64,000 bases of DNA, from NCBI RefSeq assembly GCF_000585375.1, contig NZ_KK073874.1:1984001-2048000 (forward strand), given 5' to 3'. A program made the translations under genes and the position numbers. The DNA is from Cryptosporangium arvum DSM 44712 (GTDB lineage: Bacteria; Actinomycetota; Actinomycetes; Mycobacteriales; Cryptosporangiaceae). Numbering within the stretch: position 1 is the stretch's first letter; every line of letters begins with the position of its first letter. The notes beneath the pieces are model-generated. The model did not search any database. It was not told where the DNA came from and was given only the letters and a program-made list of their open reading frames with translations. Positions 1-64,000 of the stretch are shown here, piece after piece.

Positions 1-2527
1 TGTAGTCGCCGGGAACCCAGCGCGAGATCTGGTCCGGTACCGCGCGCATCCAGTCGCTGGACGCCACGACCGGACCCTGCGCCTCGGCCAGCTGGGCGGT
101 GACCCACGGGGTCCGCGCCTCGCCGTCGGGGTGCAGCAACGCCTCTTCCTCGGCCTCGACGGCGTCCCGGCGCAGCTCCGTCCAGGACGTGACCGACCAC
201 ACGTCGGCCGCGACGTTCCAGTCCTCGGCGAGCAGCTGCTGGGCCTTGAGCGCCCACGGCAGCGCGACCCCGGAGGCGAGCAACTGCGCCTTCGGAGCGC
301 CCTCGGTGGTCAGCGTGGCCGGCGCGTACCGGTACAGGCCGCGGAGGATGCCCTCCTCGTCCACGTGGTCCGGCATCGCCGGCATCACCATCGGCTCGTT
401 GTAGACGGTGAAGTAGTAGAAGATGTTCTCCGGGTTCTCCCCGTACATCCGGCGCAGGCCGTCCTCGGTGATCACCGCGACCTCGTAGGCGTACGCCGGG
501 TCGTACGCGACGACGGCCGGGTTCGTCGAGGCCAGCAGCAGCGAGTGGCCGTCCTCGTGCTGGAGGCCCTCACCGTTGAGCGTGGTGCGCCCGGCGGTGG
601 CCCCGAGCACGAACCCGCGGCCCAGCTGGTCGGCGACGGCCCAGAAGCCGTCGCCGGTGCGCTGGAACCCGAACATCGAGTAGAAGATGTAGATCGGGAT
701 CATCGGCTCGCCCTGCGTGGCGTACGACGTCGCCACCGCGGTGAACGACGCCACCGATCCGGCCTCGTTGATGCCCTCGTGCAGGATCTGGCCCTGCTGG
801 GACTCCTTGTAGGCCAGCATCAGCTCGCGGTCGACCGACGTGTACTGCTGGCCGTGCGGCGAGTAGATCTTCGCCGTCGGGAACAGCGAGTCCATGCCGA
901 ACGTCCGCGCTTCGTCGGGAATGATCGGCACGAAGCGGTCGCCGATGTTCTTGTCCTTCATCAGGTCTTTCAGCAACCGGACGAAGGCCATCGTGGTGGC
1001 GATCTTCTGCTTGCCGGAGCCCTTCTTCAGCTGGGCGTACATCTCCTTGCCCGGCAGGGCCAGCGGCTTGCTGCGGTCGACGCGCTTCGGGATCGCGCCA
1101 CCGAGCTGGCGGCGACGCTCCATCAGGTACTGGTACTCGTCCGAGTCCTTACCGGGGTGGTAGTACGGCGGCAGGTACTTGTCGAGCTTCTCGTCCGGGA
1201 TCTCCAGGAAGAGCCGGTCCCGGAACTCCTTCAGGTCGTCCTCGGTCAGCTTCTTCATCTGGTGGGTGGCGTTGCGGGCCTCGAAGTGGCTGCCCAGCGT
1301 CCAGCCCTTGATCGTCTTGGCGAGGATCACGGTCGGCTGCCCGGTGTGCTCGGTGGCCGACTTGTAGGCCGCGTAGAGCTTCCGGTAGTCGTGGCCACCG
1401 CGCTTGAGGTTCCAGATCTCGTCGTCGCTCAGGTGCTCGACCATCTTGCGGGTGCGCGGGTCGCGCCCGAAGAAGTGCTCGCGGACGAACGCGCCGGACT
1501 CGGCCTTGTAGGTCTGGTAGTCGCCGTCGGGCGTGGTGTTCATCAGGTTGACGAGCGCGCCGTCGGTGTCGGCGGCCAGCAGCGGGTCCCACTCGCGGCC
1601 CCAGACGACCTTGATCACGTTCCAGCCGGCGCCGCGGAAGAACGCCTCGAGCTCCTGCATGACCTTGCCGTTGCCGCGGACCGGCCCGTCGAGGCGCTGC
1701 AGGTTGCAGTTGATGACGAACGTCAGGTTGTCGAGCTCCTCGCGGGCGGCGACGCCGATCGCGCCGAGCGACTCGACCTCGTCCATCTCACCGTCGCCGA
1801 GGAACGCCCAGACGTGCTGCTGGCTGGTGTCCTTGATGCCGCGCGAGTGCAGGTACCGGTTGAACCGGGCCTGGTAGATCGCGTTGATCGGGCCCAGACC
1901 CATGGAGACGGTCGGGAACTCCCAGAAGTCAGGCATCAGGCGTGGGTGGGGGTAGCTGGAGAGACCCCCACCGGAGTGCGAGAACTCCTGGCGGAACCCG
2001 TCCATCTGGTGCTCGTTCAGCCGACCCTCGAGGAAGGCCCGCGCGTACATACCGGGGGAGGCGTGCCCCTGGAAGTAGATCTGGTCGCCGCCGCCCGGGT
2101 CGTCGTGGCCGCGGAAGAAGTGGTTGAAGCCCACCTCGTAGAGGCTCGCGCTCGACGCGTAGGTGGAGATGTGCCCGCCGACGCCGATGCCGGGGCGCTG
2201 GGCCCGGTGCACCATGATCGCGGCGTTCCAGCGCATGTAGGCCCGCAGCCGGCGCTCGATGTGCTCGTCACCGGGGAACCAGGGCTCGCGCTCCGGCGGG
2301 ATCGTGTTGATGTAGTCGGTGCTGCGCAGCGCCGGGACACCGACCTGCTTTTCCCGAGCCCGCTCCAGCAGACGCAGCATGATGTACCGGGCACGCTGAC
2401 GGCCCGCGTTGTCGATCACTGCGTCCAGCGATTCGAGCCACTCGGACGTCTCTCCGGGATCGATGTCCGGGAGCTGACTAGGTAGCCCGTCGCTGATCAC
2501 CGGGAGCCGTTCGCGTGAGTTCGCCAC
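1..2527 (-). CDS. aceE: pyruvate dehydrogenase E1 component, homodimeric type (partial, C-terminus cut off)
   Basis: Thiamine-diphosphate enzyme that decarboxylates pyruvate and reductively acetylates the lipoyl groups of the E2 subunit. About 842 residues are visible; the C-terminus runs off the left edge (the family is usually about 900). The N-terminus reads [14 protein letters not shown], followed by [17 protein letters not shown] and a [11 protein letters not shown] motif typical of AceE. The diphosphate-binding motif GDGEMDE is present, as is the conserved [18 protein letters not shown] region. GTG at 2527 is chosen because AAGGATC lies just upstream on the minus strand. It is transcribed away from the YjbQ-DUF3052-AhpE genes, an arrangement also found in mycobacteria. 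Its E2 and E3 partners are probably the sucB and lpdA products encoded at 55-58 kb. Confidence 0.97.
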
Positions 2528-2748
2528 GTCGATCCTTCACACTCGTCGGTGGGTGGGGTCCGGTCGATCACGGTCGGCGACCGCCCGAGGCCTCTTCGCT
2601 TTACCGATCCATCCTGCCCCGTAGGCGCGGAGATGGTTAGCTCCGGGGGACCGTTACCGGCCGGTAGTGTGTGCCCCACCCGTAGGGTGACATCTTCGCA
2701 GACCCACCCGATGCGCCAGGCGAGCACGCGACGGGCAGGATAGAACAC

Positions 2749-3153
2749 GTGGACAGCGAGATCATCACCGTCCGTACCGGATCGTCACCGGTCGTTCAGG
2801 ACCTGACCGACCGCGCCGCGGACTTCGTCCGCTCGCGCGGCGACGGGCTGCTGCACGCCTTCGTGCCGCACGCCACCGCCGGGCTGGCCGTGCTGGAGAC
2901 CGGCGCGGGCAGCGACGACGACCTGCTGGCGGCGCTGGAGGACCTGTTGCCGGCCGACGACCGCTGGAGGCACCGCCACGGCAGCCCCGGGCACGGCCGC
3001 AGCCACGTCATGCCGGCCCTGATCCCCCCGTACGCCACGCTGCCGGTACTGGGGGGCCGGCTGGCGCTGGGAACGTGGCAGAGCCTGTGTCTGGTCGATC
3101 TCAATGTCGACAACCACGACCGGCAGGTACGGTTTTCGTTTCTCGGCGGTTGA
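2749..3153 (+). CDS. YjbQ family protein (UPF0047), secondary thiamine-phosphate synthase-like
   Basis: A 134-residue protein of the UPF0047/YjbQ family. It has the family landmarks HAFVPHATAGLAVLE near residue 40, HGSPGHGRSHVMPAL near residue 80, and the closing LGTWQSLCLVDLN near residue 105. Some family members show weak thiamine-phosphate synthase activity in vitro, but the physiological role is unsettled. The GTG start at 2749 sits about ten bases after an AGGATA-like ribosome-binding site. It is divergent from aceE across a 221-base gap that should hold both promoters. Confidence 0.9.
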   Translation: MDSEIITVRTGSSPVVQDLTDRAADFVRSRGDGLLHAFVPHATAGLAVLETGAGSDDDLLAALEDLLPADDRWRHRHGSPGHGRSHVMPALIPPYATLPVLGGRLALGTWQSLCLVDLNVDNHDRQVRFSFLGG

Positions 3154-3302
3154 CCTGCGGGTAAGTACTGGTCCGTCAGGTACTGGTGGGTGCGACGCGC
3201 GCGGACTTATCGCTGGCAACACTTGCGCTGCGTTGGATGTATGTGTGGACTACCGAACTAGGCGGCGACGCGCCGCCATCAGCAGGAGGAGGGAACCGAA
3301 GA

Positions 3303-3740
3303 GTGAGCGCGACCGCGGGTCACGCCGACGGCGTCAAGAGCCCGGCCGACCGGCTCGGCATCCAGCCGGGGCAGGTGGTCATGGAGATCGGATTCGACGA
3401 CGATTGCGCCGACGAACTGCGTGACGCCGTTGCCGAACGGGTGGGCGACGATCTGGTCGACGAAGACTCCGATGAGGTCGTCGACGTCGTGATGCTCTGG
3501 TGGCGGGAGGACGACGGTGACCTGTTCGATGCACTTGTCAACGCGTTGAGCCCGCTGACCGACAACGGCGTCGTCTGGCTGTTGACACCCAAGGCCGGCC
3601 GGCCCGGACACGTGGAGCCGAGCGACATCAGCGAGGTGGCCCCCACCGCGGGTCTGCAGCAGACGTCGAGCATCAGCGCCGCGCAGGACTGGTCCGGCGC
3701 GCGTCTGGTCGCGCCGAAGGCGGCGCGCTCCAAGCGCTGA
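3303..3740 (+). CDS. DUF3052 family protein
   Basis: A 145-residue acidic protein of the actinobacterial DUF3052 family, which is usually encoded between aceE and ahpE (Rv2240c in M. tuberculosis). Recognisable features are GQVVMEIGFDDDCADELRDA, an acidic DEDSDEVVDVVMLWWRE stretch and the C-terminal TSSISAAQDWSGARLV. No catalytic motif is visible and no function is established. An earlier in-frame start exists at 3186, but GTG at 3303 has an AGGAGGAGGG ribosome-binding site about ten bases upstream and matches the usual family length. Confidence 0.88.
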   Translation: MSATAGHADGVKSPADRLGIQPGQVVMEIGFDDDCADELRDAVAERVGDDLVDEDSDEVVDVVMLWWREDDGDLFDALVNALSPLTDNGVVWLLTPKAGRPGHVEPSDISEVAPTAGLQQTSSISAAQDWSGARLVAPKAARSKR

Positions 3741-3817
3741 CCCCGACCATCCGCTGACACCGGCAGCGCGCTTTCCCGCGCTCCCGGTGCCGCTGCCGTG
3801 CTCTGGAAGGACTCACC

Positions 3818-4282
3818 ATGCCGGTGGAAGTCGGCGACATCGCTCCGGAGTTCACGCTGCCGGACCAGAACCACCAGCTGGTGTCACTGGCCGACTTCCA
3901 GGGCTCCCGGAACGTGCTCGTCGTGTTCTACCCGCTGGCGTTCTCCCGGGTGTGCTCCGGCGAGCTCGCCGCGATCCGCGAGGACCTGCCGCGCCTCCAG
4001 AACGACACCGTGCAGGTGCTGACGATCAGCGTCGACTCGTTCTTCGTCCACAAGGTGTGGGCCGAGCAGGAGGGCTTCGATTTCCCGCTGCTCTCGGATT
4101 TCTGGCCCCACGGCGCGGTCGCGCAGAGCTACGGCGTCTTCGACGAGCAGAAGGGCACCGCGCGCCGCGGCACGTTCCTCGTCGACGCCGACGGCATCGT
4201 CCGCTGGAAGGTCGTCACCGGAATCGGCGTGGCCCGCTCGGCCGACGACTACGCCGGCGCCGTAGCGGCACTGGCCCCGTGA
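3818..4282 (+). CDS. ahpE: peroxiredoxin, AhpE-type one-cysteine
   Basis: A 154-residue thioredoxin-fold peroxidase that reduces hydrogen peroxide, organic hydroperoxides or peroxynitrite in the cytosol. The peroxidatic cysteine is Cys46 in FYPLAFSRVCSGEL. It is the only cysteine in the protein, so this is a one-Cys enzyme that needs an external reductant (mycothiol/mycoredoxin in the characterised mycobacterial AhpE). Length and position after DUF3052 match AhpE (Rv2238c). The ATG at 3818 follows a GGAAGGA ribosome-binding site. Confidence 0.92.
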   Translation: MPVEVGDIAPEFTLPDQNHQLVSLADFQGSRNVLVVFYPLAFSRVCSGELAAIREDLPRLQNDTVQVLTISVDSFFVHKVWAEQEGFDFPLLSDFWPHGAVAQSYGVFDEQKGTARRGTFLVDADGIVRWKVVTGIGVARSADDYAGAVAALAP

Positions 4283-4309
4283 GCGGCCTCCGCTACCCTC
4301 GTTGATGCA

Positions 4310-4381
4310 GGGCGCATAGCTCAGTGGAAGAGCACTCGCCTTACAAGCGAGGGGTCGGGGGTTCGAAACCCTCTGCGCCCA
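4310..4381 (+). tRNA. tRNA-Val (anticodon TAC)
   Basis: Complete cloverleaf. The acceptor stem GGGCGCA pairs with TGCGCCC (4374-4380) plus discriminator A. The D arm is GCTC/GAGC, the anticodon stem CTCGC/GCGAG, and the seven-base loop CTTACAA holds TAC at 4342-4344. The T arm contains GGTTCGAAA. CCA is not encoded. I found no second copy of its 3' end nearby, so it does not look like an occupied attachment site. Confidence 0.97.
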
Positions 4382-4389
4382 CTTGCACG

Positions 4390-4426
4390 GCCCGCTCAGA
4401 ACGGCGCAGCGCCGCCCTGAGCGGGC
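4390..4426 (+). terminator. Rho-independent-type hairpin after tRNA-Val
   Basis: GCCCGCTCAG (4390-4399) and CTGAGCGGGC (4417-4426) form a perfect 10-bp stem. The loop itself contains the small inverted pair GGCGC/GCGCC. There is no T tract, as is common in high-GC actinomycetes. Confidence 0.75.
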
Positions 4427-5094
4427 TCCACCGCCGTTGTTTGGTTAAAGGCCAGTAGGGTTCCGGCTCCTTTGACGCGGCGGGCCAGGAGGCCGATCCG
4501 CCGCTGTCGGCGTCGCAGGCCGCACGGCCCGTTGGCTCGGCCGAGCCGAGCAGAACGCGACCTGGCTGGGCGCGTGGGCGCTCCCGGCCATCCGGCCCTC
4601 GACAGAGCTGACCTGAAGCCGTCGGACGGGCAGCCGCAGAGCGGGTACGCGCGGCCGGACGGGAGGACGGTTGGGCGTCCCGCGACTTGCGCGCAGGAAC
4701 TCGTCGGCAATCCGGCAGCCGCCGACAAGCAGCGCCAGACCACGCGCTGATGCGCATCGACCGTTATGCCGAGCGTGCCCACGAGGACGGGGCCGCGCTC
4801 AGGAGGTAACCCGATCACCTCCTGGAGCGCCTGAGACTCGCGCAAAGAACCGCCGAGCGGCGGGCGGAGCCCGGGCGTCGCTCCCGCCGCTGCGCCGCCC
4901 GGCCGCCCTACTCGCTAGGTAACCTGGATCTCGTCTCGCATCGATCTCGCATGGTCTCGCACTCCGGCCTCGCATCGATTTCGTAGCGGAATAGCATTAC
5001 CCCGCCTGAAGAAGCACTGATCGTCGACTTGTAGTCCCTCGTCGATCGCGGGTAGGGAACTAGTCACCGAACCAATCCGTGTAACGTCGCGCCC
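4427..5094. other. gene-poor left part of the 4.4-6.5 kb island
   Basis: I see no convincing gene here. Frames are open by composition only and none has a good ribosome-binding site plus protein-like content. Landmarks are a short stretch at 4461-4484 that repeats the 3' end of the Lrp-type gene found 2 kb further right, and a 7-bp hairpin AGGAGGT/ACCTCCT at 4801-4823. The base composition becomes slightly less GC-rich just before 5095. Confidence 0.5.
4461..4484. repeat. imperfect direct repeat, left copy (Lrp gene 3'-end sequence)
   Basis: These 24 bases match 6479-6502 at 22 positions. Read on the minus strand the two copies encode RRVKGAGTLL here and RRLKGAGTLL in the intact regulator gene. 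Similarity extends a little on the downstream side (GGCCAG versus GGCACCAG). It may be the distal attachment-site copy of a decayed integrative element. Confidence 0.55.
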
Positions 5095-6129
5095 ATGACC
5101 GACCCGTTCGCCGACCTCGAAAACGAGGTGGCACTCGACCGCGTGGGTACGCGCGGAGCGCTGCTGGACAGGGCACTCCGCGGGTACGTGCCACTCCGGA
5201 AGGAATTCGTCCAGCTCCACGACAAAGCCGACGACGGGACGCGCGGCTCGGTCCTCGGTCAGTTGCTCGCCGACCGACAGGAGCGGGCGCTCGACGCGCT
5301 CCTGTTGCTCCACGCGCTGTGGCCGGCCATCGACGGTGACGCCGAACCCCTCCCGATGTCGCAGTGGGCGTTGATGCTGACCACCGACCACGGAGGCGAG
5401 TGCACGCCCAACGCCGCGTCGAAAGCGTTCACCGAGTTGGAGAAGCGCGGGCTGGTGAGACGCGAGTCGGTCGGGCGGGGTACGAGGATCACGCCGTGTC
5501 GGGAAGACGGAAGTGGCGACGACTGGGAGAACCCCGGGACAAACCCCTCGGACCGGTACTTCACCGTGCCGCACCTCTACTGGATCGACCCGATCGTCGA
5601 CGGCTCGACGCCCGCAGACGCGCTCCGGTTGCCGGGCAAGGCGATGTTGCTGATCGCGTTGAAGGAAACGCAAGATCCGGGCAAGCCCGGACGCTTCTCG
5701 GTAGCCGCCGCCCGCGGTGAGGAGTGGTACGGCATCTCTGAGCGGAGCGTCGAACGTGGATACGGCGAACTCCGTAAGGCCAAACTGCTGGCCGAGCGCA
5801 CGCAACGGGTCCGGAACCCCAAAGCATCCAACGGAATCCAGACGATCTGCTGGCGCGCGCCCACGCAGGGCTTCTCCACCGACGACCGGGCAAAGCTCCA
5901 GGCCGAGGCCGTGAGCAAGGCCCGCGCGAAGATCACGGCCCGGGCCAAGAGCGGGCCGGTGAAGCCCACGCCCGAGCCCGATGCGAAGCCCAAGCCCAAG
6001 CCCAAGCCCACGCGCAAGGGGAAGCCCAACCTCCAGCGCATTCGACCGGTCAGGCGGTCACGCCGCACCGCTCCTGATCCGGGCACCGCCGCAGCGGCAA
6101 ACCACCGAGAGGAGGAGGTGAATGGCTGA
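5095..6129 (+). CDS. hypothetical protein with winged-helix-like regions (possible element-borne replication or regulatory protein)
   Basis: A 344-residue protein that I cannot assign to a named family. Residues about 95-140 (MSQWALMLTTD, then ASKAFTELEKRGLVRRESV) look like a winged-helix DNA-binding unit. Residues about 180-240 (LLIALKETQDP, then WYGISERSVERGYGELRKAK) look like a second one. The C-terminal 70 residues are lysine/proline-rich (repeated KPKP) and strongly basic, which suits DNA binding. Two helix-turn-helix units plus a basic tail recall plasmid-type initiators, but that is inference. It is the only sizeable gene of the island, starts at ATG 5095 and overlaps the next small gene by eight bases. 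Confidence 0.75.
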   Translation: MTDPFADLENEVALDRVGTRGALLDRALRGYVPLRKEFVQLHDKADDGTRGSVLGQLLADRQERALDALLLLHALWPAIDGDAEPLPMSQWALMLTTDHGGECTPNAASKAFTELEKRGLVRRESVGRGTRITPCREDGSGDDWENPGTNPSDRYFTVPHLYWIDPIVDGSTPADALRLPGKAMLLIALKETQDPGKPGRFSVAAARGEEWYGISERSVERGYGELRKAKLLAERTQRVRNPKASNGIQTICWRAPTQGFSTDDRAKLQAEAVSKARAKITARAKSGPVKPTPEPDAKPKPKPKPTRKGKPNLQRIRPVRRSRRTAPDPGTAAAANHREEEVNG

Positions 6130-6265
6130 TCCGGAAGGCCAGTGGAAAACAGTACGGGCCGCCATCCGAGGATGGGGCCCGACCCTGCGCCTGATCACGA
6201 TCATGACAGCGCCAACTGTCGCGACCGTGGCGGTCCTGGTGCTCTACCAGGCTCTTTGGTTCTGA
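6122..6265 (+). CDS. small single-pass membrane protein
   Basis: A 47-residue protein beginning MADPEGQWKTVRAAIRGW, followed by one hydrophobic helix rich in Thr, Val and Ala and ending LVLYQALWF. The ATG at 6122 has an excellent ribosome-binding site (GAGGAGGTGA) lying inside the last codons of the upstream gene, so the two are translationally coupled. Function unknown. Small membrane proteins with this layout are common on actinomycete plasmids and integrative elements. Confidence 0.65.
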   Translation: MADPEGQWKTVRAAIRGWGPTLRLITIMTAPTVATVAVLVLYQALWF

Positions 6266-6281
6266 CAACCACACTGTAGGC

Positions 6282-6321
6282 CGAGGTGCCGTCCGGCAAC
6301 AAGAAGCTGGACGGCACCTCG
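6282..6321 (+). terminator. long perfect hairpin downstream of the island genes
   Basis: CGAGGTGCCGTCC (6282-6294) and GGACGGCACCTCG (6309-6321) form a 13-bp perfect stem with a 14-base loop. It lies 16 bases after the stop of the small membrane protein and probably ends that transcript. Confidence 0.65.
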
Positions 6322-6401
6322 CTGGTGCACGCGGACCGCGCCGCCTCCTGCCGGCGGGACCGAGACGCGATGCACCGCCACGGGGCACCCTGCTGAATGG
6401 C

Positions 6402-6434
6402 GCGACCGAGGAGCAAGTGACTCTGCTCGGTCGC
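6402..6434 (-). terminator. hairpin downstream of the Lrp-type regulator gene
   Basis: GCGACCGAG (6402-6410) pairs with CTCGGTCGC (6426-6434), with an alternative inner pairing GAGCA/TGCTC. It lies about 30 bases after the stop codon of the minus-strand regulator gene and could end its transcript. Confidence 0.55.
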
Positions 6435-6462
6435 ATGGACGATGCGGCTACCGCGCCGACCA

Positions 6463-7422
6463 TTACGGCACCAGGAGAGTTCCGGCTCCCTTGAGGCGGC
6501 GGACCACCGGGGCGGTTTCGGTGCGGTGGACGCCGGGGAGGGCGCCTATTCCGTCGGCCAGGTAGTCGTAGAGGCCGTCCAGGTCGCGGCAGACCACGGC
6601 GGCGGCGATGTTCGAGGGGCCGGTCACCGCGGCGGCGTAGGCGATCTGGGGGTGCTCGGCGAGGGCGCGGCCGACAGCGTTCAGGGCCGACGCGTCGACG
6701 GTGAGCCAGAGCGCCGCCTCGGCGGTGAAGCCGAGCGTTGCGGGCTCGACGTCGACGTCGAAGTAGAGGACTCCGCCGTGCTGCAGGGCCTCGAGGCGAC
6801 GGCGGACCGTGGACTCCGACCAGCCGGTCGCGGCCGCGAGGGCGGGGAAGCTCGCGCGCCCGTCCTTGGCCAGCTCGGCGAGCAGCTGGTTGTCGGCCGT
6901 GGTGGCGCGCACCGGATCGCCGCCGGTGGCCGCCGGGGGAGTCAGGGCGGCGACCTGCGCCGCGTCCAGCGCCGCGGTGCGCCCCGGCCACCCGCTCGTG
7001 CCCGCCACCGACCGCAGCATGCAGTGCGCGGACACCGCCGCGACCCCCGACGTCCGGGGCAGCTTCTGCAGTAGGAGTTCGCCTTCGTCCTGCTGGCGGC
7101 GCGTCCGCGTGATGCAGTTGATCTCGGTGCCGCCGGACAGGATCAGTACCCACGAGGTGTCCGCCCGCTGGGCGAGCGCGGACGCCACCGGCATCGCGGC
7201 GTCCGGCGCGCACCGCATCCGGACCAGCCAGTCGACGTGCCCGAGCGCGGCCGCGTGCGGTAATCCGACCACGCGCAGCACCCCGTTCGAGCGCAGCCGT
7301 TCGTACCGCCGCGCGAGCGTGCGATCGGTGGTGCCGAGCACGGCCGCGATCCGGCTGAACGGCGCCCGCCCGTCGATCTGCAGTGCGTGCGCCAACTGGC
7401 GGTCCAGCTCGTCCAAATCCAT
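6463..7422 (-). CDS. Lrp/AsnC family transcriptional regulator, double-length
   Basis: A 319-residue regulator made of two Lrp/AsnC-like halves. Each has an AsnC-type helix-turn-helix (DELDRQLAHALQIDGRAPFSR near residue 3 and NQLLAELAKDGRASFPALA near residue 175) followed by a ligand-binding/dimerisation domain. The tandem arrangement occurs in actinobacterial Lrp paralogs. ATG 7422 starts MDLDELDRQL; an upstream ATG at 7476 would add 18 atypical residues. It is divergent from the MFS gene (84-base gap), so it probably controls that exporter. The last codons (RRLKGAGTLLVP) are duplicated at 4461-4484. Confidence 0.88.
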   Translation of the reverse strand: MDLDELDRQLAHALQIDGRAPFSRIAAVLGTTDRTLARRYERLRSNGVLRVVGLPHAAALGHVDWLVRMRCAPDAAMPVASALAQRADTSWVLILSGGTEINCITRTRRQQDEGELLLQKLPRTSGVAAVSAHCMLRSVAGTSGWPGRTAALDAAQVAALTPPAATGGDPVRATTADNQLLAELAKDGRASFPALAAATGWSESTVRRRLEALQHGGVLYFDVDVEPATLGFTAEAALWLTVDASALNAVGRALAEHPQIAYAAAVTGPSNIAAAVVCRDLDGLYDYLADGIGALPGVHRTETAPVVRRLKGAGTLLVP

Positions 7423-7434
7423 CAACAGACCGTA

Positions 7435-7490
7435 GCAAGTGTCAGATACCGCCGGAATCAAAATCGCGAACGACAAGAACCGCCACTTGC
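7435..7490. promoter_or_regulatory. inverted repeat in the Lrp-MFS divergent promoter region
   Basis: GCAAGTG (7435-7441) and CACTTGC (7484-7490) are exact inverted copies bracketing the centre of the divergent spacer. This is a plausible operator for the Lrp-type regulator. No footprint-like consensus is known to me for this protein. Confidence 0.35.
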
Positions 7491-7505
7491 CTCCACGCTC
7501 GGCCC

Positions 7506-9014
7506 ATGCGCAAATGGCTACCGCTGACCGCGGTCTCCCTGAGCACGTTCATGCTCCTCGTCGACCTCACGATCGTCAGCGTGGCGGCGCCGGCCCTCGC
7601 CGACGAACTGCACTCCTCGTTCGCCGCGCTCCAGTGGACGGTGGACCTGTACGTCCTGGTGCTCGCCGCCTTCCTGATGGCGGCCGGTTCGCTCGCCGAC
7701 CGGCTCGGCCACCGCCGGGTGTTCGTCACCGGCCTGATCGTCTTCGCGGTGGCCTCGCTGGCCTGCGGCGCGGCACCGAACATCGAGTTCCTGATCGCCG
7801 CCCGGGGCGTCCAGGGCCTCGGCGCGGCCGCGATGTACGGCACGAACGCCTCGATCCTCGGGCTGGCCTACTCCGGGCGGGACCGTTCGGTCGCGTTCGG
7901 GATCTGGGGCGCGGCCAACGGGGCGGCCGCGGCGGCCGGCCCGCTCCTCGGTGGGGTGCTCACCGAACACGTGGGCTGGCGGTCGATCTTCCTGGTGAAC
8001 CTGCCGGTCGCCGTCGCGGCCCTGCTGCTGGCCCGCCGCAGCGTTCCGGGGGACCGGCAGGCCGCGGGCGCCCGCCTCGACCTGCCGGGCGTGTGCGCGT
8101 TCACCGCGGCCGCCGCGCTGCTCGTCTACGGCCTGATCCGCGCCGGCGACGCCGGCTGGACCGACGGCGGCACGATCGCCGTGCTCGCGGCGGCCGTGGT
8201 GGTGACGGTCGTGTTCCTCGTCCTGGAGAAGATCAACGACGACGCGATGCTGGACCTGACGCTCTTCCGGCGGCCCGCGTTCTCGGTGGCCGTGTTCGCG
8301 GCCGCCGGCCTCACCGCGTCGGCGTTCGCCAACCTGATCTTCGCGTCGATCTGGGCGCAGTCGGTGCTGGGACTCAGCGCGATGGACACCGGGCTGGTGC
8401 TCGCGCCGATGGCGGTCGTCGGGTTCGTCGTGGCCGGCGGCGGGGGACGGCTGCTCCACGGGGTGCCGGCCCGGTACTCGATCGGGATCGGGCTGCTGCT
8501 GGTCGGGGCGGGGAACGCGCTCTGCCTGCTGGTCGGGCCGTCCTCGAGTTGGGGCGCGCTGATCCCCGGGCTGGCCGTGACCGGTATCGGCGTCGGGCTG
8601 AGCACCCCCGTGCTGGCGTCGGCGGCGCTGGCCGCGGTGCCGCCGCAGCGGGCGGGGATGGCGAGCGGGGCGTCGAACACCGCCCGGCAGATCGGGTACG
8701 CGGTCGCCCTGCCGATCTTCGCGACGCTGGTGACCGGCGCGGCCGACGACGTCCTCGGCGACCGCGCGGCGGCGAAAGCGCTGACCGGCGGCGGGTACGC
8801 CGAACTCGTCGGCCGGATCCCGGAGGCGGTGCTGCGTACCGCCTACGCCGACGGCCTGGACCGCGTGTTCCTGACGAGCGCGATCGTCGCCGTGGTGAGT
8901 GGCGCGGCCGTACTGGTCCTCCTCGGGAGGCGCTACCCTCTCGGCGATGATCGACAAGATCGCGTGGATTCATCTCCGGGACGGCCGGATTCTGAGCACC
9001 CGGTCGCACGGTAA
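7506..9014 (+). CDS. MFS drug transporter, DHA2 (EmrB/QacA) type
   Basis: A 502-residue inner-membrane antiporter of the 14-helix DHA2 family. Motif A appears as GSLADRLGHRRVF near residue 60. Antiporter motif C-like glycines appear in AAAAGPLLGGVLTEHVGWRSIF near residue 140, ahead of a long hydrophobic series. Substrate unknown; such pumps export drugs, dyes or the organism's own metabolites. The ATG at 7506 has no clear ribosome-binding site. The 3' end overlaps the Nudix gene by 68 bases, so the two are likely co-transcribed and governed by the divergent Lrp-type regulator. Confidence 0.9.
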   Translation: MRKWLPLTAVSLSTFMLLVDLTIVSVAAPALADELHSSFAALQWTVDLYVLVLAAFLMAAGSLADRLGHRRVFVTGLIVFAVASLACGAAPNIEFLIAARGVQGLGAAAMYGTNASILGLAYSGRDRSVAFGIWGAANGAAAAAGPLLGGVLTEHVGWRSIFLVNLPVAVAALLLARRSVPGDRQAAGARLDLPGVCAFTAAAALLVYGLIRAGDAGWTDGGTIAVLAAAVVVTVVFLVLEKINDDAMLDLTLFRRPAFSVAVFAAAGLTASAFANLIFASIWAQSVLGLSAMDTGLVLAPMAVVGFVVAGGGGRLLHGVPARYSIGIGLLLVGAGNALCLLVGPSSSWGALIPGLAVTGIGVGLSTPVLASAALAAVPPQRAGMASGASNTARQIGYAVALPIFATLVTGAADDVLGDRAAAKALTGGGYAELVGRIPEAVLRTAYADGLDRVFLTSAIVAVVSGAAVLVLLGRRYPLGDDRQDRVDSSPGRPDSEHPVAR

Positions 9015-9336
9015 GGACGTCTGGTATCTCCCGGGCGGGAAGCGCGAGGCGGGCGAGTCCGACCTCGACACGCTCGTCCGGGAGATCGACGAGGAGCTCT
9101 CGGTGCGCATCGACCGGGCGAGCGCCCGGCACCTGGGCACGTTCGAGGCCCCGGCACACGGCCACCCCGTCGACGTCCGGATGACGTGCTACACGGCCGA
9201 CCACTCCGGGGAGTTCGTCGCCGCGAACGAGATCGCCGAGATCGGCTGGCTCACGATGGCCGATCTCGGCCGCATCTCACCGGTCGACCGGCTGATCTTC
9301 GAGCACCTGCACGACGCCGGCCTGCTGGATCCGTAA
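8947..9336 (+). CDS. Nudix hydrolase
   Basis: A 129-residue Nudix-fold pyrophosphohydrolase. The Nudix box is complete: GGKREAGESD followed by LDTLVREIDEEL near residues 32-53, with the metal-binding glutamates of REIDEE. Substrate unknown (nucleoside diphosphate linked to X). The ATG at 8947 lies inside the 3' end of the MFS gene in another frame; this start gives the normal MIDKIAWIHLRDG beginning. Confidence 0.9.
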   Translation: MIDKIAWIHLRDGRILSTRSHGKDVWYLPGGKREAGESDLDTLVREIDEELSVRIDRASARHLGTFEAPAHGHPVDVRMTCYTADHSGEFVAANEIAEIGWLTMADLGRISPVDRLIFEHLHDAGLLDP

Positions 9337-9387
9337 AAAGTCGGGCCGGCGAGGAATGGACGAGTTCCAGGCAGGTATTCCGCGTCC

Positions 9388-9849
9388 GTGTCCAGGATCG
9401 ACGAGAACCGCGAGCGCCTGCGTTCGGCGGGGCTGCGCGTCACCAACCCGCGGCTCGCCGTGCTCACGGAGCTGACCCGCGGTGGTCATCCCACCGTCGA
9501 TTCCCTGGCCGACGCCGTGCGCGCCCGCCTCGGTGCGGTCTCGACCCAGGCGGTCTACGACGTGCTCGGAGTGCTCGTGGAGAGCGGGTTGGCCCGGGTG
9601 ATCGAGCCCGCCGGGAGCGCGCGGCGCTACGAGGCCCGGGTGGCCGACAACCACCACCACCTGGTCTGCCGCGGGTGCGGGCAGGTCGAGGACGTCGACT
9701 GCGCGACCGGCGAGGCACCCTGCCTGGTCCCGGCGGACACCTACGGCTTCACCCTGGAGGAGGCCGAGGTCACCTGGTGGGGCACCTGCTCGGCCTGCGC
9801 GTCGCCGTCAGCACGGAGCCAGCGCGGAGTGCCACAGATCGTGGAGTGA
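9388..9849 (+). CDS. Fur family transcriptional regulator
   Basis: A 153-residue metalloregulator. It has an N-terminal winged helix (GLRVTNPRLAVL, then TQAVYDVLGVLVESGLARVI) and a C-terminal dimerisation domain with the metal site HHHLVC near residue 90. Cysteine pairs CRGCG and CSAC can bind structural zinc. In actinobacteria FurA is normally followed by katG and its relatives regulate peroxide or iron genes; here no catalase follows. The GTG at 9388 gives the usual N-terminus. The 3' end overlaps the convergent epimerase gene by 42 bases. Confidence 0.9.
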   Translation: MSRIDENRERLRSAGLRVTNPRLAVLTELTRGGHPTVDSLADAVRARLGAVSTQAVYDVLGVLVESGLARVIEPAGSARRYEARVADNHHHLVCRGCGQVEDVDCATGEAPCLVPADTYGFTLEEAEVTWWGTCSACASPSARSQRGVPQIVE

Positions 9850-10728
9850 CGACTCCAGCGTGCGCCGCGGGGACCAGCCGAGATCCTCGACGGCCCGGGT
9901 GATGTCGGCGTGTTGCCACGGCAGTGCGGTCTCGCGGGAGGCGCCGCCACCGTCGGTGCGCAGGCCGCCGGTGAAGCCGGCCAGCGCGAGCAGAGCGCTC
10001 ACCATGTCGCGGGTGGGCGTCGCGACGCCGCTGCCGACGTTGAGCACCGAGGGCAGCGCGGCGCGTCCCCGGGGCCGCAACGCCACCGCCACGACCGCCT
10101 CGGCCACGTCGCGGATGTCGACGAAGTCACGGACGTCGTCGAGCGGGCCGGTCGTGACCCCGCCCGCGCCCTCGGCCTCGATCTGACGTAGCTGCCCGAC
10201 GAGCCGGCCGGCCAGCGTCGAGACCGGTGCGTCCGGTCCGATCGGGGTCGTCACGCGCAGCGTCACCGCGTCCACCCCGGCCGCGGCGGCCGTGCGGACG
10301 AGGTGCGTCGCGGCGAGTTTGGTGAGCCCGTACGGCGTCACCGGACGTTCCGGTGAGTCCTCCCGGGCGGCCGCACCGGCCGGGATCCGCCCGTACTCGG
10401 CCACCGACCCGAGGTGCACGAGACGCAGCGGACGGCCGGCCGTCAGCACGGCGTCGACCAGGTTGCCGACCGCGACCAGGTTGTTCGCGGCCAGCGACGA
10501 CGCCTCCCCGGCCGTCGACCCGGCGCAGTTGACGACGACGTCCGGTGCGGCGTCGCGGAGCGTGTGCGCGACCGCGACGGGGCTCTCGGCGAGGTCGAGC
10601 CGCACGTCGGCGTCGACGTCACCGCGCCTGGTCACGGTGGTGACCTCGACCTCCGGCTCCGACGCGAGCCGCGCCCCGACGTGTGCACCGACAAAACCGT
10701 CCGCTCCCAGCAACATCACCCGTGTCAT
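9808..10728 (-). CDS. NAD-dependent epimerase/dehydratase family protein
   Basis: A 306-residue extended short-chain dehydrogenase. The N-terminal Rossmann motif is GADGFVGAHVGARL (residues 8-21). The catalytic serine/tyrosine region is GSVAEYG, with VTPYGLTKLAA supplying the YxxxK motif near residue 135. The C-terminus resembles UDP-sugar epimerases (LNVGSG, then LGWSPRRTLESSL). Substrate unknown. ATG 10728 has a GGGGTGGGG ribosome-binding region; a longer frame to 10839 adds residues not expected in the family. Confidence 0.88.
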   Translation of the reverse strand: MTRVMLLGADGFVGAHVGARLASEPEVEVTTVTRRGDVDADVRLDLAESPVAVAHTLRDAAPDVVVNCAGSTAGEASSLAANNLVAVGNLVDAVLTAGRPLRLVHLGSVAEYGRIPAGAAAREDSPERPVTPYGLTKLAATHLVRTAAAAGVDAVTLRVTTPIGPDAPVSTLAGRLVGQLRQIEAEGAGGVTTGPLDDVRDFVDIRDVAEAVVAVALRPRGRAALPSVLNVGSGVATPTRDMVSALLALAGFTGGLRTDGGGASRETALPWQHADITRAVEDLGWSPRRTLESSLHDLWHSALAPC

Positions 10729-11002
10729 GAGCCCCACCCCCACGGACTTGAATGCCCCCAAAACAGAAAATCCACGCACGCGGAGAGTGACTCGTGCCGC
10801 AGCGGAACACGGTTCGCAGTGGTCCGCCGGGGGCACCATGAGACCTGGTTCTCGAAATGTGCGGGACGAAACGGGCGAGAGTGAGGGTCCATGTGTTGCG
10901 GGGAATTTACCGGCACCTCACGGCTCAGGTACGCAAGCCGGAAACCATCGGTTCTCGCAGATCCAGCCGCCGCACGGCGGCACGCGCGAAGGTGGTGGGT
11001 AG
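10729..11002. other. 274-base divergent intergenic region
   Basis: This spacer must hold the promoters of the epimerase gene and of the three-gene ligase operon. I examined it for c-di-AMP, glycine, SAM and cobalamin riboswitch signatures and recognised none. An A-rich run (CCCCAAAACAGAAAAT) occurs at about 10756. Confidence 0.4.
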
Positions 11003-13606
11003 GTGAGCGGAGAACGTGACGCCGTGGTGACTCGTGACTTGGCGGACGCGGCGGCGGTCCCGGCACCGGAACTGCTGAACCTCGGCGTCGAGGAGGAGTT
11101 CCACGTCGTCGACCTGGACAGCCGCGAGCTCGTACCGCGCGCACCGGAGATCCTCGACCACCTCCCGGCCGCCTCGTTCTCGCCGGAGCTGCACCGCTCC
11201 GTGCTGGAGACCAACACCAAGGTGCACATCGGCCTCGAGCGCCTGCGCGACGAACTGATCGCGCTGCGGCGGCAGGCCTGCCAGGTCGCCGACGCGCTCG
11301 GCCTGGGCATCGTCGCGGCCGGCACGGTCCCGCTGGTGGACGTCGAGGAGCTCGCCGTCACCCCGAACGCGCGGTTCGAACGCATGCTCGACGACTACCA
11401 GCTCCTCGCGCGCGAACAGCTGATCTGCGGCGCCCAGGTGCACGTCGGCATCCCCGACCGGGACGTGGCGGTCGCGGTCGCCCAGCGCGTCTCCCAGTAC
11501 CTGCCTGCGCTGCTGGCGATCTCCGCGAGCTCCCCGTTCTGGATGGGGGAGGACACCGGCTACTCGAGCATCCGGTCGCTGCTCTGGCAGCGGTGGCCGA
11601 CGGCCGGGGCCAGCGGGCTGGTCGAGACGGCCGAGGACCACGACTCGCTGGTGGCCGAGCTGATCGCCTCCGGCACGATCACCGACCCCGGGATGATCTA
11701 TTTCGACGTGCGGCCCTCGGCGCACGTGCCCACGATCGAGCTCCGGGTCACCGACGCCTGCCCGTCCGTCGACACCGTCGTGCTGCTGGCCGGGCTGTTC
11801 CGGGCCCTGGTGCGGCGCGAGCGCGACGCGGTGGCCAACCGCTATCCGCTGACGCGCATCCGCGGTCCGCTGCAGCGCGCGGCGATGTGGCGCGCGGCCC
11901 GCTCGGGTCTGGAGGGCGACCTCGTCGACCTCTCCGGCTTCGCGCGCCCGGTGCCGGCCGGTGAGGCGATCAGGAGCCTGGTCGGCTCGCTGCGCCCCCA
12001 GCTGGAAGCCGCCGGCGACTGGGAGTACGTGTCGGCGCTGGCCGGCCAGGCGCTCGCCCGCGGCAGCGCGGCCGACCGTCAGCGGCGCGTGTTCGCCCGC
12101 CGCGGCCGCCTCGCCGACGTCGTCGACATGCTGCTGGCCGAGACCCGCGCCGGTGGCGCGGTGACCGTGGGCGGGTTCGGGGGCCAGGAGGCACTGCTCG
12201 CCGGCTACCAGCAGGAACAGGCCCGCGGTGACGAGGTCATCGCGTCCGACGGAAGCGTGGTGCCGGTCTACGAACCGATGCTGCAGCTGCTCGAACGGCT
12301 CGGGGCAGGCGGCATCCGGGACCGGGAGAAGGAGCGCGACGCCGAGCAGCGTTCGCACCGGATGACGTTCCGGGTCGCCGGGGAGACCACCGCCCGGCTG
12401 TTCCCGCTCGACGTCATCCCGCGGATCGTGTCCGGCGAGGACTGGGAGGCGCTCGGCCGGGGCCTGGTGCAGCGGGCCCGGGCGCTCGACGCGTTCCTCA
12501 AGGACGTCTACGCCGACCGGGAGGTCGTCGAGGACGGCGTCATCCCGGCCTGGGTCGTCGACGGCGCCCCCGGGCTGCTGCCGCTGGCCGCGCTGATCCG
12601 GCAGCCGGTGCGCGCCCACATCGCCGGCATGGACCTGGTGCACGACGCCGCGGGCAACTGGAGCGTCCTGGAGGACAACCTCCGGGTGCCCTCCGGCCTG
12701 GGGTACTCGGTGGCCAACCGGCGCCTGACCGATCACATCTGGCCCGACCTGCCGCGCCCGGCCGGCCTGCACTCGGTGGAGACGCTCCCGGCGTTACTGC
12801 GCTCGACGCTGGAGGCGGCCGCGCCGCCGCGGACGTCCACCAGCCCGCAGATCGTCGTGCTGAGCCAGGGCCCGGTCGACTCGGCCTGGTTCGAGCACCA
12901 GCTCCTGGCCGAGGAGATGGGCGTGCCGGTCGTGCGCACCACCGACCTGGTCGTCGACGACCGCACGGTCTACCTGCACCGGCACGGCACCCGTCGCCGA
13001 GTCGACGTGATCTACCTGCGGCTGGACGAGGACACGCTGGTGCACGCGCCGGCCGGTGACGGGCGGCCGCTCGGACCGCCGCTGCTGTCCGCGGTCGGGG
13101 CCGGCACCGTGACGCTCGCGAACGCGCCCGGCAACGGGGTCGGCGACGACAAGGCGATCTACGCGTACGTGCCCGACTTCATCGAGTACTACCTCGGTGA
13201 GAAGCCGATCCTCGCGCACGTGCCCACGTACCTCTGCGGTGATGCGGAGCAGCGCGACGAGGTGCTCCGCCGGCTCGGCGAGCTGGTGGTGAAGCCGGTC
13301 GACGGGTACGGCGGCGAAGGGGTGCTGATCGGCCCGCGCGCGACCGAGGAGGAGCTCGACGCGGTCCGGCGACAGATCAAGGCCGCTCCGCACCGCTGGA
13401 TCGCGCAGGAAACCATGCACCTGTCCACGCACCCCGTCTTCGACGGTAACCGGCTCACGCCCCGCCACGTCGACCTGCGGGCCTTCGTCTTCATGGGGGA
13501 GAACCCGACCGTGGCTCCGGCCGCGCTGACCCGGGTGGCCCCGGAAGGCAGCCTGGTCGTCAACTCCTCGCGCGGCGGCGGTGCCAAGGACACCTGGATT
13601 TTGTAG
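11003..13606 (+). CDS. carboxylate-amine ligase (YbdK/GCS2) fused to circularly permuted ATP-grasp ligase
   Basis: An 867-residue fusion of two peptide-bond-forming modules. Residues about 25-380 are a GCS2/YbdK glutamate-cysteine-ligase-like domain (LNLGVEEEFHVVDLDS, CGAQVHVGIPDRDVAV, SSPFWMGEDTGYSS, TIELRVTDACPSVDT). Residues about 420-860 are a circularly permuted type-2 ATP-grasp domain (VKPVDGYGGEGVLIGP, WIAQETMHLSTHPVF, PRHVDLRAFVFMG). Both families join an amino group to a carboxylate using ATP. It heads an operon with an asparagine-synthase-like amidotransferase 22 bases downstream and an S9 peptidase. The GTG start at 11003 follows AAGGTGGTGG. The product is probably a small peptide; substrates cannot be read from sequence. 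Confidence 0.9.
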   Translation: MSGERDAVVTRDLADAAAVPAPELLNLGVEEEFHVVDLDSRELVPRAPEILDHLPAASFSPELHRSVLETNTKVHIGLERLRDELIALRRQACQVADALGLGIVAAGTVPLVDVEELAVTPNARFERMLDDYQLLAREQLICGAQVHVGIPDRDVAVAVAQRVSQYLPALLAISASSPFWMGEDTGYSSIRSLLWQRWPTAGASGLVETAEDHDSLVAELIASGTITDPGMIYFDVRPSAHVPTIELRVTDACPSVDTVVLLAGLFRALVRRERDAVANRYPLTRIRGPLQRAAMWRAARSGLEGDLVDLSGFARPVPAGEAIRSLVGSLRPQLEAAGDWEYVSALAGQALARGSAADRQRRVFARRGRLADVVDMLLAETRAGGAVTVGGFGGQEALLAGYQQEQARGDEVIASDGSVVPVYEPMLQLLERLGAGGIRDREKERDAEQRSHRMTFRVAGETTARLFPLDVIPRIVSGEDWEALGRGLVQRARALDAFLKDVYADREVVEDGVIPAWVVDGAPGLLPLAALIRQPVRAHIAGMDLVHDAAGNWSVLEDNLRVPSGLGYSVANRRLTDHIWPDLPRPAGLHSVETLPALLRSTLEAAAPPRTSTSPQIVVLSQGPVDSAWFEHQLLAEEMGVPVVRTTDLVVDDRTVYLHRHGTRRRVDVIYLRLDEDTLVHAPAGDGRPLGPPLLSAVGAGTVTLANAPGNGVGDDKAIYAYVPDFIEYYLGEKPILAHVPTYLCGDAEQRDEVLRRLGELVVKPVDGYGGEGVLIGPRATEEELDAVRRQIKAAPHRWIAQETMHLSTHPVFDGNRLTPRHVDLRAFVFMGENPTVAPAALTRVAPEGSLVVNSSRGGGAKDTWIL

Positions 13607-13628
13607 TCGAAGTTAAGGAGAGAACTCG

Positions 13629-15404
13629 ATGTGCGGATTCGGCGGAGAGTTTCGTCTCGACGGGAGGGCCGCGGACGTCGACGCGGTCGCCCGGATGGTG
13701 CCGAGCCTGATCGACCGGGGGCCGGACAGCGGCGGGTACTGGTCCAAGGGGCCACTCGCCCTGGCACATCGCCGCCTGCAGATCATCGACCTGTCCGAAG
13801 CCGGCGCGCAGCCGATGGTCGACGAGGAACTCGGGCTGGTGCTCGTGTTCAACGGGATCATCTACAACTATCGCGAGCTGCGTGACGAGCTGAAGGCCGC
13901 CGGATACCGGTTCTTCTCGACGTCGGACACCGAGGTCGTCCTCAAGGCCTATCACCGCTGGGGCGAGCGCTGCGTCGAGAAGTTCCTCGGCATGTTCGCG
14001 TTCGTGATCAGCGACTGGGAGAGCGGCCGGCTGGTGATGGCCAGGGACCGGCTCGGCATCAAGCCGCTGTACCTGTCCGAGACCAACGGCCGGCTGCGCT
14101 TCGCGTCGACGTTACCGGCGCTGGTGGCGGCCGGTGACCTGGACACCTCGGTCGACCCGGTCGCGCTGCACCACTACCTGACGTTCCACTCGGTGGTGCC
14201 GGCGCCACGCACGATCCTCAACGGGGTGCGCAAGCTGCCGCCGGCGACGATCCGGGTGATCGAGCCGGACGGCACCACCGACGAGATCCTCTACTGGAAG
14301 CCCGAGCACACCCGGGGAACGGAGCTCACGGACGACGAGTGGCGCGAACGGACGCTCGCGGCGCTGCGGCTCGCGGTGGAGCGGCGCATGGTCGCCGACG
14401 TGCCGGTGGGCGTGCTGCTCTCCGGCGGGCTCGACTCCAGCTTCGTCGTCGCGCTGCTGGCCGAGTCGGGCCAGACCGGCCTGCAGACGTTCAGCATCGG
14501 GTTCGAGGACGCCGGCGGCGAGAGCGGCAACGAGTTCGTCTACTCCGATCTGATCGCCGAGCGGTTCGGCACCGACCACCACCAGATCCGGATCGAGACC
14601 CGGAACATGGTGCCGGCCGTCGACGCGGCGATCGGGGCCATGAGCGAGCCGATGGTCAGCCACGACTGCGTCGCGTTCTACCTGCTGTCCGAGCAGGTCG
14701 CCAAGCACGTGAAGGTGGTCCAGTCCGGCCAGGGCGCGGACGAGGTCTTCGCTGGTTACGACTGGTACCCGCCGCTCTCCGACGTGCCCCGCCGGGACGC
14801 GCTGGACGCGTACCGGAACGTGTTCTTCGACCGGGGCCACGACGCGCTCAACGATCTGCTCCAGCCCGACTGGCGCCTCGCGACCGACGTCAGCAAGGCG
14901 TTCGTGCAGGCGCATTTCGCAGTTCCGGGGGCGGAAGAGACGATTGATGCCGCGTTACGCCTCGACAGCCAGATCATGTTGGTGGACGATCCGGTCAAGC
15001 GGGTCGACAACATGACCATGGCGTGGGGGCTCGAGGCCCGGGTACCGTTCCTGGACCACGAGCTGGTGGAGTTGGCGGCGGCGTGTCCGCCCCGGCTCAA
15101 GCTCGCGTCCGGCGGCAAGGGCATCCTCAAGGCCGCGGCGCGAGGGGTAGTACCGGACGAAGTCATCGACCGGACCAAGGGGTATTTTCCCGTACCGGCG
15201 ATCCGGCACCTGTCCGGGCCGCTGCTGGAGCAGGTCGCCGACGCTCTGACGTCGGACGCCGCCCGGCAGCGGGGAATTTTCGACCGCGGGCAGGTGAGCG
15301 CCCTGCTCGACAAACCGAACGAGACCCGGACGACGCTCGGGTCCAACGCGCTCTGGCAGCTGGGGTTGCTGGAGATGTGGTTGCAGACGAAGGGAGTTGG
15401 ATGA
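13629..15404 (+). CDS. asparagine synthase-like, N-acetylglutaminylglutamine amidotransferase-type enzyme
   Basis: A 591-residue class II glutamine amidotransferase. Cys2 after Met1 (MCGFGGEFRLDG) is the glutaminase nucleophile. The synthetase half holds the PP-loop LLSGGLDSSFVVALL near residue 265, and an SGQGADEVFAGYDWYPPL motif follows. The closest family I recognise is the enzyme that amidates N-acetylglutaminylglutamine to the osmolyte NAGGN in Pseudomonas and rhizobia (AsnO/GgnA type); ordinary AsnB is the alternative. AAGGAGAG precedes the ATG. The usual NAGGN synthetase (GNAT plus ATP-grasp) is absent; the GCS2/ATP-grasp fusion takes its place. Confidence 0.88.
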   Translation: MCGFGGEFRLDGRAADVDAVARMVPSLIDRGPDSGGYWSKGPLALAHRRLQIIDLSEAGAQPMVDEELGLVLVFNGIIYNYRELRDELKAAGYRFFSTSDTEVVLKAYHRWGERCVEKFLGMFAFVISDWESGRLVMARDRLGIKPLYLSETNGRLRFASTLPALVAAGDLDTSVDPVALHHYLTFHSVVPAPRTILNGVRKLPPATIRVIEPDGTTDEILYWKPEHTRGTELTDDEWRERTLAALRLAVERRMVADVPVGVLLSGGLDSSFVVALLAESGQTGLQTFSIGFEDAGGESGNEFVYSDLIAERFGTDHHQIRIETRNMVPAVDAAIGAMSEPMVSHDCVAFYLLSEQVAKHVKVVQSGQGADEVFAGYDWYPPLSDVPRRDALDAYRNVFFDRGHDALNDLLQPDWRLATDVSKAFVQAHFAVPGAEETIDAALRLDSQIMLVDDPVKRVDNMTMAWGLEARVPFLDHELVELAAACPPRLKLASGGKGILKAAARGVVPDEVIDRTKGYFPVPAIRHLSGPLLEQVADALTSDAARQRGIFDRGQVSALLDKPNETRTTLGSNALWQLGLLEMWLQTKGVG

Positions 15405-17212
15405 CCACTGGTATCGACGACGGGGCTCTTCCGGCTGCTGCGCCGTACGCTGCGGATCCCGCAGCCGCGCCGGCCAGCTGGGGGCCGTCGCTCTCCCCGT
15501 CCGGCGACACGATCGCGTACGTGTCGGACCGGAGCGGAGAGCCGAGGCTCTGGACGAGTCCCGTCGGCGGTGGGGATCCGGTCCTGATCGAGACCGGACC
15601 CGAGCCAGTGGAGCAGGTGCGGTGGTCACCGCGGGGCGACTGGATCGCCGTGCTGATCGCCCCCGGTGGGTCCGACCGGACGGAGATCTGGGTGATCCGT
15701 CCGGACGGCACCGACCTGCACCAGATCGGCGGGTTCGGCCGCACGAACGGGTGGTTCGGCCACTGGAGCCACGACGGTGCGTCGCTGGCCGTGGCCGAGG
15801 CCGACGCGATCGGCTGGAGTGCCGCGCACCTGATCGACCCGTCCACCGGGTGGCGGGTCACGGTCGGCGAGGCCGACCTCCGCGCCGCGGTCGACGTGAG
15901 CCGCGACGGCCGTTCCGCGCTGGTGCGCTGCGGGCCGCGGAGCGCACGCTGGCTCGAGATCGTCGACGTGGAGTCCGGTTCGTCGCACCGGCTGTACCCG
16001 GGAGAGGGTGAGGGCTCGACCGACGTCGGACATTTCGCTGCTGACCTGGTCTACGTGCGCACCGACGTCGGGCGCTCGCTGCCGGCGCTGGTAGCGGTGC
16101 CGCTGGGCACCGACGGCGTTCCCCGGGTGGTCGCGTCGCGTGACGACGCCGAGCTGGAGTACTTCACGCTCAGCGAGGACGGCACGCTGGCCGCGCTGCT
16201 CTGGAACGTGTTCGGGGGCCGCAGCGAGGTCTCGCTGCTCGACCTGCGTACCGGGGAGCAGCGGGCCGTCACCGACCTGCCCGGGGACGTGGTCGGCCAC
16301 CTGTCGCTGTCCGGGGACGCCTCGACGCTCGCGCTCACCGCGGAGGGCCCGTCGCTGCCGCCGACGATCTGGACGGTCGAGGTGTCGTCCGGCGCGGCGA
16401 AGCCGGTGACGTATCCACCGCCGCTGCCGGCGGCGTCGATCGCGCCGGAGTTGCACCGGTTCGAGGCGCACGACGGTCTGGAGCTGACCGGGTGGCTGTA
16501 CCCCGGTTCCGGGGCTCCCGGGCCCACCGTCATCCACTTCCACGGCGGTCCCGAGGCGCAGGAGCGGCCGGTCTACAACCCGCTCTTCCGCGAGCTGGTG
16601 TCGCGGGGGATCACCGTGTTCGCGCCGAACGTCCGCGGGTCGTCCGGGTTCGGGCGGGCGTTCGTGAACGCCGACAACGTCGAGAAGCGCCACGACGGCA
16701 TCGAGGACGTCCGGTCCTGCGCGCGGTACCTGCTCGACGCCGGGATCGCCGCGCCGGGACGGCTGGGCGTGTTCGGGCGTTCCTACGGCGGCTACCTCAC
16801 GCTGGTGGCGCTGACCTGGTTCCCCGACCTGTTCGCGGTCGGGGTCGACACCTGCGGGATGTCGGACCTGCAGACGTTCTACGAGCGCACCGAGCCGTGG
16901 GTGGCGGCCGCCGCGGTGAGCAAGTACGGCCATCCCGAGGACGACCGCGAGCTGCTCCGCGAGCTTTCGCCGATCCACCGCATCGACCGCCTCACCGCGC
17001 CGCTGCTGGTGGTGCACGGCACGAACGACACGAACGTGCCGCTCTACGAGGCCGAGCAGGCGGTGGCGGCCCTGGAGGCGCGGAACGCGCCGGTGCAGTA
17101 CCTGCGCTTCGAGGACGAAGGCCACGTCCTGCTGAAGAAGCCGAACCGGGTGGTGTACGTGCACAAGGTCGCGGACTTCCTGAGTACGCACCTGACGCCT
17201 CGCCCGGCCTGA
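15401..17212 (+). CDS. S9 family prolyl oligopeptidase-type peptidase
   Basis: A 603-residue serine peptidase: an N-terminal beta-propeller (repeats such as WSPRGDWIAVL and WSHDGASLAV) followed by an alpha/beta-hydrolase domain. The triad can be placed at Ser461 (GRSYGG), Asp543 (HGTNDTNVP) and His575 (EDEGHVLL); HGGPEAQ supplies the oxyanion region. No signal peptide is evident, so it is probably cytosolic. The ATG overlaps the previous stop codon (ATGA), which implies tight co-expression. In NAGGN gene sets of other bacteria an M42-type peptidase has the corresponding position, so this enzyme may recycle the dipeptide product. Confidence 0.9.
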   Translation: MTTGIDDGALPAAAPYAADPAAAPASWGPSLSPSGDTIAYVSDRSGEPRLWTSPVGGGDPVLIETGPEPVEQVRWSPRGDWIAVLIAPGGSDRTEIWVIRPDGTDLHQIGGFGRTNGWFGHWSHDGASLAVAEADAIGWSAAHLIDPSTGWRVTVGEADLRAAVDVSRDGRSALVRCGPRSARWLEIVDVESGSSHRLYPGEGEGSTDVGHFAADLVYVRTDVGRSLPALVAVPLGTDGVPRVVASRDDAELEYFTLSEDGTLAALLWNVFGGRSEVSLLDLRTGEQRAVTDLPGDVVGHLSLSGDASTLALTAEGPSLPPTIWTVEVSSGAAKPVTYPPPLPAASIAPELHRFEAHDGLELTGWLYPGSGAPGPTVIHFHGGPEAQERPVYNPLFRELVSRGITVFAPNVRGSSGFGRAFVNADNVEKRHDGIEDVRSCARYLLDAGIAAPGRLGVFGRSYGGYLTLVALTWFPDLFAVGVDTCGMSDLQTFYERTEPWVAAAAVSKYGHPEDDRELLRELSPIHRIDRLTAPLLVVHGTNDTNVPLYEAEQAVAALEARNAPVQYLRFEDEGHVLLKKPNRVVYVHKVADFLSTHLTPRPA

Positions 17213-17244
17213 ATTCGGTTGGGTCGGGCTGGGACCCTCGACCG

Positions 17245-18369
17245 GTGGCTCGGACATTCAGCGCGGTGGTGACGCTCGGGAGCGAGCGCCTCGGGGAAGT
17301 GGGGCCGTTCGCGGTCTCGCCGGAGTGGTGGGCCGAGGTGGGGCCGGTGGTGGCCGGCCTGGAGGAGGTCCTGGGCGTTCCGGTCACCGTGCTGCGCCTG
17401 CTCGACGTCGTCGGCGGGGACGGGGCCCGGGACGGGCACGTGCGCTACCAGGTGGAGGCCTCGGCCCGGCCGGCGATCGCGCTGCGGCCGACCGCGTTCC
17501 CCGTCGCCGACGAACCGCTGCGGCTCCCGTGGGCCACCGCGGCGGGGGTCGCGGAGCTACTCGGCTGGGCCTCCTCGCACGTGCGGCTGACCGGGCGGCC
17601 GGTCCAGCACAAGACATGGAACCTCGCCGGGCTGTGGCGGCTGCCGGTGGCCGGTGGCCACGCCTGGCTCAAGGCGACCCCGCCGTTCGCCGCCGACGAG
17701 GCCGCGGCGATCGCGGTGCTGGCCTCCGTGGACCCGGACCTGGTGCCCGGCGTGCTGGCCTCCGCCCCGGGCCGGGTGCTGCTCGCCGACGTCCCGGGTG
17801 AGGACCTGTGGCAGGCGACCGACGCCCAGGTGGAGACCACCGTCCGCCGGTTCGTGGCGGCCCAGGCCGCGGTCACCGTCCGCGGCGGGTTGCGCGTCCG
17901 CACGTCCGAGGTGCTCGCGGCGCAGGTGGAGGCCGTGCTCGGGCGGCTCGACCTCACCGACGAGGAGCGGAAGCGGGTACGGGCGCTGGCGCCCCGGTGG
18001 AGCGCGCTGGACGGGTGCGGGCTGCCCGACACGTTCGTGCACGGCGACTTCCACCCCGGGAACTGGCGCGGGACCCGGATCCTGGACTTCGCCGACGCGT
18101 GCTGGGGCAACCCGGTCCAGGACGGGCTGCGGGCGATCGACTACCTGCCGCCGGAGCGGCGGGACACCGCGCGGCGCGTCTGGGTCTCGGCCTGGGAGCA
18201 GGCCGCGCCGGGATCGCGGCCGGCCGAGGCGCTGCGCCTCGCCGAACCCCTGGCCCACCTCGCCTACGCGGTCCGGTACCAGGAGTTCCTCGACAACATC
18301 GAGCCCTCCGAGCGGATCTACCACGCCGGTGACCCCGAGGCGGTGATCCGGCACGCACTAGCCTGCTGA
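17245..18369 (+). CDS. aminoglycoside phosphotransferase (APH)-family protein
   Basis: A 374-residue protein kinase-fold phosphotransferase. The Brenner motif is HGDFHPGN near residue 266 and the metal-binding motif is LDFADACWGNP shortly after. The N-terminal 110 residues form an extra domain without a recognised motif. Substrate unknown; such enzymes phosphorylate small alcohols, and antibiotic resistance need not be involved. The GTG at 17245 starts VARTFSAVV. It sits 32 bases after the S9 peptidase gene and one base before the Nif3-like gene, so the two downstream genes probably share its transcript. Confidence 0.8.
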   Translation: MARTFSAVVTLGSERLGEVGPFAVSPEWWAEVGPVVAGLEEVLGVPVTVLRLLDVVGGDGARDGHVRYQVEASARPAIALRPTAFPVADEPLRLPWATAAGVAELLGWASSHVRLTGRPVQHKTWNLAGLWRLPVAGGHAWLKATPPFAADEAAAIAVLASVDPDLVPGVLASAPGRVLLADVPGEDLWQATDAQVETTVRRFVAAQAAVTVRGGLRVRTSEVLAAQVEAVLGRLDLTDEERKRVRALAPRWSALDGCGLPDTFVHGDFHPGNWRGTRILDFADACWGNPVQDGLRAIDYLPPERRDTARRVWVSAWEQAAPGSRPAEALRLAEPLAHLAYAVRYQEFLDNIEPSERIYHAGDPEAVIRHALAC

Positions 18370-18370
18370 C

Positions 18371-19207
18371 GTGGTCACCATCAGCGACGTCACGACCGTG
18401 TTCGACCGGCTCTACCCGCCGGAACTCGCCGAGAGCTGGGACGCGGTCGGGCTGGTGTGCGGTGACCCGTCGGCCGGTGTGCGCAAGGTCTACTTCTGCG
18501 TCGACGTCGTCGCGGCGACCGTCGACGAGGCGCTGGAGTGGGGCGCCGACCTGCTCGTCGCGCACCACCCGCTGCTGCTGCGCGGCGTCACCGCGATCCC
18601 GGCGTCGACGCCCAAGGGGCGCACGCTGCACCGCCTGATCCGGGCCGGTGCCGGCCTGTTCGTCGCCCACACGAACGCCGACTCCGCCGACCCCGGCGTC
18701 TCCGACGCGCTCGCCGCCCGCTTCGACCTGCGTGACCTGCGCCCGCTGCACCCGCGCCCGGACGCCGCGAACCTCGGTATCGGGCGGATCGGCACGCTAC
18801 CGGAGCCGCTGACCGCCGCGGACCTCACCGCGCTGGCCGCGCGCGTGCTGCCGGCGACGCCGGGCGGGGTCCGCCTGGCCGGCGATCCCGGTCGCGTCGT
18901 GCGCACGGTGGCCGTCAGCGGCGGTGCCGGCGATTCCTACCTGGGCGACGCCACCGGTGCGGGCGTCGACGCGTTCCTCACCGCCGACCTGCGCCACCAC
19001 CCGGCCTCCGAGCACGCCGAGTCCGGCGGTCCCGCGCTGCTCGACGCCGCCCACTGGGCCACCGAGCAGCCCTGGCTGGCCCAGGCGGCCGCCGCCCTCG
19101 TTTCGTCGGTCGGGCCCGCTACGGTGGAGACCTTCGTATCCGACCTCGTCACCGATCCGTGGACCCGTGCCGTGGTGCCGGATCACCCACGAGAAGGAGC
19201 ATCGTGA
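18371..19207 (+). CDS. Nif3-like dinuclear metal-center protein
   Basis: A 278-residue member of the Nif3/YbgI/DUF34 family (Rv2230c homolog). The metal ligands are visible in LLVAHHPLLLRG near residue 62 and VAHTNADSADPGVSDAL near residue 98, with the C-terminal TADLRHHPASEHAE. The family binds two metal ions; a role as a GTP cyclohydrolase-like or housekeeping hydrolase has been proposed but not settled. GTG 18371 starts one base after the previous stop codon. The gene order Nif3, zinc ribbon, RNase H is conserved in actinobacteria. Confidence 0.9.
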   Translation: MVTISDVTTVFDRLYPPELAESWDAVGLVCGDPSAGVRKVYFCVDVVAATVDEALEWGADLLVAHHPLLLRGVTAIPASTPKGRTLHRLIRAGAGLFVAHTNADSADPGVSDALAARFDLRDLRPLHPRPDAANLGIGRIGTLPEPLTAADLTALAARVLPATPGGVRLAGDPGRVVRTVAVSGGAGDSYLGDATGAGVDAFLTADLRHHPASEHAESGGPALLDAAHWATEQPWLAQAAAALVSSVGPATVETFVSDLVTDPWTRAVVPDHPREGAS

Positions 19208-19944
19208 AGGCCCCTGCCGCAGATCAGCTCCGCCTGCTCGACCTGCAGGCGGTCGACCTCTCGATCGACCAGCTCGCGCACAAGAAGCGCACGCTGCCCG
19301 AACACGCCGAGATCGAGAAGACCGCCGCGTCGCTGGCCGAGCTGCGCGACGAGCTGGCCGGTGCCGAGTCGGTGGTGGAAGGGCTCGACCGGAAGATCCG
19401 CGGGCTGGAGAACGAGGTCGAGCAGGTCCGCGCACGGGCCGAGCGCGACACGCAGCGGATGCAGTCGGGCGCGGTCGGGGCGAAGGAGCTGGAGCGGCTG
19501 CAGCACGAGGTCGATTCGCTGGGCGCCCGCCAGTCCGCTTTGGAGGACGACGAGTTGGTGCTGATGGAAGAGCGCGAGAACGCCGACTCGGTCCGCTCCG
19601 GCGTGCAGGACCGGTTCGACGCCGCGAACGAGGGTCTGGCCGCGCTGGAGGTCCGGCGCGACGCGATCGAGAACGAGATCGACGCCGACGTCGCCGCGCG
19701 CACCGCCGAGCGGGAGCCGATCGCCGCCTCGATCCCCGAGGACCTGCGTGCGCTCTACGAGAAGCTCCGCGCGTCCAGCGGGGGCATCGGCGCCGCCGCG
19801 CTGCGGGCCCGGCGCTGCGGCGGGTGCCGCATCGAGTTGTATGGCACGGCCCTGCAGGAAGCCCGCGCGGCCGACGAGGACGAGGTGCTGCGCTGCGAGG
19901 AGTGCCGCCGCATCCTGGTGCGGACGGGGGAGTCCGGGCTGTGA
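19204..19944 (+). CDS. C4-type zinc ribbon coiled-coil protein
   Basis: A 246-residue protein. It has a long N-terminal alpha-helical coiled coil (residues about 10-180, rich in Glu, Leu and Arg heptads) and a C-terminal zinc ribbon with two CxxC pairs (CGGCRIEL near residue 208 and CEECRRIL near residue 232). It is homologous to Rv2229c; the family is thought to bind nucleic acid or act as an adaptor, without a proven function. The GTG at 19204 follows GAGAAGGAG and overlaps the preceding stop, indicating translational coupling. Confidence 0.9.
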   Translation: MKAPAADQLRLLDLQAVDLSIDQLAHKKRTLPEHAEIEKTAASLAELRDELAGAESVVEGLDRKIRGLENEVEQVRARAERDTQRMQSGAVGAKELERLQHEVDSLGARQSALEDDELVLMEERENADSVRSGVQDRFDAANEGLAALEVRRDAIENEIDADVAARTAEREPIAASIPEDLRALYEKLRASSGGIGAAALRARRCGGCRIELYGTALQEARAADEDEVLRCEECRRILVRTGESGL

Positions 19945-21155
19945 GTCCGCGCCACGTCGTCGTCGAGGCCGACGGGGGGTCCCGGGGCAACCCGGGGGTC
20001 GCCGGGTACGGCGCGGTCGTGCTCGACGCCGGCACCGGCGCGCTGCTGGCCGAGCGGGCCGCGGGGCTCGGCGTCACGACGAACAACGTCGCGGAGTACT
20101 CGGGGCTGATCGCCGGGCTCGAGGCCGCGCGGGAGCTCGGGGCGGAGCAGGTCGACGTCCGGATGGACTCCAAGCTGGTCATCGAGCAGTGCTCGGGGCG
20201 CTGGCAGGTCAAGCAGCCGCACCTGAAGCCGCTCGTCGCCCGGGCCACCGAGCTGCTGCGTTCGTTCCCGCAGACCACGCTCACCTGGATTCCCCGGGCG
20301 CAGAACGGTGCCGCCGACGCGTTGGCCAACGCCGCCATGGACGGCGAAATCATCGAGGCCAACTACACCGGTGACGACGTCGAGGCGGCGCCCGCGCTCG
20401 ACGGCGAAACGGCGCCGGGTACCGGCTCGGTCGCGACCGCACCGGCGGAGGCGTCGGCGATCGGTGCCGCACCGGACATGCGAGCGGTGGCGACTCGGGC
20501 GGCGTCGGCAAAAGCGCCGGGATGGAGCCGGGGGCCGCAACGCACGGCCACCACGACGGTGCTGGTCCGGCACGCGTCCTCGGTGCTCTCGCCGGAGAAA
20601 CGGTTCTCCGGGCGGGGCGACGTCGAGCTGTCGGAGGACGGGGTCGCGCAGGCGGAGCGGGTGGCGGCCAGACTCGGGGCGCGCGAAGGGCTCGACCTGG
20701 TGGTCAGCTCGCCGCTGCGCCGGGCGCGGCACACCGCCGAGCTGATCGCGAAGGCCGCCGGGCTCGACGTGATCGTCGACGAGGACCTGGTCGAGACGGA
20801 CTTCGGAGCCTGGGAAGGCCTGACGTTCGCGGAGATCCACGCCGCCGATCCCGAGGCGTTGAGTGCGTGGCTGGGGTCCGACGGGGTCGCGCCGCCGGGC
20901 GGGGAGAGTTTCGCCGCGGTCGCCGAGCGGGTGACCAGGGCACGCGACCGTCTGCTCGCCGAGCACGAGGGCAAGACGCTCGTCGTGGTGTCGCACGTGA
21001 CGCCGCTGAAGACGCTGCTGCGGTTCGCGCTCGAAGCGCCGCCGATCATGCTGTACCGCCTGCAACTCGACGTCACCGGCGTCTCCGAGGTGGACTGGTA
21101 CGCCGACGGCCCGGCCAGCGTGCGCCTGGTGAACGACACCCACCACCTCACCTAG
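19941..21155 (+). CDS. bifunctional RNase H / acid phosphatase (CobC-like)
   Basis: A 404-residue fusion (Rv2228c homolog). Residues 1-135 are RNase HI with the acidic active-site positions in EADGGSRGNPG, AEYSGLIAGLEAA, RMDSKLVIEQ and GAADALANAA. After an Ala-rich linker, residues about 205-400 are a histidine phosphatase domain, the part that gives alpha-ribazole phosphatase (CobC) activity in the mycobacterial enzyme. Its signature reads VRHASS where most members have RHG followed by Thr; the catalytic histidine is kept. GTG 19941 overlaps the previous stop codon. Loss of R-loops and the late cobalamin pathway are the expected roles. Confidence 0.92.
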   Translation: MSPRHVVVEADGGSRGNPGVAGYGAVVLDAGTGALLAERAAGLGVTTNNVAEYSGLIAGLEAARELGAEQVDVRMDSKLVIEQCSGRWQVKQPHLKPLVARATELLRSFPQTTLTWIPRAQNGAADALANAAMDGEIIEANYTGDDVEAAPALDGETAPGTGSVATAPAEASAIGAAPDMRAVATRAASAKAPGWSRGPQRTATTTVLVRHASSVLSPEKRFSGRGDVELSEDGVAQAERVAARLGAREGLDLVVSSPLRRARHTAELIAKAAGLDVIVDEDLVETDFGAWEGLTFAEIHAADPEALSAWLGSDGVAPPGGESFAAVAERVTRARDRLLAEHEGKTLVVVSHVTPLKTLLRFALEAPPIMLYRLQLDVTGVSEVDWYADGPASVRLVNDTHHLT

Positions 21156-21304
21156 AACATGGCGACACCCGCCCCGCACTCGTCGTCGTGGTCCGGTGTC
21201 CCGCCGCTGGCCGCGACGGCGCCCCACACCTCAGCCTCGCGGCGCAGGAGCAGCGAACCGGCGCCGACCGCCGGGCGCGCCGCGTAGGCCGTTGAGCGCG
21301 GCAT
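21152..21304 (-). CDS. small hypothetical protein, 50 residues
   Basis: A short protein-like frame: it opens MPRSTAYAARPAVGAGSLLL and closes with an Asp/Glu-rich segment ending ECGAGVAMF. GAGGAACCG gives a good ribosome-binding site at the right distance from ATG 21304. It is convergent with the RNase H gene and the stop codons overlap. Codon third positions are G/C-rich as in real genes here. Function unknown; no membrane helix or metal site is clear. Confidence 0.6.
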   Translation of the reverse strand: MPRSTAYAARPAVGAGSLLLRREAEVWGAVAASGGTPDHDDECGAGVAMF

Positions 21305-21392
21305 CGGTTCCTCGGGCGAGGTCTGCGGGCTAGTGTCTTGTGGCCTGTGTCACTTGCAGCTCGTCACAGCGCGCACGTGAGGAGACCGCCAC

Positions 21393-21620
21393 ATGTCCAC
21401 TACAGAGGAACGGCCCCCGGAGCCACCGGCCCGGTCCGACCGTAACCACTGGTACTGGCTGTTGTTGATACCGATCATCGTTCCGCTGATCCCCATGCTC
21501 TACAACGGGACGGATCCCACCCTCTGGGGTATTCCGCGGTTCTATTGGTTGCAGCTGCTGTTCGTGGTGCTGAGCGTCATCGTGACGCTCGTCGTCTACC
21601 GCCAGACGCGGGGGCGGTGA
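21393..21620 (+). CDS. DUF3311 family small membrane protein (symporter partner)
   Basis: A 75-residue protein with two hydrophobic helices (WYWLLLIPIIVPLIPMLY and WLQLLFVVLSVIVTLVVY) and a charged N-terminus. DUF3311 proteins are encoded immediately upstream of sodium:solute symporters of the MctP group and are presumed small subunits. The stop codon is three bases before the permease start. ATG 21393 follows GTGAGGAG. Confidence 0.88.
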   Translation: MSTTEERPPEPPARSDRNHWYWLLLIPIIVPLIPMLYNGTDPTLWGIPRFYWLQLLFVVLSVIVTLVVYRQTRGR

Positions 21621-21623
21621 ACC

Positions 21624-23267
21624 ATGGACGTCAAAGTCACCGAGCTGGTCATTTTCTGCATTCTGTTCGCGCTCGTCAGCGTGCTGGGCTTCGTCGCGTC
21701 ACGCTGGCGCCGGCCCGAGAGCATGGAACACCTCGACGAGTGGGGGCTCGGCGGCCGCAACTTCGGCGGCTGGATCACCTGGTTCCTGCTCGGCGGTGAC
21801 CTCTACACCGCGTACACGTTCGTGGCGGTGCCCGCGCTGATGTACGGCGCCGGCGCGCTGGGCTTCTACGCGCTGCCGTACACGGTCGTGCTGTACCCGA
21901 TCGTGCTGTTGCCGCTGGTGCGGCTGTGGTCGGTGTCGCACGTCCACGGGTTCGTGACCCCGGCCGACTTCGTCCGCGCCCGGTTCGGCTCGTCCACGCT
22001 GGCGCTGCTGGTCGCGATCACCGGCTTCGTCGCGACGATGCCGTACATCGCGCTGCAGCTGGTCGGCATCGAGGCCGTGCTCAAGGCGATGGGCGTGGAA
22101 GGCAAGTGGCCGATCACGATCGCGTTCCTGATCCTGGCCATCTACACCTACAACTCGGGGCTGCGGGCACCGGCGCTCATCGCGTTCGTCAAGGACACGT
22201 TGATCTACCTGACGGTCATCGTCGCGGTGATCGTGATCCCGGCGAAGCTCGGCGGCTGGGACGCGATCTTCGAGGCCGCGGGGGCGAAATTCAGCGCGCC
22301 GGCCGCGCAGGCGGCGGGTTCCGGGCTGTTGCTCAACGCCAACAACCAGCTGAACTACATCACGCTGGCGTTCGGGTCGGCGTTGGCGCTGTTCCTGTAC
22401 CCGCACTCGCTGACGGGGGTGCTGGCGGCCCGGTCACGGGACACGGTGAAGCGCAACATGGCGGCGCTGCCGGCGTACTCGTTCGTTCTGGGGCTCCTGG
22501 CGCTGCTCGGGTTGATGGCCATCGCGGCGAAGATCGTGCCGGTCGGGGCGGATCCCGAGGCCGGCGTCGCGGGTGACCGGAACACGGTCGTGCCGCTGCT
22601 GTTCGACTGGGCGTTCCCCTCGTGGTTCACCGGGATCGCGCACGCCGCGGTCGGGATCGGTGCGCTGGTGCCGGCGGCGGTCATGTCGATCGCGGCCGCG
22701 AACCTGTTCACGCGCAACATCTACACCGAGTACATCCGCCCGTCGGCCTCCCCGGCCGAGGAGGCGCGGGTGTCGAAGCTGGCGTCGCTCGCGGTGAAGT
22801 TCGTCGCCGTGATCCTGGTGCTCGGCCTGGACACCCAGTACTCGATCGACCTGCAGCTCATCGGCGGTGTGATCATCCTGCAGACGCTGCCCGCGGTGGC
22901 GCTGGGCGTGTTCACCCGCTGGTTCCACAAGTGGGGTCTGGTCGCGGGCTGGGCCGCCGGCATGGCGGCGGGCTTCTGGATGCTCTGGACGATCCCGAAC
23001 CCGGCGACGAAGCGGGAACACTTCGGCGGCTCGGCGTTCAAGCTCTCCGAACTGGGCCTCGACACCAAGTGGACGATCTACACCGGGTTCCTCGCGGTGG
23101 CGGTGAACCTGATCGTCGCGATGCTGGTGACGTGGGGCCTGCGTGCGGGCAAGGTGCCGGACGGCGAGGACCTCACCAAGCCGTCGGACTACACCGCCGA
23201 GCAGGGTGACCCGAAGGTGCACGACATTCCGGAGCTGGTGGCGGACGGCAAGACGTCGTCCACCTGA
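21624..23267 (+). CDS. mctP: monocarboxylate uptake permease MctP, sodium:solute symporter family
   Basis: A 547-residue inner-membrane permease with about 13 hydrophobic helices. Features typical of MctP are WGLGGRNFGGWITWFLLGGD near residue 35, FVTPADFVRARFGS near residue 105 and the FLYPHSLTGVLAARS motif near residue 255. Characterised relatives import lactate, pyruvate, propionate and similar monocarboxylates. The DUF3311 gene just upstream supports the assignment. The 3' end runs into a strong bidirectional terminator. Confidence 0.92.
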   Translation: MDVKVTELVIFCILFALVSVLGFVASRWRRPESMEHLDEWGLGGRNFGGWITWFLLGGDLYTAYTFVAVPALMYGAGALGFYALPYTVVLYPIVLLPLVRLWSVSHVHGFVTPADFVRARFGSSTLALLVAITGFVATMPYIALQLVGIEAVLKAMGVEGKWPITIAFLILAIYTYNSGLRAPALIAFVKDTLIYLTVIVAVIVIPAKLGGWDAIFEAAGAKFSAPAAQAAGSGLLLNANNQLNYITLAFGSALALFLYPHSLTGVLAARSRDTVKRNMAALPAYSFVLGLLALLGLMAIAAKIVPVGADPEAGVAGDRNTVVPLLFDWAFPSWFTGIAHAAVGIGALVPAAVMSIAAANLFTRNIYTEYIRPSASPAEEARVSKLASLAVKFVAVILVLGLDTQYSIDLQLIGGVIILQTLPAVALGVFTRWFHKWGLVAGWAAGMAAGFWMLWTIPNPATKREHFGGSAFKLSELGLDTKWTIYTGFLAVAVNLIVAMLVTWGLRAGKVPDGEDLTKPSDYTAEQGDPKVHDIPELVADGKTSST

Positions 23268-23273
23268 GCTCGG

Positions 23274-23314
23274 CTCGTGCTGCTCTACCAGATCGCCCGG
23301 TAGAGCAGCACGAG
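23274..23314. terminator. bidirectional terminator between mctP and the TauE-like gene
   Basis: A 16-bp perfect stem (23274-23289 pairing with 23299-23314) with a nine-base loop. The right arm lies inside the last codons of the convergent TauE-like gene. Only 17 bases separate the two stop codons, so one hairpin serves both. Confidence 0.85.
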
Positions 23315-24034
23315 GCCGATCACCGTGCCGAAGACGACGACCGTGATTTTCAGGGCCTGCGCCGAGAGTTTCTTGGCGAGCTTCGCACCGAGGTAGCCGC
23401 CGACGATGGTGGCGGGCGCGGTGACCGCGACCCCGAGCCAGCTCACCGGGCCGAACAGCGCGTAGACCGCGACGGTGACGAGCCCGACCGTCGCGCTGAG
23501 CACGTTCTTCAGCGCGTTCACCCGCTGCAGCGTCTCGTCGATCACGAGGGCCAGCACCGCGACCAGGACGACGCCGAGCGCCGCGCCGAAGTAGCCGCCG
23601 TACGCGGAGCCGACGAACGTGAGGCCCACCATCGTCGTGGTCCGGCCGCGCCGGGCCAGGCCTTTCAGCTGGTCCTGGAACGCGAGCACCGCGGTGGCCC
23701 CGAGTACCAGGAACGGGACGATGTACTCGAAAATGTCACCCGGTGTGATCAGCAACAGCACACAGCCGATACCGGCGCCGACGACCGCGATCGGGACGAG
23801 CGTCCACGCCCGCCGCTTCTGGCCGGCGAGTTCCCGCCGGCTGCCGTAGACGCTGGACAGGTACCCCGGCGCGACGCTCACCGAGTTCGTGACGTTCGCC
23901 GAGACCGGCGGCAGACCGGCCGCGAGCAGGGCCGGGAACGTCAGCAGGGACCCGCCCCCGGCGATTCCGTTGACGATCCCGGCCGCCAGACCGGCGACCA
24001 CGAGCAGCCCGATGGCGGGCAGCGACAGGTGCAT
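23285..24034 (-). CDS. TauE/SafE family sulfite exporter-like permease
   Basis: A 249-residue integral membrane protein with about eight helices. The family signature GIVNGIAGGGSLLTFPALL is at residues 17-35, and the C-terminal half repeats it (ATIVGGYLGAKLAKKLSAQALK). Relatives export sulfite or sulfoacetate or move other organic anions; the substrate here is unknown. ATG 24034 (or GTG three bases earlier) follows GGAAAG; a longer frame upstream would run antisense through rnpB and is rejected. Confidence 0.88.
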   Translation of the reverse strand: MHLSLPAIGLLVVAGLAAGIVNGIAGGGSLLTFPALLAAGLPPVSANVTNSVSVAPGYLSSVYGSRRELAGQKRRAWTLVPIAVVGAGIGCVLLLITPGDIFEYIVPFLVLGATAVLAFQDQLKGLARRGRTTTMVGLTFVGSAYGGYFGAALGVVLVAVLALVIDETLQRVNALKNVLSATVGLVTVAVYALFGPVSWLGVAVTAPATIVGGYLGAKLAKKLSAQALKITVVVFGTVIGLVLLYRAIW

Positions 24035-24069
24035 CACTGTGTTCTTTCCATGTTGCGTATCATCATGCG

Positions 24070-24491
24070 CGCGGCGGACGAGTCGGCCGGGCGGTCGCGT
24101 CAGCGTCTCTTCGGAGACACTGCCGAGGAACGTCCGGGCTCCACAGGGCAGGGTGGTTGTTAACGGCAACCCGGGGTGACCCGCGGGACAGTGCCACAGA
24201 AAACAAACCGCCGGTCGCTTCACGCGGTCGGTAAGGGTGAAACGGTGGTGTAAGAGACCACCAGCGCCCCGGGTGACCGGGGCGGCTCGGTAAACCCCAC
24301 CCGGAGCAAGGTCAAGAGGAGCGACTCCGGTCGCTCTGCGTGAACGTTCGAGGGCGGCTCGCCCGAGTTCACGGGTAGACCGCTAGAGCCTGTCGGCAAC
24401 GGCAGGCCGAGATGGATGACCGCCGGCCGGAGCAATGCCGCAAGGCGCTCCGGCCACAGGACCCGGCGTACAGGCCGACTCGTCCGCCGCC
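24070..24491 (+). ncRNA. rnpB: RNase P RNA, bacterial type A
   Basis: Catalytic RNA of RNase P, which matures tRNA 5' ends. The universally conserved 5' block GAGGAACGTCCGGGCTCC is at 24125, followed by CCACAGGGCAGGGTG. The central blocks CACAGAAAACAAACCGCC, GGTAAGGGTGAAACGGTG and GGTAAACCCCACCCGGAG are intact, as are GGGTAGACCGC and the 3' ACAGGACCCGGCGTACAGG. Helix P1 is an uninterrupted 18-bp pairing of 24071-24088 with 24473-24490. The ends are set from this pairing. The 3' strand of P1 coincides with the direct repeat that bounds the neighbouring integrative element. Confidence 0.96.
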
Positions 24492-24492
24492 C
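24468..24492. repeat. candidate attL: 25-bp direct repeat at the rnpB 3' end
   Basis: Identical over 25 bases to 28549-28573, and similar for six more bases on the left with one mismatch. It contains the core GTACAGGCCGACTCGTCC, which is the 3' end of RNase P RNA including the P1 strand. Because the copy here completes helix P1, insertion left rnpB functional, as expected for an element that integrates at an RNA gene 3' end. Confidence 0.85.
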
Positions 24493-24510
24493 CTCTGGTC
24501 GAGGGGCGGC
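24486..24510 (+). terminator. rnpB terminator hairpin
   Basis: GCCGCCCCTC (24486-24495) pairs perfectly with GAGGGGCGGC (24501-24510) around the loop TGGTC, followed by TT. The left arm overlaps the end of P1, and the right arm lies inside the inserted element, so the element supplies this terminator. Confidence 0.7.
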
Positions 24511-25075
24511 TTGGGGCTCTGACCTCCCGGTTCGTTGGGTGGACGTCGGTCGACATTGGTCGGCTCCGGCCGTCATCTGACGCCCTGGGCGCGCCCTGAC
24601 GCCCTGTAGACGCCCTGAGATTCGCCCTTCGTGCATCCCGTCTGCCGTCGACCCACCGCTCGCGGGAGCGGGCCGGCAGTGGGGCCGCCGCGTGCCTTCG
24701 CGTCGCCCGCTGTGCGTCGAGAGGATGGCGGCCCCGGTGACGGTCTGCTCGGCTTGCCCTGGGTCGACGGTAGGCGGGATGCCTCATCCCCGGAGCCTGA
24801 GCGCCTGCTTGTCGATTTGAGCGCGCCGGTACGGCGGGTGGATCGCCGGCGGTGGTCAGCCGTCGCACGTCGTGTGCGACGCCGTGGCGGCGCGGCCGGT
24901 GACCGGCCGGAGGCCGCATGCTCCGGCCGCGAAACGCCGACGGCGTCGACAGACGGAGAGGAGGCGCGCTGGCCGGGCCGCAGGCCCGGCCCTTGATCCT
25001 AAAGAGCACAATCCGGCAGTTAGGCATCGTCGAACTGGGCGCTCTAGGGATTGCAGTCGGCTAAGGTTCGGGACC
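24493..25075. other. noncoding left arm of the rnpB element
   Basis: No convincing gene in 583 bases. Contents are three copies of GACGCCCTG (24579, 24598 and 24609), and a 9-bp hairpin GGCCGGGCC/GGCCCGGCC with a three-base loop at 24971-24991. The sequence then becomes AT-richer just before the first cargo gene. The repeats could be integrase arm sites or replication iterons. Confidence 0.5.
24579..24617. repeat. three GACGCCCTG repeats near attL
   Basis: Exact nonamers at 24579-24587, 24598-24606 and 24609-24617. An inverted exact copy (CAGGGCGTC) lies at 28521-28529 and an eight-base direct copy at 28472-28479, both just inside the other end of the element. Copies at both ends are what arm-type integrase sites would look like; this is inference. 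Confidence 0.45.
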
Positions 25076-25603
25076 GTGGGGGACGTGCTTGCGCTGGCTA
25101 AGCCGCTCAGCGACCTTACTTGGGTCGACTGGATAACCTTCGCGGGTTTGCCGTTGGCGCTGATTGGCCTCGCCATAACCTGGTGGCAGGCGAAGTCGGC
25201 AACTGACGCCTCCAAGGCGGCGACGAAGGCCGTCAGAAGTACAGAGAGACAGCTGAGAGCGAACCGACTAATGGGGGTAGCACCTCAGCTGAGGTGGATT
25301 TCAGCGGAACTTGAGATGGCGGTAGAGGCTGGCGACGGATTGCTGGTCCGTCGATTTTTGCGTAACTGGCGTCAGCAAGGGGCTAACGCTGCTGGCTTGC
25401 TACAGGCGAGCGACGACGTCCCAGAGGAAGTGGTGCAGCGGCTGCGGAAGAGCATAGGTCTCGCCTCGACAGCTGGCGAAAGTATCCTAGCGGGAAAGCA
25501 GCCGATCGCGGATTCGTGCAAAAGAGCGCGAGTCGCTATTGCGGACTGCTGTGACGCGATTGAGCTTTGGATCGGCGAATACGCCTCCCGTACTGCCGAA
25601 TAA
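25076..25603 (+). CDS. hypothetical membrane-anchored protein, element cargo
   Basis: A 175-residue protein. Residues about 16-38 (WITFAGLPLALIGLAITWWQ) form one transmembrane helix near the N-terminus. A basic, Ala/Lys-rich helical stretch (SATDASKAATKAVRSTERQL) follows, then a mostly alpha-helical cytoplasmic domain containing two cysteines (CKRARVAIADCCDAIELW). Codon use is clearly less GC-biased than in the host genes, a sign of recent acquisition. GTG 25076 is chosen because the hydrophobic N-terminus begins there. It is followed 15 bases later by the second cargo gene. No family recognised. Confidence 0.7.
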   Translation: MGDVLALAKPLSDLTWVDWITFAGLPLALIGLAITWWQAKSATDASKAATKAVRSTERQLRANRLMGVAPQLRWISAELEMAVEAGDGLLVRRFLRNWRQQGANAAGLLQASDDVPEEVVQRLRKSIGLASTAGESILAGKQPIADSCKRARVAIADCCDAIELWIGEYASRTAE

Positions 25604-25618
25604 GGCGAAAGGCATAAG

Positions 25619-25987
25619 ATGCGTGAAGAAGTTCGGGACAAGATGATTTCTCTCGCTCGAGCACTATTGTCTCAAACTAATAAAGGTGCGCTTAATTGGG
25701 AGGAAACGGATAACGAGGATACCTTTCTGTATCCGGGTGGCAATTCAAGTTTGACCATTAGTATGGTCCGAACTCGCCGAGACGAGGAGCGTTATCGCCT
25801 CACATTGAGCAATTCTAGGGGTACGCCGGTCGAGGCGCTAGAGTCCGCCTATGACAGTATAGGTATGCAGGAGCACCCTTATACTCCGATCCTGCGGGAC
25901 CTATTCGACGCGGCGCGCGGCAATGCTTTGCAGGTGGAAACAGTCTTGGACGAGGCTCTTCGCGAAGTGCTAGGTGAAACTCCCTAA
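25619..25987 (+). CDS. hypothetical protein, element cargo
   Basis: A 122-residue soluble protein, predicted mixed alpha/beta. It has an N-terminal helix (REEVRDKMISLARALL), a beta-rich middle (LNWEETDNEDTFLYPGG, then SSLTISMVRTRR and YRLTLSNSRGTPVEALES), and C-terminal helices (ILRDLFDAARGNALQVETV). I do not recognise the family. The gene is the least GC-rich in the window, starts at ATG 25619 after GAAAGGCATAAG, and is very likely co-transcribed with the membrane-anchored gene before it. Together they look like an accessory two-gene module. Confidence 0.72.
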   Translation: MREEVRDKMISLARALLSQTNKGALNWEETDNEDTFLYPGGNSSLTISMVRTRRDEERYRLTLSNSRGTPVEALESAYDSIGMQEHPYTPILRDLFDAARGNALQVETVLDEALREVLGETP

Positions 25988-26134
25988 GCCTAATCGAGGC
26001 AACTATTTTGTCATTCTTTGGTAAAGTGGCGGCCTTCTGTCATAGTACTAATCAGGAGGTCGCCGCACCTCGACCCCTCGCCGGGTAGTGACGTGACTCT
26101 AAGAATCTCACGCAGCCTACGTGGAGTTAGATAG

Positions 26135-26617
26135 TCGACGCCACGTCGGGCGGCGGAGACCGACGCTCAGAAAGCGCACGTCGACCGGCTCGCCGCCGCG
26201 CTTCGCTACGAACCGTGCTCGGAACGGTGCGCGAACTGGCTGCTCTACGGCGTCCAGCCCCGGAACGCGAAAGCCGGTCTGGTTCCCGGTCGGTGTTCCG
26301 GCAAAGCCCACCGCCGGGAAACGCTCGGCTTCGTCGGCCGGCGGGTGCTGGTCTCCCGGAAGTGGTCCGGCAAGACGCTCACCGACCACCGCGCCGACCG
26401 CAAAGCCCACGTGCTCCGCGTCCTCGGCGCTGTCGGCAAACAGGTCGAGAACGCCGACGGCTACGTCTGGGAACGTGCCCGACCCACTGATGACGACTGC
26501 CCACCGGTCGCATCCCTGCTGATGCGCACGCTCACTGACCGCCTCCGCTGGAGACAGGAGTACGCCCACGCCCAAGAAGCCCTCGCCGACTTTTCGGCAA
26601 TCGCCCACGCCGCCTGA
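26135..26617 (+). pseudogene. truncated RepSA-type replication initiator (C-terminal part)
   Basis: An open frame without its own start that begins after an in-frame TAG. It reads ALRYEPCSERCANWLLYGVQ, then GLVPGRCSGKAHRRETLGFV and GRRVLVSRKWSGKTLTDH. This is the C-terminal region of RepSA-family initiators found on pSAM2-like elements. The rolling-circle catalytic part, which should precede it, is missing; the sequence upstream (25988-26134) holds nothing similar. It ends at TGA 26617, 17 bases before the excisionase region. Confidence 0.8.
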
Positions 26618-26668
26618 CCGGGGAGACGACGCCATGACGACGAAGGCCACTGTTTTCAGCCATCACCG

Positions 26669-26854
26669 ATGCCCCGTCGCTCTCCGACCGGCTCTGGACC
26701 GTCCAGGACGTCTCCCCACTACCTTGGCGTACCGGTCGAGACGCTCTACCGCTGGCGCAAGCACCGGACCGGCCCACCGGCCGCGAGGGTCGGCCGGCAC
26801 CTCCGCTACGAACCGGCGGACGTCCGTGCCTGGGTGAAAGCGCAGGTCGCCTGA
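26669..26854 (+). CDS. excisionase-like helix-turn-helix protein (5' part frameshifted)
   Basis: The 61-residue frame contains YLGVPVETLYRWRKHRTGPP followed by a GRHLRYEPADVRAWV wing, the MerR/AlpA-like DNA-binding fold of AICE excisionases. The expected first strand (SDRLWTVQDVS) is present just upstream but in another frame; removing one C from the CCCC run at about 26713 would join them. A second shift near the TTTT run at about 26653 would be needed to reach the ATG at 26634. The stop codon overlaps the integrase start (TGATG), so the two genes were coupled. Function is probably lost or reduced unless the shifts are sequencing errors. Confidence 0.7.
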   Translation: MPRRSPTGSGPSRTSPHYLGVPVETLYRWRKHRTGPPAARVGRHLRYEPADVRAWVKAQVA

Positions 26855-28083
26855 TGGCCCACATCGAAGATCGCTGGTTCACACCGCAACACGACGACGA
26901 CGGCAAGCTCGTGCTGAACGCGCGAGGCAAACCGGTCATGGCGCGGACGACGCTGTACGGCACCGGGCTGCGGTATCGAGTTTGCTACATCGGTCCGGAC
27001 GGGCGCGAGCGCAAGAAGTCGTTTCCCGACCGGGCCAAGCAGGCGGCCGAAGCGTTCATGGCCACCGTCGAAGCGGACAAGCACCGGGGAACGTTCATCG
27101 ACCCGGCGGCCGGTTGCATGCTGTTCGGCGAGTTCGCCGAGACGTGGTTACGGACCCGGACCTACGACAAGTCGACGATGGAGAGCCTCGAAGTACGGGT
27201 GCGGAAGCACATCCTGCCGTTCTTCGGTTCCCGGCCGCTGTCGTCGATCAAGCCCAGCGCGGTCGCGGAGTGGGATAGCGAGCTGGCCGGCGTCCTCGCG
27301 CAAGACACGCGGTCGGTCGCGTTCGCCTACCTGCGCATGATCTTGACGGCGGCCGTCGACGACGAGCGGATCGCCAAGAATCCGTGCTCGGCGAAGTCCG
27401 TGAAGCAGCCTCGGCCGGTCGAGCGTCGGGTGATCCCGTGGACGTACGACGACGTTTCGGCAATCCGCGCGAACCTGCTTCCGCGCTACCGGCCGGTCGT
27501 CGACCTCGGCGGCGGGTGCGGCATGCGACAGGGCGAAATCTTCGGGCTCGGCGTCGACGACCTGGACCTCGTCGGCGGGTGGGTGCACGTCCGGCGACAG
27601 GTGAAGCGGGTCTACTCGCGGCTCGTGTTCGGGCTCCCGAAGAACGACAAGGATCGCCGGGTGCCGCTGCCCGCGTCGATCGCAGCGGCGCTCCGGGCGC
27701 ATCTCGCCGAGTTCCCGACGGTGAGCGTCACGCTGCCGTGGGAGGACCCGTTCGGAGACGAGCGCGTGACCGTGCCGTTGGTCTTCGTCACGTCGCGGCG
27801 GGGTGCGATCAATCGGAGCCACTTCAACAGCAAGGTCTGGCATCCGGCGCTCGCGGCCGTCGGCATCCCGCATACCCGGGCGACCGGTGTGCACGCGCTG
27901 CGGCACTTCTACGCCTCGACGCTGCTCGACGCGGGGGAGAACGTCCGGGCACTGGCGACCTACCTCGGCCACGCCGACCCGGGCTTCACCCTCCGGATCT
28001 ACACGCACCTCATGCCGTCGAGCGAGGAGCGGACCCGAACCGCGATCGATTCCCTGTTCGGCGTTCCGCTGCGGGCTGCGTGA
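26854..28083 (+). CDS. int: tyrosine recombinase / integrase
   Basis: A 409-residue site-specific recombinase. It has an N-terminal arm-binding region, a SAM-like core-binding domain (residues about 90-190) and a catalytic domain with the full set R225 (GMRQGEIFGL), H347 and R350 (HALRHFYAS), H373 (LGHADP) and the nucleophile Y383 (IYTHLMP). Length and sequence fit integrases of the pSAM2/SLP1 group. It lies 466 bases from attR, as usual for elements whose attP is next to int. It should catalyse recombination at the 25-bp repeat in rnpB. Confidence 0.93.
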   Translation: MAHIEDRWFTPQHDDDGKLVLNARGKPVMARTTLYGTGLRYRVCYIGPDGRERKKSFPDRAKQAAEAFMATVEADKHRGTFIDPAAGCMLFGEFAETWLRTRTYDKSTMESLEVRVRKHILPFFGSRPLSSIKPSAVAEWDSELAGVLAQDTRSVAFAYLRMILTAAVDDERIAKNPCSAKSVKQPRPVERRVIPWTYDDVSAIRANLLPRYRPVVDLGGGCGMRQGEIFGLGVDDLDLVGGWVHVRRQVKRVYSRLVFGLPKNDKDRRVPLPASIAAALRAHLAEFPTVSVTLPWEDPFGDERVTVPLVFVTSRRGAINRSHFNSKVWHPALAAVGIPHTRATGVHALRHFYASTLLDAGENVRALATYLGHADPGFTLRIYTHLMPSSEERTRTAIDSLFGVPLRAA

Positions 28084-28186
28084 GAATGCGCAGACACAGG
28101 AATCACTGTGGCCACGCCACTACTCGACCGTTTCGTTTTGCGTTGACGTCGGCCAAATTGTGGCGAGACCAGCTCATACTTGGCGC

Positions 28187-28402
28187 ATGGCGCGCCCGTC
28201 GTGGAGTCCGCGCCGACCAAGAGGTCGGCGCCCCGTGTGGTGGGTGCTCATTCCTACGCTTGTTAGCTTGACGGCTTCACCGGCTAGCGGTTGGGACAGC
28301 CCGCCGAGCGCAGCGCAGGCAACGCTTCTTCTCGTCACCGCTGGCTCCGCCGCCATCGCCGCCTGGTTCGCCTTGCCTGCGTCGCATATTAAAAAAACGT
28401 GA
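28187..28402 (+). CDS. small membrane protein of the integrative element
   Basis: A 71-residue protein with a basic N-terminus (MARPSWSPRRPRGRRP) and two hydrophobic helices (WWVLIPTLVSLTAS and ATLLLVTAGSAAIAAWFAL), ending HIKKT. It lies between the integrase gene and attR. A weak ribosome-binding site only. Function unknown; a 7-bp hairpin (CCCGGCT/AGCCGGG, 28449-28467) follows and may end the transcript. Confidence 0.5.
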   Translation: MARPSWSPRRPRGRRPVWWVLIPTLVSLTASPASGWDSPPSAAQATLLLVTAGSAAIAAWFALPASHIKKT

Positions 28403-28548
28403 ACCCATTCATTCATGTTCGTCATTCGCTGGCCGCAGCGCGGTGAGGCCCGGCTCAGGGAGCCGGGTGCGGACGCCCTAGCGGCGCCCTGACGGATGAG
28501 GAGATGACGAAACGGCTGGTCAGGGCGTCGTCCCAGACAGACCCCGGT

Positions 28549-28573
28549 GTACAGGCCGACTCGTCCGCCGCCC
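28549..28573. repeat. candidate attR: second copy of the rnpB 3'-end repeat
   Basis: Exact 25-bp copy of 24468-24492. It stands alone here, with no RNase P RNA sequence to its left, which identifies it as the duplicated end left by site-specific integration. Confidence 0.85.
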
Positions 28574-28580
28574 TGGCCGG

Positions 28581-29022
28581 TCAGAAATGGTCGGAGCGGT
28601 CGGCCGTCCAGTGGTACTCCCCGTCGAGGTCGAGGCCCGACAGGTCGGGTTCGCGCTGGCCGACGACCGAGATTCCTCACTTCCTCGGTGATGTGGACCA
28701 GGAGCAGGCGCACGCCGCCCTCCTGGGTACCCACGGCGGTATACAGCGCTCGCGCGGCGGCGGCAGACGATCGCACGTAGCTGGCGACGGCATCAGCTGG
28801 GGCGACGATGACCACGGGGGGCTTCAGTGATCGGCTGTGAAGCGTGCCGAGGAAGATCTTTCCCGGCTGACGGACGAGAGCGGCCGACGAATGCACTACC
28901 TCCAACTCTGGTACGACTAGCCGCCGCCAAGCGTGTGCCTTGCCCCCCGTGCAGCGCCACTCGGCCGTGAACGATCCGCTTCGTGGCTGATCGGCCGATA
29001 GGGCGGTCATGCAGGTAGTCAT
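28581..29022 (-). pseudogene. hypothetical gene with a frameshift, next to attR
   Basis: Two protein-like segments in different frames on the minus strand. From ATG 29022 the frame gives VVPELEVVHSSAALVRQPG, KPPVVIVAPADAVASYVRSS and GGVRLLLVHITEE. Then another frame gives ISVVGQREPDLSGLDLDG and ends EYHWTADRSDHF at 28581. One base change of length near 28685 would fuse them to about 147 residues. Family unknown. The stop codon is 7 bases outside attR, so this gene would originally have converged on rnpB. Confidence 0.5.
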
Positions 29023-29204
29023 TCGATGGATCGCACGTCATACCGTGCTGCTCGGGCTATTCTTTGCGATCGCCGTCATCGCCGGGTAGCGAGACGCCAT
29101 CGGGCGTGTGGATGCCGGGACCGCTGTGCGTTGGGCGCGGACGGCATACGCCTCGTCCCTGCGCGCTGCTGGAACGCGACGACGACTGAGTCCCTGCAGC
29201 GAAG
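29023..29204. other. short unassigned region
   Basis: A 26-residue hydrophobic frame (MQVVIRWIARHTVLLGLFF, and so on) spans 29009-29089 on the plus strand, overlapping the start of the frameshifted gene. It has no ribosome-binding site, so I do not call it a gene. Nothing else is visible. Confidence 0.35.
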
Positions 29205-29456
29205 CTATCTAGGATTTTGAGGACGGCGCTCGACTTTCCTTCTTCGAAGGGAGCCGACGATCACCGCGTTGACTGTCGCTGCCAGGGCGAATATGCCAAC
29301 TACTCCGACGCGTGTTGCCCATTCGTGAAGAAGAGGAGCGACTGGGCGCGAGTCCTGAACTGCACCAGCCGCTACCACCAGGGCGGCGACAACAACCACG
29401 TAGCCCGCGCCGACGAGGACGTACCTCTTGTCCCGGGACCGACCGCATGGCGTCAC
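29205..29456 (-). CDS. small hypothetical membrane protein
   Basis: An 83-residue protein with two hydrophobic helices (VLVGAGYVVVVAALVVAAGA and VGVVGIFALAATVNAVIVG) and a basic tail (RRRKVERRPQNPR). GTG 29456 follows GGTAGG and starts eight bases after the stop of the upstream membrane protein, so the two form a unit. Family and role unknown. Confidence 0.5.
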   Translation of the reverse strand: MTPCGRSRDKRYVLVGAGYVVVVAALVVAAGAVQDSRPVAPLLHEWATRVGVVGIFALAATVNAVIVGSLRRRKVERRPQNPR

Positions 29457-29464
29457 GATCGGGC

Positions 29465-29824
29465 CTACCAGCACCAACTCGTGAAGTCGGCGGTCAACCC
29501 ACCCTCGTCGGCCATTCTGAGCACGCTGATGGCCACGATCAGGCCCGGCAGCCCCAGCGCGCCGCCGATCAGGCCGGCCAGGGCCAGCGACGAGCCGCGG
29601 CGCCGCCGGCGTTCGCAGCGCCGGAAGGCGATCGGGCCCAGCACCACCGCGGCTACCGAGCACGTCGCCAGGACGAGTCCCGGGGTCAGCCCGGGCTGGA
29701 TGAACGCGAAGCCGATGCCGTACATGTCCAGGTACGGCAACCCGCCCAGGAACCCGAGCAGACCGAGGACGAAGGCCACCACCGCGAGACGCTCCCGCGG
29801 CGACGAAACCACACCCTCGGTCAT
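29465..29824 (-). CDS. hypothetical membrane protein
   Basis: A 119-residue protein with three hydrophobic segments (LAVVAFVLGLLGFLGGLPYL, LVLATCSVAAVVLGPIAF and SLALAGLIGGALGLPGLIVA) separated by an Arg-rich loop. The pattern resembles DUF4190-type small membrane proteins, though I would not name the family firmly. ATG 29824 is preferred; a GTG at 29965 would add 47 non-hydrophobic residues. Confidence 0.6.
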   Translation of the reverse strand: MTEGVVSSPRERLAVVAFVLGLLGFLGGLPYLDMYGIGFAFIQPGLTPGLVLATCSVAAVVLGPIAFRRCERRRRRGSSLALAGLIGGALGLPGLIVAISVLRMADEGGLTADFTSWCW

Positions 29825-29981
29825 CGGACCCCCCGCCGAACAGATCGGCGGGGGCGCGACGCGGTTGAGGACGACCCCGGAATCAACGAACGCCCCGGAA
29901 TCAACGACCACCCCGCCCTCTTCCGGGCCACGATCGGCGAGCGCACCGGCCGGAGCGGCGATCACACCGGGTGAGGAGCGT

Positions 29982-30950
29982 TCAATCCGCGCGATTCGTC
30001 GAGACCGCGCCGACGGTCGTGCGATTCGTCGACGATTCCGAGTCTCGGCGGCGTTCCGCGTAGGCGTACGTCGCCACGCCCAGCGCCAACCCCCACGGCA
30101 GCCATAGCAAACCCGGCGCCGCGGTCGCCGACACCGAGCCGCCCTCCACCGCGAACCGGATGACCACCAACCCCGCGATCGTCACCGCAGCGGACACCAC
30201 CGAGGCCGGGACCACCGCCAGCCACACCGGCACGCTCCGCCCGCCGCGCAACGGCACCCAGCGGGGAAACCTCTCGCCCCACCGCATGATCAGACCCAGG
30301 GTCAGCAGCACACCCACCACGTCGGGGATCACCAGCATCCAGGCCGCCGCCGCGGGGAGGCCTTTGGCGGCGACGTCAGCGGCCAGATCGTCGACGAACC
30401 GCTGGGACACCCCCAGGGGGAGGCCGAGGTTCCAGGCCGCGCGCTGCAGGGCGTAGGGGAGGGGTGCGAGCACCGCGACGAGCGTCGCCCAGCGGCCGAT
30501 CGTCAGCCAGCGCCCCGCGTCGACGGCCGCCGGTCGTAGCAGCACGACCGCGGAGCGGGCGAGCAGACCCGCACCCAGCACGCACAGGGCCTGGTTGAGC
30601 ACCGGCCGGTCGACCAGGCCGAAGAAGCCGCTGAAGCTGTACGCGAGGTTCTGCAGCAGGCGGACGTCCGGCACGACGGCGAGCAACGCCGCCGCGCACA
30701 CCAGGAGTACGACCCCGGGTGCGCGGCCGGGGCGGCGCATCGCCCACACCGCGGTGGCCGCGGCGATCAGCGCGCCGCACCCCAGCGCCACGCCGGTCGG
30801 GACCGGGTGCGCGGAGGCGAGCAGACTGCCCATCTCGCGGCCCCGCGAATCGCCGTCGCCGAACGGGAAGCCCGGTGCGCCGAGCGCCCACGCGAGCGAC
30901 ATCAGACCATAAGCGACACACCAGACGGCGGTCGGAACGAGGATCACCAT
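29982..30950 (-). CDS. hypothetical polytopic membrane protein
   Basis: A 322-residue protein with about eight hydrophobic helices spread along its length and a hydrophilic C-terminal tail ending STNRAD. No catalytic motif recognised. ATG 30950 has GAGGGC directly before it. It is divergent from the histidine kinase gene with 88 bases between starts and could be a target of that two-component system. Confidence 0.72.
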   Translation of the reverse strand: MVILVPTAVWCVAYGLMSLAWALGAPGFPFGDGDSRGREMGSLLASAHPVPTGVALGCGALIAAATAVWAMRRPGRAPGVVLLVCAAALLAVVPDVRLLQNLAYSFSGFFGLVDRPVLNQALCVLGAGLLARSAVVLLRPAAVDAGRWLTIGRWATLVAVLAPLPYALQRAAWNLGLPLGVSQRFVDDLAADVAAKGLPAAAAWMLVIPDVVGVLLTLGLIMRWGERFPRWVPLRGGRSVPVWLAVVPASVVSAAVTIAGLVVIRFAVEGGSVSATAAPGLLWLPWGLALGVATYAYAERRRDSESSTNRTTVGAVSTNRAD

Positions 30951-31038
30951 GCCCTCGACGGTGCGACTTCCCGGCCGTCCCCGCCCATCTCCCGATCGGC
31001 AGACGCGAACTGTCGGTGCCCCCCTCTATCGTGAATGG

Positions 31039-32031
31039 ATGACCAGGTCACGGGCGATCGGCAGCGCGGTGGTGGCGCTCGCCGCACTGGCGCTGGCGCT
31101 CGTCGTCTCACCGGAGTTCCGCCCCGCGCGGGACACACCGACGGTCGTCGGTGTGGTCGTGCTCGCGGTGCTGGTGGGGGCGTGGCCGAACACCCGCTGG
31201 TGGATCGGCCCGGCGGCGGCGTCCGTGGTGGTCGCCACGGCGGCCGGGGTCGCGAGCTGGCTCCCGAACCCGACGATCGGCGGGGGCATCTGGTCGCTGG
31301 AACTCACCGCGGTGCTGATGGTCCTGCTCGCGTTGCTCTGCCGCTGGAGCCCTCCGGCCTGGGTGGTGGCCGTCGCGCCGGCGGGGGTCTTCGTCGAGTC
31401 CACGTTGATCCTGCAGACCACCGGCGCGCCGGTGATGACCGGCTGGGAAGCCGTCGGCGCGTGCGTGTTCTGGTCGTTGGCGGGCCTGGTCGGCACGGGT
31501 TCAGGCCTTTACCTGCGTCAGTTGGACGGCCGGCGAGCGGCCGCCGTCACGAACGCGCGGCGGGTCCAGCGGGTGCGGCTGGCCGCGGATCTGCACGACG
31601 GTGTCGCGCACGACGTGAGCGCGATGGTGCTCCAGGCGCAGGCGGCGAAGGTCCTGCTCGGGGAGCGAGCGGGCGACGTGGCGAGCGTCCTCGACCGGAT
31701 CGAGGCCGACGGCACCCGGGCACTCGCCTCGATGCAGCGTTCGATCCACGTCTTACGGGAGGGCGAGGCCGACCGGCCGATTCCGCAGCCCGAGCTCCCG
31801 GTCGTGCAGCGGGTGATCGCCGAGGCGCTCCGCAACGCCGAGAAACACGGCGACGGCGGCGGCGTGACGCTCGTGATCACGAACCCGCTTCCGTCCACCC
31901 GAAGACCGCGCGGCCCGGGGCTCCGGTACGGCCTGGCCGGTCTCGCCGACGAGGTCGAAGCGGCCGGCGGCACGTTCAGCGCGGGCCCCGACGGCGACCG
32001 CTGGACCGTGCGCCTGGAGCTGCCGTCGTGA
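31039..32031 (+). CDS. two-component sensor histidine kinase, HisKA_3 (NarL/DesK-type)
   Basis: A 330-residue membrane kinase. Residues 1-165 hold five to six transmembrane helices with no large extracellular loop. The phosphoacceptor is the histidine in RLAADLHDGVAHDVSAMVLQ near residue 185. The ATP-binding domain is short: the N-box reads EALRNAEKHGDGGG and the G-box GLRYGLAGLADEVEAAGG, with little between. The signal is unknown; sensing is probably at or within the membrane. ATG 31039 opens MTRSRAIGSAV. The stop overlaps the response-regulator start. Confidence 0.9.
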   Translation: MTRSRAIGSAVVALAALALALVVSPEFRPARDTPTVVGVVVLAVLVGAWPNTRWWIGPAAASVVVATAAGVASWLPNPTIGGGIWSLELTAVLMVLLALLCRWSPPAWVVAVAPAGVFVESTLILQTTGAPVMTGWEAVGACVFWSLAGLVGTGSGLYLRQLDGRRAAAVTNARRVQRVRLAADLHDGVAHDVSAMVLQAQAAKVLLGERAGDVASVLDRIEADGTRALASMQRSIHVLREGEADRPIPQPELPVVQRVIAEALRNAEKHGDGGGVTLVITNPLPSTRRPRGPGLRYGLAGLADEVEAAGGTFSAGPDGDRWTVRLELPS

Positions 32032-32654
32032 TCCGGGTACTGATCGCCGACGACCAGGAAGCGGTTCGGTTCAGCTTCCGGACGATTCTGAACGCCGCGC
32101 CGGGCATGCGCGTCGTCGCGGAGGCGGAGAACGGCACGCGCGCGTTGGAGCTGGCCGACGAGTACAAGCCCGACGTCGCGCTGGTCGACATCCGCATGCC
32201 GGGCCTGGACGGGCTGGAGCTGACCAAGGTGCTCTCGCCGACGATCAAGGTGGTCGTGGTGACCACCTACGACCTGGACGCCTACGTGCACACGGCGCTG
32301 CGCAACGGGGCCTGCGGGTTCCTGCTGAAGCACTCCGGCGCCGCGCTGCTGGCCGCGGCGGTCCGGGCCGCGGCCGCGGGCGACGCGCTGATCAGTCCGG
32401 AGATCACCGTGCGGCTGCTGCGCGAGCTCAGCCCACGCACGGCGGACGCCAACCCGCTCACCGACCGGGAGCTCGACATCGTCGCGCTCGTCGCCGACGG
32501 CAAGACGAACGCCGAGATCGGCGCCGACCTCTACATCACCGCCGGCACCGTGAAGACCCACCTCGCGCACATCCAGCAGAAGCTCGACGTCCCGAACCGG
32601 GTGGGCATCGCCGCCTGGGCCTGGGAAACCGGCCACCGCCGCCCCACCCGCTGA
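32028..32654 (+). CDS. LuxR/NarL-family response regulator
   Basis: A 208-residue regulator. The receiver domain has IADDQEAVRF at the N-terminus and the phosphoacceptor Asp54 in VALVDIRMPG, with the conserved Lys in FLLKHSG. The LuxR-type helix-turn-helix at the C-terminus reads LTDRELDIVALVADGKTN followed by IYITAGTVKTHLAHIQQKL-like sequence (here LYITAGTVKTH). GTG 32028 overlaps the kinase stop (GTGA). Cognate partner of that kinase; targets not evident. Confidence 0.92.
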   Translation: MIRVLIADDQEAVRFSFRTILNAAPGMRVVAEAENGTRALELADEYKPDVALVDIRMPGLDGLELTKVLSPTIKVVVVTTYDLDAYVHTALRNGACGFLLKHSGAALLAAAVRAAAAGDALISPEITVRLLRELSPRTADANPLTDRELDIVALVADGKTNAEIGADLYITAGTVKTHLAHIQQKLDVPNRVGIAAWAWETGHRRPTR

Positions 32655-32731
32655 TCCCCGCCCCGGACACGGCGTGGTCACGGCCGTGGTGACGGCGGGC
32701 GCGGTCGACCCGGTCGTTCTACGCTCGACGA

Positions 32732-33118
32732 ATGTCGACGTTCGTACCCCAGAAACTCCATCTTCGACCAGATCTGTTTGCCATCGAGCGTCACGACAGC
32801 GAGGACATCGTCGGTTCCGCCGACTGGGTCGCGCTGGTCCGCGCTCCGCAGGGTCTCACCGTGATCCGCACGGTCGCCGACGCCGCCGACGGCTGGCGTG
32901 CGTTCCAGGGCCAGTCGTCGCACGAGCTCGACGTGCCGGGGATGCTGCTCAGCATCCTCGCGCCGCTCGGGGAGGCCGGGCTCCCGGTGTTCGCCGCATC
33001 CACCTACGACGCCGACCTGGTGCTCGTCCCCGCGTCCCACGCCGAGAAGGCCGCCACCGTGCTGAGCACCGCCGGCCACGAAGTCCACGAAGACCGCGAC
33101 CACCACGAGAGCCTCTAG
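32732..33118 (+). CDS. ACT domain-containing protein (CASTOR-like)
   Basis: A 128-residue protein of the CASTOR/ACT-domain group. Its landmarks are LRPDLFAIERHDSED near residue 12, DWVALVRAPQGLTVI near residue 31, and LSILAPLGEAGLPVFAASTY near residue 72, the last being the small-ligand-binding loop. Such proteins bind amino acids, but no ligand is known here. It starts at ATG 32732 and is 16 bases upstream of the TPR gene. Confidence 0.82.
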   Translation: MSTFVPQKLHLRPDLFAIERHDSEDIVGSADWVALVRAPQGLTVIRTVADAADGWRAFQGQSSHELDVPGMLLSILAPLGEAGLPVFAASTYDADLVLVPASHAEKAATVLSTAGHEVHEDRDHHESL

Positions 33119-33134
33119 GACACGGAGTACGACG

Positions 33135-34514
33135 ATGGGCGTCGACCAGCACGGCCTGCCGACGACCGTGGCGAACCGCGCCGCGCTCGACCACTACGAC
33201 CGTGCGGTCGACGAACTGCTGCACTTCCGCGCCGAGGTCGTCGCCGAGTCCGGCGCGGCGCTCGACGAGGACCCCACGTTCCCGATGGCGGTCGCGTTGC
33301 GGGCCTACCTCGGCCTGCTCACGACCGACCACGACGACGCCGTCGCGGCCCGTGCGTACCTCGCGACCTACCGACCGGGTGAAACGCACCCGAGAGAACG
33401 AGCCCACCTGCACGCGGCGAACCAGCTCGCGGGCGGTGACTTCCACGCCGCCGGCCGCACGCTCCGCGACCTCACGGTCGAGTACCCGCGGGACGCCCTC
33501 GCGCTCGCCGTCGGCCATCAGATCGATTTTTTCACCGGTGACGCCGTCAGCCTGCGTGACCGGATCGGCGGGGCGCTCTCCGCCTGGCATCCCGACGACC
33601 GCCACTACCCGAACGTGCTCGGCATGTACGCGTTCGGCCTCGAGGAAGCGGGGCACTACGACCGTTCCGAGGACGTCGGGCGGGAGGCCGTCGACCGCGA
33701 CCCCCGGGACGTCTGGGGCATCCACGCGGTGGCGCACACCTACGAGATGCAGGGGCGCTTCGGCGACGGCCTCCGCTACCTCGACGACCGGCTCGACGAC
33801 TGGTCGAAGGACACGTTCTTCAACGTCCACAACTGGTGGCACTACGGGCTGTACGCGCTGGAGAAAGGCGACAACGCCCGCGCGCTCGAGATCTACGACA
33901 CCGTGCTGTACGACCCCGACGGCATCTCGCTGCAGCTGCTGGACGCCGCCGCGCTGCTCTGGCGCTTCGCGCTGGCCGGCGATCGGCAGACCGCACGGTT
34001 CGCCGCTCTCGTGGAACCGTGGCAGCGCCGGGCCGAGCACCCGTTCTACGCGTTCAACGACGCCCACGCCGTGATGGCTTACGTCGGCGCGGGGCGGTTC
34101 GACCTGGCCGAGGCGTTGATCCGCAGCCGCACGGAGTGGATCGACACCGAACAGCAAGGCTCGAACCACGCGATGACCGCCCGCGTCGGGCTACCCGTCT
34201 GCCGGGCGCTCCTCGCGTTCGGGCAGGCCCGCTACGAGCAGACCGTGGACCTGCTCTACCCGATCCGCGATCACGTCAACGAGTTCGGCGGCAGCCACGC
34301 GCAGCGGGACGCGGTCTACAAGACCCTGGTGGAGGCCGCGCTGCGCGCGAAGAAGCTGCCGCTGGCCCGCACGTTGATCAGCGAACGCCTGAACGTGCGC
34401 CCGTGCAGCCCGTACAACTGGCTCAAGCAGGCCGAACTGGCCCGCGCGCTCGGCGAGGACGCGGCCGCGACCGCCGCGCAGGCCCGGGCGAGCGCCTACC
34501 AGGGAACGACCTGA
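33135..34514 (+). CDS. TPR-repeat protein, TTC38-like
   Basis: A 459-residue all-helical protein of the TTC38-like group of tetratricopeptide proteins. Typical segments are DPTFPMAVALRAYLGLLT, GHYDRSEDVGREAVDRDPRD, the HNWWHYGLYALEKGDNARAL motif near residue 233 and a C-terminal NWLKQAELARALGEDA. Likely a protein-interaction or scaffold function; no partner can be named. ATG 33135 follows ACACGGAG. The last 19 bases overlap the convergent SDR gene. Confidence 0.85.
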   Translation: MGVDQHGLPTTVANRAALDHYDRAVDELLHFRAEVVAESGAALDEDPTFPMAVALRAYLGLLTTDHDDAVAARAYLATYRPGETHPRERAHLHAANQLAGGDFHAAGRTLRDLTVEYPRDALALAVGHQIDFFTGDAVSLRDRIGGALSAWHPDDRHYPNVLGMYAFGLEEAGHYDRSEDVGREAVDRDPRDVWGIHAVAHTYEMQGRFGDGLRYLDDRLDDWSKDTFFNVHNWWHYGLYALEKGDNARALEIYDTVLYDPDGISLQLLDAAALLWRFALAGDRQTARFAALVEPWQRRAEHPFYAFNDAHAVMAYVGAGRFDLAEALIRSRTEWIDTEQQGSNHAMTARVGLPVCRALLAFGQARYEQTVDLLYPIRDHVNEFGGSHAQRDAVYKTLVEAALRAKKLPLARTLISERLNVRPCSPYNWLKQAELARALGEDAAATAAQARASAYQGTT

Positions 34515-35167
34515 TCGGTGTAGTCCACGAAGTGGAAGCCGCCGCTTCCGGCGCGCTTCTCGACCGTGTCGACGACCGGCGGCACCGCTTCGGCGACCGT
34601 GCGCACCGCGCCCGGCCCGCCCAGCTCGGTGCGCACGTGGCCGGGGTTGACCAGGAGCAGCGTGCGCCCGTCGCCCTCGTGTCGCACCGCGTAGCAGCGC
34701 ATCAGCTGGTTCAGCGCGGACTTGCTCGCCCGGTAGACGTCGTACCCGGCGTTGTCGTTGAGCGTGATGCTGCCCTGCCGCGACGACATCACCGCGATCG
34801 TCCCGGTCGGCGGCACCAGGTCGCCGAGCGCCTCGATCGCGCGCATCGGGCTCAGCACGTTCGTCACCATCACGTCGACGAACTCCTCGGTGGAGACCGA
34901 TGCGGCCGGTGCGTCGGTGCTCGCGACGCCGGCGTTGACGAACAGGAGGTCGATCGTCTGCCCGTCGAGTCGCCTGCGCAGGGCGTCGAGTTGGTCCGGG
35001 CTGGTGATGTCGAGGGTTTCCACGGTGACGTCGAGGTCGGCGAGGGCGTCGGGGGAGCCGTTGCGGACGGTTCCGATGACGTTCCAGCCGCGGGCCCGGA
35101 ACTCGGCGGCCATCCCGAGGCCCAGGCCGCGGGACGCTCCGAGGATCAGCACGGTTGAGTTGCTCAT
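34496..35167 (-). CDS. SDR family oxidoreductase
   Basis: A 223-residue classical short-chain dehydrogenase. The NAD(P)-binding motif is GASRGLGLGMA (residues 9-19), NAG is in VNAGVAS, and the catalytic Ser/Tyr/Lys are in MSSRQGS and YDVYRASK. Substrate unknown. ATG 35167 is in the shared promoter with the TetR gene, whose product is the likely repressor. A much longer frame upstream runs antisense through the TetR gene and is rejected. Confidence 0.9.
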   Translation of the reverse strand: MSNSTVLILGASRGLGLGMAAEFRARGWNVIGTVRNGSPDALADLDVTVETLDITSPDQLDALRRRLDGQTIDLLFVNAGVASTDAPAASVSTEEFVDVMVTNVLSPMRAIEALGDLVPPTGTIAVMSSRQGSITLNDNAGYDVYRASKSALNQLMRCYAVRHEGDGRTLLLVNPGHVRTELGGPGAVRTVAEAVPPVVDTVEKRAGSGGFHFVDYTDQVVPW

Positions 35168-35180
35168 GGCGCCAGTATAG

Positions 35181-35202
35181 CCAACGCCAACGTTGGAGTT
35201 GG
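35181..35202. promoter_or_regulatory. palindromic operator between SDR and TetR genes
   Basis: A 22-bp near-perfect palindrome with the exact core CCAACGTTGG and outer arms CCAAC/GTTGG; one pair mismatches. It lies 14 bases before the SDR start and 20 before the TetR start, a standard position for a TetR-family autorepressor. Confidence 0.75.
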
Positions 35203-35221
35203 GAGCGCTAAGCTGAGAGAC

Positions 35222-35821
35222 ATGCCCCGGGACGTCGAAGCCACCAAACGACGGATCCGCGACGCCGCGCTGCGGGAGTTCGCCGAGCACGGGCTGCACG
35301 GCACCACCGTCGAGCGCATCGCGGTGCGAGCCAAGGCCAACAAGGAGCGGATCTACAGCTACTTCGGCGACAAGAACGCGCTGTTCCTGAGCGTCATCGC
35401 CGAGGAGTTGGACAAGGTCGCCGCCGCGATCCCGGTCCGCGTCGAGCGCACCGAGGACTTCGGCGAGATGGCCGGTCGCACGTTCGACTACCTGCGTGAG
35501 GACCCGGGGCTGCAGCGGCTGATGCTCTGGGAAGGGCTGGCGGACACCGGAGCGGTCGCCGACGAGGCCAACCGCGGGCTCCACTACCGGGAGAAGACCG
35601 AGGCGATCCGGGTCGCCCAGCAACGCGGCCTGCTGGACGACACCCTCGAGCCGCACCACCTGATGTTCTTCCTGCTGGCGCTGGCGAACTGGTGGTTCGC
35701 GGCCCCGCAGATGGCGCGCATGCTCACCGGCGGCCCGATCGACGAGGACGAGTGGGCCGGCCGGCGCCGCGCGGTGGTCGCGGCGGCCAACCGTTTGTGC
35801 CGCCCCGACGTCGGGAAATAG
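35222..35821 (+). CDS. TetR family transcriptional regulator
   Basis: A 199-residue regulator. The N-terminal helix-turn-helix reads TVERIAVRAKANKERIYSYF (residues about 29-48), the usual TetR recognition helix. The C-terminal helical domain contains LQRLMLWEGLAD and resembles the TetR_C group with a hydrophobic ligand pocket. It is divergent from the SDR gene across 54 bases containing the palindrome, so it probably represses that gene and itself. Confidence 0.92.
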   Translation: MPRDVEATKRRIRDAALREFAEHGLHGTTVERIAVRAKANKERIYSYFGDKNALFLSVIAEELDKVAAAIPVRVERTEDFGEMAGRTFDYLREDPGLQRLMLWEGLADTGAVADEANRGLHYREKTEAIRVAQQRGLLDDTLEPHHLMFFLLALANWWFAAPQMARMLTGGPIDEDEWAGRRRAVVAAANRLCRPDVGK

Positions 35822-35851
35822 GCGTTCGGACCGAGAGGACAGGTGATCGCG

Positions 35852-36037
35852 ATGGCCGAGGAAACCCGGTACTGGTGGAACCTCAAGCACAAGCGCGTCG
35901 AAACCGACGACGACCGGGGCAAGGCGGCTGACCGCCTCGGCCCGTACTCGTCTCGGGAAGCCGCGGAGAAGGCCCTGGACACCGTCGCCGCACGGAACGC
36001 GGCCGCGGACGCCGAAGACCGGCGCTGGAACGACTGA
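35852..36037 (+). CDS. small conserved actinobacterial protein, SPOR-like
   Basis: A 61-residue charged protein: MAEETRYWWNLKHKRVE, then DRLGPYSSREAAEKALDTV. Proteins of this kind are widespread in actinobacteria and have sometimes been mislabelled as methionine aminopeptidase. The GPYSSREEAEKAL-type segment resembles half of a SPOR repeat. Function unknown. ATG 35852 follows GAGAGGAC; an in-frame GTG nine bases earlier is possible. Confidence 0.75.
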   Translation: MAEETRYWWNLKHKRVETDDDRGKAADRLGPYSSREAAEKALDTVAARNAAADAEDRRWND

Positions 36038-36130
36038 TCGCTCGAACTCCCGGGGTACCGTCGAGATGAACCGTTTCGACCGGCGGCGAGATCGCTCGGC
36101 GAGGGTTCGCCGAGTACCCCGGGAGGCAGC

Positions 36131-36535
36131 ATGGACTTCGATCGTCCACCGGTTCGCGCTTCGGACAAAGACCGCGAGCGTGTCGTCGAACTGCTGCGGC
36201 AGCACACATCCGAGGGCCGGCTGACGATCGAGGAGTACGAGCAGCGCGTCGAGACGGCGTACGCGACCAAGACCGTCGCCGAACTGCGTCCGTTACTGGC
36301 GGACCTGCCGGTGCCGCTCGACGAGGTGCTCCCGGCGGCGGCCGTGGTGAAACCGGCCCGCGCGCCGGAGCACTCCGACGGTTGGGTGCGCTACGCGATG
36401 ATCGCCGCGGCGGTCTTCCTGATGCTCGGTGCGCTGGTGGCCGCGAGCCGGGGAGTCTTCGCGGTCTGGCCGCTGCTCCTGATCGGCATCTTCGTGTTCG
36501 GTGGCGGCAGCGGAGGCCGCCGCCGCCACCACTGA
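36131..36535 (+). CDS. DUF1707 (SHOCT-like) domain membrane protein
   Basis: A 134-residue protein. Residues 8-60 are the DUF1707 domain (VRASDKDRERVVELLRQH, then GRLTIEEYEQRVETAYAT). Residues about 95-130 form one or two membrane helices, and the tail is Gly/Arg/His-rich. DUF1707 resembles the SHOCT domain; no function is proven. ATG 36131 follows GGGAGGCAGC. It converges with panB. Confidence 0.85.
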   Translation: MDFDRPPVRASDKDRERVVELLRQHTSEGRLTIEEYEQRVETAYATKTVAELRPLLADLPVPLDEVLPAAAVVKPARAPEHSDGWVRYAMIAAAVFLMLGALVAASRGVFAVWPLLLIGIFVFGGGSGGRRRHH

Positions 36536-36544
36536 ACTCAGTGG
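36529..36544. terminator. small hairpin shared by DUF1707 gene and panB ends
   Basis: CCACTGA and TCAGTGG form a 7-bp stem with a two-base loop that contains both stop codons. Short for a terminator, but it is the only structure between the two convergent genes. Confidence 0.4.
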
Positions 36545-37374
36545 AAAGTGTGTTCCTCGGCCGGGAACTTGCCTTCCCGGACGTCCTCGGCGAACCGGCG
36601 GGCCGCGTCGTCGAGGATCGCGTTCATGTCCGCGTACTGCTTGACGAACCGCGGCAGCTTGCCGGTGCGCAGGCCCGCCATGTCCTGCCAGACCAGCACC
36701 TGCGCGTCGGTGTAACCGCCGGCTCCGATGCCGACCGTCGGTACCCGGATCGCGTCGGTGACCCGCTTGGCGACGTCCGAGGTGACCATCTCCAGCACCA
36801 CCGCGATCGCACCGGCCTCGGCGAGCGTGACCGCGTCCTCGACGATGCGGTCGGCGTCGTCACCGCGGCCCTGTACGCGGTAGCCCGACAGCAGGTTCTC
36901 GTGCTGCGGGGTGAAGCCGACGTGCGCGAACACCGGGATGCCGGCCCCGGTCAGCGCGTCGACCTGTGGCGCGACCCGCGCGCCACCCTCGAGCTTGACC
37001 GCGTGCGCGCGGCCTTCCTTCAGGAACCGGACGCCGGTCGCGAGCGCCTGCGCGGGCCCGGACTCGAACGACCCGAACGGGAAGTCGGCCACCACCATCG
37101 CCCGCGAAGCCGCGCCGCTCACGGCCCGGACCAGCGGAATCAATTCGTCGACGGTGACCGGCAGCGAAGTCTCGTTGCCGAACACGTTGTTCGACGCCGA
37201 GTCGCCGACCAGCAGGACCGGGATACCGGCCCGGTCGAACAGGGCGGCGGTGTACTGGTCGTAGGACGTGAGCATCGCCCACCGCTCACCGCGTTCCTTC
37301 GCGGCGACCAGGTCACGGGCACGGACTCGGCGGTGCGAGGGACCGCCGTACAACGACGTCTCTTCGGACATCAT
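36538..37374 (-). CDS. panB: 3-methyl-2-oxobutanoate hydroxymethyltransferase
   Basis: First enzyme of pantothenate synthesis; it transfers a hydroxymethyl group from methylenetetrahydrofolate to alpha-ketoisovalerate. Length 278 residues is normal. Conserved parts are MLTSYDQYTAALFDRAGIPV, LVGDSASNNVFGNETSLPVT with the metal-binding Asp, FPFGSFE, VKLEGG, and AHVGFTPQ with GYRVQGR. ATG 37374 is preceded by GGAGGAAAGGGG. It lies next to glnA2 as panB does in M. tuberculosis (Rv2225). Confidence 0.95.
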   Translation of the reverse strand: MMSEETSLYGGPSHRRVRARDLVAAKERGERWAMLTSYDQYTAALFDRAGIPVLLVGDSASNNVFGNETSLPVTVDELIPLVRAVSGAASRAMVVADFPFGSFESGPAQALATGVRFLKEGRAHAVKLEGGARVAPQVDALTGAGIPVFAHVGFTPQHENLLSGYRVQGRGDDADRIVEDAVTLAEAGAIAVVLEMVTSDVAKRVTDAIRVPTVGIGAGGYTDAQVLVWQDMAGLRTGKLPRFVKQYADMNAILDDAARRFAEDVREGKFPAEEHTFH

Positions 37375-37550
37375 CGTCCCCTTTCCTCCTCGAGGCCCGC
37401 CTGCGCGGGTCCCCGGGTACGCCTTCATCGTCGCACCGGATCCGCCCGCACGCGCGTGGGGTTCGTCACGGTCGGAGTGCCCCCTTGTGATGTGATATCA
37501 GCGTCATCCAGGGCCAGATCCGGCGATTCCCCACAGGGTGCCCCAACCCC

Positions 37551-37566
37551 GTAACGTCGTCGTAAC
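37551..37566 (+). promoter_or_regulatory. candidate GlnR site upstream of glnA2
   Basis: GTAAC-GTCGTC-GTAAC fits the actinobacterial GlnR half-site rule AC-n9-AC (AC at 37554 and 37565). It lies 59 bases before the glnA2 start. Regulation by nitrogen status is inferred. Confidence 0.45.
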
Positions 37567-37624
37567 AAGGCCCCGGGAGACTCCGGGCAGCAGTCCGAGT
37601 GCACTGAAACGAGGGGAACGCGTC

Positions 37625-38977
37625 GTGGACCGTCAGCAGGATTTTGTGCTGCGCACGCTGGAAGAGCGAGACATTCGCTTCGTCCGGCTGTGGTTCACCG
37701 ACGTGCTCGGGACGCTGAAGAGCGTCTCGGTCGCGCCGGCGGAGCTCGAGGCGGCGTTCGAAGAGGGCATCGGCTTCGACGGCTCGGCGATCGAGGGCTT
37801 CACCCGGGTCTACGAGGCCGACATGGTCGCGATGCCCGACCCGTCGACGTTCCAGGTCTTCCCGTTCGAGGGTGCCGGGTCCGGCGAGAGCGCCCGGATG
37901 TTCTGCGACATCCAGATGCCCGACGGGTCGCCGTCCTGGGCCGACCCGCGCCACGTGCTGCGTCGCGCCCTGCGCAAGGCCGCCGACAAGGGGTTCACGT
38001 TCTACACGCACCCCGAGATCGAGTTCTTCCTGCTGGCCGACCACCCCACCGACGGTCGCCGGCCCACGCCGGTCGACTCCGGCGGCTACTTCGACCACAC
38101 CACGCACGCCACCGCGCGTGACTTCCGTCGGCAGGCCGTGCTGGCGCTGGAGCGCATCGGCATCTCGGTGGAGTTCAGCCACCACGAGACCGCGCCCGGT
38201 CAGCAGGAGATCGACCTGCGCTACGCCGACGCGCTGGCCACCGCCGACAACATCATGACGTTCCGGCACGTCATCAAGGAGGTCGCGCTCTTCCAGGGCG
38301 TCTCCGCGACGTTCATGCCCAAGCCGTTCACCGACCTGGCCGGCAACGGCATGCACACCCACCTGTCGCTGTTCGAGGGCGAGCGCAACGCGTTCCACGA
38401 CCCGGGCGACCCGATGACGCTGTCGAAGACCGCCAAGGCGTTCATCGCCGGCATGCTCTTCCACGCGCGGGAGTACACCGCCGTCACCAACCAGTGGGTG
38501 AACTCGTACAAGCGGCTGTTCGGCGCTCCGCAGCACAACGTCGTCAACGAGGCGCCCAGCGCGATCAGCTGGGGGCACCTGAACCGGTCGGCGCTGGTGC
38601 GGGTGCCGCGCTACGGCAAGCCGCACTCGGCTCGCGTCGAGATCCGGTCGGTCGACGCGGCCTGCAACCCGTACCTGACGTTCGCGGTGCTGCTGGCGGC
38701 CGGTCTCAAGGGCATCGAAGAGGGCTACGAGCTGCCTCCGGGGGCCGAGGACGACGTGTGGTCGCTCTCGCCGGAGGAGCGGCGTGCGCTGGGGTACGAG
38801 GACCTGCCGCACAACCTCTCCGAGGCGCTCGGCTACATGGAGAAGAGCGAGCTGGTCGCCGAGACGCTCGGCGAGCAGATCTTCGACTTCTTCTTGAAGA
38901 ACAAGCGCGCCGAGTGGGACGACTATCGCCGCCAGGTCACCGCGTACGAGCGGCGTCGGTACCTGCCATTCTTGTGA
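37625..38977 (+). CDS. glnA2: glutamine synthetase-like ligase, GlnA2 type
   Basis: A 450-residue member of the type I glutamine synthetase family. It has the GS landmarks FDGSAIEGF, EIEFFLL, MPKPFTDLAGNGMHTHLS, and NSYKRLFG with EIRSVDAACNPYL. The position of the adenylylated tyrosine of GlnA1 is occupied by Trp379 (DVWSLSPEER), so control by GlnE is not expected. Streptomyces relatives of this group make gamma-glutamylpolyamines, so the substrate may not be ammonia. GTG 37625 follows GAGGGGAACG and gives the usual GlnA2 length. Next to glnE as in mycobacteria (Rv2222c). Confidence 0.9.
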   Translation: MDRQQDFVLRTLEERDIRFVRLWFTDVLGTLKSVSVAPAELEAAFEEGIGFDGSAIEGFTRVYEADMVAMPDPSTFQVFPFEGAGSGESARMFCDIQMPDGSPSWADPRHVLRRALRKAADKGFTFYTHPEIEFFLLADHPTDGRRPTPVDSGGYFDHTTHATARDFRRQAVLALERIGISVEFSHHETAPGQQEIDLRYADALATADNIMTFRHVIKEVALFQGVSATFMPKPFTDLAGNGMHTHLSLFEGERNAFHDPGDPMTLSKTAKAFIAGMLFHAREYTAVTNQWVNSYKRLFGAPQHNVVNEAPSAISWGHLNRSALVRVPRYGKPHSARVEIRSVDAACNPYLTFAVLLAAGLKGIEEGYELPPGAEDDVWSLSPEERRALGYEDLPHNLSEALGYMEKSELVAETLGEQIFDFFLKNKRAEWDDYRRQVTAYERRRYLPFL

Positions 38978-39000
38978 GCGGCAGTCGATAGCCTGCAGGG

Positions 39001-39759
39001 GTGAGCAACCCACGCCTGCTGGTCGTCCGGAACGATGCCGAGGACGACGCCCGTCGACTCGGGGACTGGTTGGTCGAGGCAGGCGCCGATCTGCACGTCG
39101 TCAACGCCGACGCCGGTGACGCGCTGCCGGCCGACCTGACCGGGTACGACGGTGTGGTCGTGCTGGGCGGCGCCCAGGCGGCCCACGGCGAACCGGCGTC
39201 GCCCTGGTTCCCGGCGTTGAAGGCGCTGCTGCGCGAAGCGGTGCACGAGCGGGTGGCCACCCTGGGCGTCTGCCTGGGTGGCCAGCTGCTCGCCGACGCG
39301 CTGGGCGGACGGGTGGAGCCGGCCGCCAACGGGCCGGAGATCGGGGCGTTCCTGGTGGCCAAGCGGGACGTCGCCGACACCGACCCGCTGTTCGCGATGC
39401 TGCCGTTCACGCCGGACGTGTACCAGTGGCACGTCGACGAGATCACGGTCCTTCCGCCCGGCGCGGTGCTGCTCGCGTCATCGCCCCGGGTGCCTCACCA
39501 GGCCTTCCGGATCGGTCCGAAGGCCTGGGGAATCCAGTTCCACATCGAGTGCGACCAGGCGATGCTGGCGTCGTGGGCGGCCGGGGACGACGGTTCGCTC
39601 GAACGCGCCGGGCTGGACGCGGCGACCGTACTGGCCCGGTGCGCGGCGGTGGAGACCGACGTCGAAGAGGTGTGGCGTCCGTTCGCGGCCCGGTTCGTGG
39701 CGGTCGCCGCCGGTCGCGGCGCCGGCCCCGGCGTACCCCTCCCGGTGGTGGAGGCATGA
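39001..39759 (+). CDS. class I glutamine amidotransferase domain protein
   Basis: A 252-residue GATase1 enzyme. The triad is Cys91 (GVCLGGQ), His181 and Glu183 (IQFHIE). It is a stand-alone glutaminase-like protein; in actinobacteria such proteins lie between glnA2 and glnE or near gamma-glutamyl-polyamine genes, where they may hydrolyse gamma-glutamyl bonds. GTG 39001 starts MSNPRLLVVRND. The stop overlaps glnE by four bases (ATGA). Confidence 0.88.
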   Translation: MSNPRLLVVRNDAEDDARRLGDWLVEAGADLHVVNADAGDALPADLTGYDGVVVLGGAQAAHGEPASPWFPALKALLREAVHERVATLGVCLGGQLLADALGGRVEPAANGPEIGAFLVAKRDVADTDPLFAMLPFTPDVYQWHVDEITVLPPGAVLLASSPRVPHQAFRIGPKAWGIQFHIECDQAMLASWAAGDDGSLERAGLDAATVLARCAAVETDVEEVWRPFAARFVAVAAGRGAGPGVPLPVVEA

Positions 39760-42700
39760 CCCGTCCCGTTCCCGTCGGCACCAGCCGGCTGGCCCGCCTC
39801 GGGTTCCGCGATCCCAGCCGCGCCGCGGACCTCCTCGGGCCCGACGGGCTCGGCTGGTGGAGCCCGGAGGCGTCCGCCCCCGCCGGTCCCGACGGCGAAC
39901 TGCTGATCACCGAGCTCGCCGCGGCGGCCGACCCCGACCTCGCGGTGCTCACGCTGCACCGGCTCAACGCCGCCCAGAAGGAACCGGCCGCGCTCGCCGC
40001 CTCGCTCCGCGAGGACGTCGGCTTCCGCCACCGGCTGTTCGGCGTCCTCGGCGCGTCGGCCGCGCTCGGGGATCACCTCTGTGCTTTTCCCGACGAGTGG
40101 CGCGCGCTGGTGACCGGCGTGTGGGAACCCTCGCCCCCGTCCCCGGAGCTGCTCCGCGAGATCCTGCTGGACGCGGTGGGCGCGCCGATCGACGCCGGGG
40201 AAACCTGGGGGAGCGCTGGGGTGAAAGCGCGGGGTTCCGGGCCCGACGTCGTCGCCGATCTGCGGCTGGTCTATCGCCGGTGCCTGCTGCGTACCGTGGC
40301 CCGCGACCTCAGCGACGCCGGGCCCACCGGCCGCTCCGACGTCGCGATGATCGCCACCGAGCTCGCCGACCTGGCCGAGGCCACGGTGCGGGCCGCGCTC
40401 GCGGTGTCCGCGGCCGCCCTGCCCGACGGCGCTCCGGCGGTGCGGCTGGGCGTCATCGGCATGGGTAAGTGCGGCGGCCGGGAACTCAACTACCTCAGCG
40501 ACGTCGACGTGGTGTTCGTGGCCGAGCCGGGCGCGCCCGGCGAGGAGTTTCCCGGCACCGAGAACCCGGGTCCCGCGCTGCGTGCCGCGACGTCGCTGGC
40601 CAGCGGCATGATCCGGATCTGCCAGGAGGTCGCGTGGCAGGTCGACGCCGCGCTGCGTCCGGAGGGCAAGGACGGACCGCTGGTCCGGACGCTCGCGTCG
40701 CACGCCGCGTACTACAAGCAGTGGGCCCGCACCTGGGAGTTCCAGGCGCTGATCAAGGCCCGCCCGATCGCCGGCGACCTCGACCTCGGCATGGCCTGGA
40801 TGGGTGAGGTCACGCCGCTGGTGTGGGGCACCACCACCGGTAAGTCACGCCGGGACGGCGCCGCCGGGCGCGAGGGCGCGGTCGCCGAGATCCGGGCGAT
40901 GCGTCAGCGGGTCGAGCAGTCGCTGCCGGCCAAGGAGGCGGCCCGGGAGATCAAGCTCGGCCCCGGCGGCCTGCGTGACATCGAGTTCGCCGTGCAGCTG
41001 CTGCAGCTCGTCCACGGCCGGGGCGACGCGACACTGCGCAGCGGCAACACGCTCGACGCACTGCGGGCCCTGATCGACGGCGGGTACGTCGGCCGGCTCG
41101 ACGGCGAGGCGTTCGACTCGTCCTACCGGTTCCTGCGCACGGTCGAGCACCGGCTGCAGCTGCAGCGGCTGCGCCGCACCCACAGCCTGCCCACCGACCA
41201 CGACGAGCTGCGTTGGCTGGCCGCGATGCTGGGGCACCGGGGCGGCGGCGACCCGGTCGAGGCGTTCCACGCCGAGTGGGCCCGGCACTCCCGCGAGGTG
41301 CGTCGGCTGCACGAGAAGCTGTTCTACCGCCCGCTGCTCGAGGCGGTCGCCACCGTCTCCAACGAAGACCTGCGGATGCTGCCGGAGTCGGCCCAGGCGC
41401 GGTTGGAGGCGCTCGGCTTCACCGACCCGTCCGGAGCGCTGCGTCACGTCCAGGCGCTGACGCAGGGCGTCTCCCGGCGCGCGCACATCCAGCGGGCACT
41501 GCTCCCGGCGATGCTGGGGCTGTTCGCCGACGCGCCCGACCCCGACGCCGGCCTGCTCGCCTACCGGCAGGTGTCCGACCGGCTCGGCACCACGCCGTGG
41601 TTCCTCCGGCTGGTGCGCGACGAGGGGCTGGTCGCCGAACGGCTGCCGACGCTGCTCGGCACCAGCGTCTACGTCGCCGACCTGCTCACCCACGACCCGG
41701 AAGGGTTGCGGCTGCTCGCCGAGGACAGCGAGCTGCGGCCCCGCTCCCGGGAGGTGCTGCACGGCGCGCTGCGTGCGGCCGCCACCCGCCACGCGGACGC
41801 GGAGTCGTCGGTGGTGGCGGCCCGCGCGCTGCGCCGCCGGGAACTGCTGCGTACCGCGTTCGCGGACCTGCTCGGTTTCGACGACGTCGAGACCGTCGGC
41901 CGCGCGCTCACCGACGTGTGCGACGCCGTGCTGGTGGCCGCGCTGGGCGTCGCCGAGCGGGTGGTGAGCGAGCAGCGCCAGGGCGAGCTGCCGATGCGGA
42001 TGGCGATCATCGGCATGGGCCGGCTCGGCGGGTCGGAGATGTCGTACTCCTCCGACGCCGACGTGATGTTCGTGCACGAACCGCTGGCCGGCGCGTCCGA
42101 GCACGACGCCACCGTGGCGGCGCGCGCGGTGGCCGAGGAACTGCGTCGGCTGCTGTCGATGCCGGCGCCCGACCCGCCGGTGGGCATCGACGCGAACCTG
42201 CGCCCCGAGGGCCGCCAGGGGCCGCTCGTGCGGTCGCTCGGGTCGTACGCGGAGTACTACCGGCGCTGGTCGAAGCCGTGGGAGTGGCAGGCGCTGCTCC
42301 GGGCCCGGCCGGTGGCCGGTGACGAGGACCTGGGTCGCCGGTTCGTCGAGCTGATCGACCCGCTGCGCTACCCGGCCGAGGGCCTGGACACGGCCGCGGT
42401 CACCGAGATCCGCCGGATCAAGGCCCGGGTCGACGTCGAGCGGCTGCCACGCGGCGCCGACCCGGCGACGCACACCAAGCTGGGACGCGGTGGCCTCGCG
42501 GACGTCGAGTGGACCGTGCAGCTGCTGCAGCTGCGCTCCGCGGCGCAGGTGCCGGGGCTGCGGACGACGCAGACGATCGCGGCGCTGGGCGCGGCCCGGG
42601 ACGCGTCGCTGATCAGCGAGGTCGACCACGACGCGCTGGTCGCCGCGTGGGAGCTGGCCGCGCAGGTGCGCAACGGGCTGATGCTGGTGCGTGGCCGCCC

Positions 42701-42854
42701 GTCGGACCAGCTGCCGCGGCACGGCCGGGAGCTGACCGGGGTGGCCCGCGCGGTCGGCTGGTCGTCGGACGACGACACCGGCGAGTTCCTCGACGACTAC
42801 CTGCGGACCATGCGGCACGGACGGCAGGCGGTGGAGCGAGTGTTCTATGCCTGA
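39756..42854 (+). CDS. glnE: bifunctional glutamine-synthetase adenylyltransferase/deadenylase
   Basis: A 1032-residue two-headed nucleotidyltransferase that attaches AMP to, and removes it from, the conserved tyrosine of GlnA1. Both catalytic heads carry a nucleotidyltransferase motif: GMGKCGGRELNYLSDVDVVF near residue 233 (deadenylylase half) and GMGRLGGSEMSYSSDADVMF near residue 752 (adenylylase half). Each is followed by a GlnE helical domain containing a GRGGL/GPGGLRDIEF-type segment. It is co-directional and coupled with the amidotransferase gene. Its substrate, GlnA1, is encoded 4.4 kb downstream. Confidence 0.95.
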   Translation: MTRPVPVGTSRLARLGFRDPSRAADLLGPDGLGWWSPEASAPAGPDGELLITELAAAADPDLAVLTLHRLNAAQKEPAALAASLREDVGFRHRLFGVLGASAALGDHLCAFPDEWRALVTGVWEPSPPSPELLREILLDAVGAPIDAGETWGSAGVKARGSGPDVVADLRLVYRRCLLRTVARDLSDAGPTGRSDVAMIATELADLAEATVRAALAVSAAALPDGAPAVRLGVIGMGKCGGRELNYLSDVDVVFVAEPGAPGEEFPGTENPGPALRAATSLASGMIRICQEVAWQVDAALRPEGKDGPLVRTLASHAAYYKQWARTWEFQALIKARPIAGDLDLGMAWMGEVTPLVWGTTTGKSRRDGAAGREGAVAEIRAMRQRVEQSLPAKEAAREIKLGPGGLRDIEFAVQLLQLVHGRGDATLRSGNTLDALRALIDGGYVGRLDGEAFDSSYRFLRTVEHRLQLQRLRRTHSLPTDHDELRWLAAMLGHRGGGDPVEAFHAEWARHSREVRRLHEKLFYRPLLEAVATVSNEDLRMLPESAQARLEALGFTDPSGALRHVQALTQGVSRRAHIQRALLPAMLGLFADAPDPDAGLLAYRQVSDRLGTTPWFLRLVRDEGLVAERLPTLLGTSVYVADLLTHDPEGLRLLAEDSELRPRSREVLHGALRAAATRHADAESSVVAARALRRRELLRTAFADLLGFDDVETVGRALTDVCDAVLVAALGVAERVVSEQRQGELPMRMAIIGMGRLGGSEMSYSSDADVMFVHEPLAGASEHDATVAARAVAEELRRLLSMPAPDPPVGIDANLRPEGRQGPLVRSLGSYAEYYRRWSKPWEWQALLRARPVAGDEDLGRRFVELIDPLRYPAEGLDTAAVTEIRRIKARVDVERLPRGADPATHTKLGRGGLADVEWTVQLLQLRSAAQVPGLRTTQTIAALGAARDASLISEVDHDALVAAWELAAQVRNGLMLVRGRPSDQLPRHGRELTGVARAVGWSSDDDTGEFLDDYLRTMRHGRQAVERVFYA

Positions 42855-44604
42855 CACGGTGTCGTCCCCGTCGAACACGGCGTCCTCCCCGTCGAAAGGG
42901 TCGACGACCGGCGGGGTGAGCGTGCGGCTGCCGGTGGGCTCGGAGCCGCCGCGCTCCGGACGACGCTGGGACGGGCTGCTCACGCGGCTCCTCCCGGAGT
43001 CGCACCGGATGCCGGTCACCGTCACGTTCCTGACCTCACTGCTGCTCGCGGTCGGGTTCCTCTCGCTGCCGCTGGCCGGCACCGATCTCTCCGCGCAGGT
43101 GGCCCGCGGCCACTTCTTCGACGAGCACGGCTGGGTACCGATCGACTTCCGCTGGTACGGCGGGGTCTATCCGTTCGGGTACAGCGCGTTCACCGGCCCG
43201 GCGAACGCCGTGTTCGGCTCGCGTGGCGTCGGCGCGATCTCGGTCGTGGTCTCCGCGGTGGCGTTCGCCTGGCTGCTGGCCCAGGTCGGGGCCCGCCGAC
43301 CTCTCACCGCCGGTGTGCTCGGCGCGATCACCGGCGTGTTCAACCTGGTCAGCGGCCGGACGACGTTCGCGATGGGCATCGCGCTCGGCATGCTGGCGCT
43401 GTGCGTCGTCGCCGCGTCCGCGCACCGCTACCGCCCGCCGCTCGACGATTCGGCGCACTGGATGCGGGCGTTGCTCCAGCCCCGCGCCAGCTGGTGGGAG
43501 ATGGTGCTGGCCGCGACGCTGGCGGCGCTGAGCACCGCGGCGAGCCCGGTGGCCGGCCTGTTCGTCGGGTTGTGCGGCACCGCGCTGCTCTTGTCCGGCG
43601 TGGTGGCCGAAGGGCTCGTGCTGGGCCTCGGCGCCGGTGTCGCGATGGTCGTACCGACGTTCATCTTCCACGACGGCGGCGTCCAGCCGTTCAGCGAAGA
43701 GTCGATGAAGGTGTGCGTGGCCGCGTGCCTCGCGGTCGTGCTGCTGGTGCCGCGCCGGGGATACCAGGCGGTGCGGATCGCCGCGGTGCTCTCCGCGGTG
43801 GGCGCCGCGCTCACGTACTACACGCACAACCCCGTCGGCAGCAACGTCGTCCGGCTCTCGATGCTGTTCGCGGCGCCGGTCGTGGTCGCGATCTCGACGT
43901 TCGACCGGCGGCTGCTCGTCGGCGTCGTCGCGCTGCTGTGCTGGTGGCAGCCGCCGCTGATCGGGGGTGACCTGGCCTACGCCGGGGCCCGGGAGGCGAC
44001 GAAGCTCTACTACCAGCCGCTGATGGACCAGCTGGAACGCCGCGGGCCGGTCGGCCGGGTGGAGGTGGTCCCGCTCCGGGACCACTGGGAGTCGACGTAC
44101 GTCGCGGACGTCGTCCCGATCGCGCGTGGCTGGGAGCGGCAGGTCGACGTCGACCGCAATCCGCTGTTCTACGACGACACGCTCGCGCCCGACACGTACC
44201 TCTCCTGGCTCTACGAGAACGCGGTCAGCTACGTCGCCGTGCCACGCGGCGACACCCGGCTCGACCCCGCCGGGCGGGAAGAGGCGGCGCTGATCGAGGC
44301 GAACCTCTCCTACCTGCGCAAGGAGTGGGAGAACACCGACTGGTCGCTCTACCGGGTGGTCGGCGGCCCGTCCGTGGTGGCGTACCCGGCCCAGCTGGAG
44401 TCCAGCGGCGCGACCGGGGTGCGCTTCAGCAGCCCGGTGGCGACCGACCTGACCGTGCGCGTGCGCTGGTCGCCGTGGCTGGTGCTGCGCGGCCCGGAGG
44501 GGTGCATCGAGCCCGACGGGACGTGGGTGAAGGTGCGGTTGACGCGGGCGGGCAGCTACTTCCTCACCGGGTCGTTCGACCAGCCGTGGCGTTCACGCTG
44601 CTGA
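42847..44604 (+). CDS. large polytopic membrane protein, glycosyltransferase-C-like topology
   Basis: A 585-residue protein. After a Ser/Thr-rich cytoplasmic N-terminus there are about ten hydrophobic helices (residues about 58-370), then a 200-residue soluble C-terminal domain. The first large loop (STDL-like FRWYGGVYPFGYSAFTGP near residue 100) and the overall layout resemble GT-C glycosyltransferases or related envelope proteins, but I cannot place it in a family. It overlaps the end of glnE by eight bases. Twelve bases of its 3' end overlap the convergent regulator gene. Confidence 0.75.
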   Translation: MPDTVSSPSNTASSPSKGSTTGGVSVRLPVGSEPPRSGRRWDGLLTRLLPESHRMPVTVTFLTSLLLAVGFLSLPLAGTDLSAQVARGHFFDEHGWVPIDFRWYGGVYPFGYSAFTGPANAVFGSRGVGAISVVVSAVAFAWLLAQVGARRPLTAGVLGAITGVFNLVSGRTTFAMGIALGMLALCVVAASAHRYRPPLDDSAHWMRALLQPRASWWEMVLAATLAALSTAASPVAGLFVGLCGTALLLSGVVAEGLVLGLGAGVAMVVPTFIFHDGGVQPFSEESMKVCVAACLAVVLLVPRRGYQAVRIAAVLSAVGAALTYYTHNPVGSNVVRLSMLFAAPVVVAISTFDRRLLVGVVALLCWWQPPLIGGDLAYAGAREATKLYYQPLMDQLERRGPVGRVEVVPLRDHWESTYVADVVPIARGWERQVDVDRNPLFYDDTLAPDTYLSWLYENAVSYVAVPRGDTRLDPAGREEAALIEANLSYLRKEWENTDWSLYRVVGGPSVVAYPAQLESSGATGVRFSSPVATDLTVRVRWSPWLVLRGPEGCIEPDGTWVKVRLTRAGSYFLTGSFDQPWRSRC

Positions 44605-45741
44605 GCTGACGCCGGCCGCGTCGGCCAGGGCCAGCACCGACGCGGACCCGGTGGCCTCTCCGATCGCGCGGCACTCGGTGGCCGCGCGCTGCGCCCCAGC
44701 GGCGTCGCCGAGGAGGGTGCGGGCCCGGACGAGCCGGCCCAGCACGAGGCCGCGGTCGCGGCGGTAGGCCGGCGCGAGGAGCGTCAGCGCCGTGCGGAGC
44801 GGGCGCACCGCGTCGGCGGGGGCGTGCAGCAGGAGCGCGCACTCGCCGCGCGCGGCCAGCACCCAGGCCCTGGTGCAGTGCCCGCCGTAGCCGGTGCGGC
44901 CGTCACCGGCGCTCTCCCGCGCGTCGGCGAGCAGCGTGGCCCGGGTGAGCAGCGCGTCGCACCCGGCCCGGTCACCGCGGAGCGCGACGACGCGGGCGCA
45001 CTGCACGTGCAGCGCCGCGGCCAGCGGACGCTGGGCGTCGGTGCCCTGGCGGAGCGCGGCCCGGGCGAGCGCGAGGGCCCGGTGCGGGTCGTCGCGCTCG
45101 GCGAGCCGGCTCTGGCGGTGCAGCGCCCACGCCAGGGAGGCCCGGTCGCCGCTCTCGTGGGCGCGTTCGACGGCCCGGCCGGCCCACGTCGTCGCGTCGG
45201 CCGGGAGCCCGGTGTCCTGGTACAGCCAGGACGCGGTGATCGCGTACCGGGCGGACAGGCAGAGCCGCGCGGTGCGGGCCGGGCCGCCGGCCTCCAGCGC
45301 CGCCAGGACCCGCAGCGCCGCGCGGACGTCGGGCAGCGCGGCGCGGGGCCCGAACAGGTTGTCGGTGCGGACGAGCAGGTGCCACTGCCGCCGGAGGTGC
45401 TCGATCGTCTCCTGGGGAGGAACCCCGGCGAGCCGGTACTCGAGCGCCGGGACACGTGGGTCGGGGTGCGTGCCGGCCTGTGAGGCAGAGTGCGCGCCGG
45501 CCTGTGGGCCAGGGTGCGTGCCGATCGCGGCGCGGGCGGCGGTGATCGTGCCGGCGGCGGCGAGGACGTCGTCGCACCGGCGGTAGAAGTCGGCCGACCG
45601 GACGTCACCGGTCTCGGCGTTGGCGATCGTCGAGCGGCTGTAGCCCACCCGGTGAGCCAGTTCGCGCTGGGTGAGCCCGGCGCGGGTGCGGTGGTGCCGC
45701 AGCAGCGCGCCCAGCGACGTGGGGTGGTCGGTGCCAGTCAC
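44593..45741 (-). CDS. XRE-type helix-turn-helix regulator with TPR-like C-terminus
   Basis: A 382-residue regulator. Residues about 10-65 are an XRE/Cro helix-turn-helix (LGALLRHHRTRAGLTQRELA, then GYSRSTIANAETGDV). The remaining 300 residues are all-helical Ala/Leu/Arg-rich repeats (WALHRQSRLAERDDPHRALA and similar), a layout common in actinomycete regulators that bind peptides or small molecules. GTG 45741 follows GGAAGGAG; an upstream start at 45873 would add a low-complexity Arg/Ser stretch. Confidence 0.85.
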   Translation of the reverse strand: MTGTDHPTSLGALLRHHRTRAGLTQRELAHRVGYSRSTIANAETGDVRSADFYRRCDDVLAAAGTITAARAAIGTHPGPQAGAHSASQAGTHPDPRVPALEYRLAGVPPQETIEHLRRQWHLLVRTDNLFGPRAALPDVRAALRVLAALEAGGPARTARLCLSARYAITASWLYQDTGLPADATTWAGRAVERAHESGDRASLAWALHRQSRLAERDDPHRALALARAALRQGTDAQRPLAAALHVQCARVVALRGDRAGCDALLTRATLLADARESAGDGRTGYGGHCTRAWVLAARGECALLLHAPADAVRPLRTALTLLAPAYRRDRGLVLGRLVRARTLLGDAAGAQRAATECRAIGEATGSASVLALADAAGVSSAA

Positions 45742-45803
45742 ACGCGTACTCCTTCCGAACCGGACGCGAGCCCCGGACCGTGTCGGTGGGCGGCCCGGGG
45801 AGT

Positions 45804-45849
45804 GTCCGGACCGTGTCCGGCGATGTCCGGCCGTCCGTCCGGTGTCCGG
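45804..45849. promoter_or_regulatory. five GTCCGG repeats upstream of the XRE-type regulator gene
   Basis: Exact GTCCGG at 45804, 45815, 45825, 45837 and 45844; the first four are spaced 10-12 bases, about one helical turn. They lie 60-110 bases upstream of the regulator start and upstream of the divergent small gene. A good candidate operator array. Confidence 0.45.
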
Positions 45850-45943
45850 CATCTTAGAAGCGCCGTCGGACATTTCGCCGGACCGACTTTGCTGCCCTCA
45901 CGAACGCCGGAACCACTGGCGCGCGAGGGGGAGGAGATCTCCG

Positions 45944-46225
45944 ATGTCCGCGCACGACCCCTGCTTCGACCCACCGTCCCGGCCGGGTGCCGCGGCCGGC
46001 GGCACCTCGCCGTGGCGCGTCTGGCCGCTCGGGCGCAACCGGTGGCTCCTGCTCCGCGAGGACGACCCGATCGCCGAACTCGGCGTGCTCGGCACCGCCG
46101 AGTGGTGGGTCCGCCCGATCGGTGACGACCTGCCCTGGGCCGAGACGTACGGCGGCCGGAGCGCCGCGAGCCGCGCGGTGATCGTGTGGTGGCTGCACAC
46201 CCACCCGTTCGGGGCGGACGAGTGA
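45944..46225 (+). CDS. hypothetical protein, 93 residues
   Basis: A small soluble protein rich in Trp and Arg: WRVWPLGRNRWLLLREDDPI near residue 24, GTAEWWVRPIGDDLPWAETY, and a C-terminal VIVWWLHTHPFGADE. ATG 45944 has GAGGAG at the right distance. It is divergent from the XRE-type regulator; regulator plus small divergent gene pairs are common in actinomycetes. Function unknown. Confidence 0.65.
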   Translation: MSAHDPCFDPPSRPGAAAGGTSPWRVWPLGRNRWLLLREDDPIAELGVLGTAEWWVRPIGDDLPWAETYGGRSAASRAVIVWWLHTHPFGADE

Positions 46226-46329
46226 GCGCCGAATCCCGCTCGCACGGCCACCGCGGCGCCGGTACGGTGGCGTCGTCCGGGTCCGGACCCATCCGAGGAG
46301 GTGAGACCGATTCACGTCAGGCGCGATCG

Positions 46330-46386
46330 GGCACTCCCCTCCGGTTGCCGGGCCGCTCATCCGCGGTAGGCGGCCCCGGGAGTGCC
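46330..46386 (+). promoter_or_regulatory. structured leader before the PrmC-like methyltransferase gene
   Basis: GGCACTCCC (46330-46338) pairs with GGGAGTGCC (46378-46386), and inside it GGCCGC (46351-46356) pairs with GCGGCC (46370-46375). The structure ends 20 bases before the ATG. It could be an attenuator or simply the terminator of the upstream transcript. Confidence 0.4.
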
Positions 46387-46405
46387 TTCACCGAAAGGCC
46401 TCCCC

Positions 46406-47194
46406 ATGTCAGGTCCCTCTTCCCCGCTCTCCGAACGGGCCATCGCCGGCCGCTTACGTGCCGCCGGGTGCGTCTTCGCCGAGGACGAAGCCCAGCTGCT
46501 GATCGCCGCGTCGCCGTCCCCGGCGGAGCTCCTCACGATGGTCGACCGGCGTGTGGCCGGTCTGCCGCTCGAGCACGTCCTGGGCTGGGCCGAGTTCTGC
46601 GGTCTGCGGATCGCGGTCGACCCCGGGGTCTTCGTGCCCCGCCACCGCACCGAGCTGCTCGTCCGGCAGGCGGCCCGGCTGGCCCCACCGGCGCCGACCG
46701 TCGTCGACCTGTGTTGCGGGTCCGGCGCACTGGGCGCCGCCCTGGCCATCCGCCTGCCCGACGTCGACCTCCACGCCGTCGACATCGACCCGGCCGCCGT
46801 GCGTTCCGCCCGGCGCAACGTCCGTGGTCGGGTATACCAGGGCGACCTGTTCGCACCGCTGCCGACGACGCTCCGCGGCCGGGTCGACGTCGTGCTCGCC
46901 AACGCCCCGTACGTCCCCACCGAAGCGATCCGCCTGCTGCCACCGGAGGCCCGGATCCACGAGCCCCAGGTGGCCCTGGACGGGGGAGCGGACGGCTTGG
47001 ACGTCCTGCGCCGTGTCGTCGCCGGGGCGCCCGGGTGGCTGGCCCCCTGCGGCCACCTCCTGATGGAGACGAGCGGCCACCAAGCGGAGGCGTTGGCGTC
47101 GTGCGGCGCGGCCGCGGGCCTGGAGTGCCGAGTGGTCTCCAGCGACGAGGTCACGATCGTCGTCGCCGAAACGCCGAAGGCCGCCTCCCGATAG
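46406..47194 (+). CDS. putative protein-(glutamine-N5) methyltransferase, PrmC/HemK-like
   Basis: A 262-residue SAM-dependent methyltransferase. The SAM-binding motif is VVDLCCGSGALGAALAIRL near residue 95, followed by HAVDIDPAAVRSARRN. The substrate motif, NPPY in PrmC, is NAPY here (residues 166-169), as in the actinobacterial group annotated as putative N5-glutamine methyltransferase. The N-terminal helical domain (GLPLEHVLGWAEF) matches HemK proteins. This is probably a second, non-essential paralog. ATG 46406 follows GAAAGG. Confidence 0.85.
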   Translation: MSGPSSPLSERAIAGRLRAAGCVFAEDEAQLLIAASPSPAELLTMVDRRVAGLPLEHVLGWAEFCGLRIAVDPGVFVPRHRTELLVRQAARLAPPAPTVVDLCCGSGALGAALAIRLPDVDLHAVDIDPAAVRSARRNVRGRVYQGDLFAPLPTTLRGRVDVVLANAPYVPTEAIRLLPPEARIHEPQVALDGGADGLDVLRRVVAGAPGWLAPCGHLLMETSGHQAEALASCGAAAGLECRVVSSDEVTIVVAETPKAASR

Positions 47195-47205
47195 GGGAGG
47201 CGGCC
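47179..47205. terminator. bidirectional terminator between the methyltransferase gene and glnA1
   Basis: An 11-bp perfect stem GGCCGCCTCCC/GGGAGGCGGCC with a five-base loop that contains the methyltransferase stop codon. It serves the two convergent genes. Confidence 0.75.
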
Positions 47206-47258
47206 CGGCGACGGACTGACGGTGGTGCGCCGGCCGCTAGGAGCGGCACACCGATGGA

Positions 47259-48680
47259 TCAGATGTCGTAGTACAGCGCGAACTCGTGCGGGGTCGGGCG
47301 CAGGCGCACCGGGTCGACCTCGTTGGCTCGCTTGTACTCGATCCAGGTCGAGATCAGGTCCGGGGTGAAGACGCCGCCCTCGAGCAGGTAGTCGTGGTCC
47401 ACCTCGAGGCGGTCGAGCACCTCGGGGAGCGAACCGGGGACCTGCGAAACCTCGGCCAGCTCGTCCGGCGGGAGCTCGTAGAGGTCCTTGTCGACCGGCG
47501 TCGGCGGCTCGATCTTGTTCTTGATGCCGTCGAGGCCGGCCATCAGCATCGCGGAGAACGCGAGGTACGGGTTGGCCGACGGGTCGGGCACGCGGAACTC
47601 GATGCGCTTGGCCTTCGGGCTGCTCACGATCGGGATACGCGTGCAGGCCGAGCGGTTGCGCTGCGAGTACACCAGGTTGACCGGGGCCTCGTAGCCCGGC
47701 ACGAGGCGCCGGTACGAGTTGACGGTGGGGTTGGTGAACGCGAGCAGCGACGGGGCGTGCTTGAGCAGACCACCGATGTACCAGCGCGCGGTGTCCGAGA
47801 GACCGGCGTAGCCGACCTCGTCGTACATGAGCGGGTTGCCGTCCTTCCACAGGCTCTGGTGGGTGTGCATACCCGAGCCGTTGTCACCGAAGAGCGGCTT
47901 CGGCATGAAGGTGACGGTCTTGCCGGCGGCCCACGCGGTGTTCTTGATGATGTACTTGAACAGCATCAGGTTGTCCGCGGAGTGCAGCAGCGTCGAGAAC
48001 TTGTAGTTGATCTCGGCCTGACCGGCGGTGCCGACCTCGTGGTGGCCACGCTCGACGCTGATGCCAACCTGCTGGAGGTTGTTCACCATGCTGTCGCGCA
48101 GGTCCGCGAAGTGGTCGATCGGGGGAACCGGGAAGTACCCACCCTTGTAGTTGGTCTTGTAGCCCCGGTTGCCGCCCTCTTCCTCGCGGCCGCTGTTCCA
48201 GGCGCCCTCGACCGAGTCGACGTAGTAGTACGAGCTGTGCTGGTTGGTGTCGAAGCGGATCGAGTCGAAGATGTAGAACTCCGCCTCGGCACCGAAGTAC
48301 GCGGTGTCGGCGATGCCGCTGCTGGCCAGGTACTGCTCGGCCTTCTTCGCGATGTTGCGCGGGTCGCGGGAGTAGGCCTCACGGGTGAACGGGTCGGCGA
48401 TGAAGAAGTTCAGCGCGACGGTCTTGTTCACCCGGAACGGGTCGACGAATGCCGTCGACACGTCCGGAAGCAGCAGCATGTCCGACTCGTGGATCTGCTG
48501 GAAGCCTCGGATGGACGACCCGTCGAACGCCAGCCCCTCTTCGAGGATGTCGGTGTCGAACGACTCGACCGGGATCGTGAAGTGCTGCATCACACCCGGC
48601 AGGTCACAGAAACGGACGTCGACGAAGCGAACGCTCTCGTCCTGGATGAACCGGATCAGTTCGTCGGGCTGGGAAAACAT
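47259..48680 (-). CDS. glnA: glutamine synthetase type I
   Basis: A 473-residue dodecameric GSI-beta enzyme that makes glutamine from glutamate and ammonia with ATP. Landmarks are [37 protein letters not shown], and [14 protein letters not shown] with [15 protein letters not shown]. The adenylylation target is Tyr401 in [11 protein letters not shown], acted on by the glnE product. ATG 48680 has ACGGAGGATGG directly upstream; an in-frame ATG at 48713 lacks such a site. A candidate GlnR box lies 70 bases upstream. Equivalent of Rv2220. Confidence 0.97.
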
Positions 48681-48749
48681 CCATCCTCCGTCAGTGTGGG
48701 TCGCTGGCCACAACGTAGGAAGCGCCGGTTGCCTGCCAATGTCCCATCA

Positions 48750-48766
48750 GTTTCGCCGATGTTAAC
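48750..48766 (-). promoter_or_regulatory. candidate GlnR box upstream of glnA
   Basis: On the glnA strand the sequence reads GTTAAC-ATCGGC-GAAAC, an excellent match to the GlnR half-site gTnAC-n6-GaAAC (AC-n9-AC). The second half-site is poor. Nitrogen control by GlnR of glnA is well established in actinobacteria. Confidence 0.6.
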
Positions 48767-48879
48767 CAGGGTGACGAGACGAAGGCGGAGGCGCCCATTA
48801 CCGGACAGCTTAGGACGAAGCCTACGGGCGGCGTAAGTCACGTTCCCGCCGGCCCACCCCGGGCCGTTAGGGTCGGCAT

Positions 48880-49257
48880 GTGAGCTCTACCGCCGTCGGT
48901 CCTCCGTCAACCGCATCGTTCGGACGCCGCGCCGCGGCTTTCCTTGTGGACGGCGTCCTCTGCGCGATGGTGGCCGGGTTGTTCACCTACCCCGCCCCGC
49001 CCGGCGGCTGGAGCACGGCGGTGTTCCTGGTGGCCTACACGGCGTTCATCGGGCTGTTCGGTGAGTCTCCGGGCATGCGGCTGCTCAAGATCCACTGCCA
49101 GGGAATCGCCGACGGCCGCCCGATCGGGCTGGGCCGCGCTCTGCTCCGCACGGTCCTGATCATCCTGCTGATCCCGGCCCTGCTCATCACGAGCGACGGC
49201 CGCCGCTGGCACGACAAGGTGACCGGCTCCCTCGTCGTGCCGAACAACCGGGGTTAA
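48880..49257 (+). CDS. RDD family membrane protein
   Basis: A 125-residue protein with the RDD signature FGRRAAAFLVDGVLCAMVAG and three membrane helices; SPGMRLLKI and RRWHDKVTGSLVV are typical of the family. Function unknown; RDD proteins accompany transport or envelope functions. It is the counterpart of Rv2219A between glnA and the DUF4191 gene. The stop overlaps that of the DUF4191 gene by four bases. Confidence 0.9.
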   Translation: MSSTAVGPPSTASFGRRAAAFLVDGVLCAMVAGLFTYPAPPGGWSTAVFLVAYTAFIGLFGESPGMRLLKIHCQGIADGRPIGLGRALLRTVLIILLIPALLITSDGRRWHDKVTGSLVVPNNRG

Positions 49258-49970
49258 CGCCCCCGGTACATCTGCTGCTTGGCGCCCTTCATGGCGCGGG
49301 CCGACTTCGGCATCGGGCCCTTCGGGATGGGCGGGCGGGCGCCGCCGAGGCCCTGGAGGCGCTGCGCGATCTGACCGACCTGGCCCGGCGTCAGGCTCTT
49401 GGGCATCTTCTGCAGGTGCGACTGCAGCTTGCGGATCGAGACCTTGCCTTCGTCCTCACCGACCAGCACGTCGTGGATCGGCACGTCGGTGAGCACCCGG
49501 CTGACGCGCTTGCGCTCGGTGCTGACCAGCTGCTTCACCCGGTGGCTGGCGCCCTCGCCGAGCAGGATCACGCCGGGACGGCCGACCACCCGGTGGACGA
49601 CGTCCTGCTGCTGGCTGACCTGCACGGCCGGCGTGAACTTCCAGTTGCGCTGGTTGCGGTTGCCCGGCATCGACTCCAGCACCGCCAGCGCGGCCCCGGG
49701 CTGCCCCTCGACCTGCGCGTACGTCGCCTTCTGCACCCGGCGGCTGAAGACGATGAGCGTCGCGAGAACGGCGATCAGGACCGCGAGCGGCACGATGACC
49801 CACAGCCCGGTGAGCCAGGCGACGCCGATACCGACGAGGAGCGGCACCAGGAACGCCGCGAGCATCAGCGGGACGATCAGACGATCGTGCCCCCGAACGA
49901 ACTTGAACACCTGGAAGATCTGTCGGACCCGCTGGCGGAAGCCGACTTTTTCGGGGGTGGCGGAGGTCAT
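49254..49970 (-). CDS. DUF4191 family membrane protein
   Basis: A 238-residue protein with two adjacent membrane helices (LIVPLMLAAFLVPLLVGIGV and LWVIVPLAVLIAVLATLIVF, residues about 30-75). A cytoplasmic basic domain follows (FTPAVQVSQQQDVVHRVVGR, GVILLGEGASHRVKQLVSTE). The family is specific to actinobacteria, lies next to lipA (Rv2219) and has no proven function. Third gene of the leftward lip gene cluster. Confidence 0.9.
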   Translation of the reverse strand: MTSATPEKVGFRQRVRQIFQVFKFVRGHDRLIVPLMLAAFLVPLLVGIGVAWLTGLWVIVPLAVLIAVLATLIVFSRRVQKATYAQVEGQPGAALAVLESMPGNRNQRNWKFTPAVQVSQQQDVVHRVVGRPGVILLGEGASHRVKQLVSTERKRVSRVLTDVPIHDVLVGEDEGKVSIRKLQSHLQKMPKSLTPGQVGQIAQRLQGLGGARPPIPKGPMPKSARAMKGAKQQMYRGR

Positions 49971-50017
49971 GCTCCAAGTCTAGAGCGCGCTGTGACCGCG
50001 CAATATGGCGAGCCCGA

Positions 50018-50215
50018 TCAGATGTGCTGGTTGGCCCGGCGGGCGATCGCGGGCGGGACCGCGAACGCGGCAGCCGCCTCCCGGCGGTCACGGGCCCGAC
50101 GGTTGTCTTCGCTCATCGCTGCCCAGGCGTTACGACGCGCGGTGCGCTGGCCCCCCTCGGGGAGAAGCGCGATCGCCGACGTGACCAGCTGGCGCAGTGG
50201 CTGAACGGTGGTCAC
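50018..50215 (-). CDS. small hypothetical protein between lipA and the DUF4191 gene
   Basis: A 65-residue protein: VTTVQPLRQLVTSAIALLPE, then NAWAAMSEDNRRARDRREA and a Pro/Ala-rich end. GTG 50215 has a strong AGCAGGAGG ribosome-binding site, which supports a real gene. No family recognised. It may be co-transcribed with lipA. Confidence 0.6.
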   Translation of the reverse strand: MTTVQPLRQLVTSAIALLPEGGQRTARRNAWAAMSEDNRRARDRREAAAAFAVPPAIARRANQHI

Positions 50216-50309
50216 AGCAACCTCCTGCTTACTGAAAGTAACTTCACGTGTACGTTCGGCAGGACACATCATGCCGGACGCTCGTGTCCGACGTGTGTCC
50301 ACCGCATAT

Positions 50310-51254
50310 CTAGACCGCGGCGGTCGCCGTCGCGCGTGCTTCGATCGCCTGCTGGTAGAGCCGGCCGGCGCGGTACGACGAGCGCACCAGCGGCCCGGAG
50401 AGCACGCCCGCGAAGCCGATCTCCTCGGCCTGCTCCTGGAACGCGACGAACTCCTCCGGCTTGACCCAGCGCGAGACCGGGTGGTGGCGGGGCGACGGCC
50501 GCAGGTACTGCGTGATCGTCACCAGGTCGCAACCGGCGCCGTGCAGATCACGCAGCGCCTCGGTGACCTCCTCGGGCTCCTCGCCCATGCCGAGGATCAG
50601 GTTGGACTTGGTGACCAGGCCGGCCGCCCGCGCCTGGCGGATGACGTCCAGCGACCGCTCGTACCGGAACCCGGGACGGATCCGCTTGAAGATCCGCGGA
50701 ACGGTCTCGATGTTGTGCGCGAACACCTCGGGCGCGGACGCGAAGACCTCGCCGAGCAGCTCCGGGACCGCGTTGAAGTCGGGAGCGAGCAGCTCGACGC
50801 CGGTTCCCGGGTTCAGCTCGTGGATCTGCCGGACGGTCTCGGCGTAGAGCCAGGCACCACCGTCGGGCAGGTCGTCGCGGGCGACGCCGGTGACGGTGGA
50901 GTAGCGCAGGCCCATCGCCTGGACGCTCTCGGCCACCCGGCGGGGCTCGTCCCGGTCGAGCGCCTTCGGCTTGCCGGTGTCGATCTGGCAGAAGTCACAG
51001 CGCCGGGTGCACTGGTCGCCACCGATCAGGAACGTGGCCTCGCGGTCTTCCCAGCACTCGTAGATGTTCGGACAGCCGGCCTCTTCGCAGACCGTGTGCA
51101 GGCCCTCGCGCTTCACCAGACCCTTGAGGTCGGTGTACTCGGGGCCCATCTTCGCCGTTACGCGGATCCATGGTGGCTTGCGCTCGATCGGGGTCTCCGC
51201 GTTGCGGGCCTCCAACCGGAGCAGTTTGCGTCCTTCGGGCTGCACCGTCGTCAC
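50310..51254 (-). CDS. lipA: lipoyl synthase
   Basis: Radical-SAM enzyme that inserts two sulfurs into octanoyl groups on E2 and GcvH proteins. The auxiliary cluster cysteines are in [20 protein letters not shown], and the radical-SAM CX3CX2C motif is CTRRCDFCQ. Later family blocks are [11 protein letters not shown] and [12 protein letters not shown] 51254 gives the standard N-terminus ([20 protein letters not shown]); a GTG at 51305 overlapping the previous stop would add 17 residues and is possible by translational coupling. Works with lipB at 51814. Confidence 0.94.
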
Positions 51255-51301
51255 AGCAGCAAAGCCTACGCCGGTTTGAGTACCGAACGACGTGGCGCCG
51301 C

Positions 51302-51724
51302 TCACGCCTGATCGAGCGTGATCTCCAGCCCGATCTGGCCGCGCCGCCCGACGCCGATCAGCCGCCCGATCGCGGCGCCGAGCGCGGAGATCCGGAACTG
51401 CCAGCCGTACTTCGCCTTCAACGCGGCGTCCAGGGTGCGCTTCTCGTCACGGCGCATGATGCGCACGTGCGCGGGCGCCGGGTCGCCGAGCAATGACCCT
51501 CCCTGGTCGCAGGGGGCGACCGTGGCCACGGGGGCGTTGCGCAGACGCTTGACCTTGCCGGACTCCGCGCCGGTCCACACCAGCAGCCGGCCGCCGAACG
51601 GTGCCGCCCACACCGTGGTGGGTACGGCGGTGCCGTCTCTGCGGAACGTGGTCAGGCTCACGTACGGCTCGGCCGCCAGCGCGGCGAACGTATCGGAAGC
51701 GGGTCTTTCGTCCGTGTGAGACAC
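51302..51724 (-). CDS. PPOX-class F420-dependent oxidoreductase
   Basis: A 140-residue split-beta-barrel flavin/F420-binding protein. Family segments are [38 protein letters not shown] and [17 protein letters not shown]. Substrate unknown. GTG 51724 is preceded by CCGGAGGTGG; an upstream frame to 51769 has no such site. It sits between lipB and lipA, with a four-base overlap to the possible longer lipA start. Confidence 0.85.
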
Positions 51725-51813
51725 CAGGCCACCTCCGGTGAAACGGATACGGTCGGGTTTGCCTACCACGAAACCGGCGATGTCGTCCGGCCGCTACCCG
51801 GGAACCGGTGTGG

Positions 51814-52470
51814 TCAAACCCGGTCGGGGCCACCGGCGAGCGACGGGAGCCGCGGCTCCACGAGCGCGATCGCGTCCGCCACGGTCACGGTGCGGCCGAG
51901 CTCGGCCGAGAGCGACGTGACCCCGGCGTCCTGGATGCCGCAGGGCACGATGTTGCCGAACCCGCGCAGCTCGGAGTTGCAGTTCAGCGCGAACCCGTGC
52001 ATCGCCACCCGGCGGCTGACCCGCACGCCGATCGCGGCGATCTTGCGTTCCGGCCCGCGGTCGTCGGCCGGGATCCAGACGCCGGTGCGCCCATCGACGC
52101 GGGTGGTGGCCAGGCCGAACTCCGCGCAGACCTCGATCAGCATCGCCTCGATGCGCCGCACGTACGCGACGACGTCGAGCGGGCGGGGCAGCTGGACGAT
52201 CGGGTAGCCGACCAGCTGGCCGGGGCCGTGCCAGGTGATCTTGCCGCCGCGGTCGACGTCGACGACCGGGGTGCCGTCGAACGGGCGCTCGGAGGCCTCG
52301 GTGCGCCGCCCGGCGGTGTAGACGTCATAGTGCTCGAGCAGCAGCACGGTGTCGGGGATCTCGTCGGCGACGCGCAGCGCGTGCAGCCGGCGCTGCTCTT
52401 CCCAGACCTCGCGGTACTCGTTCAGACCCGGCAGAAGTCGCACGTCGGTGGGGGCCGTAGCGAGCGTCAT
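51814..52470 (-). CDS. lipB: octanoyl-[acyl carrier protein]-protein N-octanoyltransferase
   Basis: A 218-residue transferase that moves octanoate from ACP to lipoyl domains. Motifs are [20 protein letters not shown], the lysine in [14 protein letters not shown], and the active-site cysteine in [12 protein letters not shown]. It supplies the substrate of LipA for modifying SucB and GcvH. It is nine bases downstream of the HEAT-repeat gene and likely co-transcribed with it. Confidence 0.95.
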
Positions 52471-52479
52471 GCTCGAAGC

Positions 52480-53313
52480 CTACGCCCGCAGCACCCCCGA
52501 CCAGCCGTGCGTGCGGGCGAGCGCGCCGAGCGTGGAGTCGTCGAGCACGTCCAGCGCGTGCTGGTCGCTGCCGAGGCACCTGGCGACCGCCGACGCCAGC
52601 TCGGTGGCCCGGTACGGCGCCAGCTCCAGCAGATCGAGGGCGATGCGCCACCAGCCGGGATCGGCGTCGACCGCGAGCGGACCGCCGGAGCGGTACCAGG
52701 CGGCCAGCCCGTCGATCAGGTCGGCGCCGAGCCCGTCGGGGTCGGTGAGCCGGGCCACCGCGGCCACCGTGCGGGCCGCACCGCCGTCCCACCCGTCCAG
52801 GTGGCGGATCACGAGCGGGTGCAGCGACGAGTCGCCCAGGGCGCCGGCCGCCTCCACCTCGAGCAGCCACACGTCCGACCGGCACAGCGCCGCCCGGACC
52901 GCGGGCAGCGCGCGCGGATCACGCCGCCGTGCCAGCCCGATCAGCGCCTCGCGCCTGGCCTCACCGTGCCGGTCGGTGAGCCGGGCGGCCAGCGCCTCCC
53001 GCACCGTCGTGCCGTCGACCTCGTCCATCTGGGTGCCCAGCCCGAAACAGGCCCAGTTGCGGACGTCGCCGTGGGGGTCGGCCGTGAGGCTGATCAACGC
53101 GTCGACCGCGAACGGCGCGAACGGGACGTTGATCTCCATCGCCGCGAGGTGCGGCAACGCGCGGGCCACCGCCGTGCGCACAGCCGGCGCATCGTGCTCG
53201 ACGAGCCCGAGAACGGGCCCGAACGCCGCGACCTCTCCGGCGGCGGCGTCGACGGCGCCCGCCAGATCGTCCGGCTCCGAGGTCGGGTCCCCGGCGAGTG
53301 TGGTGAGGTCCAT
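52480..53313 (-). CDS. HEAT-repeat domain protein
   Basis: A 277-residue helical-repeat protein. Successive HEAT-like units include VRTAVARALPHLAAMEIN, GDVRNWACFGLGTQMDE, ARREALIGLARRRDPRALPA and LLEVEAAGALGDSSL. The first and last of these keep the Pro/Asp and Arg positions of the repeat. Likely a protein-binding scaffold; partner unknown. ATG 53313 follows GGGGGACGG; a longer upstream frame is Ser/Arg-rich and unlikely. Confidence 0.8.
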   Translation of the reverse strand: MDLTTLAGDPTSEPDDLAGAVDAAAGEVAAFGPVLGLVEHDAPAVRTAVARALPHLAAMEINVPFAPFAVDALISLTADPHGDVRNWACFGLGTQMDEVDGTTVREALAARLTDRHGEARREALIGLARRRDPRALPAVRAALCRSDVWLLEVEAAGALGDSSLHPLVIRHLDGWDGGAARTVAAVARLTDPDGLGADLIDGLAAWYRSGGPLAVDADPGWWRIALDLLELAPYRATELASAVARCLGSDQHALDVLDDSTLGALARTHGWSGVLRA

Positions 53314-53534
53314 GCGATCACCGTCCCCCGAACGCGAACGCCTTACACCGGAACGATCGCACCGCCCCGTCGAGAAGAGACTACGGCGCGCCGTCGAGGA
53401 TTCGCCCGTGGTTGTGGACAACCGCGGGCCCGCTGCGACCGATGCGGCCGGTGGTGAAACAGTCCCTCACTGCCCGAAATATGCCTGTGGACGCCCAGCG
53501 CGGCGACGCCGCAACCGGCCTACCGTTCGGCGCC

Positions 53535-54044
53535 ATGGACGCAACCCCACGATTACGGGTCGGCGAGGTAGTGGCGGTGTTCGCGCCCCTCGCCGAAGCC
53601 CTCGCGCCCGGGGAGCGGGCGGGTCAGCTCGCCGTTCTCGCCGTGCGCTCCCTGCTGGGCCTGCCCGCCGCGCCGCCGACCGATCGCCGGGCCGGGCCGG
53701 GGCCTGGCTTCACCGCCGGACTGGGGTCTGTCGCCGCCGCCGCCGGTCCGGGGCTTGGCTTCGCCGCCGCCGGGCTGGGGTCCGTCGCCGCCGCCGGAAC
53801 TGGGTCTGGCCCCACCGCCGGGCCGGAGCCTGGTTTCGGCGCCGGGCCGGAGTCCGGTTTCAGCGCCGGGCCGGAGCCCGGTCTTCCCGTCGGGTGGCCG
53901 GAACGGCTGGTCGCGTACGGGGTGCCGGCCGGGCTGGTGGCGGTGCTGGCGGCGGCCGTCGCCGAGCGGATCCCCACCGCTCGTGAGGTCGCCGCCGCCC
54001 TCCGGGAGACGTGCGACCCGATCCCGATTCAGCTCAACGAGTAG
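53535..54044 (+). CDS. hypothetical protein with Gly/Pro/Ala-rich repeats
   Basis: A 169-residue frame. An ordered N-terminus (LRVGEVVAVFAPLAEALAPG, then AVLAVRSLLGLPAAPP) and an ordered C-terminus (LVAYGVPAGLVAVLAAAVAE, then ATREVAAALRE-like) flank about 65 residues of imperfect repeats (GLGSVAAA, FAAAGLGSVAAAG, GPEPGFGAGPE). The repeats are also visible in the DNA. No ribosome-binding site precedes ATG 53535. It overlaps the convergent epimerase by 16 bases. Probably real because both ends look protein-like; function unknown. Confidence 0.5.
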   Translation: MDATPRLRVGEVVAVFAPLAEALAPGERAGQLAVLAVRSLLGLPAAPPTDRRAGPGPGFTAGLGSVAAAAGPGLGFAAAGLGSVAAAGTGSGPTAGPEPGFGAGPESGFSAGPEPGLPVGWPERLVAYGVPAGLVAVLAAAVAERIPTAREVAAALRETCDPIPIQLNE

Positions 54045-54922
54045 CGCAGAGCGGAGGCCAGCGTGGCGTCGGTGAACTCGAAGCCGTGGTCGAGCAGCAC
54101 GCCCGGGACGGCGCGTTTGCTCGACAGGATGCCGTTGTCGGCGAAGTCGCCGAGCGCGAGGCGCAGCGCGAACGGCGGCACCGGCGCCAGCGCCGGCCGG
54201 TGCACCTGCCGGGCGAACTCGGCCGTGAACTCGGCGTTCGTCACCAACTCCGGGCCGACCAGGTTCACCGGTCCGGCCACGGCGTCGGCGGTGAGCAGGA
54301 ACCGGATCGCGGCCACCTCGTCGCGCAGCGAGATCCACGGCCACCACTGCCGCCCCGACCCGAGGCGCCCGCCGAGGCCGGCCTTGAACAGCGGCTTCAA
54401 GCGGCCCATCAGCCCGCCGGAGGGGCCCATGACGAGCCCGGAGCGCAGGTGCGTCACCCGGATACCGGCGTTCTCGGCCGGGCCGGTGGCGGCCTCCCAG
54501 ACCCGGCACAGATCGGCGAGGAAACCCGTGCCGAACGGCTCGTCCTCGCGCACCTCGCGGTCGCCGGTGTCCCCGTACGCGTCGATGCCCGACGCGGAGA
54601 TCAGCACCTTCGGCGGCTTCTCGGCCTGCGCGGCCGCGGTCGCGATCGTGCGGGTGCTGTCGACCCGGCTGTCGATGAGCGTCGCCTTGTACCGCGAGGT
54701 CCACCGCCGGTCGCCGACGCCGGCCCCGGAGAGGTGCACGATCGCGTCGGCGCCGGAGAGCGCCGCCGGGTCGAGGCGCCCGGCCGCCGGGTCCCATCGC
54801 AGCTGGTCGGGCCCGGTCGGCTCGCGGCGCACCAGCCGGATCACCTCGTGCCCGTCCCGGCGCAGGTCGTCGACCAGCGACGTCCCGATCAGCCCACTGG
54901 CTCCGCTCACCACGATCCTCAT
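54029..54922 (-). CDS. TIGR01777 family oxidoreductase (SDR39U1/YfcH-like epimerase)
   Basis: A 297-residue extended short-chain dehydrogenase. The Rossmann motif is VSGASGLIGTSLVDDL at the N-terminus, with IVHLSGAGVGDRRWTSRYK near residue 70, SASGIDAYGD near residue 125, and the C-terminal NGILSSKRAVPGVLLDHGF typical of this family. Equivalent of Rv2216, which also lies between lipB and sucB. ATG 54922 follows GAGAGGATCG; upstream sequence is a low-complexity tandem repeat and not coding. Confidence 0.9.
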   Translation of the reverse strand: MRIVVSGASGLIGTSLVDDLRRDGHEVIRLVRREPTGPDQLRWDPAAGRLDPAALSGADAIVHLSGAGVGDRRWTSRYKATLIDSRVDSTRTIATAAAQAEKPPKVLISASGIDAYGDTGDREVREDEPFGTGFLADLCRVWEAATGPAENAGIRVTHLRSGLVMGPSGGLMGRLKPLFKAGLGGRLGSGRQWWPWISLRDEVAAIRFLLTADAVAGPVNLVGPELVTNAEFTAEFARQVHRPALAPVPPFALRLALGDFADNGILSSKRAVPGVLLDHGFEFTDATLASALRYSLS

Positions 54923-55002
54923 GCCGCGATCCTCTCGCGAGGCTCGGCCGGCCGCGACTCGACACGACCCACGCCGACCCGGCTGGCTCGGCGAGCCCGG
55001 CC

Positions 55003-55074
55003 CGTTCGGCTGGCTCGGTGCGTTCGGCTGGCTCGGTGCGTTCGGCTGGCTCGGTGCGTTCGGCTGGCTCGGTG
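55003..55074. repeat. 18-bp tandem repeat, four exact copies
   Basis: The unit CGTTCGGCTGGCTCGGTG occurs four times without a change, with partial copies on both sides. It lies downstream of the sucB terminator and upstream of the epimerase promoter. Confidence 0.9.
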
Positions 55075-55146
55075 CGCCCGGTCCGCCCGGCCTGCCCGAC
55101 GCTCCCAGCCTGCCCGGCCTGCCCGGCGAGGGGGCCGTCGACGCGG

Positions 55147-55174
55147 ACGGCCCGCCCCGGGCGGGGCGGGCCGT
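55147..55174 (-). terminator. terminator of the sucB transcript
   Basis: A 12-bp perfect stem of G/C pairs (ACGGCCCGCCCC with GGGGCGGGCCGT) and a four-base loop, 50 bases after the sucB stop codon. Confidence 0.75.
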
Positions 55175-55223
55175 CGGAACGGAGCGGACCGGTTCAGGCG
55201 AGGCCGGGTCGGGCCAGGCTGGA

Positions 55224-57053
55224 TCAGGCCAGGCCGAGTTCGCCTTCGAACGCACCGGCCTCGAGGCGCTGCTTGATCGCGCCCAGGAAGCGGGCGGCGT
55301 CGGCGCCGTCCACGATCCGGTGGTCGTAGGAGAGCGCCAGGTAGATCATCGACCGCGGCGCGATGACCTCGCCGAGGTTCGGGTCGTTGATCACCACGGC
55401 ACGCTTCACGACCGCGCCCGTGCCGAGGATGCCGGAGTTGGGCTGGAAGATGATCGGGGTGTCGAACAGGGCACCCACGCTGCCGGTGTTGGTCAGCGTG
55501 AACGTCGCCCCGGCCAGCTCGTCCGGAGTCACCTTGTTGTTGCGGGTGCGGTCGGCCAGGTCGGCGATCTTCCGGGCCATGCCGGCCAGGTTCAGGTCAC
55601 CGGCGTCACGCACGGTCGCCACCAGCAGGCCGCGCTCGGTGTCGACCGCGATGCCCAGGTGCTCGGCCGCCGGGTAGGTGACCGTGCCCTCCTCCATGTT
55701 GAGCACCGAGTTGAGCTGCGGGTACTGCTGCAGGGCTTCGACGGCCGCGACCGCGAAGAACGGCAGGAACGTGAGCTTCACGCCGTGCCGGGCCTGGAAG
55801 TCGGTCTTGGCCCGCTGGCGCAGCTGCGCGATCTTCGTGACGTCGACCTCGATGACCTGCGTGAGCTGGGCCGCGACCTGCAGCGACTCCACCATCCGCT
55901 GCGCGATGACCTTGCGCAGGCGGGTCAGCTTCTCGGTGCGGCCACGCAGCGGCGACGGCTGGGCCGGTGCCTTCGGAGCGGCCGCGGCGGCCGGGGCGGC
56001 GGCAGGTGCCGCGGCCGGAGCCGGAGCGGCGGCGGCGGCCTTCTTCGCCTCGGCCGCGTCCAGGACGTCCTGCTTACGGATCCGGCCACCAACCCCGGTG
56101 CCCTTGACGCTGCTCAGGTCGATGCTGTGCTCGGCGGCGAGCTTGCGCACCAGCGGCGTCACGTAGGCACCCTGGCCGTTGTCGGACGACGAGGCCTCGG
56201 TGGCCGGCGCCGGGGCGGAGGCGGGCGCGGCGTCCTGCGGCGGCGTCGACTCGACGGCGGCGCGGGCCGGCTCCTCGGACTCCTCGGCCGGCGGGTTCGG
56301 CGGCTGGGCGGCCTGGGGCTCGGGCTTCGGCTCCGACTTGGGTTCCTCGGCCTTCGGCTTGGGTTCCTCGGCCTTCGGCTTGGGCTGCGACGGCTCGGAC
56401 TTCGCGGGCGCGGAGTCGGCCGAACCGATCACGCCGAGCTCGCCGCCGACCTCGACGGTGGCGTCCTCGTCCGCGGTGATCGAGAGCAGGGTTCCGGCGA
56501 CGGGCGACGGGATCTCGGTGTCGACCTTGTCGGTGGAGACCTCGAGCAGCGGCTCGTCGACGGCGACCGAGTCACCGACCTGCTTGAGCCAACGGGTGAC
56601 CGTGCCCTCGGTGACCGACTCGCCCAGCGCGGGCATCTTCACCGACGTGCCGTCGCCACCACTCGGCGCGGCCTCGGCCTGCGGAGCCGGAGCGTCCTCG
56701 GCGGCCTCGGTGGACGGGGCCTCGGCGACCGGAGCCTCCTCGGGCTCCTGCGCGGCGGGCTCCTCGGCGGCGGGCTCCTCGGCCGGGGCCGGCTCGCCGG
56801 AACCGGCGTCCTCACCGGCGTCACCGATGACGCCGAGCTCGCCGCCGACCTCGACGGTGGCGTCCTCGTCCGCGGTGATCGAGAGCAGGGTTCCGGCGAC
56901 GGGCGACGGGATCTCGGTGTCGACCTTGTCGGTGGAGACCTCGAGCAGCGGCTCGTCGACGGCGACCGAGTCACCGACCTGCTTGAGCCAACGGGTCACG
57001 GTGCCCTCGGTGACCGACTCGCCGAGTGCGGGCATCGATACGGAAGTCGGCAT
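55224..57053 (-). CDS. sucB: 2-oxoacid dehydrogenase E2, dihydrolipoamide acyltransferase with two lipoyl domains
   Basis: A 609-residue E2 core protein. Two lipoyl domains (residues 1-77 and about 134-210) each carry the lipoylated lysine in [12 protein letters not shown], separated by an acidic Ala/Pro/Glu linker. A subunit-binding domain follows ([17 protein letters not shown] near residue 296), then a C-terminal catalytic domain with the His/Asp motif [16 protein letters not shown]. In actinobacteria the gene is called sucB, although the protein (DlaT in mycobacteria, Rv2215) also serves the pyruvate dehydrogenase with AceE. The two lipoyl domains are identical over 167 bases of DNA. Confidence 0.95.
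56431..56597. repeat. 167-bp perfect direct repeat within sucB, copy 1
   Basis: Identical base for base to 56830-56996, offset 399 bases (133 codons). It encodes most of the second lipoyl domain. Even synonymous positions agree, so the copies were recently duplicated or homogenised by gene conversion. Confidence 0.9.
56830..56996. repeat. 167-bp perfect direct repeat within sucB, copy 2
   Basis: Second copy, encoding the first lipoyl domain. Similarity continues with scattered changes for about 40 bases towards the start codon. Confidence 0.9.
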
Positions 57054-57098
57054 GGTCTGTGCGGCTCCTCAAACTATTTGATCGTTGGCACGGGCGCG

Positions 57099-58478
57099 TC
57101 ACCCGTGTACGTGCAATGGCTTCCCCGCAAGCGCGAGGTGAGCCTCACCGAGCGCTTCGGACTGAGTGGGATGTGGATGCAGGAGCGGCGCGACATCCTC
57201 GGGAAATGCCTCCCAGTTGTAGATCAGCTGGGCCTCGGCGACCAGTTCACCCATCCGGCTGCCGACCAGATGGACACCGAGAACCGGACCGTCCTTGGCG
57301 CGCAACACGGTTACCGCGCCGGAGGCCCGCAGAATCGTAGCCTTGCCGTTGCCGGCGAGGTCGTACTGGACTTCGTCGATGTCGTACCCCCGGGCGCGGG
57401 CTTCAGCCGTGGTCAAGCCGACCGAGGCCACCTCGGGCTCGGAGTACGTCACGCGGGGCACGCCCGCGTAGTCGATCGGCACCACCGGGAGTCCGGCCAC
57501 CCGCTCGGCCACCAGAATGCCCTCGGCGAACCCGACGTGCGCGAGCTGCGGGGTGGCGATCAGGTCGCCGACCGCGGAGATCGTCGGCACGTTCGTCGAG
57601 CACAGCGGGTCGACGACGACGTGGCCACGCTCCAGCGCGACGCCGGCCTCCTCGTAGCCCAGACCGGCCGAGACCGGCGCGCGGCCGACCGCGACCAGCA
57701 GCACCTCGGCGTCGAGCACGGAGTCGTCGGACAGCCGCACCCGCACACCGGCGTCGGTGGGTTCGGCCGAGGCGAACCGCACCCCGGTGCGGAACCCGAT
57801 GCCCCGGCGGCGGAACGCCCGCTCCAGCCGGGCCGACGAGGACTCCTCCTCGGCGGGCAGCAGCCGGGGGAGCGCCTCGACGATCGTCACGTCGACGCCG
57901 AGCGAGCGCCAGGCGCTGGCGAACTCCACCCCGATCACGCCCCCGCCGAGCACCACCGCGCTGGCCGGCAGCTGCTCGAGGCGGAGCGCGTGGTCGCTGG
58001 TGAGCACCCGGCGGCCGTCGACCTCGAGGCCGGGCAGCGTGCTCGGCGCGGAGCCGGTGGCCAGCACCACGTGCCGGCCCTCGTACGTCTCGCCGTCGAC
58101 CTCGACCGTCGTCGGCGACGTCAGCCGGCCGCGCCCGTTCACCACCGTGACGCCGCGGCTCTTCACCAGGCCGGTGAGGCCCCGGAACATCTTGGTCACC
58201 ACGCCGTCCTGGTAGGCCAGCACGGCGGGCAGATCGACACCGCGGAACTCGGCCCGGATGCCGAACCGCGCGGCCTCACGGGTGGTGTCGGCCACCTCGC
58301 CGGCGTGCAGCAGGGCCTTGGTGGGGATGCAGCCCCGATGCAGGCACGTTCCGCCGAGCTTGTCCTGCTCGATCAGCACCACCGACAGGCCCAGCTCAGC
58401 TGCCCGGAGCGCGCAGGAGTAACCGCCGCTGCCCCCGCCGAGGACGACGAGGTCGTGTGCTGGCCCTCCGCCCACCAT
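57099..58478 (-). CDS. lpdA: dihydrolipoyl dehydrogenase
   Basis: A 459-residue FAD-dependent E3 that re-oxidises dihydrolipoyl groups with NAD. The FAD motif is VVLGGGSGGYSCALRAAELG, the redox-active disulfide is GGTCLHRGCIPTKALL, the NAD motif is VVLGGGVIGVEFASAW, and the catalytic His/Glu are in HPHPTQSEAL. ATG 58478 follows GGGAGAA; an upstream frame to 58526 adds unlikely residues. It is 45 bases upstream of sucB and presumably co-transcribed, providing E3 for both 2-oxoacid dehydrogenase complexes and glycine cleavage. Confidence 0.95.
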   Translation of the reverse strand: MVGGGPAHDLVVLGGGSGGYSCALRAAELGLSVVLIEQDKLGGTCLHRGCIPTKALLHAGEVADTTREAARFGIRAEFRGVDLPAVLAYQDGVVTKMFRGLTGLVKSRGVTVVNGRGRLTSPTTVEVDGETYEGRHVVLATGSAPSTLPGLEVDGRRVLTSDHALRLEQLPASAVVLGGGVIGVEFASAWRSLGVDVTIVEALPRLLPAEEESSSARLERAFRRRGIGFRTGVRFASAEPTDAGVRVRLSDDSVLDAEVLLVAVGRAPVSAGLGYEEAGVALERGHVVVDPLCSTNVPTISAVGDLIATPQLAHVGFAEGILVAERVAGLPVVPIDYAGVPRVTYSEPEVASVGLTTAEARARGYDIDEVQYDLAGNGKATILRASGAVTVLRAKDGPVLGVHLVGSRMGELVAEAQLIYNWEAFPEDVAPLLHPHPTQSEALGEAHLALAGKPLHVHG

Positions 58479-58611
58479 TTCTCCCGTGGCTCCCGAGCTT
58501 TTGACTCTTGGCCCCAATCCTGTCACTACGCGATCGCGGGCCGCTCCTCGGGGCGCGTTACCTCCGCAGGTCGTGCCGGTTAACTACACTCGGGGGCAGG
58601 GAGGTGCCCCC

Positions 58612-58935
58612 GTGAGTTTCTTACGACGGAAGAAAACCCGGCCGGGGACGCCGCGCGGTGCGCAGCGTGAAGACATCGCGCATCTGGAGGAGTTCGCCAG
58701 GACCCGGCGCGGGGTAGAGGCGTACGTCGAACCGCAGACCAACGTGACCGCGATGACGGTCATCCTCATCGCGACCGACGGCGAATGGACCCGGCGGCGC
58801 ATCGGAAGCCCCGACGACGCCCGCAAGCTGGGTCAACGCCTCGGCATGCCGGTCTACGACGTCGCCGCGGTCGGATATCCCAACCGCATGCGCGAATGGT
58901 CCCGCAAGAAAGCGGCCGGCCCAGACCAAACCTGA
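58612..58935 (+). CDS. conserved hypothetical actinobacterial protein
   Basis: A 107-residue basic protein: SFLRRKKTRPGTPRGAQRED, then VEAYVEPQTNVTAMTVILIA and a C-terminal GMPVYDVAAVGYPNRMREWS. Similar small proteins occur next to lpd or pepA in actinobacteria, but no function is known to me. GTG 58612 has GGGAGGTG upstream. Its last codons and stop run into a 33-bp tandem repeat. Confidence 0.75.
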   Translation: MSFLRRKKTRPGTPRGAQREDIAHLEEFARTRRGVEAYVEPQTNVTAMTVILIATDGEWTRRRIGSPDDARKLGQRLGMPVYDVAAVGYPNRMREWSRKKAAGPDQT

Positions 58936-59029
58936 CGCTGGAGGGCGGCCCGCCCAGAACAAGCCTGACGCTGGAGGGCGGCCCGTCCAGAACAAGCCTG
59001 ACGCTGGAGGGCGGCCCGTCCAGAACAAG
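58931..59029. repeat. 33-bp tandem repeat, three copies
   Basis: Copies at 58931-58963, 58964-58996 and 58997-59029, with one base difference in the first; a degenerate partial copy precedes them inside the coding region. Each contains GACGCTGGAGGGCGGCCCG. The third copy supplies the left arm of the terminator that follows. Confidence 0.9.
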
Positions 59030-59050
59030 CCAGGCTTGCCCTGGACGGGC
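59014..59050. terminator. bidirectional terminator between the hypothetical gene and pepA
   Basis: GCCCGTCCAG (59014-59023) pairs perfectly with CTGGACGGGC (59041-59050), and the loop contains a second stem CAAGC/GCTTG. It ends 23 bases before the last pepA codon. Confidence 0.75.
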
Positions 59051-59072
59051 TCCAGGTTCAGGCAAAAGCCGC

Positions 59073-60614
59073 CTAGCCGTTCTTGGCGATGTCTTCGACG
59101 ACCTCGACGAGCGTGCGGAGGGGTACGCCGGTGGCGCCCTTCGGGGTGTAGCCGTGGGGGGTCTTCGTGTTGTACGACGGGCCCGCGATGTCGATGTGGG
59201 CCCACTCGACCTCGTCCGGCACGAAGCGGGACAGGAACGAGCCACCCTGGAGCATGTGGCCGGCGCGGTCGAAGCCGGCGTTGATCTGCGTCACGTCGGC
59301 GATCGCCGAGTCCATGCCCGAGCGCACCTCGTCGGGCAGCGGCATCGGCCACATCGGCTCGCCGGTGCGCGTTCCGGCGTCCTTGATGCGTGCCAGCAGC
59401 TCGGTGGAGCCCATCAAGCCGGAGATCCGCTCGCCGAGCGAGACGACCTGGCCGCCGGTGAGCGTCGAGGTCTCCAGCAGGTAGTCCGGCTCGTCCTCGA
59501 CGGCACGCACGATCGCGTCGGCCAGGATCATGCGGCCCTCGGCGTCGGTGTTGAGCACCTCGACCTTCTTGCCGCCGTACATCGTCACGACGTCACCGGG
59601 TCGGTAGGCCGAGCCGGACGGCATGTTCTCGGCCATCGGCACGTACGCGGTGACCTTCACCGCCGGCCGCAGCCGCGCGATCGCGGTCATCGCGGCGACC
59701 ACGCAGGCCGCGCCGGACATGTCGCTCTTCATGTCCTGCATGTTCTGCGCCGGCTTGATCGAGATGCCGCCGGTGTCGAACGTGATGCCCTTGCCGACCA
59801 GCGCGACGTGCTTGTCGTACGCCGCGGGGGTGTAGGCGATGCGGACGAGCTGCGGACCGGCTTCCGACCCGAGCCCGACGGCGAGGATTCCGCCGTACCC
59901 GCCCGCCTTCAGCGCGTCGGTGTCGAGGACCTCCACCTCCAGGCCGGCGTCGGCCGCCGCTTCGGCCGCCTGCGCGGCGAACGCCGGCGGGCGCAGGTCG
60001 TTGGGTGGGGTGTTGATCCAGTTCCGGGCCGTGCGGACCGCGTCGGTGAGGGCTTTGACCCGGTCGGTCTCGCCCTGCAGCTCGATCTCGCCGCGGCCGG
60101 TCGCGTCCGCGAGCAGCACGATCTCCCGGACCGGCGGGCGGTAGCTCGGCGCGAGCTCGCTCTTGTAGCCGACGAAGTCGTACGCGCCGAGCGTGGCGCC
60201 CTCGAGCACCGGCCGGGTGAGCGACGGGTCGGCGTCGACGAGCGCGAGGCCGACCCGGTCGGTGCCGGTCAGCGCGCGGATCGCCGCGCCGGCGGCGCGC
60301 CGGTAGTTCTCGTGCGGGTCGGGGGCGCCGGGCTTGCGCTCGACCGGGCCGAGCCCGACCGCGGCCACGATCGGCGCTGTGGTGGCGCCGAGCGTCGCGA
60401 CCTTCACGACCTCGCCGGCCACGCCGTTCGCGCCCAGGCGCGCGAGCACGTCGAGCAGGCGTCCCCCGAGCGCGGCGTCGACCGCCGCCGCCCCGGGGCC
60501 GAGACCCAGCTGCTCACCGTCGCGATGGACGCCGATGACCACGGCGTCGACCTCGGCGTCGACGGCGCTTGCGGCGGACACGGTCAGGACAGCTGCCTCG
60601 GTGGGTCGCGTCAT
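59073..60614 (-). CDS. pepA: leucyl aminopeptidase, M17 family
   Basis: A 513-residue hexameric dizinc aminopeptidase that trims N-terminal residues from peptides. The active-site region is VGKGITFDTGGISIKPAQNM near residue 273 and the signature NTDAEGRMILADA is at residues 355-367. The N-terminal macro-like domain is complete. It corresponds to Rv2213 and is divergent from gcvT. Confidence 0.95.
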   Translation of the reverse strand: MTRPTEAAVLTVSAASAVDAEVDAVVIGVHRDGEQLGLGPGAAAVDAALGGRLLDVLARLGANGVAGEVVKVATLGATTAPIVAAVGLGPVERKPGAPDPHENYRRAAGAAIRALTGTDRVGLALVDADPSLTRPVLEGATLGAYDFVGYKSELAPSYRPPVREIVLLADATGRGEIELQGETDRVKALTDAVRTARNWINTPPNDLRPPAFAAQAAEAAADAGLEVEVLDTDALKAGGYGGILAVGLGSEAGPQLVRIAYTPAAYDKHVALVGKGITFDTGGISIKPAQNMQDMKSDMSGAACVVAAMTAIARLRPAVKVTAYVPMAENMPSGSAYRPGDVVTMYGGKKVEVLNTDAEGRMILADAIVRAVEDEPDYLLETSTLTGGQVVSLGERISGLMGSTELLARIKDAGTRTGEPMWPMPLPDEVRSGMDSAIADVTQINAGFDRAGHMLQGGSFLSRFVPDEVEWAHIDIAGPSYNTKTPHGYTPKGATGVPLRTLVEVVEDIAKNG

Positions 60615-60705
60615 TCTCGCTCCAGAGTCTGGTTAGGTGCCTCGGCGATGCTACGGCGCGACACCCGGGCCGACTGCGATCGACCCTGACGGTACGTTCG
60701 CCAGC

Positions 60706-61842
60706 ATGACCAGCAGCGACCCGAGTAGCCATCTCGCCGCGCCCGAATCGCCCCTGCGCCGCTCGCCGTTGCACGACCGGCACGTCGCGCTCGGCGCCAA
60801 GTTTGCCGAGTTCGGCGGCTGGGAGATGCCGCTTCAGTACTCCGGCGTCATCGACGAGCACACGGCGGTACGCACCGGCGTGGGCGTGTTCGACGTCTCG
60901 CACCTCGGCAAGGCGCTCGTCGCCGGGCCGGGTGCCGCGGACTTCGTGAACGCGACCCTGAGCAACGACCTGGGACGGATCGGACCGGGCAAAGCGCAGT
61001 ACACGCTCTGCTGCGACGAGTCCGGGGGTGTCGTCGACGACCTGATCGCGTACTACTTCGCCGAGGACCGGGTGTTCCTGGTACCGAACGCGTCGAACAC
61101 CGCCGAGGTGGTGCGGCGCCTGGCCGCGGCGGCGCCGAGCACCGTGCAGGTCACCGACAAGCACACCGACTACGCCGTGCTCGCCGTGCAGGGCCCACGC
61201 TCGGCCGAGTTGCTGGCGGCGATCGGGCTGCCCGCCGACCACGACTACATGGGGTTCGTGGAGGCCGAGCACGAAGGCGTACCGGTGATCGTCTGCCGCA
61301 CCGGCTACACCGGCGAACACGGGTACGAACTGTTGCCGAAGTCGGAGTTCGCCGAGCCGCTGTGGGACGCGCTGCTCGGCGCCGGAGAGGCGCTGGGGGT
61401 ACGCCCCGCCGGGCTGGGCGCACGCGACACGCTGCGGACCGAGATGGGTTACCCGCTGCACGGGCAGGACCTGTCGCTGGAGATCAGCCCGCTGCAGGCC
61501 CGCAGCGGCTGGGCGGTCGGCTGGAAGAAGCCGGCGTTCTGGGGCCGCGACGCGCTGCTCGCGGAGAAGGAAGCCGGGCCGGCGCGTCGGCTGGCCGGCC
61601 TGGAGGCGCTCGACCGGGGGATCCCGCGGGTCGGGATGGCCGTCCTGGACGCCGACGGCGGTCGGATCGGCACCGTGACGAGCGGCACGTTCTCGCCCAC
61701 CCGGAAGGTGGGGATCGGGCTCGCCCTGCTCGACACCGCCGCCGGGGTGGCGGTGGGCGACGAGGTGACGATCGACGTGCGCGGGCGGCGCTCGCGGGTA
61801 CGGGTGGTGGATCCGCCGTTCGTGCCGTCGCACGTGAGGTGA
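60706..61842 (+). CDS. gcvT: aminomethyltransferase (glycine cleavage system T protein)
   Basis: A 378-residue folate-binding enzyme that releases ammonia from the aminomethyl-lipoyl H protein and makes methylenetetrahydrofolate. Family segments are [58 protein letters not shown] and [14 protein letters not shown] 60706 gives the standard length. No glycine riboswitch is visible in the short spacer to pepA. The final codons (His-Val-Arg-stop) are the first unit of a seven-copy 16-bp repeat. Confidence 0.94.
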
Positions 61843-61938
61843 CGGGCACGTGAGGTGACGGGCACGTGAGGTGACGGGCACGTGAGGTGACGGGCACGTG
61901 AGGTGGCTCGCACGTGAGGTGAGTCGCACGTGAGGTGA
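61831..61938. repeat. 16-bp tandem repeat, seven copies, at the gcvT end
   Basis: CACGTGAGGTG recurs at 61831, 61847, 61863, 61879, 61895, 61911 and 61927, an exact 16-base period; the four intervening or flanking bases are mostly ACGG then vary in the last units. Each copy contains the palindrome CACGTG. The first copy is the last coding triplets and stop codon of gcvT. Confidence 0.95.
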
Positions 61939-62086
61939 CCTGCGGTATTCGAATGCTCACGTCCGCGGGTGCCATGATGTGTGTTCGCGAGGGGATCATC
62001 GGGTAGGTCGTCTGGGGCCGCGTCGGACGTGTGTGCCGACGTAGCCTGGATCTCCGAGACCACCGACCTCGACCTGTCGAAGGCGC

Positions 62087-63829
62087 ATGACTGAGCCGAA
62101 CATTCCCGCCCGTCCCGATCCACTCAGCCGTGAGAAGGCTCCGGACGTGAGTTCCGCGTCCGCTTCGTCGGCCTCGTCGCCTCCCGGCGGGGCCAGACGC
62201 GGTGATGCGGAGCCGTCGACGGCGTCGGGCGTTCCGGCGCTCGAGGAGCCGACGACCCGGGGGATCGACTCGCTCGAGCTCCCGCCGTTGCCGCCGCTCG
62301 CGTCGTCGGACTCGGCGCCCGTCGGGCACTCGCTGAAGACGCCAGGCGCGGCGTCTCCGGCGGCGACCCCCACGGCCGACGAGCCGCTCCCGAGCGCCGC
62401 CCCGTCGGCAAAGCCCGTCTCCCCAGCAAGGCCGACGTCCGAAGCGAAGCCGACGACCGAAGCGAAGCCGACGTCCGAGCCGAAGCCGACGTCCGAGCCG
62501 GAGTCCGCGACCGAGGCGAAGCCCGCTACCGGGCCGAAGCCCACGTCCGAGGCGAAGCCGGCACCGGAGGCGAAGCCCGAACCGGCGGTGAACGGCGTGC
62601 GGAGCGCGGTTCCGCGACCGGCGTCGGGCGCTCCGGGCGTCGGGCACTCCCCGCGGCCGGGCGGGTCGGCGTCGGTACCGGCCTTCAACGACTCGGGCTT
62701 CCGGACCGCGGCGGCCGCCGCCACCGGCGGGGCGCTCTCGACCGGCTACCGCGGCTACGCGGCGCACGCCACCCCCACGAGCAGCCTCTCGACACCGGCT
62801 TCCCAGGTGCCCCCGGCGCTACGCGGCCCGGAGGCCCCCGAAGAAAAAGACGACAAGAAGAAGGGCTTCCTCGGCATCTCCGGGGGCCAGGTCCTCGCGG
62901 GCGCGATGGCCGCGTCCACCTCGGCGGTCGCGGCCTCGTACCTCGGCGTGGCCGGCACCGTGCTCGGCGCCGGTCTCGGCAGCGTGATCGCGACCGTGAG
63001 CACCGCCGTCTACCAGAAGTCGATCCAGCGCTCGGGCAAGGTGCTGCAGACCGTCGTCACGACGACGGTCGGCGGCCAGCAGGTGCCGGTCGACGAGGTC
63101 CTGCATGAGGGCCGGGACTCCTCGACGGTCGCGCCCGATCCGAGCCTGCCCGGCGTCGAACAGGTCGGGCGCGGACTACCGGACCCGAGCCTCACCCCCG
63201 CTCCGCACCACGCCGAAACGCACGTGATGAGCGCGGTGCCCGACGACGCCACCCGCCCGTTCGGAGTTCCGCCGGAGCCGCAGGGGCCGCTGTACGGGTC
63301 GGCTCCGGTGCCGCCGCCGTCCCGGCCGGACGACTCGGGCACCGTCTACGGCGGCGGCCCACCGTGGTACTCCGAGTTGCCGTGGAAACGCATCGCGCTG
63401 ACCAGCGCCGCGCTGTTCGTCCTGGTGATGGGTGTGATCACCACGGTCGAGATGATCGAGGGCCGCTCGCTGGCCAACACGGTCAAGGGCGAGGAAGGCC
63501 GGGGCACCACGATCACCCAGCCCTTCCAGCAGAAGAACGACGAGCCGGACACCTCGCCCACCCCGTCGCCGAGCGAGAGCGGCTCGGAGAGCGCGACGCC
63601 GAGCGAGTCGCCGAGCGAGGACCTGTCGCCGTCGGACGAGGACAGCGAGTCGCCGAGCGGCGAGCCGACGGAGTCGACGGATTCGACCCCGAGCGACGCC
63701 CCGAACGACGAGTCGTCGCCGCAGCCGGACCCGATCCAGACCCAGGGCACCGACCTGACGTCGTCGGCGCCGGGCGCGCCGATGACCGACGCGGCCACCA
63801 CGGTTCCGAGCGCCAGCCCCCTCGGCTGA
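62087..63829 (+). CDS. hypothetical Pro/Ser/Lys-rich membrane protein
   Basis: A 580-residue protein of low-complexity segments around two membrane regions. Residues about 100-170 are repeats of the type KPTSEAKP and KPTTEAKP. Residues about 265-310 are hydrophobic and Ala/Gly-rich (GGQVLAGAMAASTSAVAASY, then GTVLGAGLGSVIATVS). A later helix (IALTSAALFVLVMGVITTVE, near residue 440) precedes a tail of Ser/Pro/Glu/Asp repeats (ESPSEDLSPSDEDSES). The layout resembles an envelope-anchored protein with flexible stalks. Function unknown. ATG 62087 follows GAAGG. Confidence 0.8.
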   Translation: MTEPNIPARPDPLSREKAPDVSSASASSASSPPGGARRGDAEPSTASGVPALEEPTTRGIDSLELPPLPPLASSDSAPVGHSLKTPGAASPAATPTADEPLPSAAPSAKPVSPARPTSEAKPTTEAKPTSEPKPTSEPESATEAKPATGPKPTSEAKPAPEAKPEPAVNGVRSAVPRPASGAPGVGHSPRPGGSASVPAFNDSGFRTAAAAATGGALSTGYRGYAAHATPTSSLSTPASQVPPALRGPEAPEEKDDKKKGFLGISGGQVLAGAMAASTSAVAASYLGVAGTVLGAGLGSVIATVSTAVYQKSIQRSGKVLQTVVTTTVGGQQVPVDEVLHEGRDSSTVAPDPSLPGVEQVGRGLPDPSLTPAPHHAETHVMSAVPDDATRPFGVPPEPQGPLYGSAPVPPPSRPDDSGTVYGGGPPWYSELPWKRIALTSAALFVLVMGVITTVEMIEGRSLANTVKGEEGRGTTITQPFQQKNDEPDTSPTPSPSESGSESATPSESPSEDLSPSDEDSESPSGEPTESTDSTPSDAPNDESSPQPDPIQTQGTDLTSSAPGAPMTDAATTVPSASPLG

Positions 63830-63837
63830 GCGGACAG

Positions 63838-63865
63838 CGCCCGGCCCGGATCTCCGGGCCGGGCG
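63838..63865. terminator. bidirectional terminator between the membrane protein gene and cobS
   Basis: CGCCCGGCCCGGA (63838-63850) and TCCGGGCCGGGCG (63853-63865) form a 13-bp perfect stem with a minimal loop, immediately before the cobS stop codon. Confidence 0.85.
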
Positions 63866-63867
63866 TT

Positions 63868-64000
63868 TCAGCGCGTCAGGGGCAGCGAGACCGACCAGGG
63901 CTGGATGACCAGCACCACCAGCGCGGCGGTGGTGGCGACCTCACAGGCGGCGCCGAGAACGTCGCCGGTGACGCCCCCGAAGCGGCGGACGCAGTGGCGG
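63868..64000 (-). CDS. cobS: adenosylcobinamide-GDP ribazoletransferase (partial, C-terminal 43 residues)
   Basis: Only the end is in the window. On the minus strand it reads [20 protein letters not shown], then [18 protein letters not shown] and stop at 63868. The [10 protein letters not shown] motif is the signature of CobS, the membrane enzyme that joins adenosylcobinamide-GDP and alpha-ribazole in cobalamin synthesis. Position after gcvT matches Rv2208. The RNase H-CobC gene at 19.9 kb may act on the adjacent step. Confidence 0.9.

Follow-up and report, generated by a model that had tools for sequence, protein, structure and literature searches.

The window analysed here is a stretch of 64,000 nucleotides from Cryptosporangium arvum DSM 44712, and the question it raises is how the 3′ end of its RNase P RNA gene, rnpB, came to be present twice, with an integrase gene between the two copies. 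An initial annotation had proposed an integrative element inserted at the rnpB 3′ end. The analysis led with high confidence to a related reading, in which the DNA from 24468 to 28573 is the decayed remnant of an AICE, an actinomycete integrative and conjugative element, whose tyrosine integrase recombines an attP bearing the last ~25–35 bp of rnpB with the 3′ end of that gene.

The perfect 25-bp direct repeat that had first drawn attention to the locus was found at 24468–24492 and 28549–28573, and it lengthens leftward to 37 nt at 92% (24456–24492 and 28537–28573). The left copy had been assigned to the 3′ terminus of rnpB, with the 3′ strand of helix P1 as part of it, and this was borne out both by a match to the full RNase P RNA model and by the P1 5′ strand at 24071–24088, which is fully (100%) complementary to the 3′ strand in the left repeat copy. 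P1 at attL is formed by 16 of 16 Watson–Crick pairs, and rnpB is the single RNase P RNA gene detected in the 9.2-Mb genome. The probability of a 25-mer repeat falling by chance precisely at the end of a noncoding RNA gene is negligible, and a chance repeat was ruled out by the recurrence of rnpB tails after int in relatives. The direct repeats typical of AICE attachment sites are present in the window, with rnpB as the gene in place of the usual tRNA. The features of the locus are collected in Table 1.

Table 1. The window element and its attachment gene. Positions are those of the window; distances of left arm sites are from the end of the core.
Feature	Coordinates	Strand	Evidence or details
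rnpB, RNase P RNA class A, attachment gene	24079..24486	+	Rfam RF00010, model 1–367 in full, 294.5 bits
attL core: rnpB 3′ end, 3′ strand of P1	24468..24492	+	25/25 identical to 28549–28573
Terminator-like hairpin directly 3′ of rnpB, element side of attL	24486..24510	+	10-bp stem, no U-tract
Three integrase arm-type sites GACGCCCTG	24579..24617 (24579, 24598, 24609)	+	+85, +104, +115
Cargo ORF, small protein, membrane anchor predicted, low GC	25076..25603	+	ORF call
Cargo ORF, 122 aa, without family	25619..25987	+	ORF call
RepSA-type replication initiator, broken, C-terminal fragment only (aa ~412–566 of 583)	26135..26617	+	
xis, HTH_17 excisionase, frameshifted: N- and C-terminal parts in separate frames	26690..26854	+	
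int, tyrosine recombinase, 409 aa	26854..28083	+	Pfam PF00589, PF14659; catalytic R225, H347, R350, H373, Y383
Right-end arm-type sites	28472..28529		GACGCCC at 28472 (+), GACGCCCTG at 28521 (−)
attR core: displaced copy of rnpB 3′ end	28549..28573	+	Direct repeat comparison

The interior had been read as rep-xis-int, the gene order of an AICE, with an integrase that keeps its catalytic residues. All five of these residues were confirmed, int is intact and xis is recognisable, so that the integrase and excisionase that characterise one end of an AICE are both represented; however, xis is frameshifted and rep is a C-terminal fragment that keeps the last quarter of the protein and lacks the first ~410 residues, and not the RepSA initiator required for autonomous replication. 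No gene for an FtsK/SpoIIIE-type Tra, as carried by AICEs, or for Spd was found within 24493–28548. The intact features of the 4.1-kb element are thus int and both att sites. Its two cargo ORFs have a GC content of 0.56 against 0.71 for the window, and family searches with the cargo genes (25076–25987) gave none: the first ORF has no Pfam, NCBIfam or PADLOC family above the cut-off, and no homologue of the 122-aa protein was found in 298 other genomes of the order. Because only the C-terminal RepSA fragment is left, the window copy is, judged by its gene content, AICE-derived and not itself an AICE. By the same measure replication and transfer are lost and autonomous excision is probably lost or impaired, and the copy is predicted to be immobile without help.

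Integrase homologues were screened in 399 genomes of the order. Those closest to the integrase of the window (62–69% identity) came from Micromonospora and one neighbour, and almost all of them are located a few kb beyond the 3′ end of rnpB. At least 26 of 160 Micromonospora genomes have a near-complete int, 64–70% identical to that of the window, that shares strand and contig with rnpB and lies 4–19 kb downstream of it; in one more (G449) the homologue downstream of rnpB is broken into two pieces, and at least 13 further genomes have only int fragments there (26, 1 and 13 of 160 being tallies counted by hand and lower bounds). In all intact elements opened, a copy of the rnpB tail follows int, and where measured it is identical to the tail of its own genome at 31–34 of 34 positions. 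The tail was found soon after int in Micromonospora noduli, M. mirobrigensis, Jidongwangia harbinensis, Pseudosporangium ferrugineum, Asanoa iriomotensis, Catellatospora coxensis, Actinoplanes sp. M2I2 and A. flavus, so that the family extends to further genera of Micromonosporaceae. The same layout of int and rnpB tail, with its own P1 sequence and a more distant integrase, was present in two genomes (G046 and G255) of family f14. This family is probably Pseudonocardiaceae, since on the integrase tree the pair has a named integrase of Pseudonocardiaceae as its neighbour. Homologues of the integrase near rnpB, for which the initial annotation had suggested a database search, are carried by many independent relatives, with both the int–rnpB linkage and the repeated tails.

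Further arrangements were seen at rnpB in single genomes. Three rnpB tails stand in tandem arrays in G174 and G295 (loci L071 and L070), and at locus L038 the region downstream of rnpB is duplicated at 83–95% identity, as tandem or layered elements. In G069 (L086:4569, L181:11155), a distant integrase directly adjoins rnpB but faces the other way, and a second rnpB tail (28/31) lies 16.6 kb off, which is possibly an independent adoption of the site. A second RNase P match in G383 was considered as a further attachment copy and ruled out, the region being without an rnpB tail.

The ends of the elements were compared next, and they are linked to this integrase by two features, the arm sites and a core matched to the host. 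In most Micromonospora elements, arm sites (GACGCCCTG or GACGGCC variants) lie at +85, +96, +104 and +115 on the left and at −71 and −60 on the right, and this spacing recurs across families and in the window, where the right-end sites lie at −69 and −19 (inverted) from the right core. The two ends of the window element contain six CGCCCTG heptamers, a count reached by 0 of 2000 first-order Markov sequences, while any heptamer at all reached six copies in 47 of 2000. An rnpB-integrating AICE lineage is defined in this work by an int homologue linked to rnpB, by an rnpB tail after int and by arm sites at +85 to +115 and about −70 from the cores. The window element, with its int linked to rnpB, its tail after int and its arm sites, belongs to this lineage, which is common in Micromonosporaceae.

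P1 differs in sequence from one lineage to the next, and the version present in attR is that of the lineage, as in attL. In 11 of 13 genomes, the P1 3′ strand at attL makes 16 of 16 Watson–Crick pairs with the resident 5′ strand, and these host-matched strands support the earlier proposal that the element restores P1. On the simplest reading, the P1 3′ strand of the host lineage is part of attP, and strand exchange inside this stretch rebuilds the whole ribozyme. The hairpin that follows rnpB in the window sits between the attL core and the arm sites and folds at −23.8 kcal/mol (−26 to −27 in two Micromonospora elements); it was not called by a consensus terminator scan, because it has no U-tract. 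No left arm site is closer to the core than +85, so the interval that separates core from arms, with the hairpin inside it, should be element DNA in occupied genomes; the hairpin 3′ of rnpB thus seems to come from the element. The further proposal that the element supplies a terminator fits the position and the predicted folding of this hairpin, from which a role in terminating rnpB transcription is presumed.

Taken as a mechanism, an attP bearing the last ~25–35 bp of rnpB would recombine with the rnpB 3′ end through the tyrosine integrase, a reaction that we infer from the sequence comparisons. Integration would cut rnpB within the 3′ strand of P1, and the element's copy of that strand, together with the hairpin in the attP arm, would restore a full-length RNase P RNA. 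The original rnpB tail would be displaced and stay as attR behind int. The window copy has lost replication and transfer, and probably autonomous excision as well, but keeps int and both att sites.

An empty site, in which a single copy of the repeat joins the two flanks, had been suggested as a check. Single tails in two genomes of the same genus and a shared flank in a Micromonospora genome, G476, were in agreement; a clean same-species junction was not found. In G476, for which no integrase match was present among the matches listed, the sequence that starts ~140 bp past the rnpB core agrees with that beyond attR in G303 (88%) and G367 (93%), and likewise in G055. Note that G476, the best empty site, is of another family than the genome of the window, and that ~110–140 bp adjoining the core differ. 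Within the genus of the window, G002 shows a lone rnpB tail without an element there, and G001 has a single tail followed by 5 further bases that match the right flank of the window, and then by an inversion. G003 has a 118-bp int fragment downstream of rnpB, a relic of a former insertion. G001 could serve only in part as a clean empty site, its segment 28581–34468 being inverted right at the rnpB end and the five bases being weak evidence. Comparison of L035:2782–5637 in G001 with 28579–34497 of the window places the inversion breakpoint at the rnpB 3′ end; the P1 strands are inverted copies of each other and might be involved. Overall, the proposed site-specific integration at the rnpB 3′ end was upheld by the linkage in relatives, the conserved arm sites and flanks that match an element-free genome.

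It could be argued from the intact int, and from att cores that are identical across 25 bp, that the AICE at rnpB in the window still works and can transfer itself, as the reading rep-xis-int would imply. This is very improbable, given that the intact relatives are 8–21 kb in length and have all modules; a working AICE in the window was ruled out by the broken rep, the frameshifted xis and the absent transfer genes. Alternatively, the second rnpB tail could have come from local duplication or gene conversion, with the integrase there by chance. The shortness of the repeat, only 25–37 bp, would suit such an origin, and G037 provides an example of a longer duplication of the region downstream of rnpB; however, the int-proximal tail recurs in at least 12 separate elements and the spacing between the arm sites and either core is constant, which leaves this explanation next to no weight. 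A tRNA-targeting integrase misplaced at rnpB was also ruled out, as no tRNA genes were found close to the integrase homologues examined save a few unrelated, distant ones. Neither of the two observations that the initial annotation had named as counting against it, for example homologous integrases consistently located at tRNA genes, was made.

A different alternative qualifies the remnant reading: that the integrase family is promiscuous, with rnpB as one of several targets, gained several times and not lineage-defining. On the integrase tree, nearly all Micromonosporaceae rnpB users and the window fall in one clade, within which rnpB use is nearly uniform, but the f14 users stand apart and the rnpB label needs about 7 changes, although some of the ‘other’ target labels mark the end of a contig (L119) or are only partly sampled. 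The reversed, distant integrase at rnpB in G069 also speaks for several gains, as do sister elements located at the 3′ ends of protein genes. Integrases of three close homologues (G461, G462 and G478) and of G002 C5, from the genus of the window, are not at rnpB and end at apparent 3′ ends of protein genes. Close integrases ending in this way were noted at loci L178, L185, L186 and L182. Streptomyces relatives at 45–51% identity have other repeats and no rnpB tail, and nearby tRNA genes are mostly absent. These data suggest target switching within the integrase family, and the chances of the promiscuous reading appear evenly balanced. Because close integrases use protein-gene 3′ ends and the Streptomyces relatives other repeats, the family is not strictly bound to rnpB, which is a recurrent yet exchangeable target.

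The remnant reading places the element beside AICEs of the pSAM2/SLP1/pMR2 type. The intact relatives are likewise AICE-type, with GntR regulators, FtsK/SpoIIIE-type Tra, full RepSA, HTH_17 Xis and tyrosine Int, and with rep-xis-int in that order ending at attR; in both cases the 3′ end of an RNA gene is regenerated by short direct repeats. Unlike those AICEs, the target here is rnpB and not a tRNA gene, and the window copy is without rep, tra and a working xis. Ghinet et al. 2011 (PMC3218068) describe tyrosine-integrase AICEs as mostly inserted in tRNA 3′ ends, with the pSLS sub-family excepted. By that description, the pSLS integrases resemble the present family in being a tyrosine-integrase AICE group outside tRNA genes, as are most of the Streptomyces relatives, which have no nearby tRNA. 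No pSLS by name was found among the PLSDB matches listed, and relatedness of the window integrase to pSLS is only a lead. Phage and plasmid collections gave only distant integrases, of <50% identity. The vcr islands of Dehalococcoides (PMC3146451) are genomic islands in tmRNA (ssrA) genes and share the use of a single-copy stable RNA gene as integration site, but by their description they differ in RNA gene, integrase and element type. No description of rnpB as an attachment site was found in the literature searched, where the mentions of rnpB that were checked used it in other ways; the reach of this search was limited and an earlier description is possible. Within that limit, rnpB is a new target for a known kind of element, and large island databases may already list such rnpB islands without comment.

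Stable-RNA integration sites are mostly tRNA and tmRNA genes, and a family that recurs in many genomes adds an essential ribozyme, the RNase P RNA. The family further suggests that an element can split helix P1 and rebuild it with a copy of its own. Island finders restricted to tRNA and tmRNA genes would miss these elements, and their int/attP pairs, specific for a conserved single-copy site, would lend themselves to integration vectors for Micromonospora and its relatives.

The rnpB-proximal part of the intact relatives is variable and often contains defence-like genes, among them Lamassu LmuB/LmuC (G018), a PD-Lambda-5-like protein (G030), a caspase–kinase fusion (G315) and an LRR-Roc-COR protein (G248). 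Antibiotic-producing actinomycetes may have a hotspot of defence genes here. A more far-reaching version, which is unlikely, makes rnpB of Micromonosporaceae a regular hotspot for integration and for defence genes, at which elements swap in their own P1 strand and terminator hairpin, so that integration or excision alters the 3′ end of RNase P RNA and possibly its level; if true, it would tie an essential RNA enzyme to element mobility. Cargo resembling anti-phage defence was located after rnpB at L068:1740–4967, L073:3897–5492, L075:4137–7105 and L078:4235–6481, and comprises LRR-Roc-COR, PD-Lambda-5-like, Lamassu LmuB/LmuC and caspase–kinase fusion genes.
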